DNA of 64,000 nucleotides from Deuterostichococcus epilithicus (Eukaryota > Chlorophyta > Trebouxiophyceae > Prasiolales > Stichococcaceae), in NCBI GenBank assembly GCA_033439295.1, contig JAVTLE010000021.1, positions 3,410,009-3,474,008 on the forward strand. Direction: 5' to 3'. Positions 1 to 64,000 of this stretch are shown here, piece after piece. The translations under genes were made by a program, and so were the position numbers. The notes under the pieces are model-generated. The model saw only the letters and a list, made by a program, of their open reading frames with translations, was not told the DNA's origin and made no database searches. The first letter of the stretch is position 1; each line of letters opens with the position of its first letter.

Positions 1-3000
1 GACATCCTGCGGGCGTTCGACTTCCAGGGTGCGGTCTGCGGTTCTGGAGCAGACATCATGACCCATTTACAAGAACGAACTTGGAAGCAGGCCTTCTGGT
101 GCTGGCATCCTGTGCGCCACCAACTTTCAGAAGCTGGCATCTGCGGACCCGCCAGCATGTGCTGGCTCAACCGCCGGGACGGAAAAAGTTTGTAGGGTGC
201 GCAGCACGGCAGTTCCAGCCTGGCGCCCTTACTCCCCGTCCAAACTCCTTCTCGCCGCAGGCAAGAAGCTGGCGTTTGTGGACCAGCACGCGCTAGACCA
301 GCTGGCGGAGCTGCTGAAGCGCGGCTGCGACATCGCGGACGGCTGCGGCCGCCCGGGCTGGCTGCCGCGCATGGCGCTGAACGAGAAGACCTTCGAGGAG
401 TTCAAGCACGTGCACGAGGCGATGCTGGTCATCCTGCAGGTGCCTTAACCCCTTTTTTTCTCTTTTCGCCCTGCTGTGCTGTGCGCTGCTCCGCGCTGGC
501 TGGCTACCAGGCTCTCGGGTGACGCGTCATGCAGCGCTGCCTTGAATTCGATGCCGCAGCTGTTCTTGAGCCGCACATCACAGCAGCATCCTGCACGGGC
601 TCGGCGAGCTTTGGTGGGAAGTGCATAGACGCGATTTGTGTTGTGCGTCATAGCTTTCATGTTGGCTCGTCGCGGTGGTGCCGCTTCCACTTGAGCCCTC
701 TGGCTCGAGTGATGAACAGCATTGCCTTTGCCGGCTTGGGAGTGCTGCTGTCTCACACTGGGAGTCGCCTGACAAGCATGACAAGCCGCACACGGCCAAG
801 TGACAGATGCTTTGGCCGCGGCGCCGGCTGCTGCAGGCCACTGACCTCGCGACTCGTCGATGCTCACCTTCTGTGCGCCGGCTTGCACAGCCGGCATCAG
901 AAGCGCCTGTAGATCCTCCCAGCACACCGCACCGCAGAAGCAGTGGCTGCACATGCTGCACAAGGTCAGCAGCCGCTGAGCGCACCGCAAGACACTCCTC
1001 CGGACCCTTCCTGAACCCCGACTTAACGCTGCCGTCAAACGTGCTGGCCGCAGGAGCAGCGAGTGCACACGCTGCCCAACGGGCGGCCGCTGGGCGGCGG
1101 CGACTACCGCGACGCTTCGCGCCCGCTGCGGCGGCTGCTGAAGCAGTATGGAGACGGGTCGCTGGAGGGTGGGCTGCGCCATGTCGCGGGCCACCCTGGA
1201 GCGCAGTCGGAGGCCATCGCGCTGCTGGCCGTTGACAGACCGGTGAGGGTTTCGACTCTGTGTGATTGACTTGAAACTGAATGGTGAGACCCTGGCACGC
1301 TGCCCCATGTGGTGGACCCCTCTGAAGCGCATATAGAAACCGCCACACACAGCTTTTTGGAATAAGCCGGTGATTCGTGCCTGCCTGCAACATAGCGCGT
1401 GCTGATCAGAGGGCGATGACAGGGTTTCGTGAATAGGCTTGCTGGCACAGGCTCTGTGCATCCGTCTGCATCAGACGGATGTGCTCCTGGATCCATCTCC
1501 GATATCTGACAGTGCTGGCCCTGCTTGTTGTTGCAGTCCATGCTCCTGCTCAATTCGGCAATCTGCCAGCCTCTCTGAACCCATTCCGTTGGCTGCTGCA
1601 TACTTACAGGGGTGTCCCCCTGCTCAGCTGCTCAGCAGCCCAGCAAAAGGCATCTCTTCGGCTGTGCTCTTGTGCTCCGACTCCCTGCTCTTGCGGTCGC
1701 CGCGGCGTGGACCTTTCACCGGCGGTCGCCGCGGCGTGGACCTGGTCACCATTGCGGCCGGCAACGACCCTGCAGCAGTGGCAGTTGCTGACCTTGCACC
1801 CATGCGGCCTGGCACTGATTGTCGTACAATCTGTGCAGTCGCTGCGGCGGGAGCTGGACGCGATTGCGGCTGGCGGGGACTTGGAGACTCTGGCCGCCGG
1901 TGACGGCGGCCTGTCTGCCGGCACCTACGGCGCCGACCAGGACCTTTCAAACGAGGTGTTTTGGTTATTGATGATGCCCCAAGATCCTGCAGCAACCCCT
2001 GCATGCCCGTCAGCAGCGGCGACCTGTCTGCTGGCACCAACAGCGCCAGGCAGACCCGTCCACCAGGGTGTGTTGTTGCGATTGTCGTCCAACGCGCATT
2101 GACCTACTTCTGAGGGGTACAGCGAGTTGCCATCTGCCTGCCTGCCGGCAGTGGCGGTCCACTTGCTGACGCCCGCCCTGAAACCTTGGCCATAAACCCC
2201 ACACGCCCCCTGCCCTGCAACACTATCACATCCGGCCGCGAGCACGTCTCTCAGCGCGTCGTTCCCGAACAGGGCCTGAGGACAGAGTCGCTGTCACGGA
2301 TGCAGGCAGATGTGCGCGCGCGGGAGGCGCGGACAGTGTTCAACGCGTATGACCGCAACCGCAGCGGCGCACTGGAGCTGGAGGAGCTGCAGTCCTGTCT
2401 CGAGGACCTGGGCCTGATGGTGCGCAAGTCTCCCCTGGGAAATTGTATATCCTCCCGGGAAGCCGACGTTGAAACCCTGCGCTTGAGCCTTGCCGCCGCC
2501 GCCCTGTGTCGACGGCTGCGACCGAGGCTCCAGGCCCAAGCCGAGGCTGGGCTCCGGGCGCCTCATCGGGTCTTGTGTGCAAGGCGCTTCCGGTGGGTCC
2601 CAGCCAGGCGCAGGATAAGTAGGACAGGTGACTGGCAGATTGGCTTTGGGGATCCCACCCATCCTGCTCCTTCCTCGCACCACATCGATCTCCCCTGCTC
2701 GGCCTTCTTTCACACCCCGGAGCAGCACCCCTGCCCATCTCGGCGACTTCCTGCTGCCAGTGCCTCGCTTTCAAGCTGCGCCGTGCGCAGCAGGGCGGCG
2801 GAGGCTGCTGCCGCGGACGGTGCCATGGACGCTCCCATGCTCATCACTCGGATTTCTGGTGTCGTGGCCAGGATGGTAAGACACTGGGGGAGCAGGACGC
2901 GCTACTGGCGGCGGAGTTTGCCGCCGCGGACGCCGACCGCGACGGCCGCATCGGCTTCGACGAGTTTGCGGACTACCTGCCGACCGTGTCCACGAACCGG

Positions 3001-5828
3001 GCGCGGCAGCAGCTGCGCGCAGCGCTGGGCGTTGAGGTCGAGAGTGAGTCTTTGCACCCCACCCTGTGCTGTCACCTCATTCAGGGCCTTGACATGCATT
3101 TCCACTGTTGCGAAGCTCAGCCAGTGCAGCTCGGATCTGCACAGTTGTTTCGGGAGGCATGCACCCGGCGGATACCTGTCAGTTGGCAGGGAGCTCTTGC
3201 CCGGACCTGATGTACTTGGTCGGCTGGCGGTCCTGCAGAGGACCTGAAGCGCATGTTTGGCGAATTTGCGGCGTTTGGCACCCGCTCTGCGGCGACCGAC
3301 ATGGACGGCTCCAAGTTCTTCAAGCTGTGCAAGGACAGCCGGCTGCTGTCCAAACGCTTTACCGCCATCGACTGCGACATCATCTTCGCAAAGGTGGGCC
3401 TGCAGCGCCTGGAGCGTGTGCACCCGCGGGTGGGCAGCGCTTTTGGGGGCGGCTGCTGGCAGTGCAAGTGGAGGCAGGCTGCTCTGCGGGCGAGGGTGCG
3501 ACGCTGCGGTGACGCAGCGGTGATGCTTTGTACTTTGTGCAAGTGTGCGGCGGCCCAGCGGGGTCCTTGACAGCATGGAGCTGTGCGCTAGCTGCAAACT
3601 GCACAACCAGGACTGCTGTCACAGACAGGCACCGGCGAGCCAAACGCCGTGTGCGACCGCAGGTCAAGCACAAGGGAGCGCGGCGCATAACCTTTGCACA
3701 GTTCGTGACGGCGCTGGCGGCGGTAGCCGAGGCACGGCAGGTGCCACTGGACGTCGTCGTCAAGCGCGTCCTGCAGTCGGGCGGCCCCGCGTCCAACGCC
3801 ACCCGGGCTAGTTACGTCAAGTTCCACGACGACAAGGTGTGCATGCACAGCACAGCCCCTGGTGTGGCTGCAGCCGCGCCACCCTGAACACAGCGTCGTG
3901 CTGGCTGAGGCGCCCAGGTCCAACCCCTTGCCCAGCTGCCGCTTTCTTAAGGGGTCTGTAGGGGGGCCACGGCGGGTCACATCCAGGAAGGGATCTGAAG
4001 CGGCCATACGCAGCGCTGGGCATGACGTGTGAAATGGTCGGCTGGCCACGGCTGCCAGCCCCCACTGTGCCGGGGCTGCATCTGCGGCAGCTACCAGCCT
4101 GAGCAGATTGTCGTGTGGTGACCCTGCCCGGCGTCTCTTCACCCTCCCTGCTCTGTCCTTGAGGACTGCCGCCCATGCGGGGTCACTCCAGGCCTGGTCC
4201 GTTAGGGGCACATGATGGCATCCAAGGCTTCATTGTGCGAGCGTCCACAGTCTCTTGCTTGAAGGAAAGCAAGCAGGCAGTAGAGCCTGAACAGGGGCGC
4301 TCATCTACCAAAACCATACATTTATACCTTTACAACATCGCAGAGCACGTACACGGGCGTGTACGCGCGGGGCGGCCCTCAAACTGCGGAGGCGCCCAAG
4401 GGCCTGGCCAGCTTCGTGGACCGGTCTGCGGCGGACGTGCGTGGCGTCAAGAAGAGCTTCAGCGGCGACGGCGGCGCCGCTTCGGCGACGCCGCCACCGC
4501 GGACGCCGCCGTCGGCACACCAGCGCCCCCGGGTGAGGAGGGAGATGATGGTCCAAAATTTCTGGGGTGTAGGGTTGGCTGCCGCTTGCACGATGGAGGC
4601 TTGCAGCGTGCGTCTGGAGGTTGTGGTTGGTGTTGTCCCTCTGTGCAGCATTTGATGCAATATGTCCCTCCAGATTTGCTTTGAAATAGACGTCTTGTCA
4701 GGGCGTGTTCCTTGCAAGTGCACCTGTGCATTTCTGGCGCATGCTGTCGCTCGGTTGCGACTCACAGACAATGCTGTTCACATGCCCATCCCTCTGAGAT
4801 GCCCGCCAGTCTAGACAGGACATCCACCAGCTCACTCGATGCCTCGTTTTAAATTTCAGTATATATTTGATGTTTCTGTATCAATCCCCGCAGGCCGTCC
4901 ACAGCTCGGAGGCAGTGGCAGACGACGTCGACGACGAGGAGCTCCTGTCGGTGTTCCGCTCATTCGCGAGCTTTGGCTCCGGCGCCGCGGCGGCCGCCAG
5001 CCCACCGGGGAAGCCCGTGGAGATGGACGGGCCCCGCTTCGCCAAGCTGTGCCGCGAGACGGGCGTGCAGGCGGGGCGCCTCAACTCCGTGGCCGTCGAC
5101 ATCATCTTCTCCTCCGTGAAGGCCAAGGTGATTCAGCATTTGCATCATCCAGCTCCGCCATTCGGAAGGCTAGCACTGGCCGCTGCGCAGCTGTCTGTGC
5201 CGGCTGAAGCTCTGGGGTTCAGGGGGGGTCATGGGGTTGCCTGGGCTGCGTCCCGGGCAGGGGTCCTGCAAGCCCCAGCCATGCCTCACTTTACATCCAT
5301 GCTGCTCTCCTGTCGAGGAGAGCACAACATTCTCTTGGGAGGTGACCAGCTATCATCGGGAAGAACCAGACATGAAGTTGTCTTTGCACAGGGCGCGCGG
5401 CGGATAGGGTTCCGAGAGTTCATGGCGGCGCTGCCGCTCATGGCGGAGGACCGCGGCATCAGCGTCGAGGAGGTGCGACCTTCGTCACATCTCTCGGGTT
5501 CACTTCTTGATGGAAGGCTGACTCGGTTGTTCAACCCTGTGGGACATCGTTGTTGGCTGTCGTTGGTTCGCGAGCTGTGCGCCCCCATCATTCTGAACAC
5601 CAGTCCTTCAGCTCCACCTGTGTGGGCGAGTGAAGATTCTGCTCGCTGGCGGCTGCCAGAGCTGGCAAGGCTGGAGGCTGGCTGCTCAGACTCAGCGTGA
5701 CAACTTTGCCGTACCAGGTCCGGGCGCTGATCGCCAGCGGCGGCGGGCCGACACGCAATGGCGTCACGCACGCGGGCGCCGTTCGCCTGCACGACGATTC
5801 GCACACAGGTGCGCTTAGTATGGCTTAA
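1..5828 (+). CDS. EF-hand protein with two tandem p25-alpha (TPPP) domains, 5' end outside window
   Basis: The gene enters from the left edge, so its start is missing. Twelve exons join in phase: 1-28, 261-439, 1054-1242, 1839-1955, 2273-2419, 2872-3043, 3239-3393, 3663-3836, 4344-4532, 4894-5127, 5392-5472 and 5718-5828 (TAA), about 591 residues in the window. The first ~170 residues match no family I know. Two EF-hand loops follow (DRNRSGALELEE near residue 196, DADRDGRIGFDEF near 241), both with acidic calcium ligands. Two p25-alpha domains come next, with the signatures MDGSKFFKLCKD / MDGPRFAKLCRE, DIIF, and ITFAQF / IGFREF. The first ends in the family tail YTGVYARGGP. The second stops at HDDSHTGAL, so its tail is shortened unless the CACAG/GTGCGC at 5812 is used as a donor. 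p25-alpha proteins bind or bundle microtubules and are common in flagellated cells; a Ca-regulated cytoskeletal role is inference. An AATAAA lies near 6036. Confidence 0.85.
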
Positions 5829-7147
5829 TACCTGCAAGTCGCCCGTCCCGCCCCGTGTGTCCTAGGGCTGGTCCATGTTTGCTGCGGTCTTCCGGCTCAT
5901 CAGGTCACCTCCGGCACAAAGCCAGGGCGCAACGCCTCGGTGTTTCGAATGCTAGCTGTGCATCCTGGCGCTGATGCACGAAGCTACCACGTCTGCGCAG
6001 GTCGAGGGCACAGAAACAGTCCCTCCTTGGACCAATAAAAGCACGCTGCAGGTGAGGGCTCGATGCCGATTGCGGGATTGAGCCGCAGTTGCTGACGATT
6101 AAGATTGGGGGAATACCTGCGGGGTAGCACAGATGCCGCGCTGCACCTCAGCTGCCGCGCTGCCTGCTGGCCATGGAAGGGCGGTCAATCACGACGCGAC
6201 AATGCAGGAAGGCGCTGAACAAGACACTTATGCCTAGGCAGTGAAAGTGCGGTCAATCAGTGCAATGCAGTCGTCTTGGAATCTGACTGTTGGCATGACG
6301 CTGTGGTAGTGCAGCACATTCTGGGGTTTGCAGCTGGTTTCCTGACGCATGATCGCGGTTTTGGCTTTGACGCAATTTGGCCACCAAATTGGGAACTGCA
6401 CAGTAAGCACATTCGGTTCGACTATACTCCAAAATGCATGGTGCTGTTCCTGCATGGTCTCGTAGGTATGTATGCCGCATGTCGTTCTAGGTATCTGAAG
6501 GGTGTGGCGGCGCAAGCCTACCGCTCATGGGCTGGCCTTCGCGTACAGCGTTACTCATACTCCGGGCTCAATGCGATGTTCTACCTGAATGCCGGCCAGC
6601 AGTGGTGCACAGCACAAAACGCGTCGAATAGCTACTGGCGTCGCAGCCGCCGCCGGACCACCGCCAGGCAAGGCAACAGGTATTTCAAAATTTGAATATA
6701 TACCTGGCCTGCTCAGTGCTTTCAGATGCACGGTTCGGCCTTCGCTAGCTCCATCCATTTGTCGTTGCAGCCACTGAGACTTAAGAGCTGCTGCCGTGGA
6801 GATTGCGAGGCGGTGCACCACACCGCAATCTGAGCCCAGAGTGATGCTGGCTATGGAGCGAATTTACTGACCGGCCATCAGGTCACGCATGCTACCGTCC
6901 TTGCGCATAGGAAAAACTTCTCAGCTTATCAAACGTCGACATATGGCTGCAACCAACCCAGCTGCGCACTGACGATCAATTATTTTTGACTGAAGTCCAA
7001 CCAAGTCAGTCCACTGCAGCCTACACATGACACGCTCAAAATCCTGATCAGCACCTCCGTAGCGCATGTGACTCTGAGACTCTTCTTCGACAGTACACGC
7101 CAAGTGCGAAACCGTTCTCTCTTGTTGCGGATTTCCCATATCTGCGC
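5829..7147. other. Intergenic, no gene recognised
   Basis: Lower in GC than the flanking exons. Contains AATAAA near 6036, a possible poly(A) signal for the EF-hand/p25-alpha gene. The open frame at 6276-6695 has no recognisable domain and was not called. The 5' UTR or a first exon of the Pro/Ala/Gln-rich gene may lie at the right end. Confidence 0.4.
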
Positions 7148-10100
7148 ATGGCGCCTGGTGCCTGCTGGCTGGCTGATGTGGCACAGCCGATTTCGAAAGC
7201 AAACACGCGACATGATCTTGCGCGCGGTCCGGCCCCTGCAGGTGGTATGGCCATGGATGAGGCTGAGCGGCCACAGCAGCACCCCAGCACGCCCGCCGGC
7301 ACACTTCTTGCACAAACGCCCTGGCAGCCCAGATTCTGGAGCCCGCCGCTGTCGATGCCGGCAGCAAGCGCCAGCACGCTGCCAGGCCCACCTGCGCAGT
7401 CGCCAGCGCCGCAGATGCCGCTGCTTGGGCAGGTCATGGCAGAGGTTTGGGGTCTGCCGCCTCAGCAGGCACAGCAGGCTGTCGCGTCTCCGCCAGCGCG
7501 GCCGCAGCGCGGCGCCGCTGCCGCGCAGTATCCAAACAGTGGAGACGAGGAGCCGCGCCAGACGCCGCCGTCCCTGCGGCCGCGGCCTCGCCACCCGCCC
7601 GCCCCGCCACCTCCGGTGGCCGGCGCGAGGATCCCCAGCGGAGACGACTCTGCATTAGGGCGACAAGCAGTCGGCTACAGCCGGCAGGGCGGCAGCCGCC
7701 ACGAGGACAGCAGCTGCCACAGCAGAGGCTGCGCTGCCTCGTTCACAGCCTCCGCTGATGGCAGCTGGCGAGATGTGGGGTCAGAGGAAGCTCGGAGGGC
7801 ATCGGAAGCGCATGCAGTGAGTCCTGCGTCAGAGCAGGTGAGACAGTTGCGTTCACCTGGGTAAATATGTCCAGATGTAGTACTGGTTGAAACACTGAGC
7901 TGTGCGTGGACTATACCAATGGCATGAAGGTGTCATCCCTGCGGCAAGGCAAACCACATGACGTCCAGATCCACACAAAAGTCCACGAAGCCCTCAAGAG
8001 TCGGCCTGGTCGGGCATGCGACTGCGACCTCGAAGTGACACGTTGCATATGTGATGCGGCAGGTGTGGCACCTGCCGCCGACGCCGCCGAGCGCCTTTGT
8101 TGCAGCGCGCAGCACGGCGGACGCAGCCTGGGCAGCGGTGGTACAGAGCAGCGATGGCGATGGCGATGTGCCGCCCGCAGCGCCGCGGCAGTTCGCGCCG
8201 GTGCCCACGCCGCAGCGGCAGCCGGAGCCAGCACAGAGCTGTGCTTTTGGCGCCGAGGGTGCAGACGCATACTGCCGGACCAGCAGCGGGCAGGCCCAGG
8301 CGGCCGCCGCGGCGGGGGCCGATGGCGCATCGGCAGGGGCCCGCACGGCGGCGAAGCCGGCATCATTGCATGCCCCGCCGCCGCGGGGAACTCCTGGCCC
8401 CGGCGCAGGCGACTGGCAGCACTTGGCGCCGCCGCAGCCGCCGCCACCGGAGCAGTGGCAACACCCGCAGCCGCCGCTGCCGCGATTCTCAGATGCCGTG
8501 CTCACGACGCCCGAATTTTTGGCACGACAGCACCAGCAGCGGCGGTCGGCGGCAGTGGCGGCTGACGATTTGCAGGACCAGCATGCAGCCAGAGAACGCC
8601 AGGCCAGTGGCGGCGCGAGGCTGGTGGCGCCGGACGATGTCCCGCGCAGCCGGCCTTCTACGCAGGCCGCTCAGGTGCAGGTCTGTTCGGAGCACGAGGA
8701 TTCCGGCACTCAGACCAGTGGCGCAGAAGCAATTGAGGCGCGCCCGCGGTCTGGCCAGTACGGCTACGCCGCCATTGCGCGGCGCAAGCAGGCAGCCGCG
8801 GCAGCAGCGGCGGCGGCGAAGGCGCACGCTGCCGCAGCAGTCGCAGCGCCGCCTGCCGGCGCATGCGCCGCTGCACTGGTGCAGTTGCCGGCGCACAAGT
8901 CGCTGCCGACAGCGCCCACGCAGGGGCCAGGCGGCATTCTCGATCAGCAGAGCGCTGCCTCCGCAGCCGCAGCTTCACCGCCAGGCTGTGTTGCCACAGC
9001 GCCCGGTGCTGCGAGCCCGCTGCTGACGGGGCCGCGGCACCACCAGGACGGCAGCACCAGCGGCGGCTGGACAGCGGACAGGGTTGCCGCTTCCAGCTGC
9101 AGCGCCGTCAGCCAGCCACAGGATCCGCCCCGCAGCCAACCGCCTGCGGTGAGCGGCGCTGCGCGCCGGTGGCGGGAAACGGCAGGCAGCACAGGCGGCG
9201 GCGGCGGCGCGCCCATATTCAGTGGTACCACCAGCATGCCTGCTGGTGCCAGGCTGGGAACCGCAGCCGTTGTGCGAATGGCGCCCATGCCGGCACCCGG
9301 TATGCTGACGCCTCCCGCGGCTGTGACGGGCACATCGCAGCATCCCGCAGGCAGCTTTGGCAGCCTCGCCAGCACAGGCGACTGCACAGCGGCACCTCGC
9401 CGCACATGGGCGGCAGGCGCGCAGGCGGCAGCTTCTCCACCCACAGAGACGGCGGCGGGCACAGGCTCCAATGTTGCTGGACCTGCGCTGCCCGTGGCCG
9501 GCTGGCTCACGCCCTTCAACACACTCGCAGGTGTGTGGCGCTGGCAAAGGAGGGTTTTGCAAGCCAGTGGTTGCTGATGAAGAGTTCTGAAAATGGGCAT
9601 TGCTCATGCGTGAGAAGCTTCGTCTGCTCTGTCCCTGGACCTGAGTGTGGTTCAGCTTGCCGAGAGAAGCAGCCTGCTGCCCGGGTGCCTCCGGCACATA
9701 GGTGGCTACCTCTGAAGTGCACTCATGCACGTGCAGGCGGGGCCCTGCCGGTGCGCACGGCCATGTCCCGAGCCGCCAGCGCCGGCTCAGCACCTCACAC
9801 CAGCTGTGGCGGCGGCCCCAGCAGTGGCGCTCTGCCTACGCCGCTGCTGTATCGGCAGCCGAGCCCCGCAGCCCCTGCCGCAGGAGCGACCCCCTTGTCT
9901 GCAGGCCCGCCGCCGATGCCGGCTGGGAACAGCTTCCCCCGGCCCGCCGCTGCGTCGCCGGGCGCCAGCTTTGTGACTCCGGGCGGGACTGGCGGCAAGG
10001 GCGGTGGCGGCGACGGCCGGGCGGCGGCGACGCCCCGGGCAGGCTTCAGCGCTCGGCCGGCGATTGAGGAGCTGACAGCGCGGCTGGCGGCGCTGCAGGC

Positions 10101-10498
10101 GTCACTCGATGCTCAGGTGCCGTGGAAGAGACCGTTGAGGTTCTTGCATTAGTCGTGCAGGAGGTGTTTTCGTGTCAGGCTTGGACGTTTGCGCGCCGAC
10201 AAGCAAGGGCGCCTTTGAACTTGTCGGTCCCAGGTCGAACACAGACGTGCAGCTGCTTCACTGGACCAGAACTCGGATGTGTGGCGTCAGAGGATGGCGT
10301 CATACACGACAACAAAGGCATTAAGCAACTGTTCGTGGTGTTTTTGCCCAGGGAATCAAGCCGGTGGAGCTGTCTGCAGCGGAGGCGTACATGCAGAGCC
10401 GTGGGCACCGGAGGCGGCTGTCAGCGCCGGCCGGCGGCATGCCAATGGCAGTCGGCGACTCACCAGCAGCAATGCACCAGGCGGCTGTCGGGTCCTAG
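7148..10498 (+). CDS. Pro/Ala/Gln-rich protein with C-terminal coiled coil, function unknown
   Basis: Four exons join in phase: 7148-7837, 8063-9530, 9737-10116 and 10352-10498 (TAG), about 895 residues. The product is dominated by Pro, Ala, Gln and Gly (PPAPPPP tracts, QQAQQ, long Ala runs), typical of disordered regions in algal regulatory or scaffold proteins. Near the C terminus is a short heptad-like helix (IEELTARLAALQASLDAQ) followed by a basic stretch (HRRRLS) that could be a phosphorylation or nuclear-localisation site. No enzyme or nucleic-acid-binding domain is visible. The ATG at 7148 is the first in its frame, but an upstream exon cannot be excluded, so the N terminus is uncertain. 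It might be a downstream part of the preceding gene, but that gene has its own stop at 5826-5828. Confidence 0.6.
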
Positions 10499-10990
10499 AC
10501 CATGGGATGTTTCGTTCAGAAGCAAGGTCATTCAGCAAGATTGTCCTGGATGATTGGCTCCGCCACTTCTCAAGAGCCTGTGTGCAAGACCACTTGGTGT
10601 GCCGTTTGGCGGCATGATGGTGGCCGTCGCTGGCAGTGGTGATGGCCAGCCTGTCTGGTATCGCTTATCATGCTGAGCAACGTCTCGCAGACATGGTGTC
10701 TGCGGCACCATCGCATGCTGCAATCCCAAGCCATCACCCTGCAACCCGAAGGCCATCACTTCAGCGTGACTTGCGTGCTGCGGATTACGGGAGGAGAGGA
10801 GCGAAACTTGCAGCTGCCGGAAGTCTCTGCTTACATGCAAATCAGATTTGCACCGAGCTTCGGTCCCGGCAGCTGTCCGTGCCAACCCCATGGTCATGGC
10901 GCGGGTTGAATCTTGACATTGGTTCGGCCGGTGTGTTACACGTGCACGGGACAGAGCGCCTGAAACGATAACAAGCAGCAGCAGGACGAA
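10499..10990. other. Intergenic, presumed promoter of the Rab escort protein gene
   Basis: 492 bp between a TAG and the ATG of the next same-strand gene. I see no conserved motif or RNA gene in it. Confidence 0.4.
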
Positions 10991-13900
10991 ATGGAAGACC
11001 CCACCGCCATCGAGCCCATGGAGTTCGACCTCATCGTTGTGGGCACAGGACTGCAAGAGGCGCTACTGGCTGGGTGAGCCAGCTCAGTAGGTTCAGAGCG
11101 GGCCATAACAGAACCACGTCACTGAAATCATGATGTTGAGTGGCGGCTGCTGGCATGCCTTCACGCCGCTCCCTCTGCGGCGGTAACTTAACGCGGGCAG
11201 CACTCCGCACCTGTTGTGCAGCGGTGCCGCACGACAAACCACGGAACAATGCCTTGCCAAGCAGCCTTACGGCGCCTGCAGCACCGAATGTCATACACCC
11301 CGATGCCACCGTACCATGCGAGCCTCCTCAGACAGCTTCCAAGAATGTGGTGTCGCCATGATGCGCAGAGCTGCGGCTCAGGCCGGCAAAAGCGTGCTGC
11401 ACCTGGACCCAGCAGGAAGCTACGGCTCGCACTGGGCGTCCCACCGCCTGGACGGCCTGCTGGCCTGGGCGCACGAACAGCAGCGGCAGGCGGCAGGTGG
11501 GGCGGCAGCCACGCCCAGTGATGCAGAGCAGAGGTGAGCATCCTGCCACTTCACACGGTTCAGTGATCGAACACAGGCCGCTGCAGCTGGTCTGAGGACC
11601 CACGCACAGGACACCGCCCAGCAGCGCCTGGTGATATCCATCATCTTTCCAGGTTGGGGACCTCATGCATGCAAGATCGTGCAACCTGGGGTCCAGGTCT
11701 GCTGCGCCGGAGGTTGTGGCGGTCCCTGCGGACGGCGCGGGCGTCTACTCCCATGTCAGCGTGCGGCAGCGGGAGGGCGCTGACCTGGGCCCCGCCCGCG
11801 AGTACAGCATCGACCTGGCGCCAAAGGTGCCGTTTCAGAGGCCCGCTGCTTTGGGAGGGCTGCGCCCAAGGCGGCCTGTCCTATGGCAGGGGGAGCAGCC
11901 GACCGGCAGTCGATCGGACACTGTAGCTCGTGCATGGTGCTGCTGGATCCAGCCTGCAGAGGCCAAGGCAGTCCGCGGTGTGTCACCCTTGCAGGCGGCG
12001 TTCTGCGCAGGGCCGCTGGTGAAGACGCTGCTGGCGTCCGGAGCGCACAACTACCTGGAGTTCAAGGCCCTGGCCGCCAGGCAAGTGAGATAGCGCCTGT
12101 GCGATCTGGAGGTGATGATCCCTTGCAAGGAGCTCTGGGCTGAGCTCGGCTCTTTGAATTGCAGCAGGTGAATTGCAGTAATGAAACCTCCGCTGCACTT
12201 GTGCAGCTCGAACCAGCTTCCGCCTTATCTGCCCACGTGATTCATCCGGATCCGTCCTTGCAGCTACTTGTGGCGGGAGGGGCGGCTGGTGCCGGTGCCG
12301 GCGACGCGCGCGGACGTCTTTGCGGCCGACGGGCTGAGCCTGCCGCAGCGGCGCGGCCTGATGCGCTTCCTGACGGCGGCGCAGGCCGCAATGCAGGGCG
12401 AAGGCCCGCTCAAGGTGACAGCCTGTTGTCGTGTGCCCGCACGTCCAGCTGGGTCTGGGCACGCTCGTGAGGCGTCATGTATGTTCGACTGGAAGGGCTG
12501 CCCATCTGGTGATGGTCGGCAGCAGCCTGATCGAGATTGATGCCAGATGGTGCCCCGAGGTGGCAAGCGCTGTGCCAGCAAATGGCTGCATGATGGGACT
12601 GCTGTGCTGTCTTGCCTTCGAGTCAGACCAGGCCCGGAGCGGTTCATCTGCTGCTGCACAGGACTCGTTTGACGGGCGACCCTTCGCACAGCTGCTCGCG
12701 GAGCAGGGTTTGAGCCCTGAGGTGCGGGCGCTGCTGCTGTACGCGGTCGCGCTGCTGGAGGCGGACCAGGAGCCGGGCCCGGCTGCGCCGACGCCCATAC
12801 CGGCGGCGGCGGTGCCCGCCGCCGCGCTGGCGGCGGCCGACGGCGCGGCAGCGGCGGGCGCCGCAGCAGCTGGCACTTCGGCGGGGCACGGCGCGCTAAA
12901 CGGCGGCGCCGTGGCTGACGGCGTGGCGGCAGCGGAGCACGCGGCGGCGGCGGCGGCGGCCAACCCGGCCTTTGGCGGCGGCGTCGCGACGGCGGCAGCG
13001 GGACTTGCGGCGCTGCGGCTGTACGTGGAGTCGGCTGGGAAGTATGGACCCGGCACCGGCGCCTTCCTGCTTCCGTACTACGGCGCCGGCGAGCTGCCGC
13101 AGGCATGTCGGCTGCTTGCAGCATCGGGTCGCGTTCCGGCGAGCTGCCGCAGGCATGTCGGCTGCTTGCAGCATCGGGTCGCGTTCCGAGGTTGCCAACG
13201 GGCTCTGGTTTGCTTCTGCGATGTTGTCGTCCACAGCTTGGTGTCCTAGAGCTTGCTGCTGCACTGCACAGCTGCTGCCCTGCGGCGGCGCGCTGAAGCG
13301 GTTGCTGCCGCTGCGCTGCCGGCCACAAAGCCGCGGGTCGGCCCAGGGCAGCATCATGTTGGGATCTGACACACCGTCTCAGATGCACCGTCGGTCTCGG
13401 AGCAGATATGCCAAGGATGCATGTCGCCGTCGGTGCCGGCGGCGCCGCATGGCCTTTTATGTTTGATGCATCGCTCTTGAGGAGATTGGCGCATGGTCGG
13501 TTCCATCCCCAGTGTGCGGCGCAACAGGGTGAGGCGCTGTGCGCCTGAATGCTGGCACCAATGTGTTCTCCTCCCTTGGTTCAATAATCCTGCAGATCCG
13601 CAGAGTCTGGCGTTCAGGCTCTAGAAGCTGGTGTCTGAGCTCGTTGCTCGTGGGCAGTGTACTGGGCGCCTTCAACCACGGGGGCGCTGCTCCTCCTCGA
13701 CCAAGTTTCGGGTGCTGACGTGTCCTGGATCGGCTGCTGGCGCCCAGATGCTGTGGGCTGTGGACTGCAGGCCTTCTGTCGGGTGGCGGCGGTCGCAGGC
13801 GCGTTGTACGTGCTGCGGCGCGGCGTTGCGGCGCTGCTGCTGGAGCCCGCCATCGGCGCCGTGCGCGGGGTGCGCACAGCCACGGGGCAGGAGCTGCGCT

Positions 13901-15224
13901 GCGCCGCCTTCGCCGGCGACGCGGACGCCTTTGCGGGTTTGGGCGGCAGCGGGGCAGCACACGGCGAGGCGGCGGCGGCGGCTGCGGCGGGCGACGGCAC
14001 AACGGGCAGTGGCGGCGCAGCGGCAGGCCTTGGCGATGCCCTCTCGTCGGGCGCTGGCGGCGGCGCCGGCGGGCCGGCGGTGGCACGAGCGGTGGCTGTC
14101 CTGGACGCTCCGCTGGCGCAGGGCGGCGGCGGCGGGACGCTTGTCGTGTTCCCGCCACGCAGCCTGCCCAGCGGCAACGCCGCGGCCGTGCGCGTGCTGC
14201 AGGCAAACCCTAAATCCCAACCTTTTCCGCTCGCAGCATGTCCGGGAAGATGCAGCCGGCTTGGTGGTGCGTGTGCTGCTGGTTCGTCGATGGGGCACTG
14301 CATGTTGGTGGATGGGTTCGCCGCCGTCAGAGCCACGGAGCTGCTCTCGGAGCCGGCGCACACGACATGATGGCGAATGGGCTTGACCTGGTGCTCACAT
14401 GGGGCCGCAGGTCGGGCCCAGCACAGCGGCAGCGCCGCCGGGCCGCTTCCTGCTGTACGCCACCACGCCTGCATGCAGCGCCGCCGGCGTCGGCGGCAGC
14501 GGCCTCGCGCTGCTGCCGCCGCCGGGGCTACAGGACGTGGAGGAAGCGCTCGCAGCGCTATCGCGGCTGCCGTCAGTGGGTGTCGGCGGAGCGAGCGGTG
14601 CCCCCGACAATGGCAACGCGGCGGACAGCGTGCGGGAGACTGCGGGCGTGAGCAGCGACCGCCCCGATGCGCAACTGTTCGTTTCGTTCGTGCAGTCTGC
14701 TGCGGCGCTGCCAGAGGTGCGGTGTGTCGGGAGCCTGTGAGCAAGAGCGTCACCTCTGACTGGTGTTGCTGTCTCCCACGCTCCTGCTCCTTGCAAGTTT
14801 GTCAAGCTTTCACAGGGGGGATCTGCAGCTGTGAACCCGCTCATTCCCCCTCAACCTGCTCGAGAAGTTGGTGCCTCTCAATCGACATGGTGTATTCGCT
14901 GCTCTGCCGCCCCAGGCGGCGCTGCCGCCAAACGCCGCCTGCAGCGCCCCGCCCGATGGCAGCCTGGACTTCCGCTCGGCGCTGGACACAGCGCAGCGCG
15001 CCTTCGCCAGGCTGTTCCCTGCAGAGGCGGCGCGGCGCGGCTGCGGCCTGTTCCAGGCGACCGCCGCGGCGACGACGGCGGCGGCGGCGGAGGGAGGTCC
15101 GGGCCAGGAGCAGGGCGGCAGTCTGGACAGCGGCCTTCCAAACGGCGCAGCAGCGGAGGAGGACTCTGATGATGAGACGGTGGCAGCACTGGAGGCGGCG
15201 CTGGCCGGCATCGGTTCACAATAA
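10991..15224 (+). CDS. Rab escort protein (REP/CHM family of the Rab-GDI superfamily)
   Basis: REP presents newly made Rab GTPases to geranylgeranyl transferase II and delivers the lipidated Rab to membranes. Nine exons in phase (10991-11073, 11369-11533, 11697-11826, 11995-12080, 12264-12414, 12662-13102, 13771-14202, 14411-14716, 14916-15224) give 700 residues. The N terminus has the GDI/REP glycine-rich signature FDLIVVGTGLQEALLAG, then AGKSVLHLDP and GSHWAS. Later blocks are GPLVKTLLASGAHNYLEFK, the Rab-binding ADVFAADGLSLPQRRGLMRF, and GELPQ/AFCRVAAVAGALYVLR across an exon junction. Plant and algal REPs are near 550 residues; the excess is Ala/Gly-rich insertions at residues ~240-330 and in exon 7. 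Two introns (12081-12263, 13103-13770) need GC donors to keep conserved blocks in frame; a third (14203-14410) probably does. The second coincides with a 50-bp tandem duplication. Confidence 0.9.
13086..13188 (+). repeat. 50-bp tandem duplication spanning an exon end and its GC splice donor
   Basis: Two adjacent copies, period 50, nearly identical over their whole length. Each holds GAGCTGCCGCAG followed by GCATGT. In copy 1 the CAG/GC boundary at 13102/13103 is the exon 6 end required by the conserved GELPQ-AFCR block of the Rab escort protein. Copy 2 lies inside the intron, and its GC donor would be out of frame because 50 is not a multiple of 3. Confidence 0.9.
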
Positions 15225-15849
15225 CAGAGCAGTGTGCCTTGAGGACGACCGGCGGCCTGCTGCTGAACGGCAGCAGCTCGCCAGCTTGGCAGACGGTGGC
15301 CCGCCGGTCTAGTTTCATGCGATTGTGTTGGTGAGGCTCAGCCACAGCCCCGGACCAGCGGCCATGTTCGGGTCAGGGAGGCACGTGTTTGTGCATCAGT
15401 GCTAGAGTCGTGTCACTTGAAACCGAGGGGCACTTGATGAGCAGCATGCACGTTCGCGATGCCCATCTTGCATGTAGGCAGGCGCACGACCTGCCTGCCC
15501 GCCGCCACCGCTGCCGAGGCAGTCTGCAATAAAATCGGCCACGAGGCCCCTCCTCGAAGCAGCCGACCCACCTGATCGGTCACAAGGGGGCCCCTGCCCG
15601 CCCACATGATCATCCCACATGATCGGGAAAGCAGGATCGGGCTGCATGCGCTTTTTGCCCTGGAGAATCTGCTGGGGGCAGTGCGGTGCCTTTTGAGACA
15701 AGGGTTTTGCCATCACGTGGCCAAAGCTAGATCTTATCGTTAGACTCAAGAGCCCGGCCGGCCGTCCTGCGACCCACACTTTCTGCATTCCCGGCTGCAT
15801 CTCTTTGCGCCTTTCGCCCTCAATTCCAACCTCAGCCCCCTCAGCTACA
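15225..15849. promoter_or_regulatory. Intergenic region upstream of the LHCII gene
   Basis: 625 bp holding the 3' flank of the Rab escort protein gene and the presumed promoter and 5' UTR of the antenna gene. The last ~60 bases before the ATG are pyrimidine-rich and end in CTACA-ATGG, a reasonable start context. No regulatory element could be named with confidence. Confidence 0.4.
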
Positions 15850-18129
15850 ATGGCGTCCGCTGTCATGTCCAAGGCCTTCGTCGGCCAGAGCCTGCGCGCC
15901 GCGGTCCCCACCGCTGGCCAGGTGTGCCTCCTGCGCCAGTCCTCCTGCCGGCCTGCTTGCGATCCGCCGGGCCCGGGCCTCCTATCATGCACTTCAGGCC
16001 AGTATGTGCAGCCTTGCGGTATCGATGCTTCTGGATCCGGCCGGGCGTGCTTCTCACAGAGTGATGTTGGCTGATCTGGTCGTCAATTTTCTGCCTGGCC
16101 CGCCGCTCGTGCAAGGCACAGCGCGGTCGCATACATGCTGAGGCATGTTTCCACCGGCCATTGTTGCCTGAATGCGCCCACTTTTGGATCCATGCGCCCA
16201 CTGTGCGCCCGACCTGTCAGGCCGGTGTCTCGCGCGTGCGGGTCACGGGCTACGAGCTGGTTCTCTTGAGGTGTGAACAGCCGACAGCAGAAGCAAAAGC
16301 CCGTATCTAGGATGCACATCTACGGAGGTGACTGTGTTGCCCTCCGCCCGGCTGCGATTGCACCGCATCTGCGGGGCGAAGGATAAGATGTACTGGCGAC
16401 GGCCCGCCGACCGCCGACAGCCGCTCTGGCGCTGCGTGCACATGTGGTTAGAGTTAGGATCCACTAGGTGGCAGACGCATGAACGTCCGCGAAACACCTC
16501 TGCCGGTGCGTGCTTCAAGGTCAGGGCACTCCGCGGTGAGCGCATCGGATTTCCCCCAATATTGTTAGGGGAATTAGGGGGAAGTAAGTCCAGCTCCTGC
16601 AGTCGTCGGTACCATGCCATTCGAAGGCTGTGAAGTTGGTCTTGCGCATTTGCGCCTCACTCAGCAATCAGGCTCCAATGCAACTTGTTTGCCTCCAATG
16701 CCACGGCTCGAAGTGAAGATGGACTCGGCCTCAGTGCCATTTGACAGCATGCGCACCTCTAATCGAAGTTCAACTCACACAAAAGTGTCTTGACATGTCC
16801 TTTTCCCTTTGCTTGCAGGGCAACAAGCAGGTGACGCGCGCCGCCATCGAGTTCTACGGCCCCGACCGCGCCAAGTGGCTCGGCCCGCTGTCGGAGGGCG
16901 CCACCCCCGACTACCTGACCGGCGAGTTCCCGGGCGACTACGGCTGGGACACCGCCGGCCTGTCGGCCGACCCGGAGACCTTCTCCCGCTACCGCGAGAT
17001 CGAGCTGATCCACTCCCGCTGGGCCATGCTCGGCGCCCTGGGCTGCGTCACCCCCGAGCTGCTGGCCGGCGTGAGTCCCGCACCTTCTCTCCTGCTTTCT
17101 TTGTTGCGCCGTCCCTGCCATGTCTGGTGCCTTGCTGCACATCAGAGCAGTGGTCCAACTGGTCGAGCATCTCCTGTCAGCCACCCCTGCGCCTTCCTGT
17201 TGGTGTGTGCAGTTGCTGGTGTGTGCGCTGACTCGCTGATCTTCCGGTGCTGCAGAACGGCACCCCCTTCGGTGAGGCCATCTGGTTCAAGGCTGGCGCC
17301 CAGATCTTCGGCAGCGACGGCCTGAACTACCTGGGCAACCCCAGCCTGGTGCACGCGCAGAGCATCATCGCCACCCTGGCGTGCCAGGTGAGATGCTCTG
17401 CAATCTCCCGCTCATATCTGACATTTCAGTCATCCTCTGATTGCCAGCATGCAGCACAGAGCTCACCCTGATGGATGCCACCTGCTGAGCTCCACACCCA
17501 CTCTTGGTGCCGCTGCAATGCAGGTTGTGCTGATGGGCGGCGCTGAGGCGTACCGCGTCAACGGCGGCCCCCTGGGTGAGGGCGCTGACGCCGCCACCTA
17601 CCCCGGCGGCAGCTTCGACCCCCTGGGCCTGGCTGACGACCCCGACACCTTCTCGGAGCTGAAGGTGTGCTTCCTGCAGTACCTTCTCCTCCTTCGGGCG
17701 ACTCTGGCTGTTTCCTGGCTCGCCTGCGGCGTTTTTTTTTTGTTTTTTTTTAGTGGCTGACCAAGTTTTCACCCTGTCCCCACAGGTGAAGGAGCTGAAG
17801 AACGGCCGCCTGGCCATGTTCTCCATGTTCGGCTTCTTCGTGCAGGCCATCGTCACCGGCAAGGGCCCGATCGAGAACGTGAGCCTCATTCTATGTTTGT
17901 GCACCGGTCTCTTGCGCACATGCCTGCCCACCTGCACAGCTGCAACTGTTCGCGCCCCACGCATGCGATTTCTGTCAACCCTGGCCGGACGATCCCACCA
18001 CTGTGCTTCTGCTGTGAGCTGGTCGCTGATTCTTTCGTTTCGCTTTTGGTGCAGCTGAACGACCACCTGTCCGACCCGTCTGCTGTCAATGCGTTCAACT
18101 ACGCCACCAAGTTTACGCCATCCAACTAG
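15850..18129 (+). CDS. Major light-harvesting chlorophyll a/b protein of photosystem II (LHCBM type)
   Basis: This thylakoid protein binds chlorophyll a/b and xanthophylls and forms trimeric LHCII. Six exons close in phase (15850-15921, 16819-17070, 17256-17387, 17524-17664, 17786-17878, 18055-18129), giving 254 residues. Exon 1 encodes only a plastid transit peptide ([18 protein letters not shown]). Mature features are the trimer motif in its green-algal form (FYGPDR), [20 protein letters not shown], helix B with its chlorophyll-ligand block ([17 protein letters not shown]), the middle helix ([19 protein letters not shown]), and helix A ([20 protein letters not shown]). It ends [13 protein letters not shown], as in LHCII proteins. 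Intron 1 is long (897 bp). Intron 4 carries a poly-T tract. Transcription is presumably light-regulated, but no element was identified. Assignment to one numbered LHCBM isoform is not possible here. Confidence 0.97.
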
Positions 18130-18299
18130 AAACTCGACAGCCCAAATAGGCCACCGCAGCTGCAGATACTGTCAATTCAGTGGGGCCTCACTCATTTTTA
18201 GCAGCAGTCGTGTGCTGTCGCAATGTCGATGTCCCTTGTGTGTGCCGGGACTTGTCCATCCGCTTTGCTTTTGATTTTTCCACGGCGTGCCGCTAAAAA

Positions 18300-18304
18300 T
18301 GTAA
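18300..18304 (+). promoter_or_regulatory. TGTAA poly(A) signal, LHCII gene
   Basis: TGTAA is the usual polyadenylation signal of chlorophyte nuclear genes. It lies 171 nt after the LHCII stop codon, a normal 3' UTR length. Confidence 0.5.
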
Positions 18305-18604
18305 ACTGAGGACCCAGCCACACCCTCCGGCGGGGGCCACTAGCATCATGAATTTGCACATGCTCGCATGCCACTGCAAGCTGTGCGCACCCCCTCTCTT
18401 CCTTCAATTGGGCCTTCCACGCCGAAGATCCGAGGTGCGCAACCAATTTGGTGAGCAGTCTCTGCACGTGCTTGCACGCTGTCAATGCCTGTCACAAGCC
18501 GCCTGCTGGCAAGCGTCATGTGCAGCACCCCTAACCCATAACTGGTCGTCTGGAAGATGCATCTAAAAATCGGTCGAAGTCCCGTTTCAAAACTCGTTTA
18601 AAGC

Positions 18605-18768
18605 ATACTTACCTGTCCGGCCGTTCGACCTGATCACGAAGGGGTCGGCGGTAGAGTTGACTGCTCGCCTTGCACTTTGCTTGCGGTCGCTCTATGGTCG
18701 TAGCAAGTCTGCGTTCCGACGGAATAATTTATGGTAGGCTGAGGCTTGCGCATGCGCATCCTCGGCAC
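18605..18768 (+). ncRNA. U1 spliceosomal snRNA
   Basis: The sequence begins ATACTTACCTG (18605-18615), the invariant U1 5' end that pairs with 5' splice sites. Next comes stem-loop I with the U1-70K loop GATCACGAAGG (18632-18642), inside a CGACC/GGTCG stem. Stem-loop II follows with CTTGCAC at 18669-18675, equivalent to the U1A loop core UUGCAC. The Sm site region ATAATTTATGGTAG (18724-18737) is nearly identical to the usual U1 form. Stem-loop IV (18738-18766) closes with GCTGAGG paired to CCTCGGC around a self-complementary TGCGCATGCGCA. Order, spacing and length (about 164 nt) all match U1. The 3' end is set by the last stem and may be off by a few bases. The RNA acts in the nucleus as the core of the U1 snRNP. 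A plant-type upstream element could not be assigned with confidence. Confidence 0.95.
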
Positions 18769-18900
18769 CCCCCCCTCCCCCCACCCCATTCCTACACTCC
18801 CCACCCCCTCCCCCCCGCCCACGCTGCAAACGGCTAATCTGCACCTAGCATTTCATCCAGGCTAACAATGCGGGGTTTACATGACGTCCATGATTGAAGT
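18769..18900. other. C-rich low-complexity stretch after U1
   Basis: Starts with C-rich runs broken by single T or A bases (about 18769-18825), followed by ordinary sequence. No coding potential. Confidence 0.6.
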
Positions 18901-18935
18901 GGGCCGAGGTTTTGCGCATGCGCATCCTTGGCACC
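18901..18935 (+). repeat. Orphan copy of the U1 terminal stem-loop
   Basis: Bases 18903-18932 repeat the U1 stem-loop IV: GCCGAGG pairs with CCTTGGC around TTGCGCATGCGCAT, followed by the same ACCCC tail. The differences (T to C, C to T) keep base pairing through G-U and G-C pairs. No U1 5' end or clear Sm site precedes it, so it is a partial duplicate, 163 bp downstream of the original. Confidence 0.8.
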
Positions 18936-21829
18936 CCTCAACACCCCCAACCTCAACCCCACCCCACCCCAACACACTACATATTTCAGCATAGCTTCCT
19001 TATTTCATGGCTTGGCCGCGGCACGGTGTCAGAGCAACCTCTTTACCGCAGCTGTGTAATTCTGCCATGCTTGCCGCAAAAGCAGTTGTGCCCAGCGCCG
19101 CTGCCGCAGCGGGCTCACACTTTAATCCGTCAACACTAGCGCTGACCCCGCACGGCCCCCGCTGCTGCCTCTCTTCCCCACACAGCCTGCCGCAGCAGCG
19201 GCGCTTGGTTACCCGTACATGCTCTTGGCATCAGAGCCTACAGCACGCCCACGCCTGCAATTTGTGTTTGTTGACAAGAGACAGTCCTTTAAAAACACCA
19301 AGCGCTCGCCAGCCCGGTCTTGCCATGCTTGGTCTCGTGCACTGCAGTGGCGCTAGCGGTCTTCCTCGGCGGCCTGCGGTGCGGCAACGTTCTCATAATG
19401 GCAGCTGTACGTGGTGCTTGCTCTCTTGTCATCCCATTGCACTGTGAAAGCATATTCAACGCTAACCACACGCATGTATGGTCTGATTTTGTTTGGAGTC
19501 GAGTTTGTCGCGAGAACCACAGCACAGGAGTTGGGACATCTTGACCCATACCCTGTCACCCCGTCAGCCAAAATCGCTTGAAATGTTACCCGGCATTTTT
19601 TCTGGTCGAACCAACGGCGAGGTCAGCTCTGTTGCCGTACAAATCTTTCGCCTTGTAGTACGGCCCCGACCCTGATCTTGCCGACGCTTGCCCACACTCG
19701 CTCTTCGCTTAGCGGTGCATGGCAAAGCTTACAACTTACAAGCTATGGCGAGGATCAGTAGTGTGAGATGTGCCGAATGGGACTGGGCAATGAGAAGTCT
19801 TGCGAGATGGAGGAAATTCACTCCCGCCAGATTTTCCGCGGCACTCTGGTGAACTCAGCTATGCGCATCACACTAACTACATCACTATCCGGGCGCAGCC
19901 CTGTCATGCTGTGTCGCACCCGAATGACAACACACACCCGAATGACAACAATGTTCAGATATGGATTCGCCGTGCCGATGTCGAAGATGCCATTCTTCAC
20001 ACCGTATTTGCCAATTGCCAATGACCTTCGGCGCCTTGATGGCAAATATGATCTGCGTGCCCAACAGCTTCCTGTCGCTTGATTGACGGGGCGTGCAGGC
20101 CCAAGCGACGTACATGGCCTCATGAGCAGGGTCGGCCTTGCAAGGAACGAGGGTGTGCCACCTGCGCATGGGAGCGGTTTCTGCCGCTGGACTCTCCATG
20201 CTCATTGTCCACTAAGATGTGTTTCAGGCGCCGGTGCAGCGCCTCTCCGTCCGCCCAGCCGTGCTGCCGCGCCAATCGCGGCAGAAGGACACAGTCTTCG
20301 AGGTGAAACCCGTCTAGCGCTGCCCGTGATGCAGGGTCATCAATTAGTTACCCGCTCGTTCGCCACCAGCTTCTCGTCAAGCCCGAGAGCTGCAAGCTTG
20401 GCTGCCAGCGGGCAGTGAAATGCGACAAGAGCAAAGTGGTTTTGGACACTGGTGACTCGCTTCAGGTCGGTGTTGCGGCTGACGTCAGGATTGGTGCAGC
20501 CGAGGAGCGGGCAAGGGTGCTGAGGCATTCGTTCAGGTGCAACAGTCCGCCTGACGGCGCAGCAGCAGATATGCTGTCTCGCAGCCGGGCCCAGGGAGGC
20601 GCAGTGCGTGCTGCGCCTGCTGCAATTTTATCATACACCTGGCGTGGCCACGAGAGGTATGTAATATAATAGAGCCAAGAAGCGCTTCAAGCCGTTGGAG
20701 CCCGCCGGAGCTGCTAGGACCTGTCGCATTCACTGTCGGAAGGCGTCCCGGAGGGTTGCGTCTGCTGCAGCACCGACGGGATGTTGTGCAAGAGATGCAA
20801 CGCAGGTCGTCGATGCGTTCGAAATCGCGGTCTGGTCGATATGTTATTCGCATTTCTGCGCTGAGGACCCAACTTCAGCTACACTGAGCCCTTCCGAGTC
20901 GCCTCGCGGCGTCGGTCGCCGCTCGAGAATGGGTCACACGCTCTTATTGCGTCAGGTGGTACCTGCCCTGCACACTATGGCTACGCCGCCTGAGGCGCAC
21001 CCTGAGATAATCAAGCCGTCGGGCCTCGATAACACTGGATTGCCGCGTCTCCGGCCGCGGCGTTGAATGGGTGGCCATAAGTGCCGGCTCGCGCCTCCGC
21101 AGCGGCGGCGTCCCAGTGGCACGCTTGGCCCCTCGTCATGAGGTGCTGCAACACGGCTGCCAATCCTGCAGATCTGCGCCGCGTATCGGCGACACCGCGC
21201 GCCACTTCTGCTGCACATTGCGCTGCTGGCGCCCGACGAGCTGACTGCACGCCAACCCTCGACTGACTTGACCAACCTTGCGCACGGTGCTATTGAGTCA
21301 TGGTGGCGGAGCTGCCCGCCGCGGCTCGTAGTACAAGTATGACCAGCGACCCTTTTGCCTCGCAGGCACATGCCCTGACGCCATCAAATGATCGCACTCT
21401 GGATGATCGGCACCGCCTCAGTTGCAAGGGCAATTGCTTGCAGCGTGCCCTCACATCACCAGGTGCCTAAACCATTGCTGCCCTGCCCGACCAAGTAGCT
21501 GCACCCACTTTGCAACGGCAGCTCACGTGTAAACTGCATACTACGGTCAGCACGGGCACTGCCAAGCGGGCATTCTAGGCCGTACCACCTTTTTGCACGT
21601 CGATGATAGTCAGCGCTGTTGGTGGCGTCACAGGATGCAGAATGTGGAGGAGGTATTGGCAGCAGGCTCAGAGTCATGGGGCAGGCCATGCTGGAGGACA
21701 TTGCGATACAGAAAGGCAACAGCAGCGATAGCGGCGGAGCCGCAGCAGCAACTGCAGCAGTAGCAGTGGTCAAACTGTCGGTGGAAGTTTGCCAGCTGCG
21801 CGGCGGGCTGCGGGTAGCTGAGTTAGAGA
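18936..21829. other. About 2.9 kb without a recognised gene
   Basis: Mixed composition, with a C/A-rich stretch at 18937-18985 and a short direct repeat (AATGACAACA twice at 19922-19950). Several open frames of 60-150 codons exist on both strands, but none has a domain, splice pattern or codon bias I could support. No tRNA arms, transposase motif or reverse-transcriptase motif was recognised. Confidence 0.5.
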
Positions 21830-21966
21830 CGGGACGCGGCTGCTGCTGCTGCTGCTTGGGCAACGCATTCAAGTTCGTCAGGAGCAGCCCGCCTTTTACT
21901 AAAGATTTCCGAGCGCTGTCTTCGACAAGCCGTATTTCCCAAAATTTTTCTGTGCCTGTCGGCACC
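21830..21966 (+). ncRNA. U5 spliceosomal snRNA
   Basis: The invariant U5 loop I is present in full: GCCTTTTACT followed by AAAGATTTCC (21891-21910). This 11-nt-loop region contacts exon ends in the spliceosome and is identical across eukaryotes. Downstream is an Sm site, AAAATTTTTCTG (21941-21952), then a perfect terminal hairpin GTGCC-TGTC-GGCAC (21952-21965), the usual U5 3' architecture. The left arm of stem I (about 21865-21888, GTTCGTCAGGAGCAGC) can pair imperfectly with GCGCTGTCTTCGAC on the right. The 5' end is not well fixed, because a CTG-rich stretch begins the RNA, so the start is approximate. A protein frame overlaps this interval but is not credible. Confidence 0.9.
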
Positions 21967-24900
21967 AAACCCCACCCCGTTCCCCCCTCCCCCTCTTCCC
22001 CTCCCCCCCAACCACCGTATTCCCCATTCGGAACACTCCCTTGTCCAACCTCTCGCAAGCGTTAGGCACCGATCAGCTGCCCGTGTGCCATGGCGATGAG
22101 TACGCTGCAATGCACTAGGGTGACATGCATTGCGGCGGAAACGGTTGGGGTCAATCACATGCCGCTGACAGATGTGCTCGACTTTTCACGACATTACAAC
22201 CCAGGCTCAGCGAAGTATGAGCAACTAGCAGCGGCATGCGCGGACTGCACCGCGGTGCGGTAGCATTGCACCCGGCACGCCGACGAGGACCTGTGCCCAA
22301 AGACGTTCGACGAGGGCCGCTTTCCAGCCTGCACATCGACGCGCCAGCCAGACCCAGGTGAGCCTGCAGAGCTGGCGCAGGGGCTGGCTAGAAGAGGGCA
22401 TGTCGGTCGAGGTTGAACTGTGGGGCTCTGTCCTCTTGCCCTGCTGAACTGCGGCGCGATCAGCCGGATGATCCGCAGTTGTTGGGTGTTGTGTAGTGGC
22501 AGGCGGCGCTGCATCTGCCGCCGCACAGCTTCCAACGTGCTGAGCAAATTGACCTTCTGGGCGCCGCTGGAGGATCAATTAGTGGACGCCGTCACAGAGC
22601 GTGCGGCAGAGCTCTGCGGGACTGTGCTGCTGTTGCCGATGCCCCGCAGGGCTTGGTGCCCTTCTACTGCTTGGGAGTTTGCCACAGCTTCTCTCTGTGC
22701 TCTCGGCTGCTGCGCTGCGGTGTTGAACGAACTCTCTCATGCCGACCCGCGAAAGGATGCATTGGAGCAAGAAAGTATACTAGGTAGCTATCTAGCCAAG
22801 CGCCCACGACGCTGGGACTCAATGCCTCAGGTCACCAAACCCATAACTTGGGCAGTGCCGACCGCGGGCTAAGTCTCTCATTTTCTCTATTTTGTGTATG
22901 CAGGATATCTTTGCGCTTGGGGCAATGTCGCAGTTAATGAGGTCTAACCGAGACGCGACTATTGCTGGTTGAAAACTAAATCCAATCCCCGTCATTGTGG
23001 CCTCGGCCCTCTGACAATTTCTGGACGGAGGGCGCTTCGGCTGTATCCCTCCAAACCCCACATCACATCACCACCCAACCCCCGTCCAAACCCCACACAC
23101 TCTGCTCACACACCGCACACCACTGATGCCCTGTCCATCAGTGTTGGATTCACATTTTCACAGGTGGTGAGAGAGGAAGCCCCAGCGTTGGCGGACGAAG
23201 CCGCCGGTGACGATGCCGTTCCGGCAGCAGCCCCCCAGCACAGTGGCGAACGACAGCGCGCCAGCAGCGAACGGCGTCTCTCTAGCTGCGCCACCAGCCG
23301 ATGGCCCGATCGACGCAGTGCGCATGTGCGTAGTGGCCGCCACAACGCTGGACGCGGCGGTGGTGTGGGCAAAGCTATTGGTAGATGAGGAGGAATGCAA
23401 GATTCCAGCACCTCGATCCAGCACCAGTGTTTGAATGCCGTCTGAATTGGCAATCGGCAGCGTGCCGCGCCCATCGGCAAGCCTGGTAGCTGCACAAGAT
23501 GGTTGGTCTGAAATCTGGATGTCCAGATAGGGGGTTAGCAATAAAGCGAGGGTGCGGCGGCAAGCGGCGGAACACTGAAGCAAAGTCAAGCCTCTAGGCC
23601 GAGTGTCCCAGCTAGGTCGCTGCGTGTGCAAGGGCTGGTATGCGAACTACTTAATTTAGTCTAATCACCTTCGGTGATTCAAACTCATGCTCTTAAGTTT
23701 TCGCATGGCCGTAGTAAACCCTAAGAGTCGACGGGAAATCTCATACACCTTCTGCTGGTTTCAGTCTGCGCCTTCAGGTCTTCCGTGGTCCGTCAGCTGT
23801 TCCTTGAGACAGTCTGCAGACCTTGCATGAGGCAGGCGCCTCGCGCTGCGGCCGGCCGTGCGAACGGCGCCCCGGCAGCCGGCGTTATAAGATTTAGCGA
23901 GTTGACGTAAGAATCGTTTCGGCGCCCTTAGTACGATTTTCCATCGAACGGGAAGCACACCCGTCCTATGAAACCACCCTTATAACGAGGGTGGTATTCG
24001 CGATTGTCAGACGCAGACCGTGGTTCAGAAGCCTTTGGGCTGCAGAGCGCTCTGCTGGCAGGTTGCACAGCTGCTGCAGCTGGCAGCCGCTGTGCGCTGC
24101 AGCAAGTTGCATATGGGGCGCTTCGGAGGGATCGGTGACGGGGGACAATTTTGGGCAAAGTGTAATTTTCGCCCAGCTTCCGCTCGTGGGTATGTTTATC
24201 CGCCCACCAGCCCAAGTAGCAGGGGGCTGTTCATGTCCAAGCTGGGGATGCTCGCCTGCCGAGCTGCATGCGGCAAATCGCGCCTGCTCGTTTCAGCAGA
24301 CGTCAGAAGTGCTTCTGCACTTTCGGCCTGGGAACTCACGTCGCGCTGACGCTGATGCACATTTCATGAATTTCTTCTCACCCCGAGCCGTGAGTGTCCT
24401 GGAGCATGCTGATTTGCTATCTGTACGAGTCCTGCGAATGTACTAGCATGAGCATGCCATGCCATGCCAGCTGCTGCATGTTGTGATGCGTCATACTGCT
24501 GTAGCCGTTTTCGCCACATGGTGCTGTTCAGTGCTGTCCTCGGCCGGCCTGATTAGCCACCTGGCTGGCCCCTTTTGACTGACGATCAAACTAGCGTCTC
24601 GCCCCCGGCGAACGCCCATTGTTCTTTTTATTAGGGCAACATCACTGCATCAATTTTTTTCTTCTTAACTTCCGCTTCATCGCCATCATTCACCGTCCTT
24701 CCCTCTCCTTGTCCTCGCTGCAATCATCCACTAACACTCCCAACACGGTTACCTCCTACGAAGTCACAGCTATCTCGTCCTCCGACTGGGACACACGAGG
24801 TGCATAACCACCCTACACGCCAGCGCCCGGTTTCCGTGGCCCCTGTTGATGCGGCGTCTCCGTCGTTGTCTCCCAAAACTATGGCTCATCGCTTCAGCAA

Positions 24901-25190
24901 CGCCTGCCGTGCCCCTCCGCCCCGCCCCTCCGCCCGCCCGAACCAGCGGTGCCTGCCCCATCGGGACCGTCTGCCGCGCCGCTGTCGGCAGGCCCAACCC
25001 CGCTGCCGTCGCTCCGCGCTGCGTCCGCCGCGGACGCGCTGCCATTGCCAATGATGTCTTCCAAGCCCTGCGAGGCAGATTGCAAAATATCAGCGCCGGC
25101 GACCAGAGGAGATGCACTGCAACGCCTCCAGCTTCAATCCTCCCCAAAACGACGTCCCCGTCTTCCAACAAGCCGCAACCCTCCCCTGCG
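21967..25190. other. About 3.2 kb without a recognised gene; one hairpin-rich stretch
   Basis: No conserved protein block found. Between about 23640 and 24000 there are several perfect inverted repeats: AATCACC-TTC-GGTGATT (23663-23679), CTCTTA pairing with TAAGAG (about 23690-23730), and ACCACCCT-TATAACG-AGGGTGGT (23973-23995). This could be a structured RNA or chance. At 24610-24790 there is a pyrimidine-rich stretch that resembles a 5' UTR or intron end but leads to no clear gene. Confidence 0.4.
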
Positions 25191-26010
25191 GCTACACAAC
25201 AGCAAAACGGCGCGGGCTGAGGCCACATTTTCGATGACTGCACAAGCCGCAGCCGCAAACACCAGCTGCAGACGGATACACCAAAACACAGGCGCGGCGC
25301 AGCCGCTGGCACGCAGCGCGCCAGCCCTGCTCACCCAGCACTCGTGCTGTCGAGCACTGTCTCCCAGGTTGAGTGTGGTCGTGCTGCTGTTTCGTGGAGC
25401 TGGGAGTGTGCCGCGGTAGGATCAACATTGCATGCCGCACCGGGATAGGCAGGAAGGTGGTGGAGGCGTTGAGATCCAGGCCGGCGGCTCTGGCGCCACG
25501 CCGCAGGTCCAGCACGTGCTGCCGCAGCGCTGCGTTCTCCCTCTGCGGTCAGCACCCAGCCATCGAGCAACCTTTCGATTATGCAAAGCTTTCAGGAACT
25601 GTATTGCACAGCTGACGCCGCAGGTCCAGCGGCGGTGAGAAGACACCCCATGAAGCAGGCTCTGGACGGTGCAAAGCTTTCCGACACGAGATGAAAATCT
25701 GGCGCCGCAGGTTCAGCGCGTGCTGCTGTAACCGCAAGTTTACAGCGCCGCGGCCTGGCAAGGCTGACCATGAACCAGACTCCGATCAGGGTGGGAGCCG
25801 TTCCTGGTTCCAGGCTGCAAGGGCCGGGTGCAGGATGCTTTCAGGAAGCGCTGTCGCCGTCCTGCAACGACTCGGCAAATGGCAGGAGCCGAAGACAGGC
25901 CCATAGGAAGGGCTGCGCACCTCTAGCCTCTCATGGCCCACGCTCAGCTCGTAGATGATCTGCGCGCCAGGCGGAGCACCCGAGTCAGAGACCCCCCGCT
26001 GTCAGCTGTG
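25191..26010 (-). other. Possible exons of a minus-strand coiled-coil protein; unresolved
   Basis: On the minus strand several short segments read as amphipathic helices: RENAALRQHVLDLRRGA (about 25480-25535), VNLRLQQHALNLRRQ (about 25700-25745), LDLRRQ (about 25610-25630), and an exon-like GAQIIYELSVGHERLE (about 25922-25980). The helix part recurs as a repeated DNA motif near CGCCGCAGGTCCAGC at three places. ENAALRQ is common in leucine zippers, but no basic region was found and the splice phases were not closed, so I name no function. Confidence 0.25.
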
Positions 26011-28040
26011 CCCAGGCTTCTCGTTTCCCGACACGACAGCGCCCCTAGATGCGCCAGCCGCTGCGGCTTGCGAGCGGCCTGCCATGCGGGCGGGCCCGCG
26101 CGCCGCGCCGCCTGACAACAAGCACAGCCCCCGGCACGCGTTCCTGCCTCGACCGGCGGGGTCATTACGCAGTCTCGATGCAACATCCACCCAGACACAT
26201 CGCCAGGTGGGCACTCGCCGGGCACTCGCCTTTTCGTGGACCCCCTTTCGGGCCTCGGCCGCCGGCGCCTGGGCGTGGCGCCCTGCTGCGCGGATCTCCT
26301 GGCCGTGCCGGTGCGGCGCCCAGTCGGTCTGCGGCATAGGGTTCAGGGTTTCAGTCAGGGCAGAGCCTCGTCGTGACGCCGTGCCTCGGAGGAGGGAGCA
26401 CAGCCGCGGCCCAAAGCGCTCGGAGTCAGCTGCAGCGCATCGGCGGCCGTGCACATGATGCTGCGCTTCTGTGACCACCACAGCTGTCCCCACATGCTTG
26501 CCGCACACATCAGACTTGCCTGGAGGCTGAGAAAGAGCAGCAGCAGAATAGTGCCCAGCATGAAAGGCCGTGCCGCAGGGTTCCCAGCAGCGCCAGGATG
26601 CATGAACATGCTGCTGCCCACGCGCTGTGCCGCCGCCGCCCAGGCCACTGCCGCCGCAGCGGGCCCTCTGCGGCTGAAGCAGAGATGAGTTTGCCGCGGC
26701 TGCTGCCGCCGCCGCCGCCGCCGCTGTCAGAACCGCTGAAGCCGCAGCTGCCGCTGCTGTTGCGGCGGGCGCGCAGCCGTCTTGGCCCTAGCTGCCACTG
26801 CTCAGCGCAGCTGCCACTGCTCAGCGCCGCTGCCAGAGCCGCCTGCCGCAGGCAGAGGTGACTTCCCCTGCCGTTCCGGCTGGGTTTCCGCCTTCCCCTG
26901 CCTGACGCGCAGCGGCTGCTGGACACAGCTCACGCCCCGTATCGAACGGCTGCGTTCGACAAGCTCACAGTGCGGTCGGCGTGTCGCGAGCACGGCAGGC
27001 CCCGAACACTATTGTGAAAATCGTCAGCGTCGAGTCCGGCTGCTGCGGCTGCCAGAACCCCCCGGCAGATGCGCTGGGTGTCGCGGCTGCAGTGACTGCA
27101 GCGACTGCTGCACATGCAAAGACAACAAATATCTTTAAACATCGGCATTGCTCGGACCGCCTGCGGCAAGTATGATGGCAACTGCGCGGTCAGCACGTGG
27201 CACTGCACCGCCCCGAAAGCACAATGCGGGTTGCTTAAAGTGCACGACCGCGTATTGCAGGCATTCTGTGCCAATGTGCTGCTGCGGACAAGTCTCGAGA
27301 AGCATTCGCAGATATGTTTTTGGTGCATCGGCAGTCCCGAATTGAGCGAGATACCCGCCTGAAGCTGTGGAGACTGCACCAGGCGGTGCTAGCTTTTGTG
27401 AGAGTATACTTGAAGAGCTTTTGTATCTGGCGACTTTTGGTTTGCAAATTTGAAGCAACCAACCGACTTCAATCCCTCGCTTAGGGACCGACCAGGCTGG
27501 TTCCCTGAGCAGGCAATGACGCAGGAAGAGTGTTCTGCAAGCAGTTGAACATGGATGCAGCAATGAAAAGTCTCAGGTCATCTCTAGGGTGTTACCAGGG
27601 CGCAGCTGAGCAGCTGTCCTGCGGCGGTTGGCCCAGGTTGGCAGACTGGCATGGGTGCTGCTTCTGCTTCGGGGCAGTGCGACTGGTTTTATAAATGGAA
27701 CGGAATCTTGCAGCACACAACATTCCCCACGCTCAGTCCACAGTGTACAGCGCCACATGCTCAAGTGTCCCGACCCCGCCAAATGACACACAGCGACAAT
27801 CGATCAATCGCGCATTTGGCCTGTCTAGATGAAGCATCAATATGCTTCGACGACGCGGGCTCGACCACACACACAGCCTCCCAAAATTGCCTCCCTGGTA
27901 TTCACGCACCTGACTGCGTGGCGCTCATGCATCCAAAATTTGCCGGGAGGCTTTCCCCTCGACAGTTCCCTACAGGTTCCGGGTTCTGGCGGGCTGCCTC
28001 GAGTGATGGAATGTCCATCAAAATTTCCCGGCGGCAGTGC
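26011..28040. other. About 2 kb, no supported gene
   Basis: GC-rich, with Gly/Ser/Pro-type frames open on both strands (around 26500-26900) that cannot be told apart by eye. The right end is the 3' flank of the aldolase gene, which reads leftward. Confidence 0.4.
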
Positions 28041-28824
28041 TCAGTACTTGTAGTCCCGGACGTACAGAGACTCGCCGACGCCGTTGGCCTCGGTGTCCAG
28101 CCTGCATGCAACCAAGGGTGATCCACTTCGGCGGGAAACAAAGGGCAGGACCAGTCCAGTGCTGTGGCCGCAAGAACCGATTGGCCACAGAGAGATGCGG
28201 AGCCGGCCTCCAGCGCACGACAGCACTCCTCACATGCATCCCCGGCTTCCCGGCAAGCACTGGCAGGGCGCCGCGGCGGTTCGTGGCATCCTGGGGCTTC
28301 AGCAAGGGACGGCGTGTGCAACCCTGGCGGTCTCAGCAGGCGCGGCTGAGCAAGAGCAGCGCACCTGCCGAGGGTGGCGAGGCTGTTGGCTTTGGCGCGC
28401 GTGATGAACGCCTCCTGCGCCGCCTGCACGTTCTCCTCCTTGCCGCCCCACGCCTTGAGCGCGCTCGCCTGCAGCGCCCGCCCATAACTGAACGACAGCG
28501 CCCAAGGCCTGCGGCTCGAAACAACAAGTGTGAGCATCAGGTCTTGCGGCACACGACTGGGGAGCTGGCAGGCGATATCGTGACAGGGTTGGCCGTTCGG
28601 AGGCGATGGCAGCAGGTACGCTGAACAACATCATCAGCAGCACAACGCGAGCTGCGCACACTCACTTGTTGCCGCCGGCGAGCGCGTTCATGGCATTGAG
28701 GTTGGCAGACGCCTGCTCCTCCGACTGACCGCCCGACAGGAAATGGACTCCTGCCGCACACAGGCGCAGCACCTCAGCTGCGGAGGTGAATTATTTTTTT
28801 GGGCACACTGTGCTGCTCCATGCT

Positions 28825-28857
<33 letters not shown>

Positions 28858-31292
28858 GCAAACTGCCGTGTCGTCACTTCAGACGCTTGCCAGCAGGTCA
28901 TCACCCTTGCCAGTCGGAAAAGAGTCGCATATCTCACCAGGCACCGCTGGTGGAACAGTGCGCAGCAGCGCCTTGAGGGTTGCGGCGCCAATGTCCGCCG
29001 GCGAGCCGGCGCCCGCGTCGACGCCCGGCGCCACCTGCAGCACACGCGCACATAGACGGCTTCATCATGTGACGCTGGACGCCTCAGCGAATGCGGTTGG
29101 TCGTGGAGCCGCTGTAGGCGGGCAGCCGGCTGATAGGGGCCGTAGTCCAGGCAAGGTCGGGCTGTGAGGAATGCGTGGAATCTGGGCAGCTGCAGCGGAC
29201 CAGAGCTGCTGACCGGACAGGCGCACACACAGCCTCGCGCGACAACCGAAATACTGCTCCTGACGTCTTCCACTCTGGGAGCCACGCACCATATTGGGCT
29301 TGAGCAGCGTCCCCTCCAGCAGCACGTGGTGGTCGGACAGCGCCTGCAGCAGCACAGCAGAGCCGCCGGATCGGACTTGGGAGCTTGCGGGCCTTGGGGA
29401 CGCGCCACCTGCGGATCGGGGACTGACGTGCCGCGGTTGGCGGACGTCACAGGCGCTTGCTGCGCGCTCTGGGGTGCAGTCCTGTAGGAAGCCAGTCGCA
29501 TGTAGGCAAAGAACCCCTCAACCCTGCCAGTGTGCAGGGGCCCTGCTGGACGGGGTCCCGAAGCCGCACCTTGTAGCAGGCGGCGACGACGCGCTCGGTG
29601 GCGGCGGCGCAGGTGTTGATGTCGTGCGCCCCGTCCATCAGGATCTCCGGCTCCACGATTGGCACGAGCCCGTTATCCTGCACGCCAGGTGGCTTGAGGT
29701 TCTGCCCGAGGGAGGCTTCCGGGTTGAACCACTCCGCTCCACGCAGTTCACACCCAAGCAGCTGGGACTGCGCGTCGTGCAGCCTGACCCAGTGCCGGAG
29801 CCGGCGCGATGATGGGAAGGCGGGCACCTGGCAGATGGCGGCGTAGCGTGCCAGGCCGTAGGCGTTCTCGTGCACGCTGAGCTCGCTGGGCTGCCCGGCG
29901 CCAATCTTCAGCACCGCCCGCCACTTGGCAAAGCGCGCGCCCGCCTTGTAGTACTCGGCACACCGCGCGCCGAGGCCGTCAAAGCCCTGCAGAGGACGGG
30001 ACGGGCGCGACCCTTGAGCAGAAGAGTCGATGCGATGCTGGACATGGCTTCGCCTCAGGAGCGGGTGGCAGCATGTGCGCTGAGACGGGCGGTGGAGGCT
30101 CGGCACGTCCGGGTTGCAAGCTCGCCCTCGTTGATGTCACATGTGCAGTAACACAGCCGCGCAAGGATCAGATTCTGTGTAGGTTGGCAGGAGACGCCGG
30201 CACTCGTGCGCATCTTCGGGCTGTGCCACACATGGTCTCCTGGCAGCTCTGCTTGCAGCTCTGGAGGGCTCGGCTGACCAATAAACGGGTGCTGCATGCA
30301 GCTGCAGCACCACCCCCCAAACCTTAAGAGGCTGCTGCTGCCAAGTGCCGCCGGCGCACCTGAACCGTCGTCTCGCCGTCGGTGCCAAACAGGGGCACGA
30401 CGCCCTTGTCGACCTTGATGCCCAGCAGGATGCCCTTGTCCTGCAGCTGCTTCACCAGGGGCGTGCCGTCCTCCCCCTTTTGGTACAGGGTTTCCTCGTA
30501 CAGGATCTGCGGAGGTGGGGGGAGCGCCGCGCGGGACGTCAGCAGTTGGGGTACTGAGGGCGCGGGTCGCATCAGGGCAGCTTTTGCATCAGGCCTGTGC
30601 GTGTGACTTGCGCTTCGGAGTCTCATTGGCGCACGATGGCGCACCACGCCGCTGATGTACTTCTCGATGTCGGGCGTGCTGAACAGCAGGTGCCGCAGCG
30701 CTCTCCGATTTGGCTCCTCGTTGGGCACGCCGATGCTGGCCAGCTGCGCCAGGACGGCAGGCAGGATGAGGCAAGACAGGCACGTAAACAAGACGTCGAA
30801 GTGAGGCACCGGGAGCACGCCATATCGCCCGCCGTGGCGCAGAGGATGCGGCAGACCAGCTGGTGTGAGCAGCACCAAGAAGCGGCGCCACTTCGGAAAT
30901 TTTCGAATTGCATCCGCACCGACACGAGGTTCATCAGTGTGTGCTGTTTTGGAGCAGCATCCTAAAGCCGGAGCACATGATGGTTCTGTTGAGGACAGCC
31001 GAGATAGTATTGGTGTGAAACCTCATCGGATGCGTACGCACCCGCTTGCCGATGGTGCCGGTCGACTCGTCGGCAGCGAGGATTCCTGTGACATTACAAT
31101 ATGTGTTCGTCAGCCTGTAGACGAGCTTTGCAGTTAAAGTCGAAGTCGTCAACAGTCAACAGTCAGTGCATGATCACACGCAACGCTGCGGCTCGTGCGC
31201 GTGCCTTTGCCGGCTGCTGCGATCTTCTTGGCGGTCGCCTGCAGCTCGTCGTGGTACTTGCCCCGAAAGGCGTTGCCGTCCAGTGCTGCCAT
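28041..31292 (-). CDS. Fructose-bisphosphate aldolase, class I
   Basis: Class I (Schiff-base) aldolase interconverts fructose-1,6-bisphosphate with DHAP and glyceraldehyde-3-phosphate. Eleven exons close in phase on the minus strand: 31292-31205, 31085-31042, 30743-30645, 30506-30360, 29986-29828, 29677-29570, 29343-29290, 29034-28938, 28750-28666, 28508-28365, 28101-28041; 361 residues, the normal length. Family blocks are [61 protein letters not shown], the Schiff-base lysine block [21 protein letters not shown], and SFSYGRALQ. The protein ends in the conserved C-terminal tyrosine (RDYKY). It starts [17 protein letters not shown], with no transit peptide, so a cytosolic enzyme is inferred. 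The first intron (31204-31086) requires a GC donor (AAAG/GCACGC), because the [10 protein letters not shown] block is invariant. The start lies 317 bp from a divergent LHCA gene. Confidence 0.97.
28826..28855. repeat. (CAG)10 microsatellite in an aldolase intron
   Basis: Ten perfect CAG units on the plus strand (CTG on the aldolase sense strand), inside the intron between exons ending at 28938 and starting at 28750. Likely length-polymorphic. Confidence 0.95.
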
Positions 31293-31609
31293 CGTGTCTC
31301 GAGTAAGCTAAATTTGATATTGAAAACAGCTTGCGCGTGCGATGAGTCGCTGAATGGCGGAACGTGTGAGTACTTGCAAGGTTTGTGTCCAGGAAGGATC
31401 GCGACGACTGAAGGCCTGCTCGCGGATATGTATGAGGCGAACAGATCACGACCTACTCACGACGTAGTGGGGTTGGGACTTACACAAGTGGTCTTTAACT
31501 TTCCGTCAAATCGGATGAGTCTCGCAGATCGTGCAGGGCGCTCGGCGCAACTTGACAACGCAGACGCAGGACGCCGCAGCTACCGCCCGTTAGTAGCCAG
31601 ACAGCCACC
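31293..31609. promoter_or_regulatory. Shared divergent promoter region, aldolase / LHCA
   Basis: 317 bp separate the two start codons, which point away from each other, so both promoters and 5' UTRs must fit here or overlap. An ACGT core at 31462-31465 could be a bZIP site. No TATA box was assigned. Confidence 0.55.
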
Positions 31610-34281
31610 ATGGCCGCGTCCAGCATGCTGTCCAAGTCCGCCCTGGCCGGACGCCCGCTGGTGACCGCCCGCCCCTCGGCGCAGCGCCCGTCCGCGCGCG
31701 CCGCTGGCGTCGTGCGCGCCGCTGACAGGCCGCTGTTCGTGCCGGGCGCTGACCCGCCGTCCTACCTGGACGGATCGCTGGCTGGTGCGATCGGCTGCGC
31801 TTTCGTGAATGATATTGTGGGTGCCCTGTGTGCAAGATTGCATCGCGTCCGCTTGAGCAAGGCGATGCAGGGCTGACGGTGATTGATCGATGTTTTGCAG
31901 GTGACTACGGGTGAGCTGATCGGTGTTCACGCTGCCCTGTGCGAGTATCCTGCATTTGCTCGCCTGAATGAGTGCACCAGCTCGGTCGCTGGAGGCAGTC
32001 TTGCATTCTGACAGGAAGGAGTGATCTTGTAGGTGGGACCCTCTGGGCCTGGGTTCCGACGAGACCGCCCTGCGCTGGTGAGGATCACTCCAGCGCCACT
32101 GAGCCAACACGGGGTTGTGGTTGCGGAGCTCCGCTCAGCGGCGGAACTCAGCCTGAACGCATCGCAAGGCACTGGACCTACTGCTGCTGGGGCAGAAACC
32201 AGTCGACGATCCAATATCGCTGGGGTCTACACCCGCAAGACACAGGGATTGGCAGTTGATTGGCAAGGGGAACAGCGACGCCGTGAGCGCTCATGTGGGC
32301 AGCTTGACCGCAGCAACCGATTGCTAATCGGCGGCACTGCACAGCCAGCAATCGGGCCTGTAGTCATGCGATTCAACTTCGCAGATGTGATGTGGGCACC
32401 ATCGGGGTCGTGAGGGAGCTGCTGCCAAAAGAACGCACCACCGCGTCATTGCTGCCAGAGTAGAGACGTTCCCGACCCCAATGCACCCGCAGGTACCGCC
32501 AGAGCGAGCTGCAGCACGCGCGGTGGGCCATGCTGGGCGTGGCGGGCATTCTGGGTCAGGAGATCCTGAAGCCGGATGTGTTCTGGTGCGTCAGTGTCCC
32601 GCAATCCGTCGTGTCCCTTTACCAATTGAGCTGACTACAACATGTGTTCGAGTGACTCGGTGGACTCCACATCACTCGAATGTATTTGGCTCACGGAATC
32701 ACAGGGATACCTGGCATGTCGCAGGTACACTGCTGGCGAGCCGAAGAACATGCCTGACCTGTACTTCGGCCCCAACGGCGTCAACCTGGGCGGCATTTTG
32801 GTATGTTAGTTATCGGCGTTTGTGGTTGTGTGCCGCCCCCATCACTGGCATCCGCCGCAGTGCACTCGAGGCGTGACACTGTTTGGAGGAGCGTTGCCCA
32901 CTGCCGACAGCGCTCCATGAAGCGCATGCTCACATGACTGTGTGCACTTGGCGGATCAGTCTTTCCGAATGTTCAGCAGCTGTGCAGTGTGCTGATTCCA
33001 TCCTTCTCTGTGCTGCACCGTAGGCGTGGGAGTTCCTGCTCATGCACTGGGTGCGCGTCGCCTGCCATGCACCAAACTCATGTCACTGCCCCACCCCGCT
33101 CCTGGACGGAGTCGGCTGCATAGTTCCTGTGCTGTGATCTCGTAAGCACCCATGTCTCTTGCTGTCCCCTCCTCAAACGGAGCCTTTCTTCTCATCCCAG
33201 GTGGAGGTCCGCCGCTGGCAGGATTACAAGAACCACGGGTCTGTCAACCAGGACCCCATCTTTAAGGGCAACAGCGTGCCTAACGAGCAGATGGGCTACC
33301 CGGGCGGTGCGTGACAACCCACACCTTCGATAAAGTGTCCTGCACAAAGTCGGCTGCTGATGGTCGTCTCCCTCCTGCAGGGCAGAGCTATGCCCATCAG
33401 CTGTACATGCTTCGGAGATGTGCCTTGCATTCTGTTGCGCCGCAGCGTTGAGGTTCATCAGCCCTGATGCTGTCTCATCCCTGCGGCAGGCATCTTCGAT
33501 CCCTTCGGCTTCAGCAAGGGCAACGTGAAGGAGCTGCAGACCAAGGAGATCAAGAACGGTGCATTCTCTCTCTCATTTCAGTTCTTGTGTACCATCTTGC
33601 ATTGTGCTTGACATTATCGGGAGTTTGGTTTTGGCATTGCACGTCTTTGTGCTACTCCACATACCAGATCTGCTCTGATATAACATCACATGCCGACTGC
33701 AGGTCGGCTTGCCATGGTCGCGTTTGCTGGTAGGGACGAAGAGGAGGCCATTGGCTGCATGTGTGCATTGCAGTCATTGGCGACTCACTGTCCATCTGCA
33801 CATCCAGCCTCTGCCTGCGCAATCATTCACCTGACATCGTCTGGCTGGCGCAGGCTTCACGCTGCAGGCGCAGGCAACTGGCAAGGGCCCGCTTGCGGTG
33901 AGTGCTGCACCTGGCATCTGGCCATGGCTGTGACGGCCGAGTTGCACTGTTGAAGTTGAAGGGTTGAGGGTTTGGAGGGTAAAATTGCACGCTGCTGCAG
34001 AAGTTTCACTTGGCTGTTTGCAACACTCGCAGAACCTGTCTGACCACCTCAGCTCGCCATTCGCAAACAACATCACCCACAACATTGGTGAGCCTTTTGC
34101 AGTGCCTGCAAACGTCCCATCCAGCGACACACTCCAACAAAGTCCACTGCTGTCGAGAGGGTGGAGGCCGGCTGCCGACCTGAGGTGTTCCGTGTGCGCA
34201 GGCACATGCAAGATCCCGAACTCGGTGGACGTCCAGGGCATCACCATCCCGCTGACCTGCTTGTGGCCGGGCCAGCACTGA
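31610..34281 (+). CDS. Photosystem I light-harvesting chlorophyll protein (LHCA family)
   Basis: This thylakoid antenna protein feeds photosystem I. Twelve exons close in phase: 31610-31784, 31901-31910, 32033-32077, 32493-32585, 32725-32800, 33024-33050, 33201-33306, 33490-33558, 33703-33729, 33854-33897, 34033-34087, 34202-34281; 268 residues. After a transit peptide comes the LHCI start [20 protein letters not shown], then [14 protein letters not shown], helix [20 protein letters not shown], a middle helix around [27 protein letters not shown], and helix [21 protein letters not shown]. The tail [11 protein letters not shown] is typical of several green-algal LHCA proteins. Exon 2 is a 10-nt microexon, and exons 6 and 9 are only 27 nt. 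The particular LHCA number cannot be assigned without alignment. Confidence 0.95.
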
Positions 34282-35466
34282 GCGCCGTCAGCGCACTCTT
34301 GCGCATAGCACGCCCAAGGCGTTGGGTGCGTCGCGTCTCCCTCTGGCCGCGGTGTTGCTGTACTTAGCACTTGCACGTCAAGAAAACCTACGGCACATGT
34401 TGGGAGCAGGCTGATTCTAGGCTTCTTGCCTGCGAGGCAGGGGTGGCACAACTGCTGCGTCTTGACGGATGGTGTGCCGTCTTGCCGCAGGGTGACAGCG
34501 TTATCCAGCTGGAGTGGAGGCGGGGATTTTCACCATTGCAATGAGATTTCAAATCAAGCCATCCGGGCTTCGTCAACACATGAGCACAGCCCATTGAGAG
34601 TGCCACAGGACATTGGAAGGCTTGCTTTATGTGTGCCGCACAGAATGCAATTGCAAGGACACAGGCAGACGATTTTGGCATGAATCTTGCAAAGTGCGAG
34701 TGCAAACAAGCGCCCAAATGTAAATGGTGGCAGATCTTGAAGTAGTCTCCGCTGCAGTGCTTTGCCAGATTGTGCTGCCCACAGGTAAACACTCTTAGAC
34801 TTAAACCTGGAACTGCGGCTGCTAGGGAACAACAGTTGCATAGGGATGTGATGTAGTCGCCGGCAAGCGGCGCTCCATTACGAGCGGCGGCGCCTGCAAA
34901 CAGAGTTGGTGGAGCGCCGAGCAGAGACAACACTTCCTGCCGCATGAGCGGGTGTCACCATCAGCCCGTTGGACGCACACGTGCTGACTGGCAGGTTGGA
35001 ATCTCAAGGCAACAACAAGACTGGATCTGCGGGATATCCTGTTGCTATCTGAAAGTTGCATGTGCAGCTGACTGACTCTCCTCGGACCCTGCTGTGCATA
35101 TTTTCCTTGTGTCAATCTCTTTGCCTATGTTTTGTAGGAGCAGACACCTGGGGTCGAAGCACCCTTCAGGATTCTGCAAAAATTTCAAGTCAACCCTTGC
35201 AAGCCAAGCAAGGATTGCCGATGAGACATTGCCGTCAGACGCGCTTGTCAAAGGTCAAGTTCCAGCTCAAACTCGCCGCACGCAATGGACCAGGCCATGC
35301 CGTGGCGCCCGTCTGCGTCACACATCGCGGGAGCTCATCCAACCCCTCAGGCGGCAGAGCGCCGGGCGCGCCTCGCCACACCGGCAGCATCAGTCGCCAG
35401 GCGCCAGAAGCACCGCCAGTCTGTCCCTCGCTCAGCTTCGTACACGTATCCGTGCACTGTTGATGC
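34282..35466. other. Intergenic, convergent 3' flanks
   Basis: 1.2 kb between the stop codons of two convergent genes (LHCA and the Ala-rich membrane protein). No coding block, repeat or RNA was recognised. Confidence 0.5.
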
Positions 35467-38400
35467 TCACGTGCCGCCCGCTGTCGGCGTAGCGCCGCCT
35501 CTGCCGGCGGCGGCGGCGCCAGAGGTGAAATGGCGGCTCGCCCACAGGTACATTCGCCGGGCTGCTGCAGAGAGTTGCGCCCACGCCGCCAGCAGCCATG
35601 CCCAGGCGACAGTGGCCCAGGCGCTGAGGACGGTGGCCAGCCTTGCCGCAGCGTTGCTGACGGTGTAGCCGGCCGTCTGTGCTCGGCCGCCCAAGCCCTG
35701 GTCACCATGACGACCCCAGTGGTTTGGCAGGTGACAGGAACAGTGTGCGAACAACCTTGCACACGTCAGGTTCGGGGATGCGCAGCACCTAAGCGGAGCA
35801 GAGATTTCGACTTCTGGTGTGGAGCCAAAGTGGCCACAAGAGAGCCGGTTTCCGTGCGGCTGCAAAGCAGCGATGGATTGCACACATACTTCACTCACAG
35901 CCGCAGCAAAGCACAGCAAGCCTGAGCACACCTGCATGCTGTGGCGCAAGGGAACGGTTTTCTCTGCGACCGCTGCGCCGAGCCGACGCCGGCCATGGTT
36001 CAGCCGCCGCAGCTGCTCAGAGCCATGAAAGTGCCGCCCCTGCCGCTGCTGCTCCTGCCGCCCCGGCTCCTGCTGCTCTGGCGCTTCCCTTGGGCTGGCA
36101 TCCGCTGCGGCCGCCGCCTGCGTCGCGTGTGCATCTGCGACATCTTCATGCGCAGAGGCCATGGTGACCGCCTGCGCCGCCTGCATACAGCAAAAGGGTC
36201 AGCCTTTAGAAGTTTCCTGTTGGCAGGCCGAAACGCCTGCAGAGCAAGGCAGAGCGCCGGCGAGGCTCTGTGCATCAGGCAGCAAGCCGCTTGTATGATT
36301 CGGGGCCTGCAAGAAGGCTTCGGAACCCTCGTCCTGGCTGCTCTGAATGTCAGGAGACGAGCACACACAGGAGCAGTATCCCAGCAGTCGGAGTCTCGTG
36401 CCTGGGTCTCGCAGTCGCGCGCGGTGGCGAGCGCCGCGGCCGCCCGCCGCTCAGCCTCAGCCACCAGCGCCGCCGACTCGCAGATGTGCGCGACGGACTC
36501 CTGGTGCAGGGCGCGCGCCGCCTTGTTTGCGGCGGCAGCAGCCCTCTCCGCCGCGCCGGCGGCGCGGGCAGCGGCGGNCGCAGACGCCGACGAGTAGCTG
36601 GCCGCCCGCAGCGCTGCGCCTGCCGCGGCGGTGCCCGAACGGCTGGCCGCCTCGGCACGCTGCCTACGCAGCGGGACGCACATGACGCCCGTACAGTGCA
36701 CTGAAAGCAGTGACGCTCACAGGCATGTCGGCGCGCTGGGCTGTTAGGCTGGCTCCCATGGCCCCTGTGTCATGGACAGACGGGTGCGCCTGCAGGTGAG
36801 TGCTGTCCATCGGACAGTGGTTGTCCGTAGGACAACAGGAGGTAGTTACATAACAGCGGTGCTTCTCTTTAAGACACCCCCCCCCTCCCCCTTCCCCTTT
36901 CCACACCGACAGGGCGGTGATGCTGTGCCCGTCCGCCGTGTGGACTCACTTCAGTGCAGAGACGCTCCACTCGGCGGGGAAGTGCTGCGGTGCCGGCTGC
37001 TGAGGCAGCGGCTCCGCAGGCGGCGGCAGGCGTGGGCGTGGCAGCAGGTCCCGAGGCTCATCTGCATGGTGGATACCCGGTGAGATACCTGAGCGAGCTG
37101 CTGAATGGCTCGAGTTTGAGGGGATCCTGAAGAGACGGGCAAGACTTCTCGAGGTTGCCCTTGCTTCATACCCTGCCTCGCTCGTATACATATGTGCTCA
37201 CACATGTGTGCTGGAGGCTGATGGGACACAGTTCCCACATGTCAGGCTGAGGTCCATCTCCTGTCACCCAGGCACCGTGCAATGTGCAGAAGCCTTTCAG
37301 CCCTTTCGGTGCACTTGGACCATTTCTCACCTTGAAAGTGTGCAGCAATCACATGCACTCCCCGCCGCGGCGTCTCACCGCCAGGCGCGGCCGCCGGACC
37401 GGCCTCCGCGGCAGAGCTCCTGGTGTCCTGCGCCGCGGCGATTCGAGCCACGTTGGTCGTGCCGCCGCCTGCGCTGTTGCCGCTGCCACCATGCTGGGCG
37501 CCTGAGACGTCTGCCGCTGGAGCGGCGGCCGCCTGAGCGGCGGCCGCCTGCCCATCGCTTGCAGAGCCCCTACTGTCCCTGGCCGCGGCGGCGCGGGCGG
37601 CATCGGTCGCGCCGCCGCTGTTGCCGCCGCCGTCGCCTGTGGCCGAGCTGGCAGGGCTGCCTCCGCTGTCGGGCCTGCCGCTACTGTTGCCGCTGCCGCT
37701 GCTGCCATGGACGCCGGCATGCCTCCCAGAGCCCTCGGCGCTGGCAGCGGCGTCTGGTTTCGGATCCTGCGCTGAGGCTGTGCCTGCGGCAGCGGACACC
37801 CCAGCCGCAGCCTCAGTCGCTGCTCCGCCCTGACGCATGCCGTCGTTGCTGCCGCCGTCGCATCCCTGTCGGCTGCCAGGACCTGCGCACGGTTGCGGGG
37901 CAGCAGCAGGTCGGTTCCCATGGCCTGCATGGCATGGCAGCAGGCAAGGCCATGCAAGTTGCCGCTTCGTGGTCAGGTGACGGGCGCTGCACCGGTTCAT
38001 CAGGCACCTTGTGCATATGCAACCCTTGTCACATGCACATGGGCACACTGAGATACGTCAGCGCCGGCCGTATTTTCTGGTCTTTCCCTGCAAGCAGTCA
38101 TGTGTGTTGCCCACGATGCAGATGTCCCAGTGCCGCCGCGAGGTGCTGCCAGCATCTCACTTCGAGACGCTCCCTCCTGCCGCCGAAGCTGTGCCGCCTG
38201 TGCGGCCGTCTCTGCAGACCAGCCCGTCGGCTGCTGTGCGGATCCGCTGGGCGGCGACTCCGCGCTGCTTCCTGCTGCCTCGACCTTCTGCTGCCGCCCA
38301 TCTGCCCGCTCCGCATCGCCCTGCCGCTGCTCGCTGCGCCACTGCTGCGAGTGCGCGGAAGCGGGGAGCGGCTGGTGGTTTGGCACTGGCGGCGGCGCGA

Positions 38401-40883
38401 CTGCCGCCTCTTCCTGTGACTGCGACTGCTGGTGTAATGCCGAGGCGGCGCCCGCCTTGACCGCCCGGTCCTGCGGCCATGAAACACGGAGCTCTGTTTC
38501 GAAGAGCAGTTGGCGAACCTATCAGGCAGTCATGCGCTGCATAGCGTCCCGCCATGCACCACCCAGGGGGCACGTCCCCAGCACCGGGCAGCACTGCAGT
38601 GCCCGGCACGGCGGCCGCTGGCACGTCCCGATGCGTTTGCCGCCCCCAATCGCAATCGCGATGAGCGGTCTGCCACCCAGAGCCAGCCTCTCCTCTCCAA
38701 GCTGCACCATCCACAGCCAGGCCTGCGCGCCGCTGCCCGGCCCTTCACGCCACACACAACCCAGACAAGAAAGAAAATTCAGAAACCAAGGCCCTCACAT
38801 GCGCGGCGTCATCAACCTCGCTCGCGTCTGCCTGTGACTCCGCCGACTGCGCCTCTGCGCCAGCCGCCGCCGCACCCTGCTGCCCGGCGGTGTGCTCGTC
38901 CGTGGCGCCGGTGCCGGCGCCGGTGCCGTCGCTGGCGGCGCCGCCGCCACCGCCGCCGCCGGTTGCGAAAGTGGATCCGCCCCATGACGAGCGCTTCGCC
39001 CACCGCTGCTCCATTTCCGCCTCCCAGTCGTCCACTGAGGTAACCCTGCTCCAGAGGGCAAGAGTTTACCCATATCATTCATTCCTGCGTCCCAGTCGTC
39101 CACCGAAGTGTCCCTGCTCCTGACGGCAAGGTTTCGAGAACCTTGTCCAAACGCCTGTCCAAGCTCGGCGGCTGCAGTCAGAGTTTCCCTGCGCCGTCAG
39201 CAAGTCTGCATCTCGAACACGGATGGTGCTTGTGGCTGTGCATGGGCCACCGAAACGCTCCAGCGCCATGTCGATCTCTCTGCGTCTCCCACGCAGCCGA
39301 TTGCCTAAGTGTCGAGGGTTGACCAAACATTGGCACCTGCAGGAAGAATCCCCACCTGTGCTTGTGCCTCCCATGGCCGCCGGCATTTGCCGCCGCCGAT
39401 AAGCGGGGCGCCTCTTCCGCTGCATGAGGCTTCTGAGCCGCCCGGAGGGCTGCACGCCGAGATCGCTCGGCCCCTGCATGCAGCGTTGCCGGCTGATGAA
39501 CGGCGGCTTTCGCTCAGGTGTCTGTAGCACTGCTTCTGGGCACTACTGCCATGTTTGTTGTTTTGCAGACATACAGTTGAGCAGACAAACTAAGCCCACC
39601 CCATGCCAGCGCCGATTACTTGACAACCACAGATGCTGGTGGTCACATGAGCCGTGCAGGGGGGGCGTGCCTGCTGAACGGGCGATCATGAAAGAGACGC
39701 CGCCAATGAACAGCACCGCTGCGACCGTCACCACCTTGCCTGTGTGCCAGCACGCAGACTGCCAGCTCGAAACAGCCTTTGCGCGCAGTGCCCCACGTGT
39801 TGCATCAGTGTCCGCTGCATTCGACCTTGCTGCTCCTGTCCACTTCCTTGGAGACGGCCGCATGCCGCAACGGCGCAGAGACTCAGCCTGCATCCTTACT
39901 GCGGCCCTGGCGCAAAACTGGTGCGTGCACAATGCAGGTTGTAAAGTCTGCAAGACTCCCCCAGCAGGCGGGCGCGAATGTGAACACGTGCAGCCACCAT
40001 TGGGACACACACACGCGCGCGCGCACCCAGCAGCTTGCCATTGGGCGCACTCTCGTCCCAGCTCTGCTCCCCGGGGAGCCGCCCGCTGTCCCAGCCGCCC
40101 AGAGCGGGGTCCGACCTGCCGGCGGTGCCGCCTGTGGAGCGCAGCGTCGGCGACCCTGCGGCGGCCAGCCGCGCCGACTCGGCGTCCCTGGCGGCAGCAT
40201 CGCCGCCCGCCGCCCTCGCCTTGGCTGCGCGCATGCCTGCCGCCTTGGCGGCGCCCCGCCCGGGGACGCCGCTGTCTTGCCGGTCTCGGCGGAGGCGGCG
40301 CCCGCTGGCTGCGCACCGGGCTGTTGCGACACCGCGTCCGCAGCCCTTGCGGCGTGCGCCTCCGCGGCGCCTGCAACTGATGTTCAAATGTCACTGCCTC
40401 CTATGAGCACGCGAGCACAGGGAGCCCCTGCTCCACCCCTCAGCAGTGACGCGGCTAGCTGCTTCCGTGCGCATCCGTACTTTGGTGCGAGAGCTTACTC
40501 CGGCTTTCCGATCTCTCACCTCTCTTCTCCACTGCGGGGCTCTCAGTTGCGGGGTTGCCCCTCGATGGTTGCGGCGATGTCCCTGCGCCCGCTCCCGCTT
40601 GGCCAGCTCGCAAGCTGCCGGCGCCGTCCTTGCCTTTCTTGCCCTGCACGAGGCTCTGGAACCATTGGCTGAGCCATCCGCCGCTGTCCTCCGACGCCGC
40701 CGCAAGGATCAACAGTCGGCCTCGCCTGGCTGATTGAGTGCCCGGGTGCACAGCTACCCTCGGGCAATGACTGGTGGAGCGACGCCGAGGCTGGATGGAT
40801 GAGAGGCTGCATCTGCAGCTGGTTGTGTTTCGGCATGGCGTCAGTGGCACTGGCCAATGGGCGTTGCTCGACAGCAAACTCAT
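35467..40883 (-). CDS. Ala/Gln-rich, probably plastid-targeted protein with two membrane segments, function unknown
   Basis: Exons on the minus strand include 40883-40520, about 40370-40027, 39739-about 39680, 39034-38799, about 38460-38120, about 37870-37370, about 37056-36952, about 36668-36402, 36171-about 35935, and about 35699-35467. The N terminus is rich in Ser, Arg and Pro and ends in RRGRLLILAAASED, like a stroma-directed transit peptide. A membrane span follows (VVTVAAVLFIGGVSFMIA), then long Ala, Gln and Gly-rich stretches with helical segments (AERAAAAANKAARAL, VAEAERRAAAALATA). A second hydrophobic segment lies near the C terminus (VLSAWATVAWAWLLAAWA). I recognise no family. Exon 2 keeps phase with exon 3 only if an internal acceptor is used or an indel exists near 40262. 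An N at 36578 marks imperfect sequence. Exon list incomplete. Confidence 0.6.
39022..39131. repeat. ~40-bp direct repeat at an exon 5' boundary, offset 68 bp
   Basis: CCCAGTCGTCCAC plus about 28 similar bases occurs at 39023-39063 and 39091-39131. On the minus strand both copies read VDDWEAEM / VDDWDAGM, but only the left copy has the full acceptor (CTCAG) that continues into the long exon. It is a partial duplication of an intron-exon junction. Confidence 0.75.
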
Positions 40884-41127
40884 GTGTGGTATCGGACACC
40901 CCCAACGCTCTCGAAATGCAGGAGCCCTCAGCTCGACTTAGTCCACCAGTTTGTTGATTTTGACGTTGCAAGTTTGTGAAAGAAGCTCTGCTTCGAGCAT
41001 CGGACTCCGACGCTGACGAACAGTCAGCAAGGGGAGCAACCAGGAAGGAAAAACTCGTCATGGCGAGTTTGACTGAAACTGTGAAGGTGCATTTTCCAAG
41101 ACGCATGGCGCCCGCTGCCATGCTCGA

Positions 41128-43836
41128 ATGCAGTTCATGTCTCCTGCGCATGCTTTGACGCTTACCGCTGTGCCGCCTGCCGCTGTGTCCTGTGGTCTGA
41201 ACTCTGCAGTTCGAAATACCCAAGGGATCACCGCTGGGAATATTGCTGCCAGTTGCCCACGCCAATTGCAAGCAAGACAGCTTTGTGGCCTGAAGAGTCG
41301 AGGAAGCTTCAGCAGAGCATATAACCCCGCCTTCGAACACCCCTCGGTTGGTGAAGCGGCCGGCCACAGCAGCGGCGTCATGAAGGGCAGTAACGGCTCG
41401 GTCGGTGAAGCTGCTGGCCACAGCACCGCAGCTATGAAGGGCATCAGAACCATGCTCATCGACCTCGACGATTGCTTGTATCAGATAGAGGTGCATTGGT
41501 CGAGCTCCTCACAGCTGTTTCGGTCATGCGTCGTCCGCCGCGCACATGAGCCTGAAAGCCCTTGCAGCCTGCGACTGTGCTCGTCTGAACGGTGGGTTTC
41601 ACCAGCGCGAGCCGAGGTTGATGAGGATTTCTTGCCACCCGCAGGAGTTTCCGAGGCTGATGGCAAGCAACATCCAACGGTACATGGAGCGACGCCTGGA
41701 TTTCTCGGCGCACAATATCCAGGAGGTCTGTGCGGACCTGTACATGGGTAGGTTCCGCCCGAGGCCCTGCCTGCCACATCGAAGTGCGACCGAGCCATGC
41801 GTCCTCCTTCCATGGGAACATGCCTGCGTCCGTTGCTACCTGTGGCGCACTAGACGAGACGGGGCTTCTGACTGCTGCTGTCAAGCCCTGACCACAGCTC
41901 GCGTGTGCTGCACCCAGGGCATGGCACCACGCTGGCAGGTCTCGTGGTGCGCATATTTCCTTTCGCAAAACCCTGAAACCCAACTTATTGTCTCATCCAT
42001 TCTGAAGTTCAGCGGCATACCAGCAGAAGGCATTGCACAGTGCCAACGAACTCGCAGAGTCACCATGCCCGCGTGCACTCGAGCCCACGGTCGCAAGCTG
42101 GCGGAAACTTGACTGACCTCGAAAGCTTGACGCCGCGTCGCCGTAGAGCAAGGGCTACCACATCGACTTCGACGACTGGCACGCGCATGCGCACGGGGTG
42201 CTGCCGTACGACCTCGTGAAGCCGGACCCAAAGCTGCGCGCCATGCTGGCGGCGATCCCGCTGCCCAAATGGGTGTTCACGAACGCAGACCATGCGCATG
42301 CGGAGGAGTGCCTGAAGCGCATGGGCATCCGCGACCAGTTTCAGGTGAACACCGACATCGTTGCTGCGCTGTGGCAGACGCATGTGTAGCGCTATCGTCA
42401 GGATGCGGACTGCTAACGCTCTCGGCCAGTGGGCATGAGTCCAGGGCACTAGTTTCCAACCGGAAGACGAGCCACGCGATTGCGGCGTCATATGCGATGC
42501 CTCTGCGCCATTGCGGCAGTCACAGAGCCCTGCTGCTGCCAGTGAGCACGGCCGGGCTGCCAGCATTAATCCCCTAGATGTCCCCTAGGCCTCACTCCGC
42601 TTCACTACATAAGGGAAGTCGGGGGTTCACGCTACCTTCGTGCAGGACGCAGGGCTGACTGCACCATGCGGCATCTGCCAGTGAGAACCGTGCTGCCCAA
42701 CTCAGCACATGTGCTGCCGCCTGCAGGGCGTCATCTGTTTCGAGTCGACCATGGCGGCCGGCGCGGCGGCTGGCATCGTGCAGAACGGCCGCCCGGTGCT
42801 GTGCAAGCCTAACGCCATCGTACGATCCACATCCCCACCCTGCAGTGCTCGTTGGTTTTGCAGACATGCGAGCGGCAGCAATCAACCCCTGGTCACCGCT
42901 GTACAGGCCTCTGGCATGCGTTCTCTTGCAACTGAGTCATTTCTTCGACAGCAGCATGTCGTGACACTCAACCCACATCGCCAAGATTACTGGCTCTGCC
43001 GCACACAAACAGATTGGCACATGCTTCCGTCCATGCCTGCAGGCGATCAAGCTGGCACTGCAGGCGGCGGGTGGCGCCGAGGCGGCGACGACGCTGTTCT
43101 GTGACGACAGCGTGCGCAACATCGCCGGCGGCAAGGCGGCCGGCATGCGCACCGTCCTGGTGCGGCACCTTTCAGGGTTTAGAGTTCATCGTGCGGTGCT
43201 GCAGATGCCTCAGCAACGATGAGCAGCAATTCCCTCTGCCACCCGCATCTTTGTGACCCATTGGGGGAGCCAGCGATGTGTTAATTGCCCTGTGCACACT
43301 CAGCTGGTCGGCCTGGTTTCCTCGCGGTGCCGCCCTTTTACGCTGTTGTGGTGCCAGGCAAGTCTCATCCCGCCAGCGCACCAGAGGCGTGTCCTTCCTG
43401 CCGGCAGGTGGGCAATCGGACCAGCGACAGCGCCGACTACCAGATCGCCTCGCTGCACGAGCTGCGCAGTGCGATTCCGGAGCTGTTTGAGGCGAGCGAT
43501 GCCTCCGCTGCCAGTGGTGGCGATGCCGCCGCAGCCTCCGCTGCCGGTTCGGGCGACGGCGGCGGCACCCCGCGCCTCGACACTGGCGACCTGGGCAGCC
43601 ATGAGGCGGTGCAGGCAGAGAGCGCCGCGGCCGTCGACGGCGTGCCGTCGCACAACGGGCGATCGGCGGCTGCGGCAGACACAGCGTCAGACGGCCTGCC
43701 GCCGCACAGCGCTGTGCGGACGTCGCCGCCGCCAGCAGGCTGCCAGCCGCCGCAGCCGGTGTCGCCGACCTGCAGGCAGCAGGCGCTGGCGGACAGGCAG
43801 GAGCAAGCGCCGCAATATAACGACGGCGGCATGTGA
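41128..43836 (+). CDS. HAD-superfamily hydrolase, pyrimidine-5'-nucleotidase-like, with low-complexity tail
   Basis: Seven exons close in phase (41128-41490, 41645-41747, 41918-41946, 42147-42344, 42727-42819, 43043-43159, 43408-43836), giving 443 residues. The fold follows plant pyrimidine 5'-nucleotidase/SDT1-like proteins: motif I LIDLDDCLYQ, cap blocks EFPRLMASNIQRYM and GTTLAGLV, PYDLVKPDPKLR, motif II WVFTNADHAHAEECL, GVICFEST, and motif IV LFCDDSVRNIAGGKAAGM. The likely reaction is dephosphorylation of nucleoside monophosphates or a related phosphate ester. Motif I has Cys where most members have Thr (DLDDT). The first ~90 residues look like a plastid transit peptide and contain an 18-residue tandem repeat. 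The last ~120 residues after the HAD domain are Ala/Pro/Gln-rich without a known domain. The start is the first ATG in frame. Confidence 0.88.
41347..41442 (+). repeat. 54-bp in-frame tandem duplication in exon 1
   Basis: The coding segment for VGEAAGHSSGVMKG recurs 54 bp later as VGEAAGHSTAAMKG, just upstream of HAD motif I. The frame is kept (18 codons). Confidence 0.85.
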
Positions 43837-44676
43837 AGCAGCGTGTGCTGGCGGCAAGCGGCCTGCAAGCAGTCGAACTGTGGATGTGGCAGCCTCCACA
43901 GCCGAGCACACAACGACACTGTTAGGGCGCCGCTCCGGATAGGCTTGGCGGCTATGCGACAAGACAGGCGGTGGAGGCAGCGACATGCCAAGTGGGAATC
44001 TGCTGTCAGGCGCTGCTCACCTTGCGAACCCTGCGGCAACACGATACACTGCTCGCTGGTGCGAAGGCAGCAGGAACAGAGAGCTGCTGCACGCCTGCTG
44101 CGTAGTATTGCTATGGGGAGGCTCAGTGGCGGACACGCAAATCAGTTTGATTTCGTTGCTACCTACCTGGCGGCGCCCAGTTCACTTCAGCAGCTAGTTG
44201 AAGGGGAGAATGCAGCACAGGCAATTACAGGCCAGCTCGAGGTAGCAGTGAGCGTCTTTTTGCACACGATCTGGTGGCACTTATTTATTAGACACGGCGA
44301 TATGCCCAATGGCTGTTGGCAGAAGCTTCAGTTGCGGATGTCTTGGCATCAATTTGTCCCATGTCAGCCTGGAGACCCATTCGGCTTGCGACCCTCGTCA
44401 AAGGCGCTCTTGCATGTCGCAGCAATATTTCAAGTCCAATTCAAGCTGTTCCGGAGGCTCATTCGACCGATATGGTAATAAAAGGTCTAGCCTGTTCACT
44501 GCATCTCGGTTGAGCCGGAGTAGGCAGCCCGCTCGCATTCGATATGAACCTGCCTTTGCGCGCTAAAGAAACTGAACCCGATGATCTATCTGGATTGGAG
44601 ACAGAACTGATCGATGGCTTGTGTACAGAGGTACCTTTGCTGAACGAGCGAGAGTGCAGGTGAATTCCCAAGAGCC
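43837..44676. other. Intergenic, convergent 3' flanks
   Basis: 840 bp between convergent stop codons. Lower GC than the exons; no gene or RNA recognised. Confidence 0.5.
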
Positions 44677-46926
44677 TCAGTCCTGCCGCTGCTGCGCCGC
44701 CGTGCCAGAATCGACTGCGTGGTGTCCTGCTGCGCCATCATCCAGTGGCACATCCGCCACTGCCGACACCTGGCTGAGGCCAGCAGTGGCCACCGCGACC
44801 TGCGCCGCGGCATCGCTGCGGGCCGCTGCCCAGGATTCCTCATTCAGAGCACTCTCCATTAAGTCCCGTCCTCGCTTGCTCGCCGCCGACGCCTCCGCCG
44901 CTGCCGTTCCCGCGTTTGGATCCTGCAGCACCGCGCACAGGTCGCTGAGAGCAGCAGGGCTCACTTGACAGGGGAGGAGCACAGAGGAATGTCCTCTGTC
45001 GACAACACGTGTTTCATTACAGAACGGTCGTTCACAGAACTCTCCCATTCAGTACGACGCTACAAGACGGATGCGAATCCGTGCATTGGTTCGAGTCGTG
45101 TGAGCGAGCCCGCCAGCAGCCCTGGCACTGCTGACGGCGAGCTGCGAGAAGGGCGAGCTGGGGAGAACAATTGGCGAGCTGCGAGAACAATTTGAGGGGC
45201 GCTGGGGACAGGCGCCAAAACACCACTTCCGACTGCCAGCCTCACCGCGCCAGGGCGCAGCACCCGGTGCGGAGACGCGCCCGAGTGGCAGCAGACCGAC
45301 AAACGGTGGGGACAGGACATGGAAAGAACAGCCGCCACTCACCTGCGCACCATCGGGGCGAAGCCCGAGGTCCCCGCCACTGGTGCCCCACCCGGCGTCA
45401 GAGCCCGCGAACGACGGCGAGTGTGCGGCGCGGTGGCCGGTGGAGTGCAGCACCGCCCCCTGCACGTGACCCACCTCCGCGCGCGCCGCCTTGCCATCGT
45501 GGCTGCCAAAGGTGCCCTGCAGCAGCCGGGTAGCCATCAGCGGCAGAAGCCAGAGGCGGCATGCATGCCGGCTGCCCAGCACTGCGTGCGCGGGCTCGCC
45601 GTCATGGCTGGCAGAGGTGGTCCTCTGCACCGGCACCCAGACATGTGCGCATGGAAGCGGACCTTTGAGCACGAAGGCTGCACAGTCACGGATATCAGCT
45701 TCCCGACAATATCAAAGATAAAAACACCAGTGAAGGGCCAGGAGGCTGCAGCGATGCAGGGTGGGTGAGGCACGATGTGATACCTTGCTCAGAGTGGGTG
45801 AGGCACGATGTGATACCTTGCTCGGCTTGGTTCTGCGGCCAGCACCTGGGCACTCCGTCTTGGAATAGTAAGATGAAATTGCCTGTGCAAACTTTCACCT
45901 TCACAGCCTTGAGTGCCTTGGCGACCAGCCCGCCCCCGTGGTGGCCCGGCTGCTTGCCGCCGGCGCGCGGCGACACCGCCGGCCCCGGCAGCGATATGTG
46001 CGCAGGGTGCACGCCGTAGTCGTCGGGGTCTGCAGCCGCAGCACCACTGGCGGCGGCAGCGGCGGCGCTGGCGGCGTCCAGACTGCCGGCGCCGCGGCTG
46101 GTCACGCCAACGCCCATGCGGCCGACCACCTGCCCCGCTGCCAGCGCGTCCTGCATGCCATTTGCACCTCCGTTGGCAACTGCGCTTCCGGTGACAGGCC
46201 TCCACGCCTCCGGCTGGTGGGCGACTGGTGGGTCGCCAGAACCGTGCAAAGACGTGAACGGCCGGGAACAGCGATGCGAGCACGACGGCTCTCCGTCGCG
46301 GGCCACAGCGGCGCCCTGGTACGGTGCAGCACCTCGCCGCTGTGGAGCCCTACCGCTGTTGACTGTACCAGAGGCGGTAGTATTGGACCGTGCGGTTCAT
46401 GGAGTAGCATTGCAACGGCTGCAGGCCGCTCGAGTGTCCAAGGACGATCTGCAACTGCTTCGCAAGGAAAGTCCCCGCATACTGGCGGCAATGGGTACTC
46501 ATGGCATGGCCTGCTGGGGGACGTGAAGGGGCCACCCACCTGCTGCCTGGCCGCCTGACCGACCTGGTGCGTCACCACGTGCGCTGTGAGCGTCGGAAAC
46601 GGCGGCCGCGGCGCCTCGCCATCGGCGTCCCCACCACCATGGGGGGCTGAAGTGAGGTGCGGCCCCGCGACCCACTTCTCAGCGTCTGGCCGCTTGTCCG
46701 AGAAGCTGCGCTGCGGCAGGCGGCTGATGGCTGATTCACGCTCCTTGTTGAAGGAGCCTCGGAGCGCGGTCCTGATGCGCTGCAGGGGGTTGGCGGTGTG
46801 CGGCGGCCGCGCCGCGGGCTCAATACGGTCTGCAAGCGGCAGCGCGGGGTCAGTGGCAGTGGTGCAAAAGCGATGCTCGTTGAAGTGGCTGCAGACAGGC
46901 GGGTGGTCAGCCGCAATGAACTGCAT
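44677..46926 (-). CDS. Ala/Gly-rich protein of unknown function
   Basis: At least four minus-strand exons can be seen. The first (about 46926-46545) ends at a CAG/GTGGGT donor and includes NPLQRIRTALRGSFNKE and SRLPQRSFSDKRPDAEKW. The second (about 46250-45895) includes PDDYGVHPAHISLPGPAV and GGGLVAKALKAVK. The third (about 45625-45345) has two SHDG blocks (SHDGEPAHAVLG, SHDGKAARAEVGHV) and ends GLRPDGAQ at a GTGAGT donor. The last (about 44966-44677) has NEESWAAARSDAA and ends AAQQRQD-stop. The start at 46926 is a guess; the same frame is open to 47199. I recognise no domain, signal peptide or membrane span. The basic, Ser/Arg-rich first exon could be disordered or regulatory. Coding status rests on consistent composition and good donors and acceptors, not on homology. 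Confidence 0.5.
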
Positions 46927-47944
46927 GTCGGCAGCCGAGGCGGTGCCTACTGCAGTGAGCTCGGCGCAAGCGCCAGCTTTGAAATGAGGATGTGTGTTTG
47001 CAGCAGGTGGTAATGCAGCCAATATGGCCGACCCGACGGCGCTATGTCGTTTATGAACAGCTCCCTCCGTGCATGAGGCGACACGATGATGCGACGCGAC
47101 AATTCCAAGAGCAGGTCCGAGACAGACTTCAGCAAGCGGCATATTGGTGTGTGACCGGGGCGCACCGGCGTTCCTGGACTCCGCCTGCGAAACGGTCATC
47201 GAGTCTGGGCTATGACGCCCGCGGCTGTGTCGCAGTTAGCCGCTGGACCCGGGTTGCATGGCCACTGGCATGGTCACCGTGGGTCGAGCGAGTGCAAGCG
47301 AGTTACAAGAGCAGCAGGACCGGCACCTTCTGAAGTGTTGACAGCATGTGTGGCCATCAGCTAGAGAAGACAGCAGACCGCACCAGAAATCCAAAATATG
47401 GCCTCATGTCGGGCTGAGGGCTGAAACTACCCTGCGCCACGTGTCACAGGGATGCAGCTCACGGGAGCCTGCAAGCCCGGCTCCGACCCGCCTCTCGTCA
47501 TTGTCCAGCATTGCGTTAATGTTGTTAATGTTGTCTGCCGAAGGCTGAAGTCCCTGCCTCCTCTTATCCGCGACGCCTGAAGCAAGCGGTTGGCAATCGC
47601 GGTCGACAGAAAGACCTGATCGGAGGGGGTACGGGCCTCTGACAGTACAGGTGTGGTACTGGCAGAAGGATTTGTTTGTTGTCTTGTCCCTGCAGCAAGT
47701 TGCATGTCACCAGTCGCCTTGAATATGCGTCAGCTATGGCAAATCTTCACATGGCCGACCTGCACTGTCGGATCGGTATGTAGGAGTCTGCCACACGGAC
47801 GTAGGTGGCTTGGTGCATGCAGCACGTCAGCCATGCCGCTGGCGGCCGGGCTGCGGATAATCTGGCAAAGTACATTGCATGCCGGTGCAGCCGGCACGAC
47901 CGACAGAAAGCCGGCTCAATGTCGCGCAGGGAGGCACAGCCACG
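46927..47944. promoter_or_regulatory. Divergent intergenic region
   Basis: About 1 kb between the putative start of the minus-strand unknown gene and the ATG of the secreted esterase. It should hold both promoters. An open minus frame runs to 47199 and could be additional 5' coding sequence of the unknown gene. No motif identified. Confidence 0.4.
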
Positions 47945-50900
47945 ATGGTGAGGACAGCTGGCAGCCGCTGCACAGCGCTGCAGGCCGCGTCGGCTCTGGG
48001 GCTGCTGCAGGTGCTGCTACTCGTGGCAACTCTGCAGCCGTCCGGCGCAGCGTCTGTTGAGCCGCCAGAGCTGCGGCAGCGCCGAGGTTCAGATGCACTG
48101 GGCACAACGTCGGCGGCACTCGAGACGCACAGGCGCGTCAGGCGGCTGCAGCAGGCAGCTTTGACGACGGCCACCGAACTCGCAGTCCCCATGGCAGCTG
48201 CCCTCCGCCAGGCGGCAGCGGTCGTCACGAGCGCTGCCGGTCTGGCTGCGGGCGTACAGGAGCACGCAGAGCACAGCCCCGCGGAAACGCCCGCAGCTGC
48301 TCAAGCTGCGCCATCGATGGAGCCTGCAGCTGTCGCCAGGGAAGCTACGGAGGACGTCTTGACGATGCATGGGCTCTTCGGCAGCGGCATGGTGCTGCCG
48401 CGCAACGGCCACGTCCTTGGCACGGCGGCGCCGGGCGCGGCCATAGCCGTCAGCCTGCTGTCGAGCGCCACTGCCGTCGCAGAGGAGCGGACGCAGCTTG
48501 GGGCGCTGGCAACGGCGACAGCCACCGCAGCTTCGGGCGGCGGCGCCTGGGCGGCCACACTCCAGGGCCTGCGCGCCGGCGGCCCCTACCAGCTGCAGGT
48601 GTCAGCGACGCCCAGGGGCGGCGGCGGCACAGTCACGAGGAACACGAGCGACGTGTACGTCGGGGACGTTTACCTGCTGTCCGGACAGTCAAACGCCAAC
48701 ATCAGCCTGAGCTACCTTGCGGACTACTACAAAAGTGCAGGCCCTACCCAATGACAACCTGGCGTGGTGTCTAGCTGTTGAAAGAGCACCGTTCTCCGTT
48801 CAGTCCCCGGCATCAGTGCATTCGTTGCAGTCACCGGCCTGCTGCAGTGGGCTCAGCCCATGTGCGCTGCCTGAGGGGCCTGCGAGCTGCCGCAGGCACG
48901 GCGTGGGGGCCCCGAGCGCAGCGCGAGATTGACGCCACCTCCGACTCCCGGTTGCGACTGTACCATGTGCCCGGATTGGAGGCAAGTTACTGACAGTGCA
49001 GCCTGGAGGCTCACGCACAGCCTGGAGGCTCACGCACAGTTTTTGTGGAACGGTTCTGATATCTGCATACGGTGGTTGGATCCGCAATGCATCGGCTATC
49101 AACTTCGATTACGGAAAAGCATATGCAGTGACAACATGTTGGCAGCGCGAGTGATGCAAATGCAAGATCCATTCTTCTGCAGGCATCCGCGCCGCAATCT
49201 CAGCTGCCGGCAGGTGGCGCATGGCATGCGGCGACGCCTCGCAGCGCCGCCGACTTTGCGGCTCTGGGCACGCTGTTTGGCAAGGCGATGCGCAGAAAGC
49301 GCGGTGTGCCCATCGGCATCGTGCAGGTGAGCAGCTGCATCGACTCGCCTCCTGCGCGGCTGGCTTCTGCTTTGCTGCGCGGGGACTGCGTGCACGGGCC
49401 AGCTTGTGACGAGCATTGCAAATGCGTATAATTCGTGCAATTGTGTCAAGCTTGAGTGAGTCTCCTCGTGGAGGCTGAGAAGCGCTGTAGGCAGCCGCCT
49501 GTATACATGTTAGCAGCTTGAAGCCAGCTCCTTGCCGACTGCAGGCCAGCTACAACGGCACGTACATCACACAATGGCTGCCGCCTGGGACCGCTGAAAA
49601 GCTGGGGATCCGGGCCTCAGCAGTCACACCGGCGGCACAGAATGCATACCATGCCATGATTGTGCCGCTGGCCGGCTTTGGATTCTCTGGCGTTGTCTGG
49701 TGCGCTGCGTGTGCTGATTGGGTTTCCATTGCTGTTACCCGCCTGCCCATCCGACGGCTGACGAGGCGAACACTGCAACACTGATGCGCAGCATGTTCAT
49801 CAGAAACCGCTCCTGGTTTCAGTATTTTGCTTCACTCATGTCTGGAGATGCCGCCTTGGACCACCACCGATGTTGCTTCACTTCCGAGGGCCGCTGCGGG
49901 CTCTCAGTGCTCGGACATCAGTTCGCAGCTGCAAAAGGCCCTTGCCGCTGGGCAACAATGCAGGTATCAGGGCGAGAACGAAGCAGGCCTACGGTCGTCC
50001 TACCCCTCCCCGCTGCTGCCGGCCTACAGGCAGCTCCTGACGGCGCTGCTGCGCACCTGGCGCGCCGCGCTGGCGGCGCCCAACCTCCACTTTCACATCG
50101 TGCAGCTGCCGGGTCTGACGCCGTTCAACACCCAGTTGGCCAAGCGGGTTCAGTGGCCGCGGGTGCGGGATGCGCAGCGCGCCGTGGCGGTGGCGGACCC
50201 GCACGCCACCCTGGTGCGCCAAACCGGCCTCATTGATGTACACAGCTGTTGCACCTCCCCTGATGCAGATTCGTCATGTCGAAGGCAGGAAATGGTGGTC
50301 GCCGAGCCATGCTGCAGCTGCAGTCATGTACCCCGACAGAGGACTCAACTGTGAAAGCTGCAAACACGGCATGGGTGTGTGCCAACGGCCTGTGATGGTT
50401 ATTCTTTGGTGTAGGCGGTGACCATCGACCTCGGGGTGGCAGATCAGATACACCCCCCCGACAAATTCGACGTAGCAGAGCGCCTTGCAGTCAGCGCCGC
50501 AGCCGTTGCAACCACCGGCAGCGGAGCTCTCAAGGTGCTGGGCTGCAAGGATGACACATGACAGTGGGTCGCGTATCTTGTTTCCGCTGGCCCGATCATG
50601 CAGATGCTGTCTTTTGTGCAGTCGTACTCAGCCTGTGTTGGGTGCCAACCTGCAGGAGGGCCCTCGGCCAGTGAGCCTGACACGAGACGCACGGAGCAGC
50701 GCAGTGACGCTGCACTTCTTCGGTGTCGGCGGCGGCCTGCGGTCGGCGGTCAAGGCGCCAAACAGCGTCGGGGTGTTGACCCCGCAGCCCGCGGGCCGGG
50801 TCCGGGGCTTCGAGGTGCGGCAGGGCGGCGTCTTCCGGGCCGCAGCCGCAGCACGGGGATCGAAGGACACTGTGGTGGTGCAACCTGTGGGCAGGGGTCT

Positions 50901-51003
50901 GGGCAGGATCACGGCGGTACGGTACGCTTGGCAGAATTTCCCGGCTGCCTCGCTGTACAGCAGCGGCGGCCTGCCGGCGGGGCCTTTTGAGAGGACGGTG
51001 TGA
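47945..51003 (+). CDS. Sialate O-acetylesterase-like SGNH hydrolase, secreted
   Basis: Seven exons (47945-48734, 48917-48981, 49183-49326, 49545-49699, 49964-50237, 50415-50534, 50632-51003) give 639 residues with all phases closed. The start is chosen because it gives a signal peptide (LGLLQVLLLVATLQPSGAAS). An Ala-rich spacer follows, then the SASA (9-O-acetylesterase) domain: LFGSGMVLPRN, nucleophile block GDVYLLSGQSN, FAALGTLFGKAM with GVPIGIVQ, YHAMIVPLAGFGFSGVVWYQGENE, and the catalytic Asp-His block DQIHPPDK. The C-terminal beta-domain ends VRYAWQNFP and GLPAGPFERT, as in the family. The enzyme should remove O-acetyl groups from a sugar, perhaps cell-wall polysaccharide; sialic acid itself is not expected in algae. 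The junction 48981/49183 has two readings: GC donor (GAG/GCAAGT), or GT donor at 48986 with acceptor 49213. Exon 1-2 boundary is less certain. Confidence 0.9.
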
Positions 51004-51286
51004 GATCAAACGGGCCGCACTCGCAACCTCGAGGATGACGGCGAGTTCAGAGGGGCTTGATGATTTGCGAAGGAGGTTGGACACTTCACCAAGTGTACGT
51101 TGCAAATGGCAAGTTCTGGGGAAATCTCTGATTTGCCCGGAGGATGTTTACTCTGTGGAGGCCAAGCTGCTTCCTACTGCCACATGCTCAACCTGTCTGG
51201 GCCTCAAACAAGATAAAGCGCACAAGTATTTCGTGCGAAAATCGCCATTCGCACGGTCGCACGACAGTGTAAACCGAGCCAGCAGC

Positions 51287-54200
51287 ATGGCGTCTTCAGC
51301 CGTGCTAGGCTCCAGCGTGGGCGCGACAGCCTCTGCTGTCCGCAAGCAGGCCGTGCAGGCGCCATGTGCCTTGTCTGGCGGCCTCACTAAGTCCAGCAGT
51401 CAGAAGGTGCTCCCTCACAAATTCCCAGTGTTCTGAAACTTGTGTTGCATGGATCCCAAATGAAGGCGATGCGTATGCTCGAGCATTCGACATTCTCGAG
51501 TTGTCCTGCAGCTCGCGCGATCTGGCCACCTGCCCCGTGAACTGGCTGATCGCACCGGTGCCCTCACCTCGAATCACTCACAAACATGCACAGGCGTCTC
51601 TGACGAGGTGTCTGCGCACCAGCAACCCCTTCAGGCAATCACGCCCCTGCGCCAGGCAGAGCCTCCAAGTGAAGGTGACTGCTTGCATGTTGCCAGATGG
51701 CGATCGCCATCATTCCAGCGTCCACGCAAGCTGACTGAAGTCCCTGAAGCTCGAACCGTATGCCTGCAATGCAGCGGGCGCCCTTCGCACAGTGTGCATT
51801 TGCTGTGCGCATGAGCGGGATGCGCAGATGTTGATCTGTTAATCATTTACTCTAAACACCGCCTACATACCCCTTTTCTGTCTCTCCAGGCTGCTGGCGA
51901 CGAGGACTACTCGATGTCCACGCTGACGACCTGGCTTCTCAAGGTCAGTTGCTGCGCTTGCTCTGAGCACATGGAAGGCGTGGTGCTGAGTCAGAGCAAC
52001 ACACACTAACCAAAAATCAATCCGTATTGTCAGCTGAAACAGAAACGCGCTTGCCGTTCCGTGCAACAGGAGGAGGCGGCGGGCAATGTCGACAGCGAGC
52101 TGGCAACGGTCATCTCGTCCATTGCGGTCGCCTGCAAGCAGATCGCCAGCCTGGTAAGCGCAACTCCATCGGCGAACACGCGTTTGGCGGGGTGCACGCA
52201 TGTGTGCGCAGCGCGGCGGACAAGCCCTAAGGAATGGAGTCGCAGAGGAGGCGGGAGAAGGCAGCAGGGGCTGAGGCTGCAGTTCATCGCGCACAGACAA
52301 AATGCAGCGGGACGGCCTTGTGCCGCCACCGCATGCCTCCAGAGGTCCGGGAGGCAGACTGGAAGGAGGGGGAGGATCAGGTCGGCAGCGCAGAAAGCCT
52401 GAAAGCACAGGTAGCAGTGCAGACAGGGACGCGGCCGGGGCGTCGGCCCGGGCACCAGACATGCATGCTGCATGACCCTAAACCCTACGCGGCCCCAGCG
52501 CCGGCAGCGTTGCACCACTTCCTTGCCGCCCCCCTCGACACAGGCTCAGAGGCACACTGGGTCTGGATCCTCGACACCCCACCGAGAGTTCAAAGCACCC
52601 GCTGCCGTGCCTGCCCGCAGGTTAACCGCAGCGGCATCTCCAACCTGACAGGGCTGGCGGGCGTCGCCAACATCCAGGGTGAGGACCAGAAGAAGCTGGA
52701 CGTCGTGTCCAACACCGTCTTCTGCAACGCTCTGCGTGCCTCCGGCCGCACGGTGAGCTAAACGCTAACAGAGCGATCCAACCCCTCACCCAGCCGTCCT
52801 CACTGTGTGGGCTGACGTCAGTCTTTGCAGCTGCACCTCAACAATGTCCTCTCCGTGAAGCCTGCACGCCTCTGGCTGCGCGATGAGCTGCCTTGATTGC
52901 CAAGCCATTTTGCACACTAGCTTGCAAAAGATGCAGCACGAGCCCTCCTGAACCAATTGACGGCTATGCAATGAGGTGCCTAACAAGAGCCACAAAGGCA
53001 GCACAGAGCTTAGTGGCAGCGGCTGCGGCGCTGCCGGCAGCGGCGCAGGATTGTCGCAAGGCTGCCTTATTGCCACGATGCCGTGTTTCTGGTGTTTCTC
53101 ATGTCTGATCCCAAGCTGTGAGACGGAGACGCTGTAGGACCTGCTGAGCGGCCAGATGTCGGGGCCAGGGCTTGCGGAATGGCATGCGGCCCACAGTGAA
53201 GGCGCGCTGCAGGGCCTCACGACAGGCGGTGCTATTGCCTGCATGCGCTGCGCAGCAGGCCCACCGTGCCATCGCTTTGGCCACCCGCGGTGATCAGCGG
53301 GGAGCCCCTGGCAACTGCACATTTGCCAAAAGCAGCCGCCAGAACATTGGCACCCAGTGTTCGACCCGTTGGAAAGGAGGGCGCACCTGATGGAGTGTTC
53401 GGCCTTGGGCCCCCGCAGCGAACGACCCCCACTGCCCAAATAACCACTTCTGTGGTACGCCATCGCCTTGGCCGATGACCTGCCGATCGCGGTGTGGAAG
53501 AGACCTTCAGCAGCAGTCCTTGTCGCTCGATGACTCAACCAGTCAGTCACTCTGCAGTGCGCAATCCTGCGGGGCACCATCGCGCGGGAGGACTGGGATG
53601 GCGGTGAAGGAGGCTTTCAGCGGCAGCCCTACATGGGCTGCTTTTCACTCTTCCAGTCTCATCACCCAAGTGTGCAACACACCTACAGGGCACCAGCGCG
53701 TCCGAAGAGGAGGACCTCCCTGTAGCGGAGGAAATCTTCTCACTTCTGCAGTCTCGATTATCTAAATCCGCAATTCCATATCCTGCAGGGCACCATCGCG
53801 TCCGAGGAGGAGGACCTCCCTGTAGCGGTGGAGGAGACCTTCAGCGGCAACTACGTCGTGGTCTTCGACCCGCTCGACGGCAGCTCGAACCTGGACGCGG
53901 GCATCTCCACCGGCTCCATCTTCGGCATCTACGACCCCAACGACGAGTGCTCCCTGGAGGTGAAGCGCCGATTGGTCATTAGATTTCAACTCGGAGTAAT
54001 CACACCAGAGAGGGGGTTTCCTTGCATGTCGCGTGTGTTGGCTTCCCGGCCGGCTGTGCAGCGGGAGTCTCTGACGGAATGGCGCAGTCGCCCCACCCTG
54101 GCGCACTGCTGACGACATTGTTTCTCACCCTGTGCCCGGCGTCTGGGCCGAAAGGTGGTCAGAGGAGCAGTTTTTCTTGTCGGCAGCAGCGGACTGTCCG

Positions 54201-56534
54201 GCTATGGCGGGCGCTACCCCGCAGCCCCGGCGCTTGCCCCGAGGCCGGCTGACGGCCCTCCCGTTGATCGCCAGACGACCCGTTAACACTGGCCCCGCAG
54301 GACATGGACGACCCAGAGCAGATGATGAAGAACTGCGTGCTCAATGTGTGCCAGCCAGGTGAGCCCGACCACAAACACAAGCCCTGATCGGCCCGAGCCG
54401 CTGCGTCGCATCTGTGCCAGAAACTGCTGCACACGGGCCGCATGGACCGCGACCTCACATCTGCAGTCGACTGGCCTGAATGCTCCGCACAGCTTGCAGC
54501 CCCCGGGCTGTGCTTCCACATCATATCCCGCGCTTGCCTTCCCGCAGGCACCAGTCTGCTGGGGGCGGGTTACTGCCTGTACTCGTCCTCCACGGTGCTG
54601 GTCCTCACGCTCGGCAACGGCGTCCAGGGCTTCACCTACGACTCCAACGTCGGCGAGTTCATCCTGAGCCACCCCGACGTGCAGATCCCGGACAAGGGCC
54701 CCATCTACTCCTTCAACGAGGGCAACTACGGGGTACGGCATTTGCAAAAAATGTGTACAGCAATCAATAGTGTATTATGGGTACACCCTCGTTCAGCGTG
54801 CCATGACCTGAAATTGCCAACAGGTCACCACGTGGCGACAGGGCAAGGCAACCTCTCGGCTTGGAATGCTCTGCATGTCCGGCGCATTGCGGGTGCATGC
54901 GCAAGGCAGTATCAGCTGTGTGATTCTGTGACCGGTTCACAGGCCAGTGAAACCGGGTTCTCTGTGCAGTTCCTGGAATCCGAAACTGTTCTCGTCAGCG
55001 CCTCGCTTGGCGCCGCTCAGAGCCGGCATTGGACCTTTAGCAGTTCATGCACAGCCTTGTCCTGGCATGGCTGTGACCCTGTCCTTTAACTTTTACACCA
55101 ATTCTGTGGCCTGGCGGCCCGTCGGGTTGCGAGGCGGCGCCGAAGCCGCAGCCTTGAATGGGCAGCCTGAGACGGGTCAATACCTTCCGATATGATTGCT
55201 GGCCATGTTCTTGACCTGCTTCCACCCAAATGCCTTGGTAGGGTCAAGCGCCGGAGCTGCAATGCGTGGAAAGCCAAAAGGGCAGCCTCCGCCTGAGAAC
55301 GAATTCTCATGACCATATGGACCCAGTACTGATCTGTTTCTGACTTGTTTCTGAAGTGGTTTCTTTCGCCTGCAGAGCTGGGCCCCGGAGCTGCAGCAGT
55401 ACATGGACAGCCTGAAGGGCACTGACAACCCGGCGGGCAAGCCCTACACCTCCCGCTACATTGGCAGCCTGGTGCGCTGCCGGCTTGGTTCCCGCTCCCG
55501 TTGTGCGTCTGCGTGCATCTCGCCAGTGCTGTGTGCTGGTCTGCAGATGGGCTTGCTTGCGTCAGGTGACCTGGATCTGGGAGTGCCTGTACAGCACCTG
55601 GGTCGAGTTGCTTGAGACGACGGCCCTGCCGTCGCCTTCGACCCTAAACCTTGACCCCTAAACCCTTTGATATCTTCGCGGTGCACCGCTTGCGGAGCGC
55701 AACCGGAGACCCTGGCGTTTCGCCTCCCCGGCTTCACCCTGGCTGAACGAGTCCCTGAACAGACCCCCAGCAAAGCCCTCCCGCCGCCCGCAGGTGGGCG
55801 ACTTCCACCGCACGATGCTGTACGGCGGCATCTACGGCTACCCGGCGGACGCCAAGAACAAGACCGGCAAGCTGCGGCTGCTGTACGAGTGCGCGCCCAT
55901 GTCCATGATCGCCGAGCAGGTGCGCTGTCACCTTACTGCTCCTGTCTCCCCCTGCCGACCCTGTTGGTGCCTACACCTTCACGGCAGAGCCCTGTGATGG
56001 AAGAGGCGTGGGGAACCAAGAAGAGGATGGGAACTCAGCCAAGGCACTGGCCCTGCCGCCTGCGTTTCCGCACGAGTCGCAGTAACCTCGCACTAACCTC
56101 ATCTCAAAGGCTGATCGATGACACCTCGCCCGCCCGCCGCTGCCCTGCAGGCTGGCGGCAAGGGCTCCGACGGCGGCAAGCGTGTCATGGAGGTGCAGCC
56201 AGAGCAGGTATGTCACCTCGACAGCCCCTCAATGCCTCGCCAGCAAGGCGCTTCCCCCTTGCTGTGGGCTTCCTTGCTGGGAGCGCTCAGCCCCGGTGCT
56301 GGCCCGTCCCGCCTCCCGGAGGGAGCACCAGCTGGCATCCACACAGCATCTGTGACTGACGGCCCGTCTGCCGTGTCGGCAGTTTCGCGCGGGCGGCGCA
56401 GTGGCCCCTGAAACTAGTGCGCCGCTGCCGCCCTCAACCCCCTAAACCCTGCCCTGCAGGTCCACCAGCGGGTGCCGCTGTTCGTCGGCTCCAAGGGCGA
56501 GGTCGAGTACCTGGAGTCCTTCCTGAACAAGTGA
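51287..56534 (+). CDS. Chloroplast fructose-1,6-bisphosphatase, redox-regulated type
   Basis: This Calvin-cycle enzyme hydrolyses fructose-1,6-bisphosphate to fructose-6-phosphate in the stroma. Eleven exons close in phase: 51287-51406, 51890-51943, 52070-52153, 52621-52752, 53789-53959, 54301-54358, 54548-54732, 55376-55471, 55794-55919, 56151-56207, 56460-56534; 385 residues. A transit peptide of about 40 residues precedes STLTTWLLK. Conserved blocks are [25 protein letters not shown], the metal-binding [20 protein letters not shown], the AGYCLYSS block, [23 protein letters not shown], and [12 protein letters not shown]. The regulatory loop keeps its cysteines (NDEC, NC, NVCQPG), which in the plastid enzyme form the thioredoxin-f-controlled disulfide, so light activation is inferred. 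Intron 4 (52753-53788) carries decayed copies of exon 5. Telomere-like CCCTAAA motifs occur in three introns. Confidence 0.97.
52476..52487 (+). repeat. Telomere-like CCCTAAACCCTA in an FBPase intron
   Basis: One and a half units of the plant-type telomere repeat, 133 bp before the exon at 52621. Similar motifs lie at 55642-55666, 56438-56450 and, as CCCTAAATCCC, at 14208-14218 in the Rab escort protein gene. Confidence 0.7.
53489..53745 (+). repeat. Decayed partial copies of FBPase exon 5 within the preceding intron
   Basis: Three segments resemble the start of exon 5 (53789 on). Copy C, 53682-53740, keeps a CTACAG acceptor and reads [15 protein letters not shown] against the true [16 protein letters not shown]. 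Copy B, about 53568-53630, keeps GGCACCATCGCG and GGCTTTCAGCGGCAG but has lost the middle. Copy A, about 53489-53515, keeps only GCGGTGTGGAAGAGACCTTC. None continues into the substrate-site sequence, so they are non-functional relics or cryptic exons. Confidence 0.85.
55642..55666 (+). repeat. Telomere-like CCCTAAA pair in an FBPase intron
   Basis: CCCTAAACC at 55642-55650 and CCCCTAAACCCT at 55655-55666, in the intron 55472-55793. A further CCCCTAAACCCT at 56438-56450 lies about 10 bases before the last acceptor and could supply its branch point. Confidence 0.75.
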
Positions 56535-58075
56535 AAGAAGAGAACAAAACTAGTGATTGCGGCGGACCGAAATCACTGCGAGCAGCCACCCGGCGCCTGG
56601 GCACCGAGCGACTCGACCGGCCAGGCTGTCCCGCACTGGGTCGCAGCCGCGGCTGCCGCTCCTCGGGGGCGACGGCAGCACATGACGCACAGCCGCAGCG
56701 TGCTCCGCCCAGGCACAGGACGCGGTCCCAGGGCCCGCATGGCGGCGCAGAGCGGCGCATCTTGCCCATGTGCGCGATGGCGACTCAGCATATGACACCC
56801 GCGCGGAGGCTGGTGACGTATGCATTTGCCGAGGCGCTGCAGACCACGCCCTGATAAAGCGTGCAGAGGGTTGCACTATATCCCCCTCCAAAGACGCTGT
56901 GACATCGGTTGCCACCGTGTTACATTCCTTGCTGCCAGTACGTCTTTCTCCGAGGTGTCTGAAAAGTCAAATGAAGTCGCGAAAACCAATCATTACCGTA
57001 CCTAATTCATTCCCCACATACCCGCTTGAATCCCGTTTCCTCATTCGCAACAATGGCACACCATGCCGGTCCTTCGCTCGGATAACAGACAACTGCTGAT
57101 ATTTCTCCAAAAGAATGTTGTGAATCCCCGAAAGAACATGATTCTGAATCAATCGTCATCAATCATCAGTGCGACACAATGCTCTGCGTCTTGCCCACAC
57201 ACAGCGCCCATGCAACAATTCTGCACTCCCCAAGAACCACTGCACTGCTCAGGCAGTAACAGGTTCACGCTGGCTTCACGTTCAGCCCTGCACATGCCTC
57301 ACCCGAGGACCCAGCATCGGGGCTCGTCAGGCCATCGTGTGCAGCAGCTGCTACCTATGCCGATGTAGCATGCACTGCCGCTGCCTGGCTCTGCTAGGTG
57401 CGGGCGGCGGGCATCTGCGAGCGGCGGCGACCCTGATGCCCGCCGCCAGACCACATCGCCAGGTCGCTTAACAGTTTGGACAGTCAATCTCAGCCGCAGT
57501 CGGTCGCCGCCCCGCGCAGCAAGCCTGCCGGAGGGTTCCGCTCACCGCCAGCCTCGGAGAGCTGCACACCCGCGTCCGTGCTGCCGCCGCTGCGGGGGGC
57601 GCCGGGACCACCGCCAGATGAACCGCTGCTGACCTCGCTCCCCGCAGCCCTGAACGAGCCGCGGCGGCGTGCCTCCACACTCGCGCGTTCCAGCGGGTGT
57701 CGCCCATCCCCATCCTGCTGCGCCAGCTCCCTGGAAGACCGGCTGGCGCCGGCGCCTGACCCGAAGCCCTGCAACGGGCAGCCGGAGGCTCTGTGGTGGT
57801 GACAGCAGCTGCTCAAGAACAATGACATGCTCGCCAACAATCGCACACACTATTGCTCCTGTGCAGGCGGGGTGCAGAAACGCCCCCAGCAGCTGTTTTC
57901 AGTGATTTGGTTTCGGGTATGTCTGCCCCCCGCGCCGCTGCTGGCCCAGGTCCCGAGGCTGAAAAGTCAGCTGGACGCCGCTGACACCCCGGCCGGCCAC
58001 CACGGCCCTTCAGGTTCCAGCCTGAACGGACAGAGCCTTGAAGCCTTGGTCCAGCTTTGAGAACGACTTCAATTC
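56535..58075. other. Intergenic, convergent 3' flanks
   Basis: 1.5 kb between the FBPase stop and the transporter stop. A Ser/Gly-rich minus-strand frame at 57490-57850 and an exon-like segment near 57900-57960 might be alternative C-terminal exons of the transporter, through a donor at 58130, but the phases were not convincing. No RNA gene seen. Confidence 0.45.
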
Positions 58076-61000
58076 TCAGAAACCACACACCGAAGGGCCC
58101 CCAGATCGCACCTTCGGTGCCGATTCCCACCCCGCAGCGGCCGCCTCCCGGTGCGCCTCATCCTCCGGAATCGGCGGCGCCATTTCGTACGGCGCGGCGT
58201 CCAGTTCCCGCAGGTGCTCACGCTTGAAGAAACGCGGCATGACGTACTGGCGGAAGGGTACCTGTGGTGCAAGAGAAGGAATCAGACTTCGGGTCCGATG
58301 GGGCCCACGGCTGGCATGGGGCTCCAGTGCGCGCCATGTTGAGGGAAGGGGTGGGCTGTGCATCTTGCAGATTGCAGCTGGTGAGGCGGCTGGAGGGCGA
58401 CACATGAGGCGGCGTGTTGCACCAAGAGCAGAAGGCAAGCGTGCCGCTTGCGCAGTTTGCGCTGGAGTATATTGTGCTGGAGGACAGGGGCCAGGTGGAA
58501 GGCGGAAGGAGGATGCGCAGCTCACCAGCGCCATGATGAACACTGGGAAAATGACACCCACGATCTGCAGGCAACAGCGAGCGACGCGTCAGTCAAAGCC
58601 ACGCTACAGCTTGACCTCAGCTTGCTGGGGCAGCTGCGTAGGATACCACATGATTTGCCTGCCAATGAACTGACACACCATGACACACATCGCATCGTAA
58701 CACACATTATACAATGGCGATACACCCTAGGATTACGAGTACAACGAGCAGAAAAGTTAGGTTGCGGCGCACCCCGGCCCAGGTGATGCCGTATACGGCA
58801 CCCAGGCCGGCCAGTTGCAGCAGCGTGAAGGCGGTGATGACGCGGAATGGCACCGTCTCGATGTACGGCGAGTGCCCTCGCTCCAACAGGCTGCGACATT
58901 ATTCATGAATGAGTGAGCTTGTCAAGGCAGAGCTTTCACAGTCTCGTCATGCGAAGGTGCAGAGCTTTGACAGTCTCGACATGCGAGGGTGCTGAAACAT
59001 CCGATGATGCTGAACAGCGCCCCGAACCGCGCCGCAACACCCGCAAGGGGCACGACTGGAAGCGAACCAAGGGCCACAGCGCTGCTTGTGACGGCAGAAA
59101 GACACGCCACGGATCTGCGCCGGCGCCTGGCAACACCAACGGAAAGTCTGACGCCAACGAGCTGCTTCGGCACACGCCGCGCCAAGGAAGCGGACAGCGG
59201 AGGAGGAGAGGGCGCGCTCACGCGTAGCGCTTGCGCGGGTCGGTGAACAGCAGCAGCAGGCGGTCCCAGAACTGGCTGCCGGGCAGGGAGTCCGCCGCCA
59301 TGTAGGCAAAGTAGCCCCACAGCACGGAGCTGGGGATGAACTTCAGGCCTGGCGTGATGCCTGCACGGCGGCAGGGCCACGGCCGTTTAGCAGCACGCGA
59401 TGCGGGTCAGGCTATGGCTGCCCAAGCCGCGATGCAGGCGAGCGCGGCGAGTCGTGGGGCTTTGCCCTCCGAGTGACAAATTGGATTATTGAGCTTGACT
59501 CATGGCAGCCTCCGGTCGGCACGGGCACAGACACCTCAGGACAGCGTCCTGCCGATGCGGACACCAGAACACTCGTGGCAGATCAGATGATGCAGCGAGA
59601 CAGTCCCACCGAGGCATGCCCTAGAGCAGGCCCTGCATCAGCCCGCTCACGCGCTGCTCCTCGACCACCAGCTGTACCGCCGGGACCCCTCATGGCAGAG
59701 TCAGGTGGCGCGGCAAGGACACCCACCGAGGCATGCGCCGCAGAGCAGGCTCTGCAGCAGCCCGCTGACGCGCTGCTCCTGGACCTCAACCGGCAGCACC
59801 GCGGCGTCCAGCTCCCGCTCCGCGTCAAAGCCGCCGCCGCCGCGGCCTGCGACCGGCACGTCGCCGGGCCCGGCGCCCGACGTGGTCGTGCTGGGCATGC
59901 TGTGGGGGCCGCCTGCGCAGATGGATTGGGAACGCAAGGTCCTGGCTGCGGCACCAGCCGTGTACGTATCTGCAGCACTTCGAATTTTGCATTTTGCAGG
60001 CACGAGGAGGCTGGCAGATGTGTAGGTGTGAGACAGACGGCAGAGCAGGTAGCTCCAGTGCGCGCACTTGCGGCGCCATCCTCCATGCGCCCGGTGCGCG
60101 TGGTTTCCGGCAGCGCCTCCAGCGCGCCGGCCGCCAGCGAGTTGATCTGCCGCCCCTTCTCGATCATGGCGTCGAAGACCTCGCCGCGGCTCTCGCCCTC
60201 GTGCTCCTCCGCGGCTGCAGGACACCGAATCGCACCCTAACTGACCTGCTGGATGAACTCTGTTCTTCTGTGCGGGCACAGCTATTTGGTGGTGCAGGTT
60301 CAAGACCCGTGACAGAGCAGAGACCGTGACAGAGCAGAGGAGTCCACAGCAGAGGTGAGTCGCGCAGTGTCCGGGCCCAGCGAGCAAGGCTGCACAGCAG
60401 CGCTGTGTCAGCAGAAAATCCTCAGCGAGAAGTGGCAGCGGATGGCGCACTTTTCTTGAGCGCGTCCCTCACGATCTGCTGCTTTAGCGTCGCCAGGCTG
60501 CGCGTATGCATGGGAGCCTGTGCCACGGCAATCACGTGCTGAGCTCTTCAGAAATGAACATGTTTGTCGCACCTGCATGTCCTACAGGCTGTAGCGGAGG
60601 TGTCGGCTCGGTGATGCAGCGTTCGGGGTGCAGGTGAAACGCTTTAACGCTTTTTCACGTTCAGAATGAGCACCTGCGGCAGCACGCCATTGATGGGCGG
60701 CAGCCCGAGGAGGCCAAAGGCAGCGGTGATGAGCCCCAGCAGTGCAAAATCGTAATTATACGCCGGCGGCTTCTTGAGGTTGAATTCCGGTGCCTGCGCT
60801 TGGAAACAGCCGAGAAAAAGGTGAGCGCCCCAGCCACACCGCCAGCATAGCGCCCTGGCACGTCCGCAACTCCTCGCCATGCAAGTCATGTTCGACATCC
60901 TTTAGAGGAAAAGATGAGATGAATAACACTTCAAATGCACCTGGGCTAGCTGCGATGACACGCTGTGGTCGAAGTAGAACAGGATGGTGATGATGAGTGC

Positions 61001-63409
61001 GGGAATTAGCGCGCCTGCAATGGCCCAGCCCGGCACCCTTGCCATGTCCTGCACCGGCACACAGTGGGATCACATATGCAGAGAGATTGTTTCCCTGCGT
61101 CTCGTGACGCCGATCTGTCGAGACACTGTACGTATTTACTTCGCGACGACCCGCCTTGCGCCCCTGAACACATCGCGGTCTGCTCGGCGCTGTGCTAACC
61201 CCTTGAACCAGTGCTCCCTCGAGCAGGATCGCGGCTGCGAGTGCAAAAGCGGGGAGGCGGCGTGTCGGCCGCAGCTCAGCGGGAGAACACGAGGAACATG
61301 CGCACCCCGGCAACGGTCCAAGTGGACTTGACCTCCCAGGTGTTGGGCATCTGCACGCGGCGGGGGATGCCACCCGGCGCCGGCGCCGCCACAGCATACG
61401 CAAGGCCGCTCCAGAAGACCACCATGAGGGGGACGCCGTAGTCAGCCAGCAGCGAGCGCAGCCAGCCGGCGCCAAGACGCCAGGACCTCGCCTGCGCGAG
61501 TGTCCACGATGGATGCCGCCGTTAGCCGGCGCAAAGGCGTCCAGCCCGTGGTCAGGTCCCCGAGGAAGGCATCGGGGGCTGCTGAGGACGAGACGTAGGC
61601 TTTGTGCAGAGGGCAACGAGCTTCCTCTGAGTCCTGTCTGAAACTTGAACGCAAGTTGAGTAGCGGACCGTGTATGTGCGCACACGACTTCAGCGGCTTC
61701 ACTGCCTGGAACCATGTCAGTGGCCCGGCCCTATTTACACATCACAGAGGGCCCAGGACACAGCGCACCTGCCGCACGAGAAGCGAGGTGAGCAGCAGCC
61801 CGGAGGACAGGAACAGGCCCCAGAGACCGTTCACCAGGCGCCACTCCGGCAGCAGAGCATCCCCCCTTCAGGCGAAAGGACGGGTGGGATGAGGTTGCAA
61901 GGCACCAGGGAGAACCACCACGACGACCTCAGGCTACAGAAGCGCCACGACATAAGAACCGTCACAAGGTCGCCTGTGCACGACACAGCCGTGACAACGT
62001 TTCGCAGTGGGAAGGGGCATGAGGCGGCAGCGTCGAAACAAGGCATCGCACGTTGGGGCGTCCAAGCCAGAGGGTCGCCCAAACTCTGCTTTGATGCCAC
62101 GCACGGCCTCTTGAACAAAGAGCACCTGTGGCAGATCGCCTCACTCATACTGTTTGCTCGGTTGCGATTCTTTGTTTTGACACAATGTCAGTGCTTACGC
62201 AAGTCAAGGTTGACAGCCAGCTCCACAGAAAGCGGCTGCGTTTCAGGGAAACATGCCGATTATGTTGAGGCGATGCGCACCGCAATCAGAGCGCCGAACA
62301 TCTCTCCGGCAAATCTTGTAAAGAGGTGTATGTACCGGCAGGCGCCGACAGCTGCCAGCAGTAGGATCATGGCGGCCGCCCAGACACATGTCCATGCGGC
62401 CCACGCCAAAAACAGCTCCGGCCCTGCGCAGCCGATGCGTCACCAGTCGTAGGCTTCCCTTCTAGTGAGCTGTCACTGACTGCCCGTCCACAGCCATGGC
62501 GACAAGGCAAGTCAGCAATCGACACGTCGCCCGTCTGGCAGAGCCTGCGGCGGCTGAGAAGTATAGTATGGCGCTAGCATGCAACAGCAGAAGCGCAGAG
62601 AAGCGGCGCCGCACCGAGGTCGGCCCTGTCCTTTGCGAAGTGATACATGTAGGAGTAGGTCAGCACAATGGGCTCCGCAACGCCCACGATCAGCAGCGGC
62701 TGTCCGCCGACGACCGCCTGTGGCAATTGGCATGCTGTCGTGAAAGAGCAGCGTCTGAAAAGTCAGGCACCGTAGCCGCTTGCCATTCATCTGCTGCCTT
62801 GCGAACTTCGAAATGGGAGATATGGGTACGCTTGTGATGGTCATTGAGATCAACAGTGCAGTGGCACGTGACACCGCGACACCCTGAGCTCGCCTGTATG
62901 ATGCCGGCCAGTGCAGTGGCGGTGAGTGTGTGCACACCAGACAGTATGCCATCTGCACGCCATGGGATCTGCATCAGCCCTACAGCATTCTCTCCGTTAG
63001 GCAGATGTCGCAGCCTGTGCGCTTCTTGACAGTCATGCGAGCGCGCGCGTGTCACAAACCTGTTTCCTGCACAAACTGCTCGCCAAAGGCTAGCGCCGGA
63101 ATGGCGCTACAGAAGAAGATGTACACTGCGGGAGCCAGTACCCTGCACCAAAAGAAGAGCGTAACAACGTCGGCATGCTGCGTACAGGTTGCCGGAATCA
63201 GTGCTTGGCAATTCCTCCGAAAGGCGCAGCGCAGGAGCGCACTGCCCAAGGACAGGGTCTTACACCCACGACGCCAGAAGCTTTCACCACCTGTGTTTGG
63301 AGTTCCAGCCCTCGACCCAGTCATTTTTGTACCACGGCAGCCTGCCTCTTACGTCCTCGGGTATGCCAGAGTTCAGCGGCCACTTGAGGCTGCGCCGGCG
63401 GGGCGGCAT
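58076..63409 (-). CDS. SLC4/BOR1-family anion transporter (borate or bicarbonate)
   Basis: A multi-span membrane carrier of the HCO3-transporter family, closest in motifs to plant and yeast BOR1 borate exporters. Seventeen exons close in phase: 63409-63291, 63142-63060, 62952-62894, 62717-62615, 62423-62281, 62125-62052, 61865-61769, 61491-61306, 61048-60941, 60793-60674, 60517-60451, 60214-60068, 59846-59727, 59360-59222, 58890-58773, 58564-58526, 58261-58076; 635 residues. Signatures are [136 protein letters not shown], and RELDAAPYE. The intron 62893-62718 needs a GC donor (CAG/GCGAGC) to join IIQ to AVVGGQ. One exon end is duplicated as a relic at about 59605-59680. The C terminus could extend through further exons. 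Confidence 0.93.
59605..59680 (-). repeat. Decayed duplicate of a transporter exon end, inside the next intron
   Basis: About 75 bp at 59605-59680 repeats 59722-59800, offset 117-119 bp. The original encodes [13 protein letters not shown] and ends at the CTCG/GTGGGT donor. The copy keeps the same donor but has an in-frame TAG after the equivalent of QGLL, plus small indels. Confidence 0.85.
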
Positions 63410-64000
63410 GGCTGCTGTCTGGCAGTCGCGATGGGCTTGCAAACGACCACTGCAAGGAGTGTGTCAGATCAAGTGCGGCCCTTCCTTCTGATCGACTCCC
63501 TTCTAGCCCTCTGATGTCGCTGCCGGGTCACGCCACAACTGACTCAGGCTGACCCTTCCCGAAACCGAGCGGGATCACGATGCAACTGCTGTGTGTGGTT
63601 GGTGGCTAGGCGCGAGTGCACCGCCCTGTCGAGACGCGATCCGAAACGAAGGGAGGAAGGAAGAAAAAAGCGACCGCAAGTTAGTGGTGCGAGGGCCAAA
63701 TGACTAAAGCTTCGGAGTGACGTCAGGACCTCAGGGGGTATGAATGTAGACGAGCAATTTGCAACTACTTCCAGCAGGGCAGCTCAATATCTCCCAGAAA
63801 GCCAGGAAGCATTTCGAGTTATAACTGTCTTCTAAATGCACTGAAACATGATCGAGTTTGCGCAAGGCTATGCTCCGCGAAATCCCAAGGGAACTCATCG
63901 GAAAATCAATCTGCGACAATAAACCCAGTGGCTTGGATTGCCAACAAGCAGCTACGCTTGCACGCCTCGGGGACTTCGTAGTCCCAGCAAAGCAGCGCCA
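63410..64000. promoter_or_regulatory. Upstream region of the SLC4/BOR1-type gene
   Basis: 591 bp to the window edge, upstream of the minus-strand transporter start. Presumably its promoter and 5' UTR. The right half is AT-richer than the genes. No further gene recognised. Confidence 0.4.

Follow-up and report, generated by a model that had tools for sequence, protein, structure and literature searches.

Three decayed copies of an exon start in an intron of a green algal plastid-type FBPase gene, probable relics of serial short tandem duplications

The window, i.e. the whole stretch of 64,000 nt of DNA that was analysed, is part of contig C18 of a genome of 46.8 Mb in 21 contigs, and contains a FBPase gene whose joined 12-exon coding sequence is, in the gene model, an intact reading frame of 412 aa (Table 1). 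A 228-aa part of the protein matches FBPases in PDB, the best being 5iz1_A (E=2.7e-100). The entries 5iz1_A, 1spi_A, 1d9q_A and 1dbz_A, which we take to be plant or plastid FBPases, fall between 2.7e-100 and 6.8e-93, and the next one, 4gws_A, is found at 3.2e-47. Plant-type FBPases are a nearer match than other FBPases, and the gene is classed as plastid-type by this comparison, which makes a green alga the most likely host. Exon 5 ends at 52752, exon 6 matches the Pfam FBPase family (E=5e-16), and both introns flanking exon 6 have GT..AG ends in the model. The first two exons, in the transit-peptide region, were placed by splice signals and open frame alone, and for this reason the numbering of exon 6 is model-dependent. 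A previous reading of the same DNA, made from the sequence only, had counted this exon as the fifth; it is the sixth in the model that gives the intact protein.

Motifs resembling CCCTAAACCC were noticed by eye in introns of the FBPase gene, at 52475-52486, 55642-55667 and 56440-56449, and are similar to the TTTAGGG repeat of contig ends. Among the four contig ends viewed, TTTAGGG arrays are clear at the end of C18 and at the start of C5, the array at the start of C18 is short and degenerate, and none was found at the start of C3.

Table 1. Location of the genes, exons and candidate relics discussed in the text. Positions refer to the window, unless another locus is given; a slash marks a splice boundary.
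Feature	Position	Strand	Remarks
Plastid-type FBPase gene	51287..56534	+	12 exons, 412 aa
Host intron 5	52753..53788	+	1036 nt, gene model
Functional exon 6 of the FBPase gene	53789..53959	+	phase 0, acceptor cctgcag/GGC
Marginal piece	53357..53389	+	similar to bases 73-105 of the exon; excluded from the copies
Relic copy 1, exon start	53456..53515	+	AG of the acceptor lost (tgtgg); the most decayed copy
Intron part of copy 2	53528..53572	+	against the true intron end, score reached by 6/500 shuffles
Relic copy 2, exon start	53573..53625	+	acceptor AG lost (tgcgg); internal gaps relative to the exon
Intron part of copy 3	53641..53688	+	its final 45 nt align to the 45 nt that precede the true acceptor
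Relic copy 3, exon start	53689..53739	+	CAG retained; 39 ungapped nt of 95% identity, followed by a gap of 3 nt
End of boron-transporter-like exon	59718..59802	-	donor CTCG/GTGGGT
Decayed donor-side relic, exon end and donor	59599..59680	-	in the next intron, downstream
SBPase gene relics	L033 5540-5940 (C5:43001-53000)	-	on both sides of one exon

Intron 5 contains three copies of the first ~50-60 nt of exon 6. They are local direct repeats with the order kept, and the exon starts in the array are spaced by 117, 116 and 100 nt. Copies had been placed at 53489..53745 by the sequence-only reading; they are present there, and copy 1 starts earlier, at 53456. Their significance was evaluated by dinucleotide shuffling of each segment (n=2000), using stricter gap costs. 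The segments that contain copies 1, 2 and 3 score 36, 48 and 84 against exon 6 plus 53 nt of intron, and 36, 35 and 73 against exon 6 alone, the shuffle maxima being 25-28. The sequence-only reading had described three copies of the exon start in the upstream intron, and had named alignments no better than those of shuffled sequence as the result that would speak against them; the comparison was made, and no shuffle reached the score of any of the copies (0/2000 each). A 360-nt control stretch located upstream showed no copy, its score being reached in 1639 and 659 out of 2000 shuffles.

Chance similarity, or low-complexity matching, has to be considered in a GC-rich genome (GC 0.625), and the choice of gap costs bears on it. 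When loose gap costs were used, 500 shuffles gave a mean score of 37.7 and a maximum of 63: the matches holding copy 3 (80) and copy 1 (67) exceed the shuffles, the best match in copy 2 (46) stands at about the 95% point, and the piece at 53357 (34) falls, together with weaker matches, below the shuffled mean. The standing of copy 2 with loose costs is in line with chance, but no copy is matched by shuffles under the stricter costs, and no hit of score at least 45 was obtained from three shuffles of the 264-kb sample described below. The result with stricter costs rules out chance as the source of copies 1-3, and its probability is judged to be negligible. For the piece at 53357-53389, whose score was reached by 40 and 65 of 2000 shuffles, the case is marginal: it is possibly an older piece, with chance as the default reading.

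The decay of the copies is graded, as previously described. The exon part of copy 1 has an identity of 0.75 over 57 positions with 6 gap columns, that of copy 2 reaches 0.94 over 50 with 14 gap columns, and that of copy 3 reaches 0.95 over 39 ungapped nt, a block picked after the alignment had been viewed. The claim that the copy nearest to the exon keeps an acceptor also stood up, as CAG is found at copy 3, against TGG at copy 1 and CGG at copy 2.

Repeated local duplication had been proposed with the exon start as its unit; the first part holds, while the unit has to be enlarged, since the alignments extend into the intron ahead of the acceptor. For copy 3, the intron part aligns to the true intron end with an identity of 0.78 and 10 gap columns, a score reached by 0/500 shuffles; that of copy 2 is given in Table 1, and that of copy 1 is individually non-significant (32/500 shuffles). 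When intron parts were compared with each other, the score was reached by 1/500 shuffles for copies 3 and 2, and by 217/500 for copies 2 and 1. Judging from the alignments, the duplicated unit spans the splice acceptor in copies 3 and 2, because the repeat takes in ~45 nt of the preceding intron, and possibly does so in the oldest copy; both the presence of an intron part in each copy and the count of events are based on copies 2 and 3. At the other border, past the motif TTCAGCRGCA, GYCCT is common to copies 1 and 2, exon 6 continues with ACTAC and copy 3 breaks off earlier. Two different junctions are suggested by this pattern, one inherited by copies 1 and 2, the other produced by a separate, later event for copy 3. 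Beyond the exon parts, the tails show weak alignment at best, scores being reached by 49/1000 shuffles for copies 1-2 and by 239/1000 for copies 2-3.

The three segments are best explained, with a probability of roughly 0.87, as relics of serial short tandem duplications, each unit spanning the acceptor. At least two, and more likely three, successive events would have occurred, each involving a unit of ~100-117 nt in which ~45-50 nt from the 3' end of intron 5 are followed by ~50-65 nt from the start of exon 6. Every event would leave two tandem acceptors in the transcript. The duplication would be tolerated, at small cost, because splicing at the last acceptor restores the normal mRNA; the displaced, earlier exon start would become intron and decay, the oldest copy being the most decayed. 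As a net result, intron 5 would have been lengthened by roughly 330 nt. Splicing is predicted at 53788/53789, and the order and number of the events are likely ones. Copying probably proceeded from exon 6 to the relics, because it is the exon 6 copy that encodes conserved protein. At the DNA level, break repair with fill-in, or slippage, may have generated the duplications.

An exon 6 starting at the last acceptor yields the intact 412-aa protein. Use of the copy 3 acceptor, with read-through, would add 100 nt and shift the frame, with a stop codon in exon 9, at residue 345; an in-frame cassette of 33 nt (11 aa, no stop) would instead need the donor CCT/GTAGCG. Cryptic-exon use of copies 1 and 2 appears unlikely, because their acceptor AG is lost. 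Splicing of the copy 3 acceptor at some level, resulting either in a degraded, frame-shifted transcript or in an in-frame insertion of 11 aa, is given a slim chance. Such use would fit the CAG kept at the boundary, the stop-free cassette, and a higher identity in the exon part (0.95) than in the intron part (0.78), a difference found in 2.6% of comparable cases in a neutral simulation. However, the 39-nt block was chosen with the alignment already in view, AG is gone from copies 1 and 2, and the copy 3 acceptor ends in tacag, against tgcag or cgcag in 8 of the 11 acceptors of the gene. Moreover, the GTAGCG donor is also found inside the real exon 6, where the conserved protein reads through it and where it is presumably not used.

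Local direct duplicates were also searched for in a sample of 264 kb, made up of the window and twenty 10-kb pieces of C18. A diagonal scan, covering periods of 25-700 nt, replaced self-BLAST, which missed perfect tandem copies near the main diagonal (e.g. 13086-13188). Such duplicates proved to be frequent in the genome: the scan revealed 25 clusters, with best periods of 25-166 nt, of which 17 come from the pieces and 8 from the window, which is a non-random sample because the finding itself came from it. Three local dinucleotide shuffles of the 264 kb gave no duplicate hits, and one hit was obtained in the real sequence at periods of 701-1375 nt. Ten clusters were viewed in detail and eight as alignments only. 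Seven of the ten were read as an exon edge that is repeated in the neighbouring intron: the FBPase gene, a boron-transporter-like gene, locus L014 (two cases), and L016, L019 and L021 (one case each). The remaining three, i.e. a second L021 cluster, L029 and the window segment 39012-39134, are ambiguous in layout. Gene homology supports only the FBPase and boron-transporter-like cases among the seven, and none of the six exons defined by reading frame only (five clear cases from the other loci, plus the second L021 cluster) has a Pfam match. At L019 8289-8594, where no Pfam match was found for the exon, there are apparently three exon-start copies ~120 nt apart, the middle one seen by eye, in the same layout as in FBPase.

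For comparison, 20 protein-kinase exons were taken down a list of 146 Pfam matches, skipping stop-bearing rows and one row inside an already chosen region, and were analysed with 600 nt on each side. No exon-edge relic of score at least 45 was found at any of them; the highest local repeat is one exact repeat of 17 nt, 144 nt apart (L043, score 34). None of the 20 exceeded the best swapped-flank score, in a control inflated by the related kinases that the swapped flanks hold. The idea that every exon carries relics was rejected on this count (0/20): relics are recurrent in this genome, yet not universal.

Two young tandem duplications were observed in the window. One, at 13086-13188, has a period of 50 and is 100% identical; the other, at 45757-45823, has a period of 33 and is 97% identical. 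The match extends only 3 nt and 1 nt, respectively, beyond the period, which would mean little microhomology at the junctions.

In the boron-transporter-like gene, the relic reproduces the exon end with an identity of 0.90 and the intron part with 0.77, each reached by 0/500 shuffles; it is interrupted by a stop and by small gaps. When joined to the next exon, the exon matches PDB Boron transporter 1 (E=4.8e-27); the next exon matches Pfam HCO3_cotransp (E=2.4e-10), and no Pfam match was found for the exon alone. The case is the mirror image of the FBPase one, on the donor side. Both sides are represented in a SBPase gene, a non-random pick, fetched on purpose as a FBPase relative and identified by 5iz3_A, named sedoheptulose-1,7-bisphosphatase (E=2.7e-18). 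Here an exon-start copy lies 122 nt upstream (identity 0.93, intron part 0.68) and an exon-end copy is placed in the next intron, 108 nt downstream (exon 0.76, intron 0.78). By eye, a further short, older-looking piece lies upstream, and the differences in the exon-start copy are at third codon positions (4/4). Among three purposely fetched FBPase-family loci scanned at threshold 33, a relic of the family exon was found in this one and none in L031 and L032. At L014 6816-7113, the second L014 case, an intron end and exon start are duplicated (exon part 0.89, intron part 0.69). Here the changes in the clear exon stretch are all at third positions (6/6, by eye, two end differences being left out), and this copy was possibly under constraint for a time.

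In four chosen cases the identities of exon and intron parts are 0.95/0.78, 0.90/0.77, 0.89/0.69 and 0.93/0.68. A neutral simulation, in which the functional exon was constrained and relics had to pass the same detection threshold, assigned them probabilities of 0.026, 0.17, 0.10 and 0.014, values which depend on guessed constraint and indel rates and on hand-picked cases and are no more than suggestive. Exon parts may decay unexpectedly slowly, and the duplication history does not account for their preservation above the simple neutral model in these four cases. Conversion of the exon parts of relics, or constraint on them, is possible. Gene conversion between exon and relic, by which exon parts would stay similar after the intron parts diverge, agrees with exon parts at 0.89-0.95 against intron parts at 0.68-0.78, with the simulated probabilities, and with the third-position differences in SBPase and in the second L014 copy. 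It has nonetheless to face the hand-picking of the four cases, a boron-transporter relic which carries a stop and in which, by eye, most differences fall on first and second codon positions, and a SBPase donor-side pair without difference between exon and intron; its probability is considered low. Both conversion and use of the copy 3 acceptor are compatible with an origin by duplication. A broader proposal holds splice-site-spanning tandem duplication to be a standing source of intron growth in this alga, with displaced exon starts that are not wholly dead: their exon parts would stay similar for a while, either through gene conversion with the exon or through selection acting on tandem acceptors that, when used, would give non-productive transcripts. 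We regard it as rather unlikely.

Under the preferred reading, that of serial tandem duplications, the FBPase array would represent a clear case of intron lengthening without transposons, and duplications straddling a splice site would be nearly harmless, through splicing at the outermost site. A single relic array is ordinary; a modest extra interest derives from the several traces left by the same process in this genome, where both acceptor-side and donor-side examples are found. If exon parts truly decay more slowly than intron parts, conversion, or selection on unproductive splicing, could be sought at tandem splice sites.

Tandem exon duplication giving rise to mutually exclusive exons is a known system, in which, as in FBPase, exon sequence is copied locally. 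The FBPase copies differ in being decayed and in including the exon start only, without the exon's own donor. No description of exon-edge relics in green algal introns was found among the matches listed, which were judged by title or opening of the abstract and whose coverage of the literature is partial, and such relics are not mentioned in the intron passages available from the Coccomyxa genome paper (PMC3446292).

Small tandem duplications are reported as products of break repair in mammalian cells, and repair of double-strand breaks, perhaps from nearby opposing single-strand breaks, is the source suggested for humans and plants (PMC8355091, in excerpt). Like the FBPase copies, those duplications are, as far as the excerpt describes them, short, local and head-to-tail. 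They are fresh, Cas9-induced events, whereas the FBPase units, of ~100-117 nt, are too decayed for the junctions to be read; break repair may thus serve only as a lead to the mechanism in FBPase.

Intron gain through duplication of an exonic AGGT segment is known from Rogers 1989 and Hellsten 2011, as described in PMC4974935, and the origin of new introns by tandem duplication is presented for Drosophila in Lehmann 2010 (PMC2891723). AGGT intron gain and the FBPase array have in common that a duplication is neutralised by splicing, one copy being intronic. In FBPase, in contrast, an existing acceptor was apparently duplicated and an old intron lengthened, and no intron position was created. 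An intron gain of the AGGT type was rejected for FBPase, the copies being located, in the gene model, within one intron and before the acceptor.

The closest published case found is that of the potato RdRp gene, in which a tandem duplication crosses the boundary of intron 1 and exon 2 (PMC4974935). Both genes have duplicated the 3' side of an intron together with the 5' side of the next exon, and in both most splice signals would be inherited with the unit. The new intron of potato RdRp combines a short segment of the upstream copy that was once exonic with the intron part of the downstream copy (PMC4974935). In FBPase, unlike in potato, the upstream exon starts would have turned into intron sequence, and the event would have recurred without any evident gain of a new intron. 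Set beside the potato case, the FBPase array is ordinary in kind.
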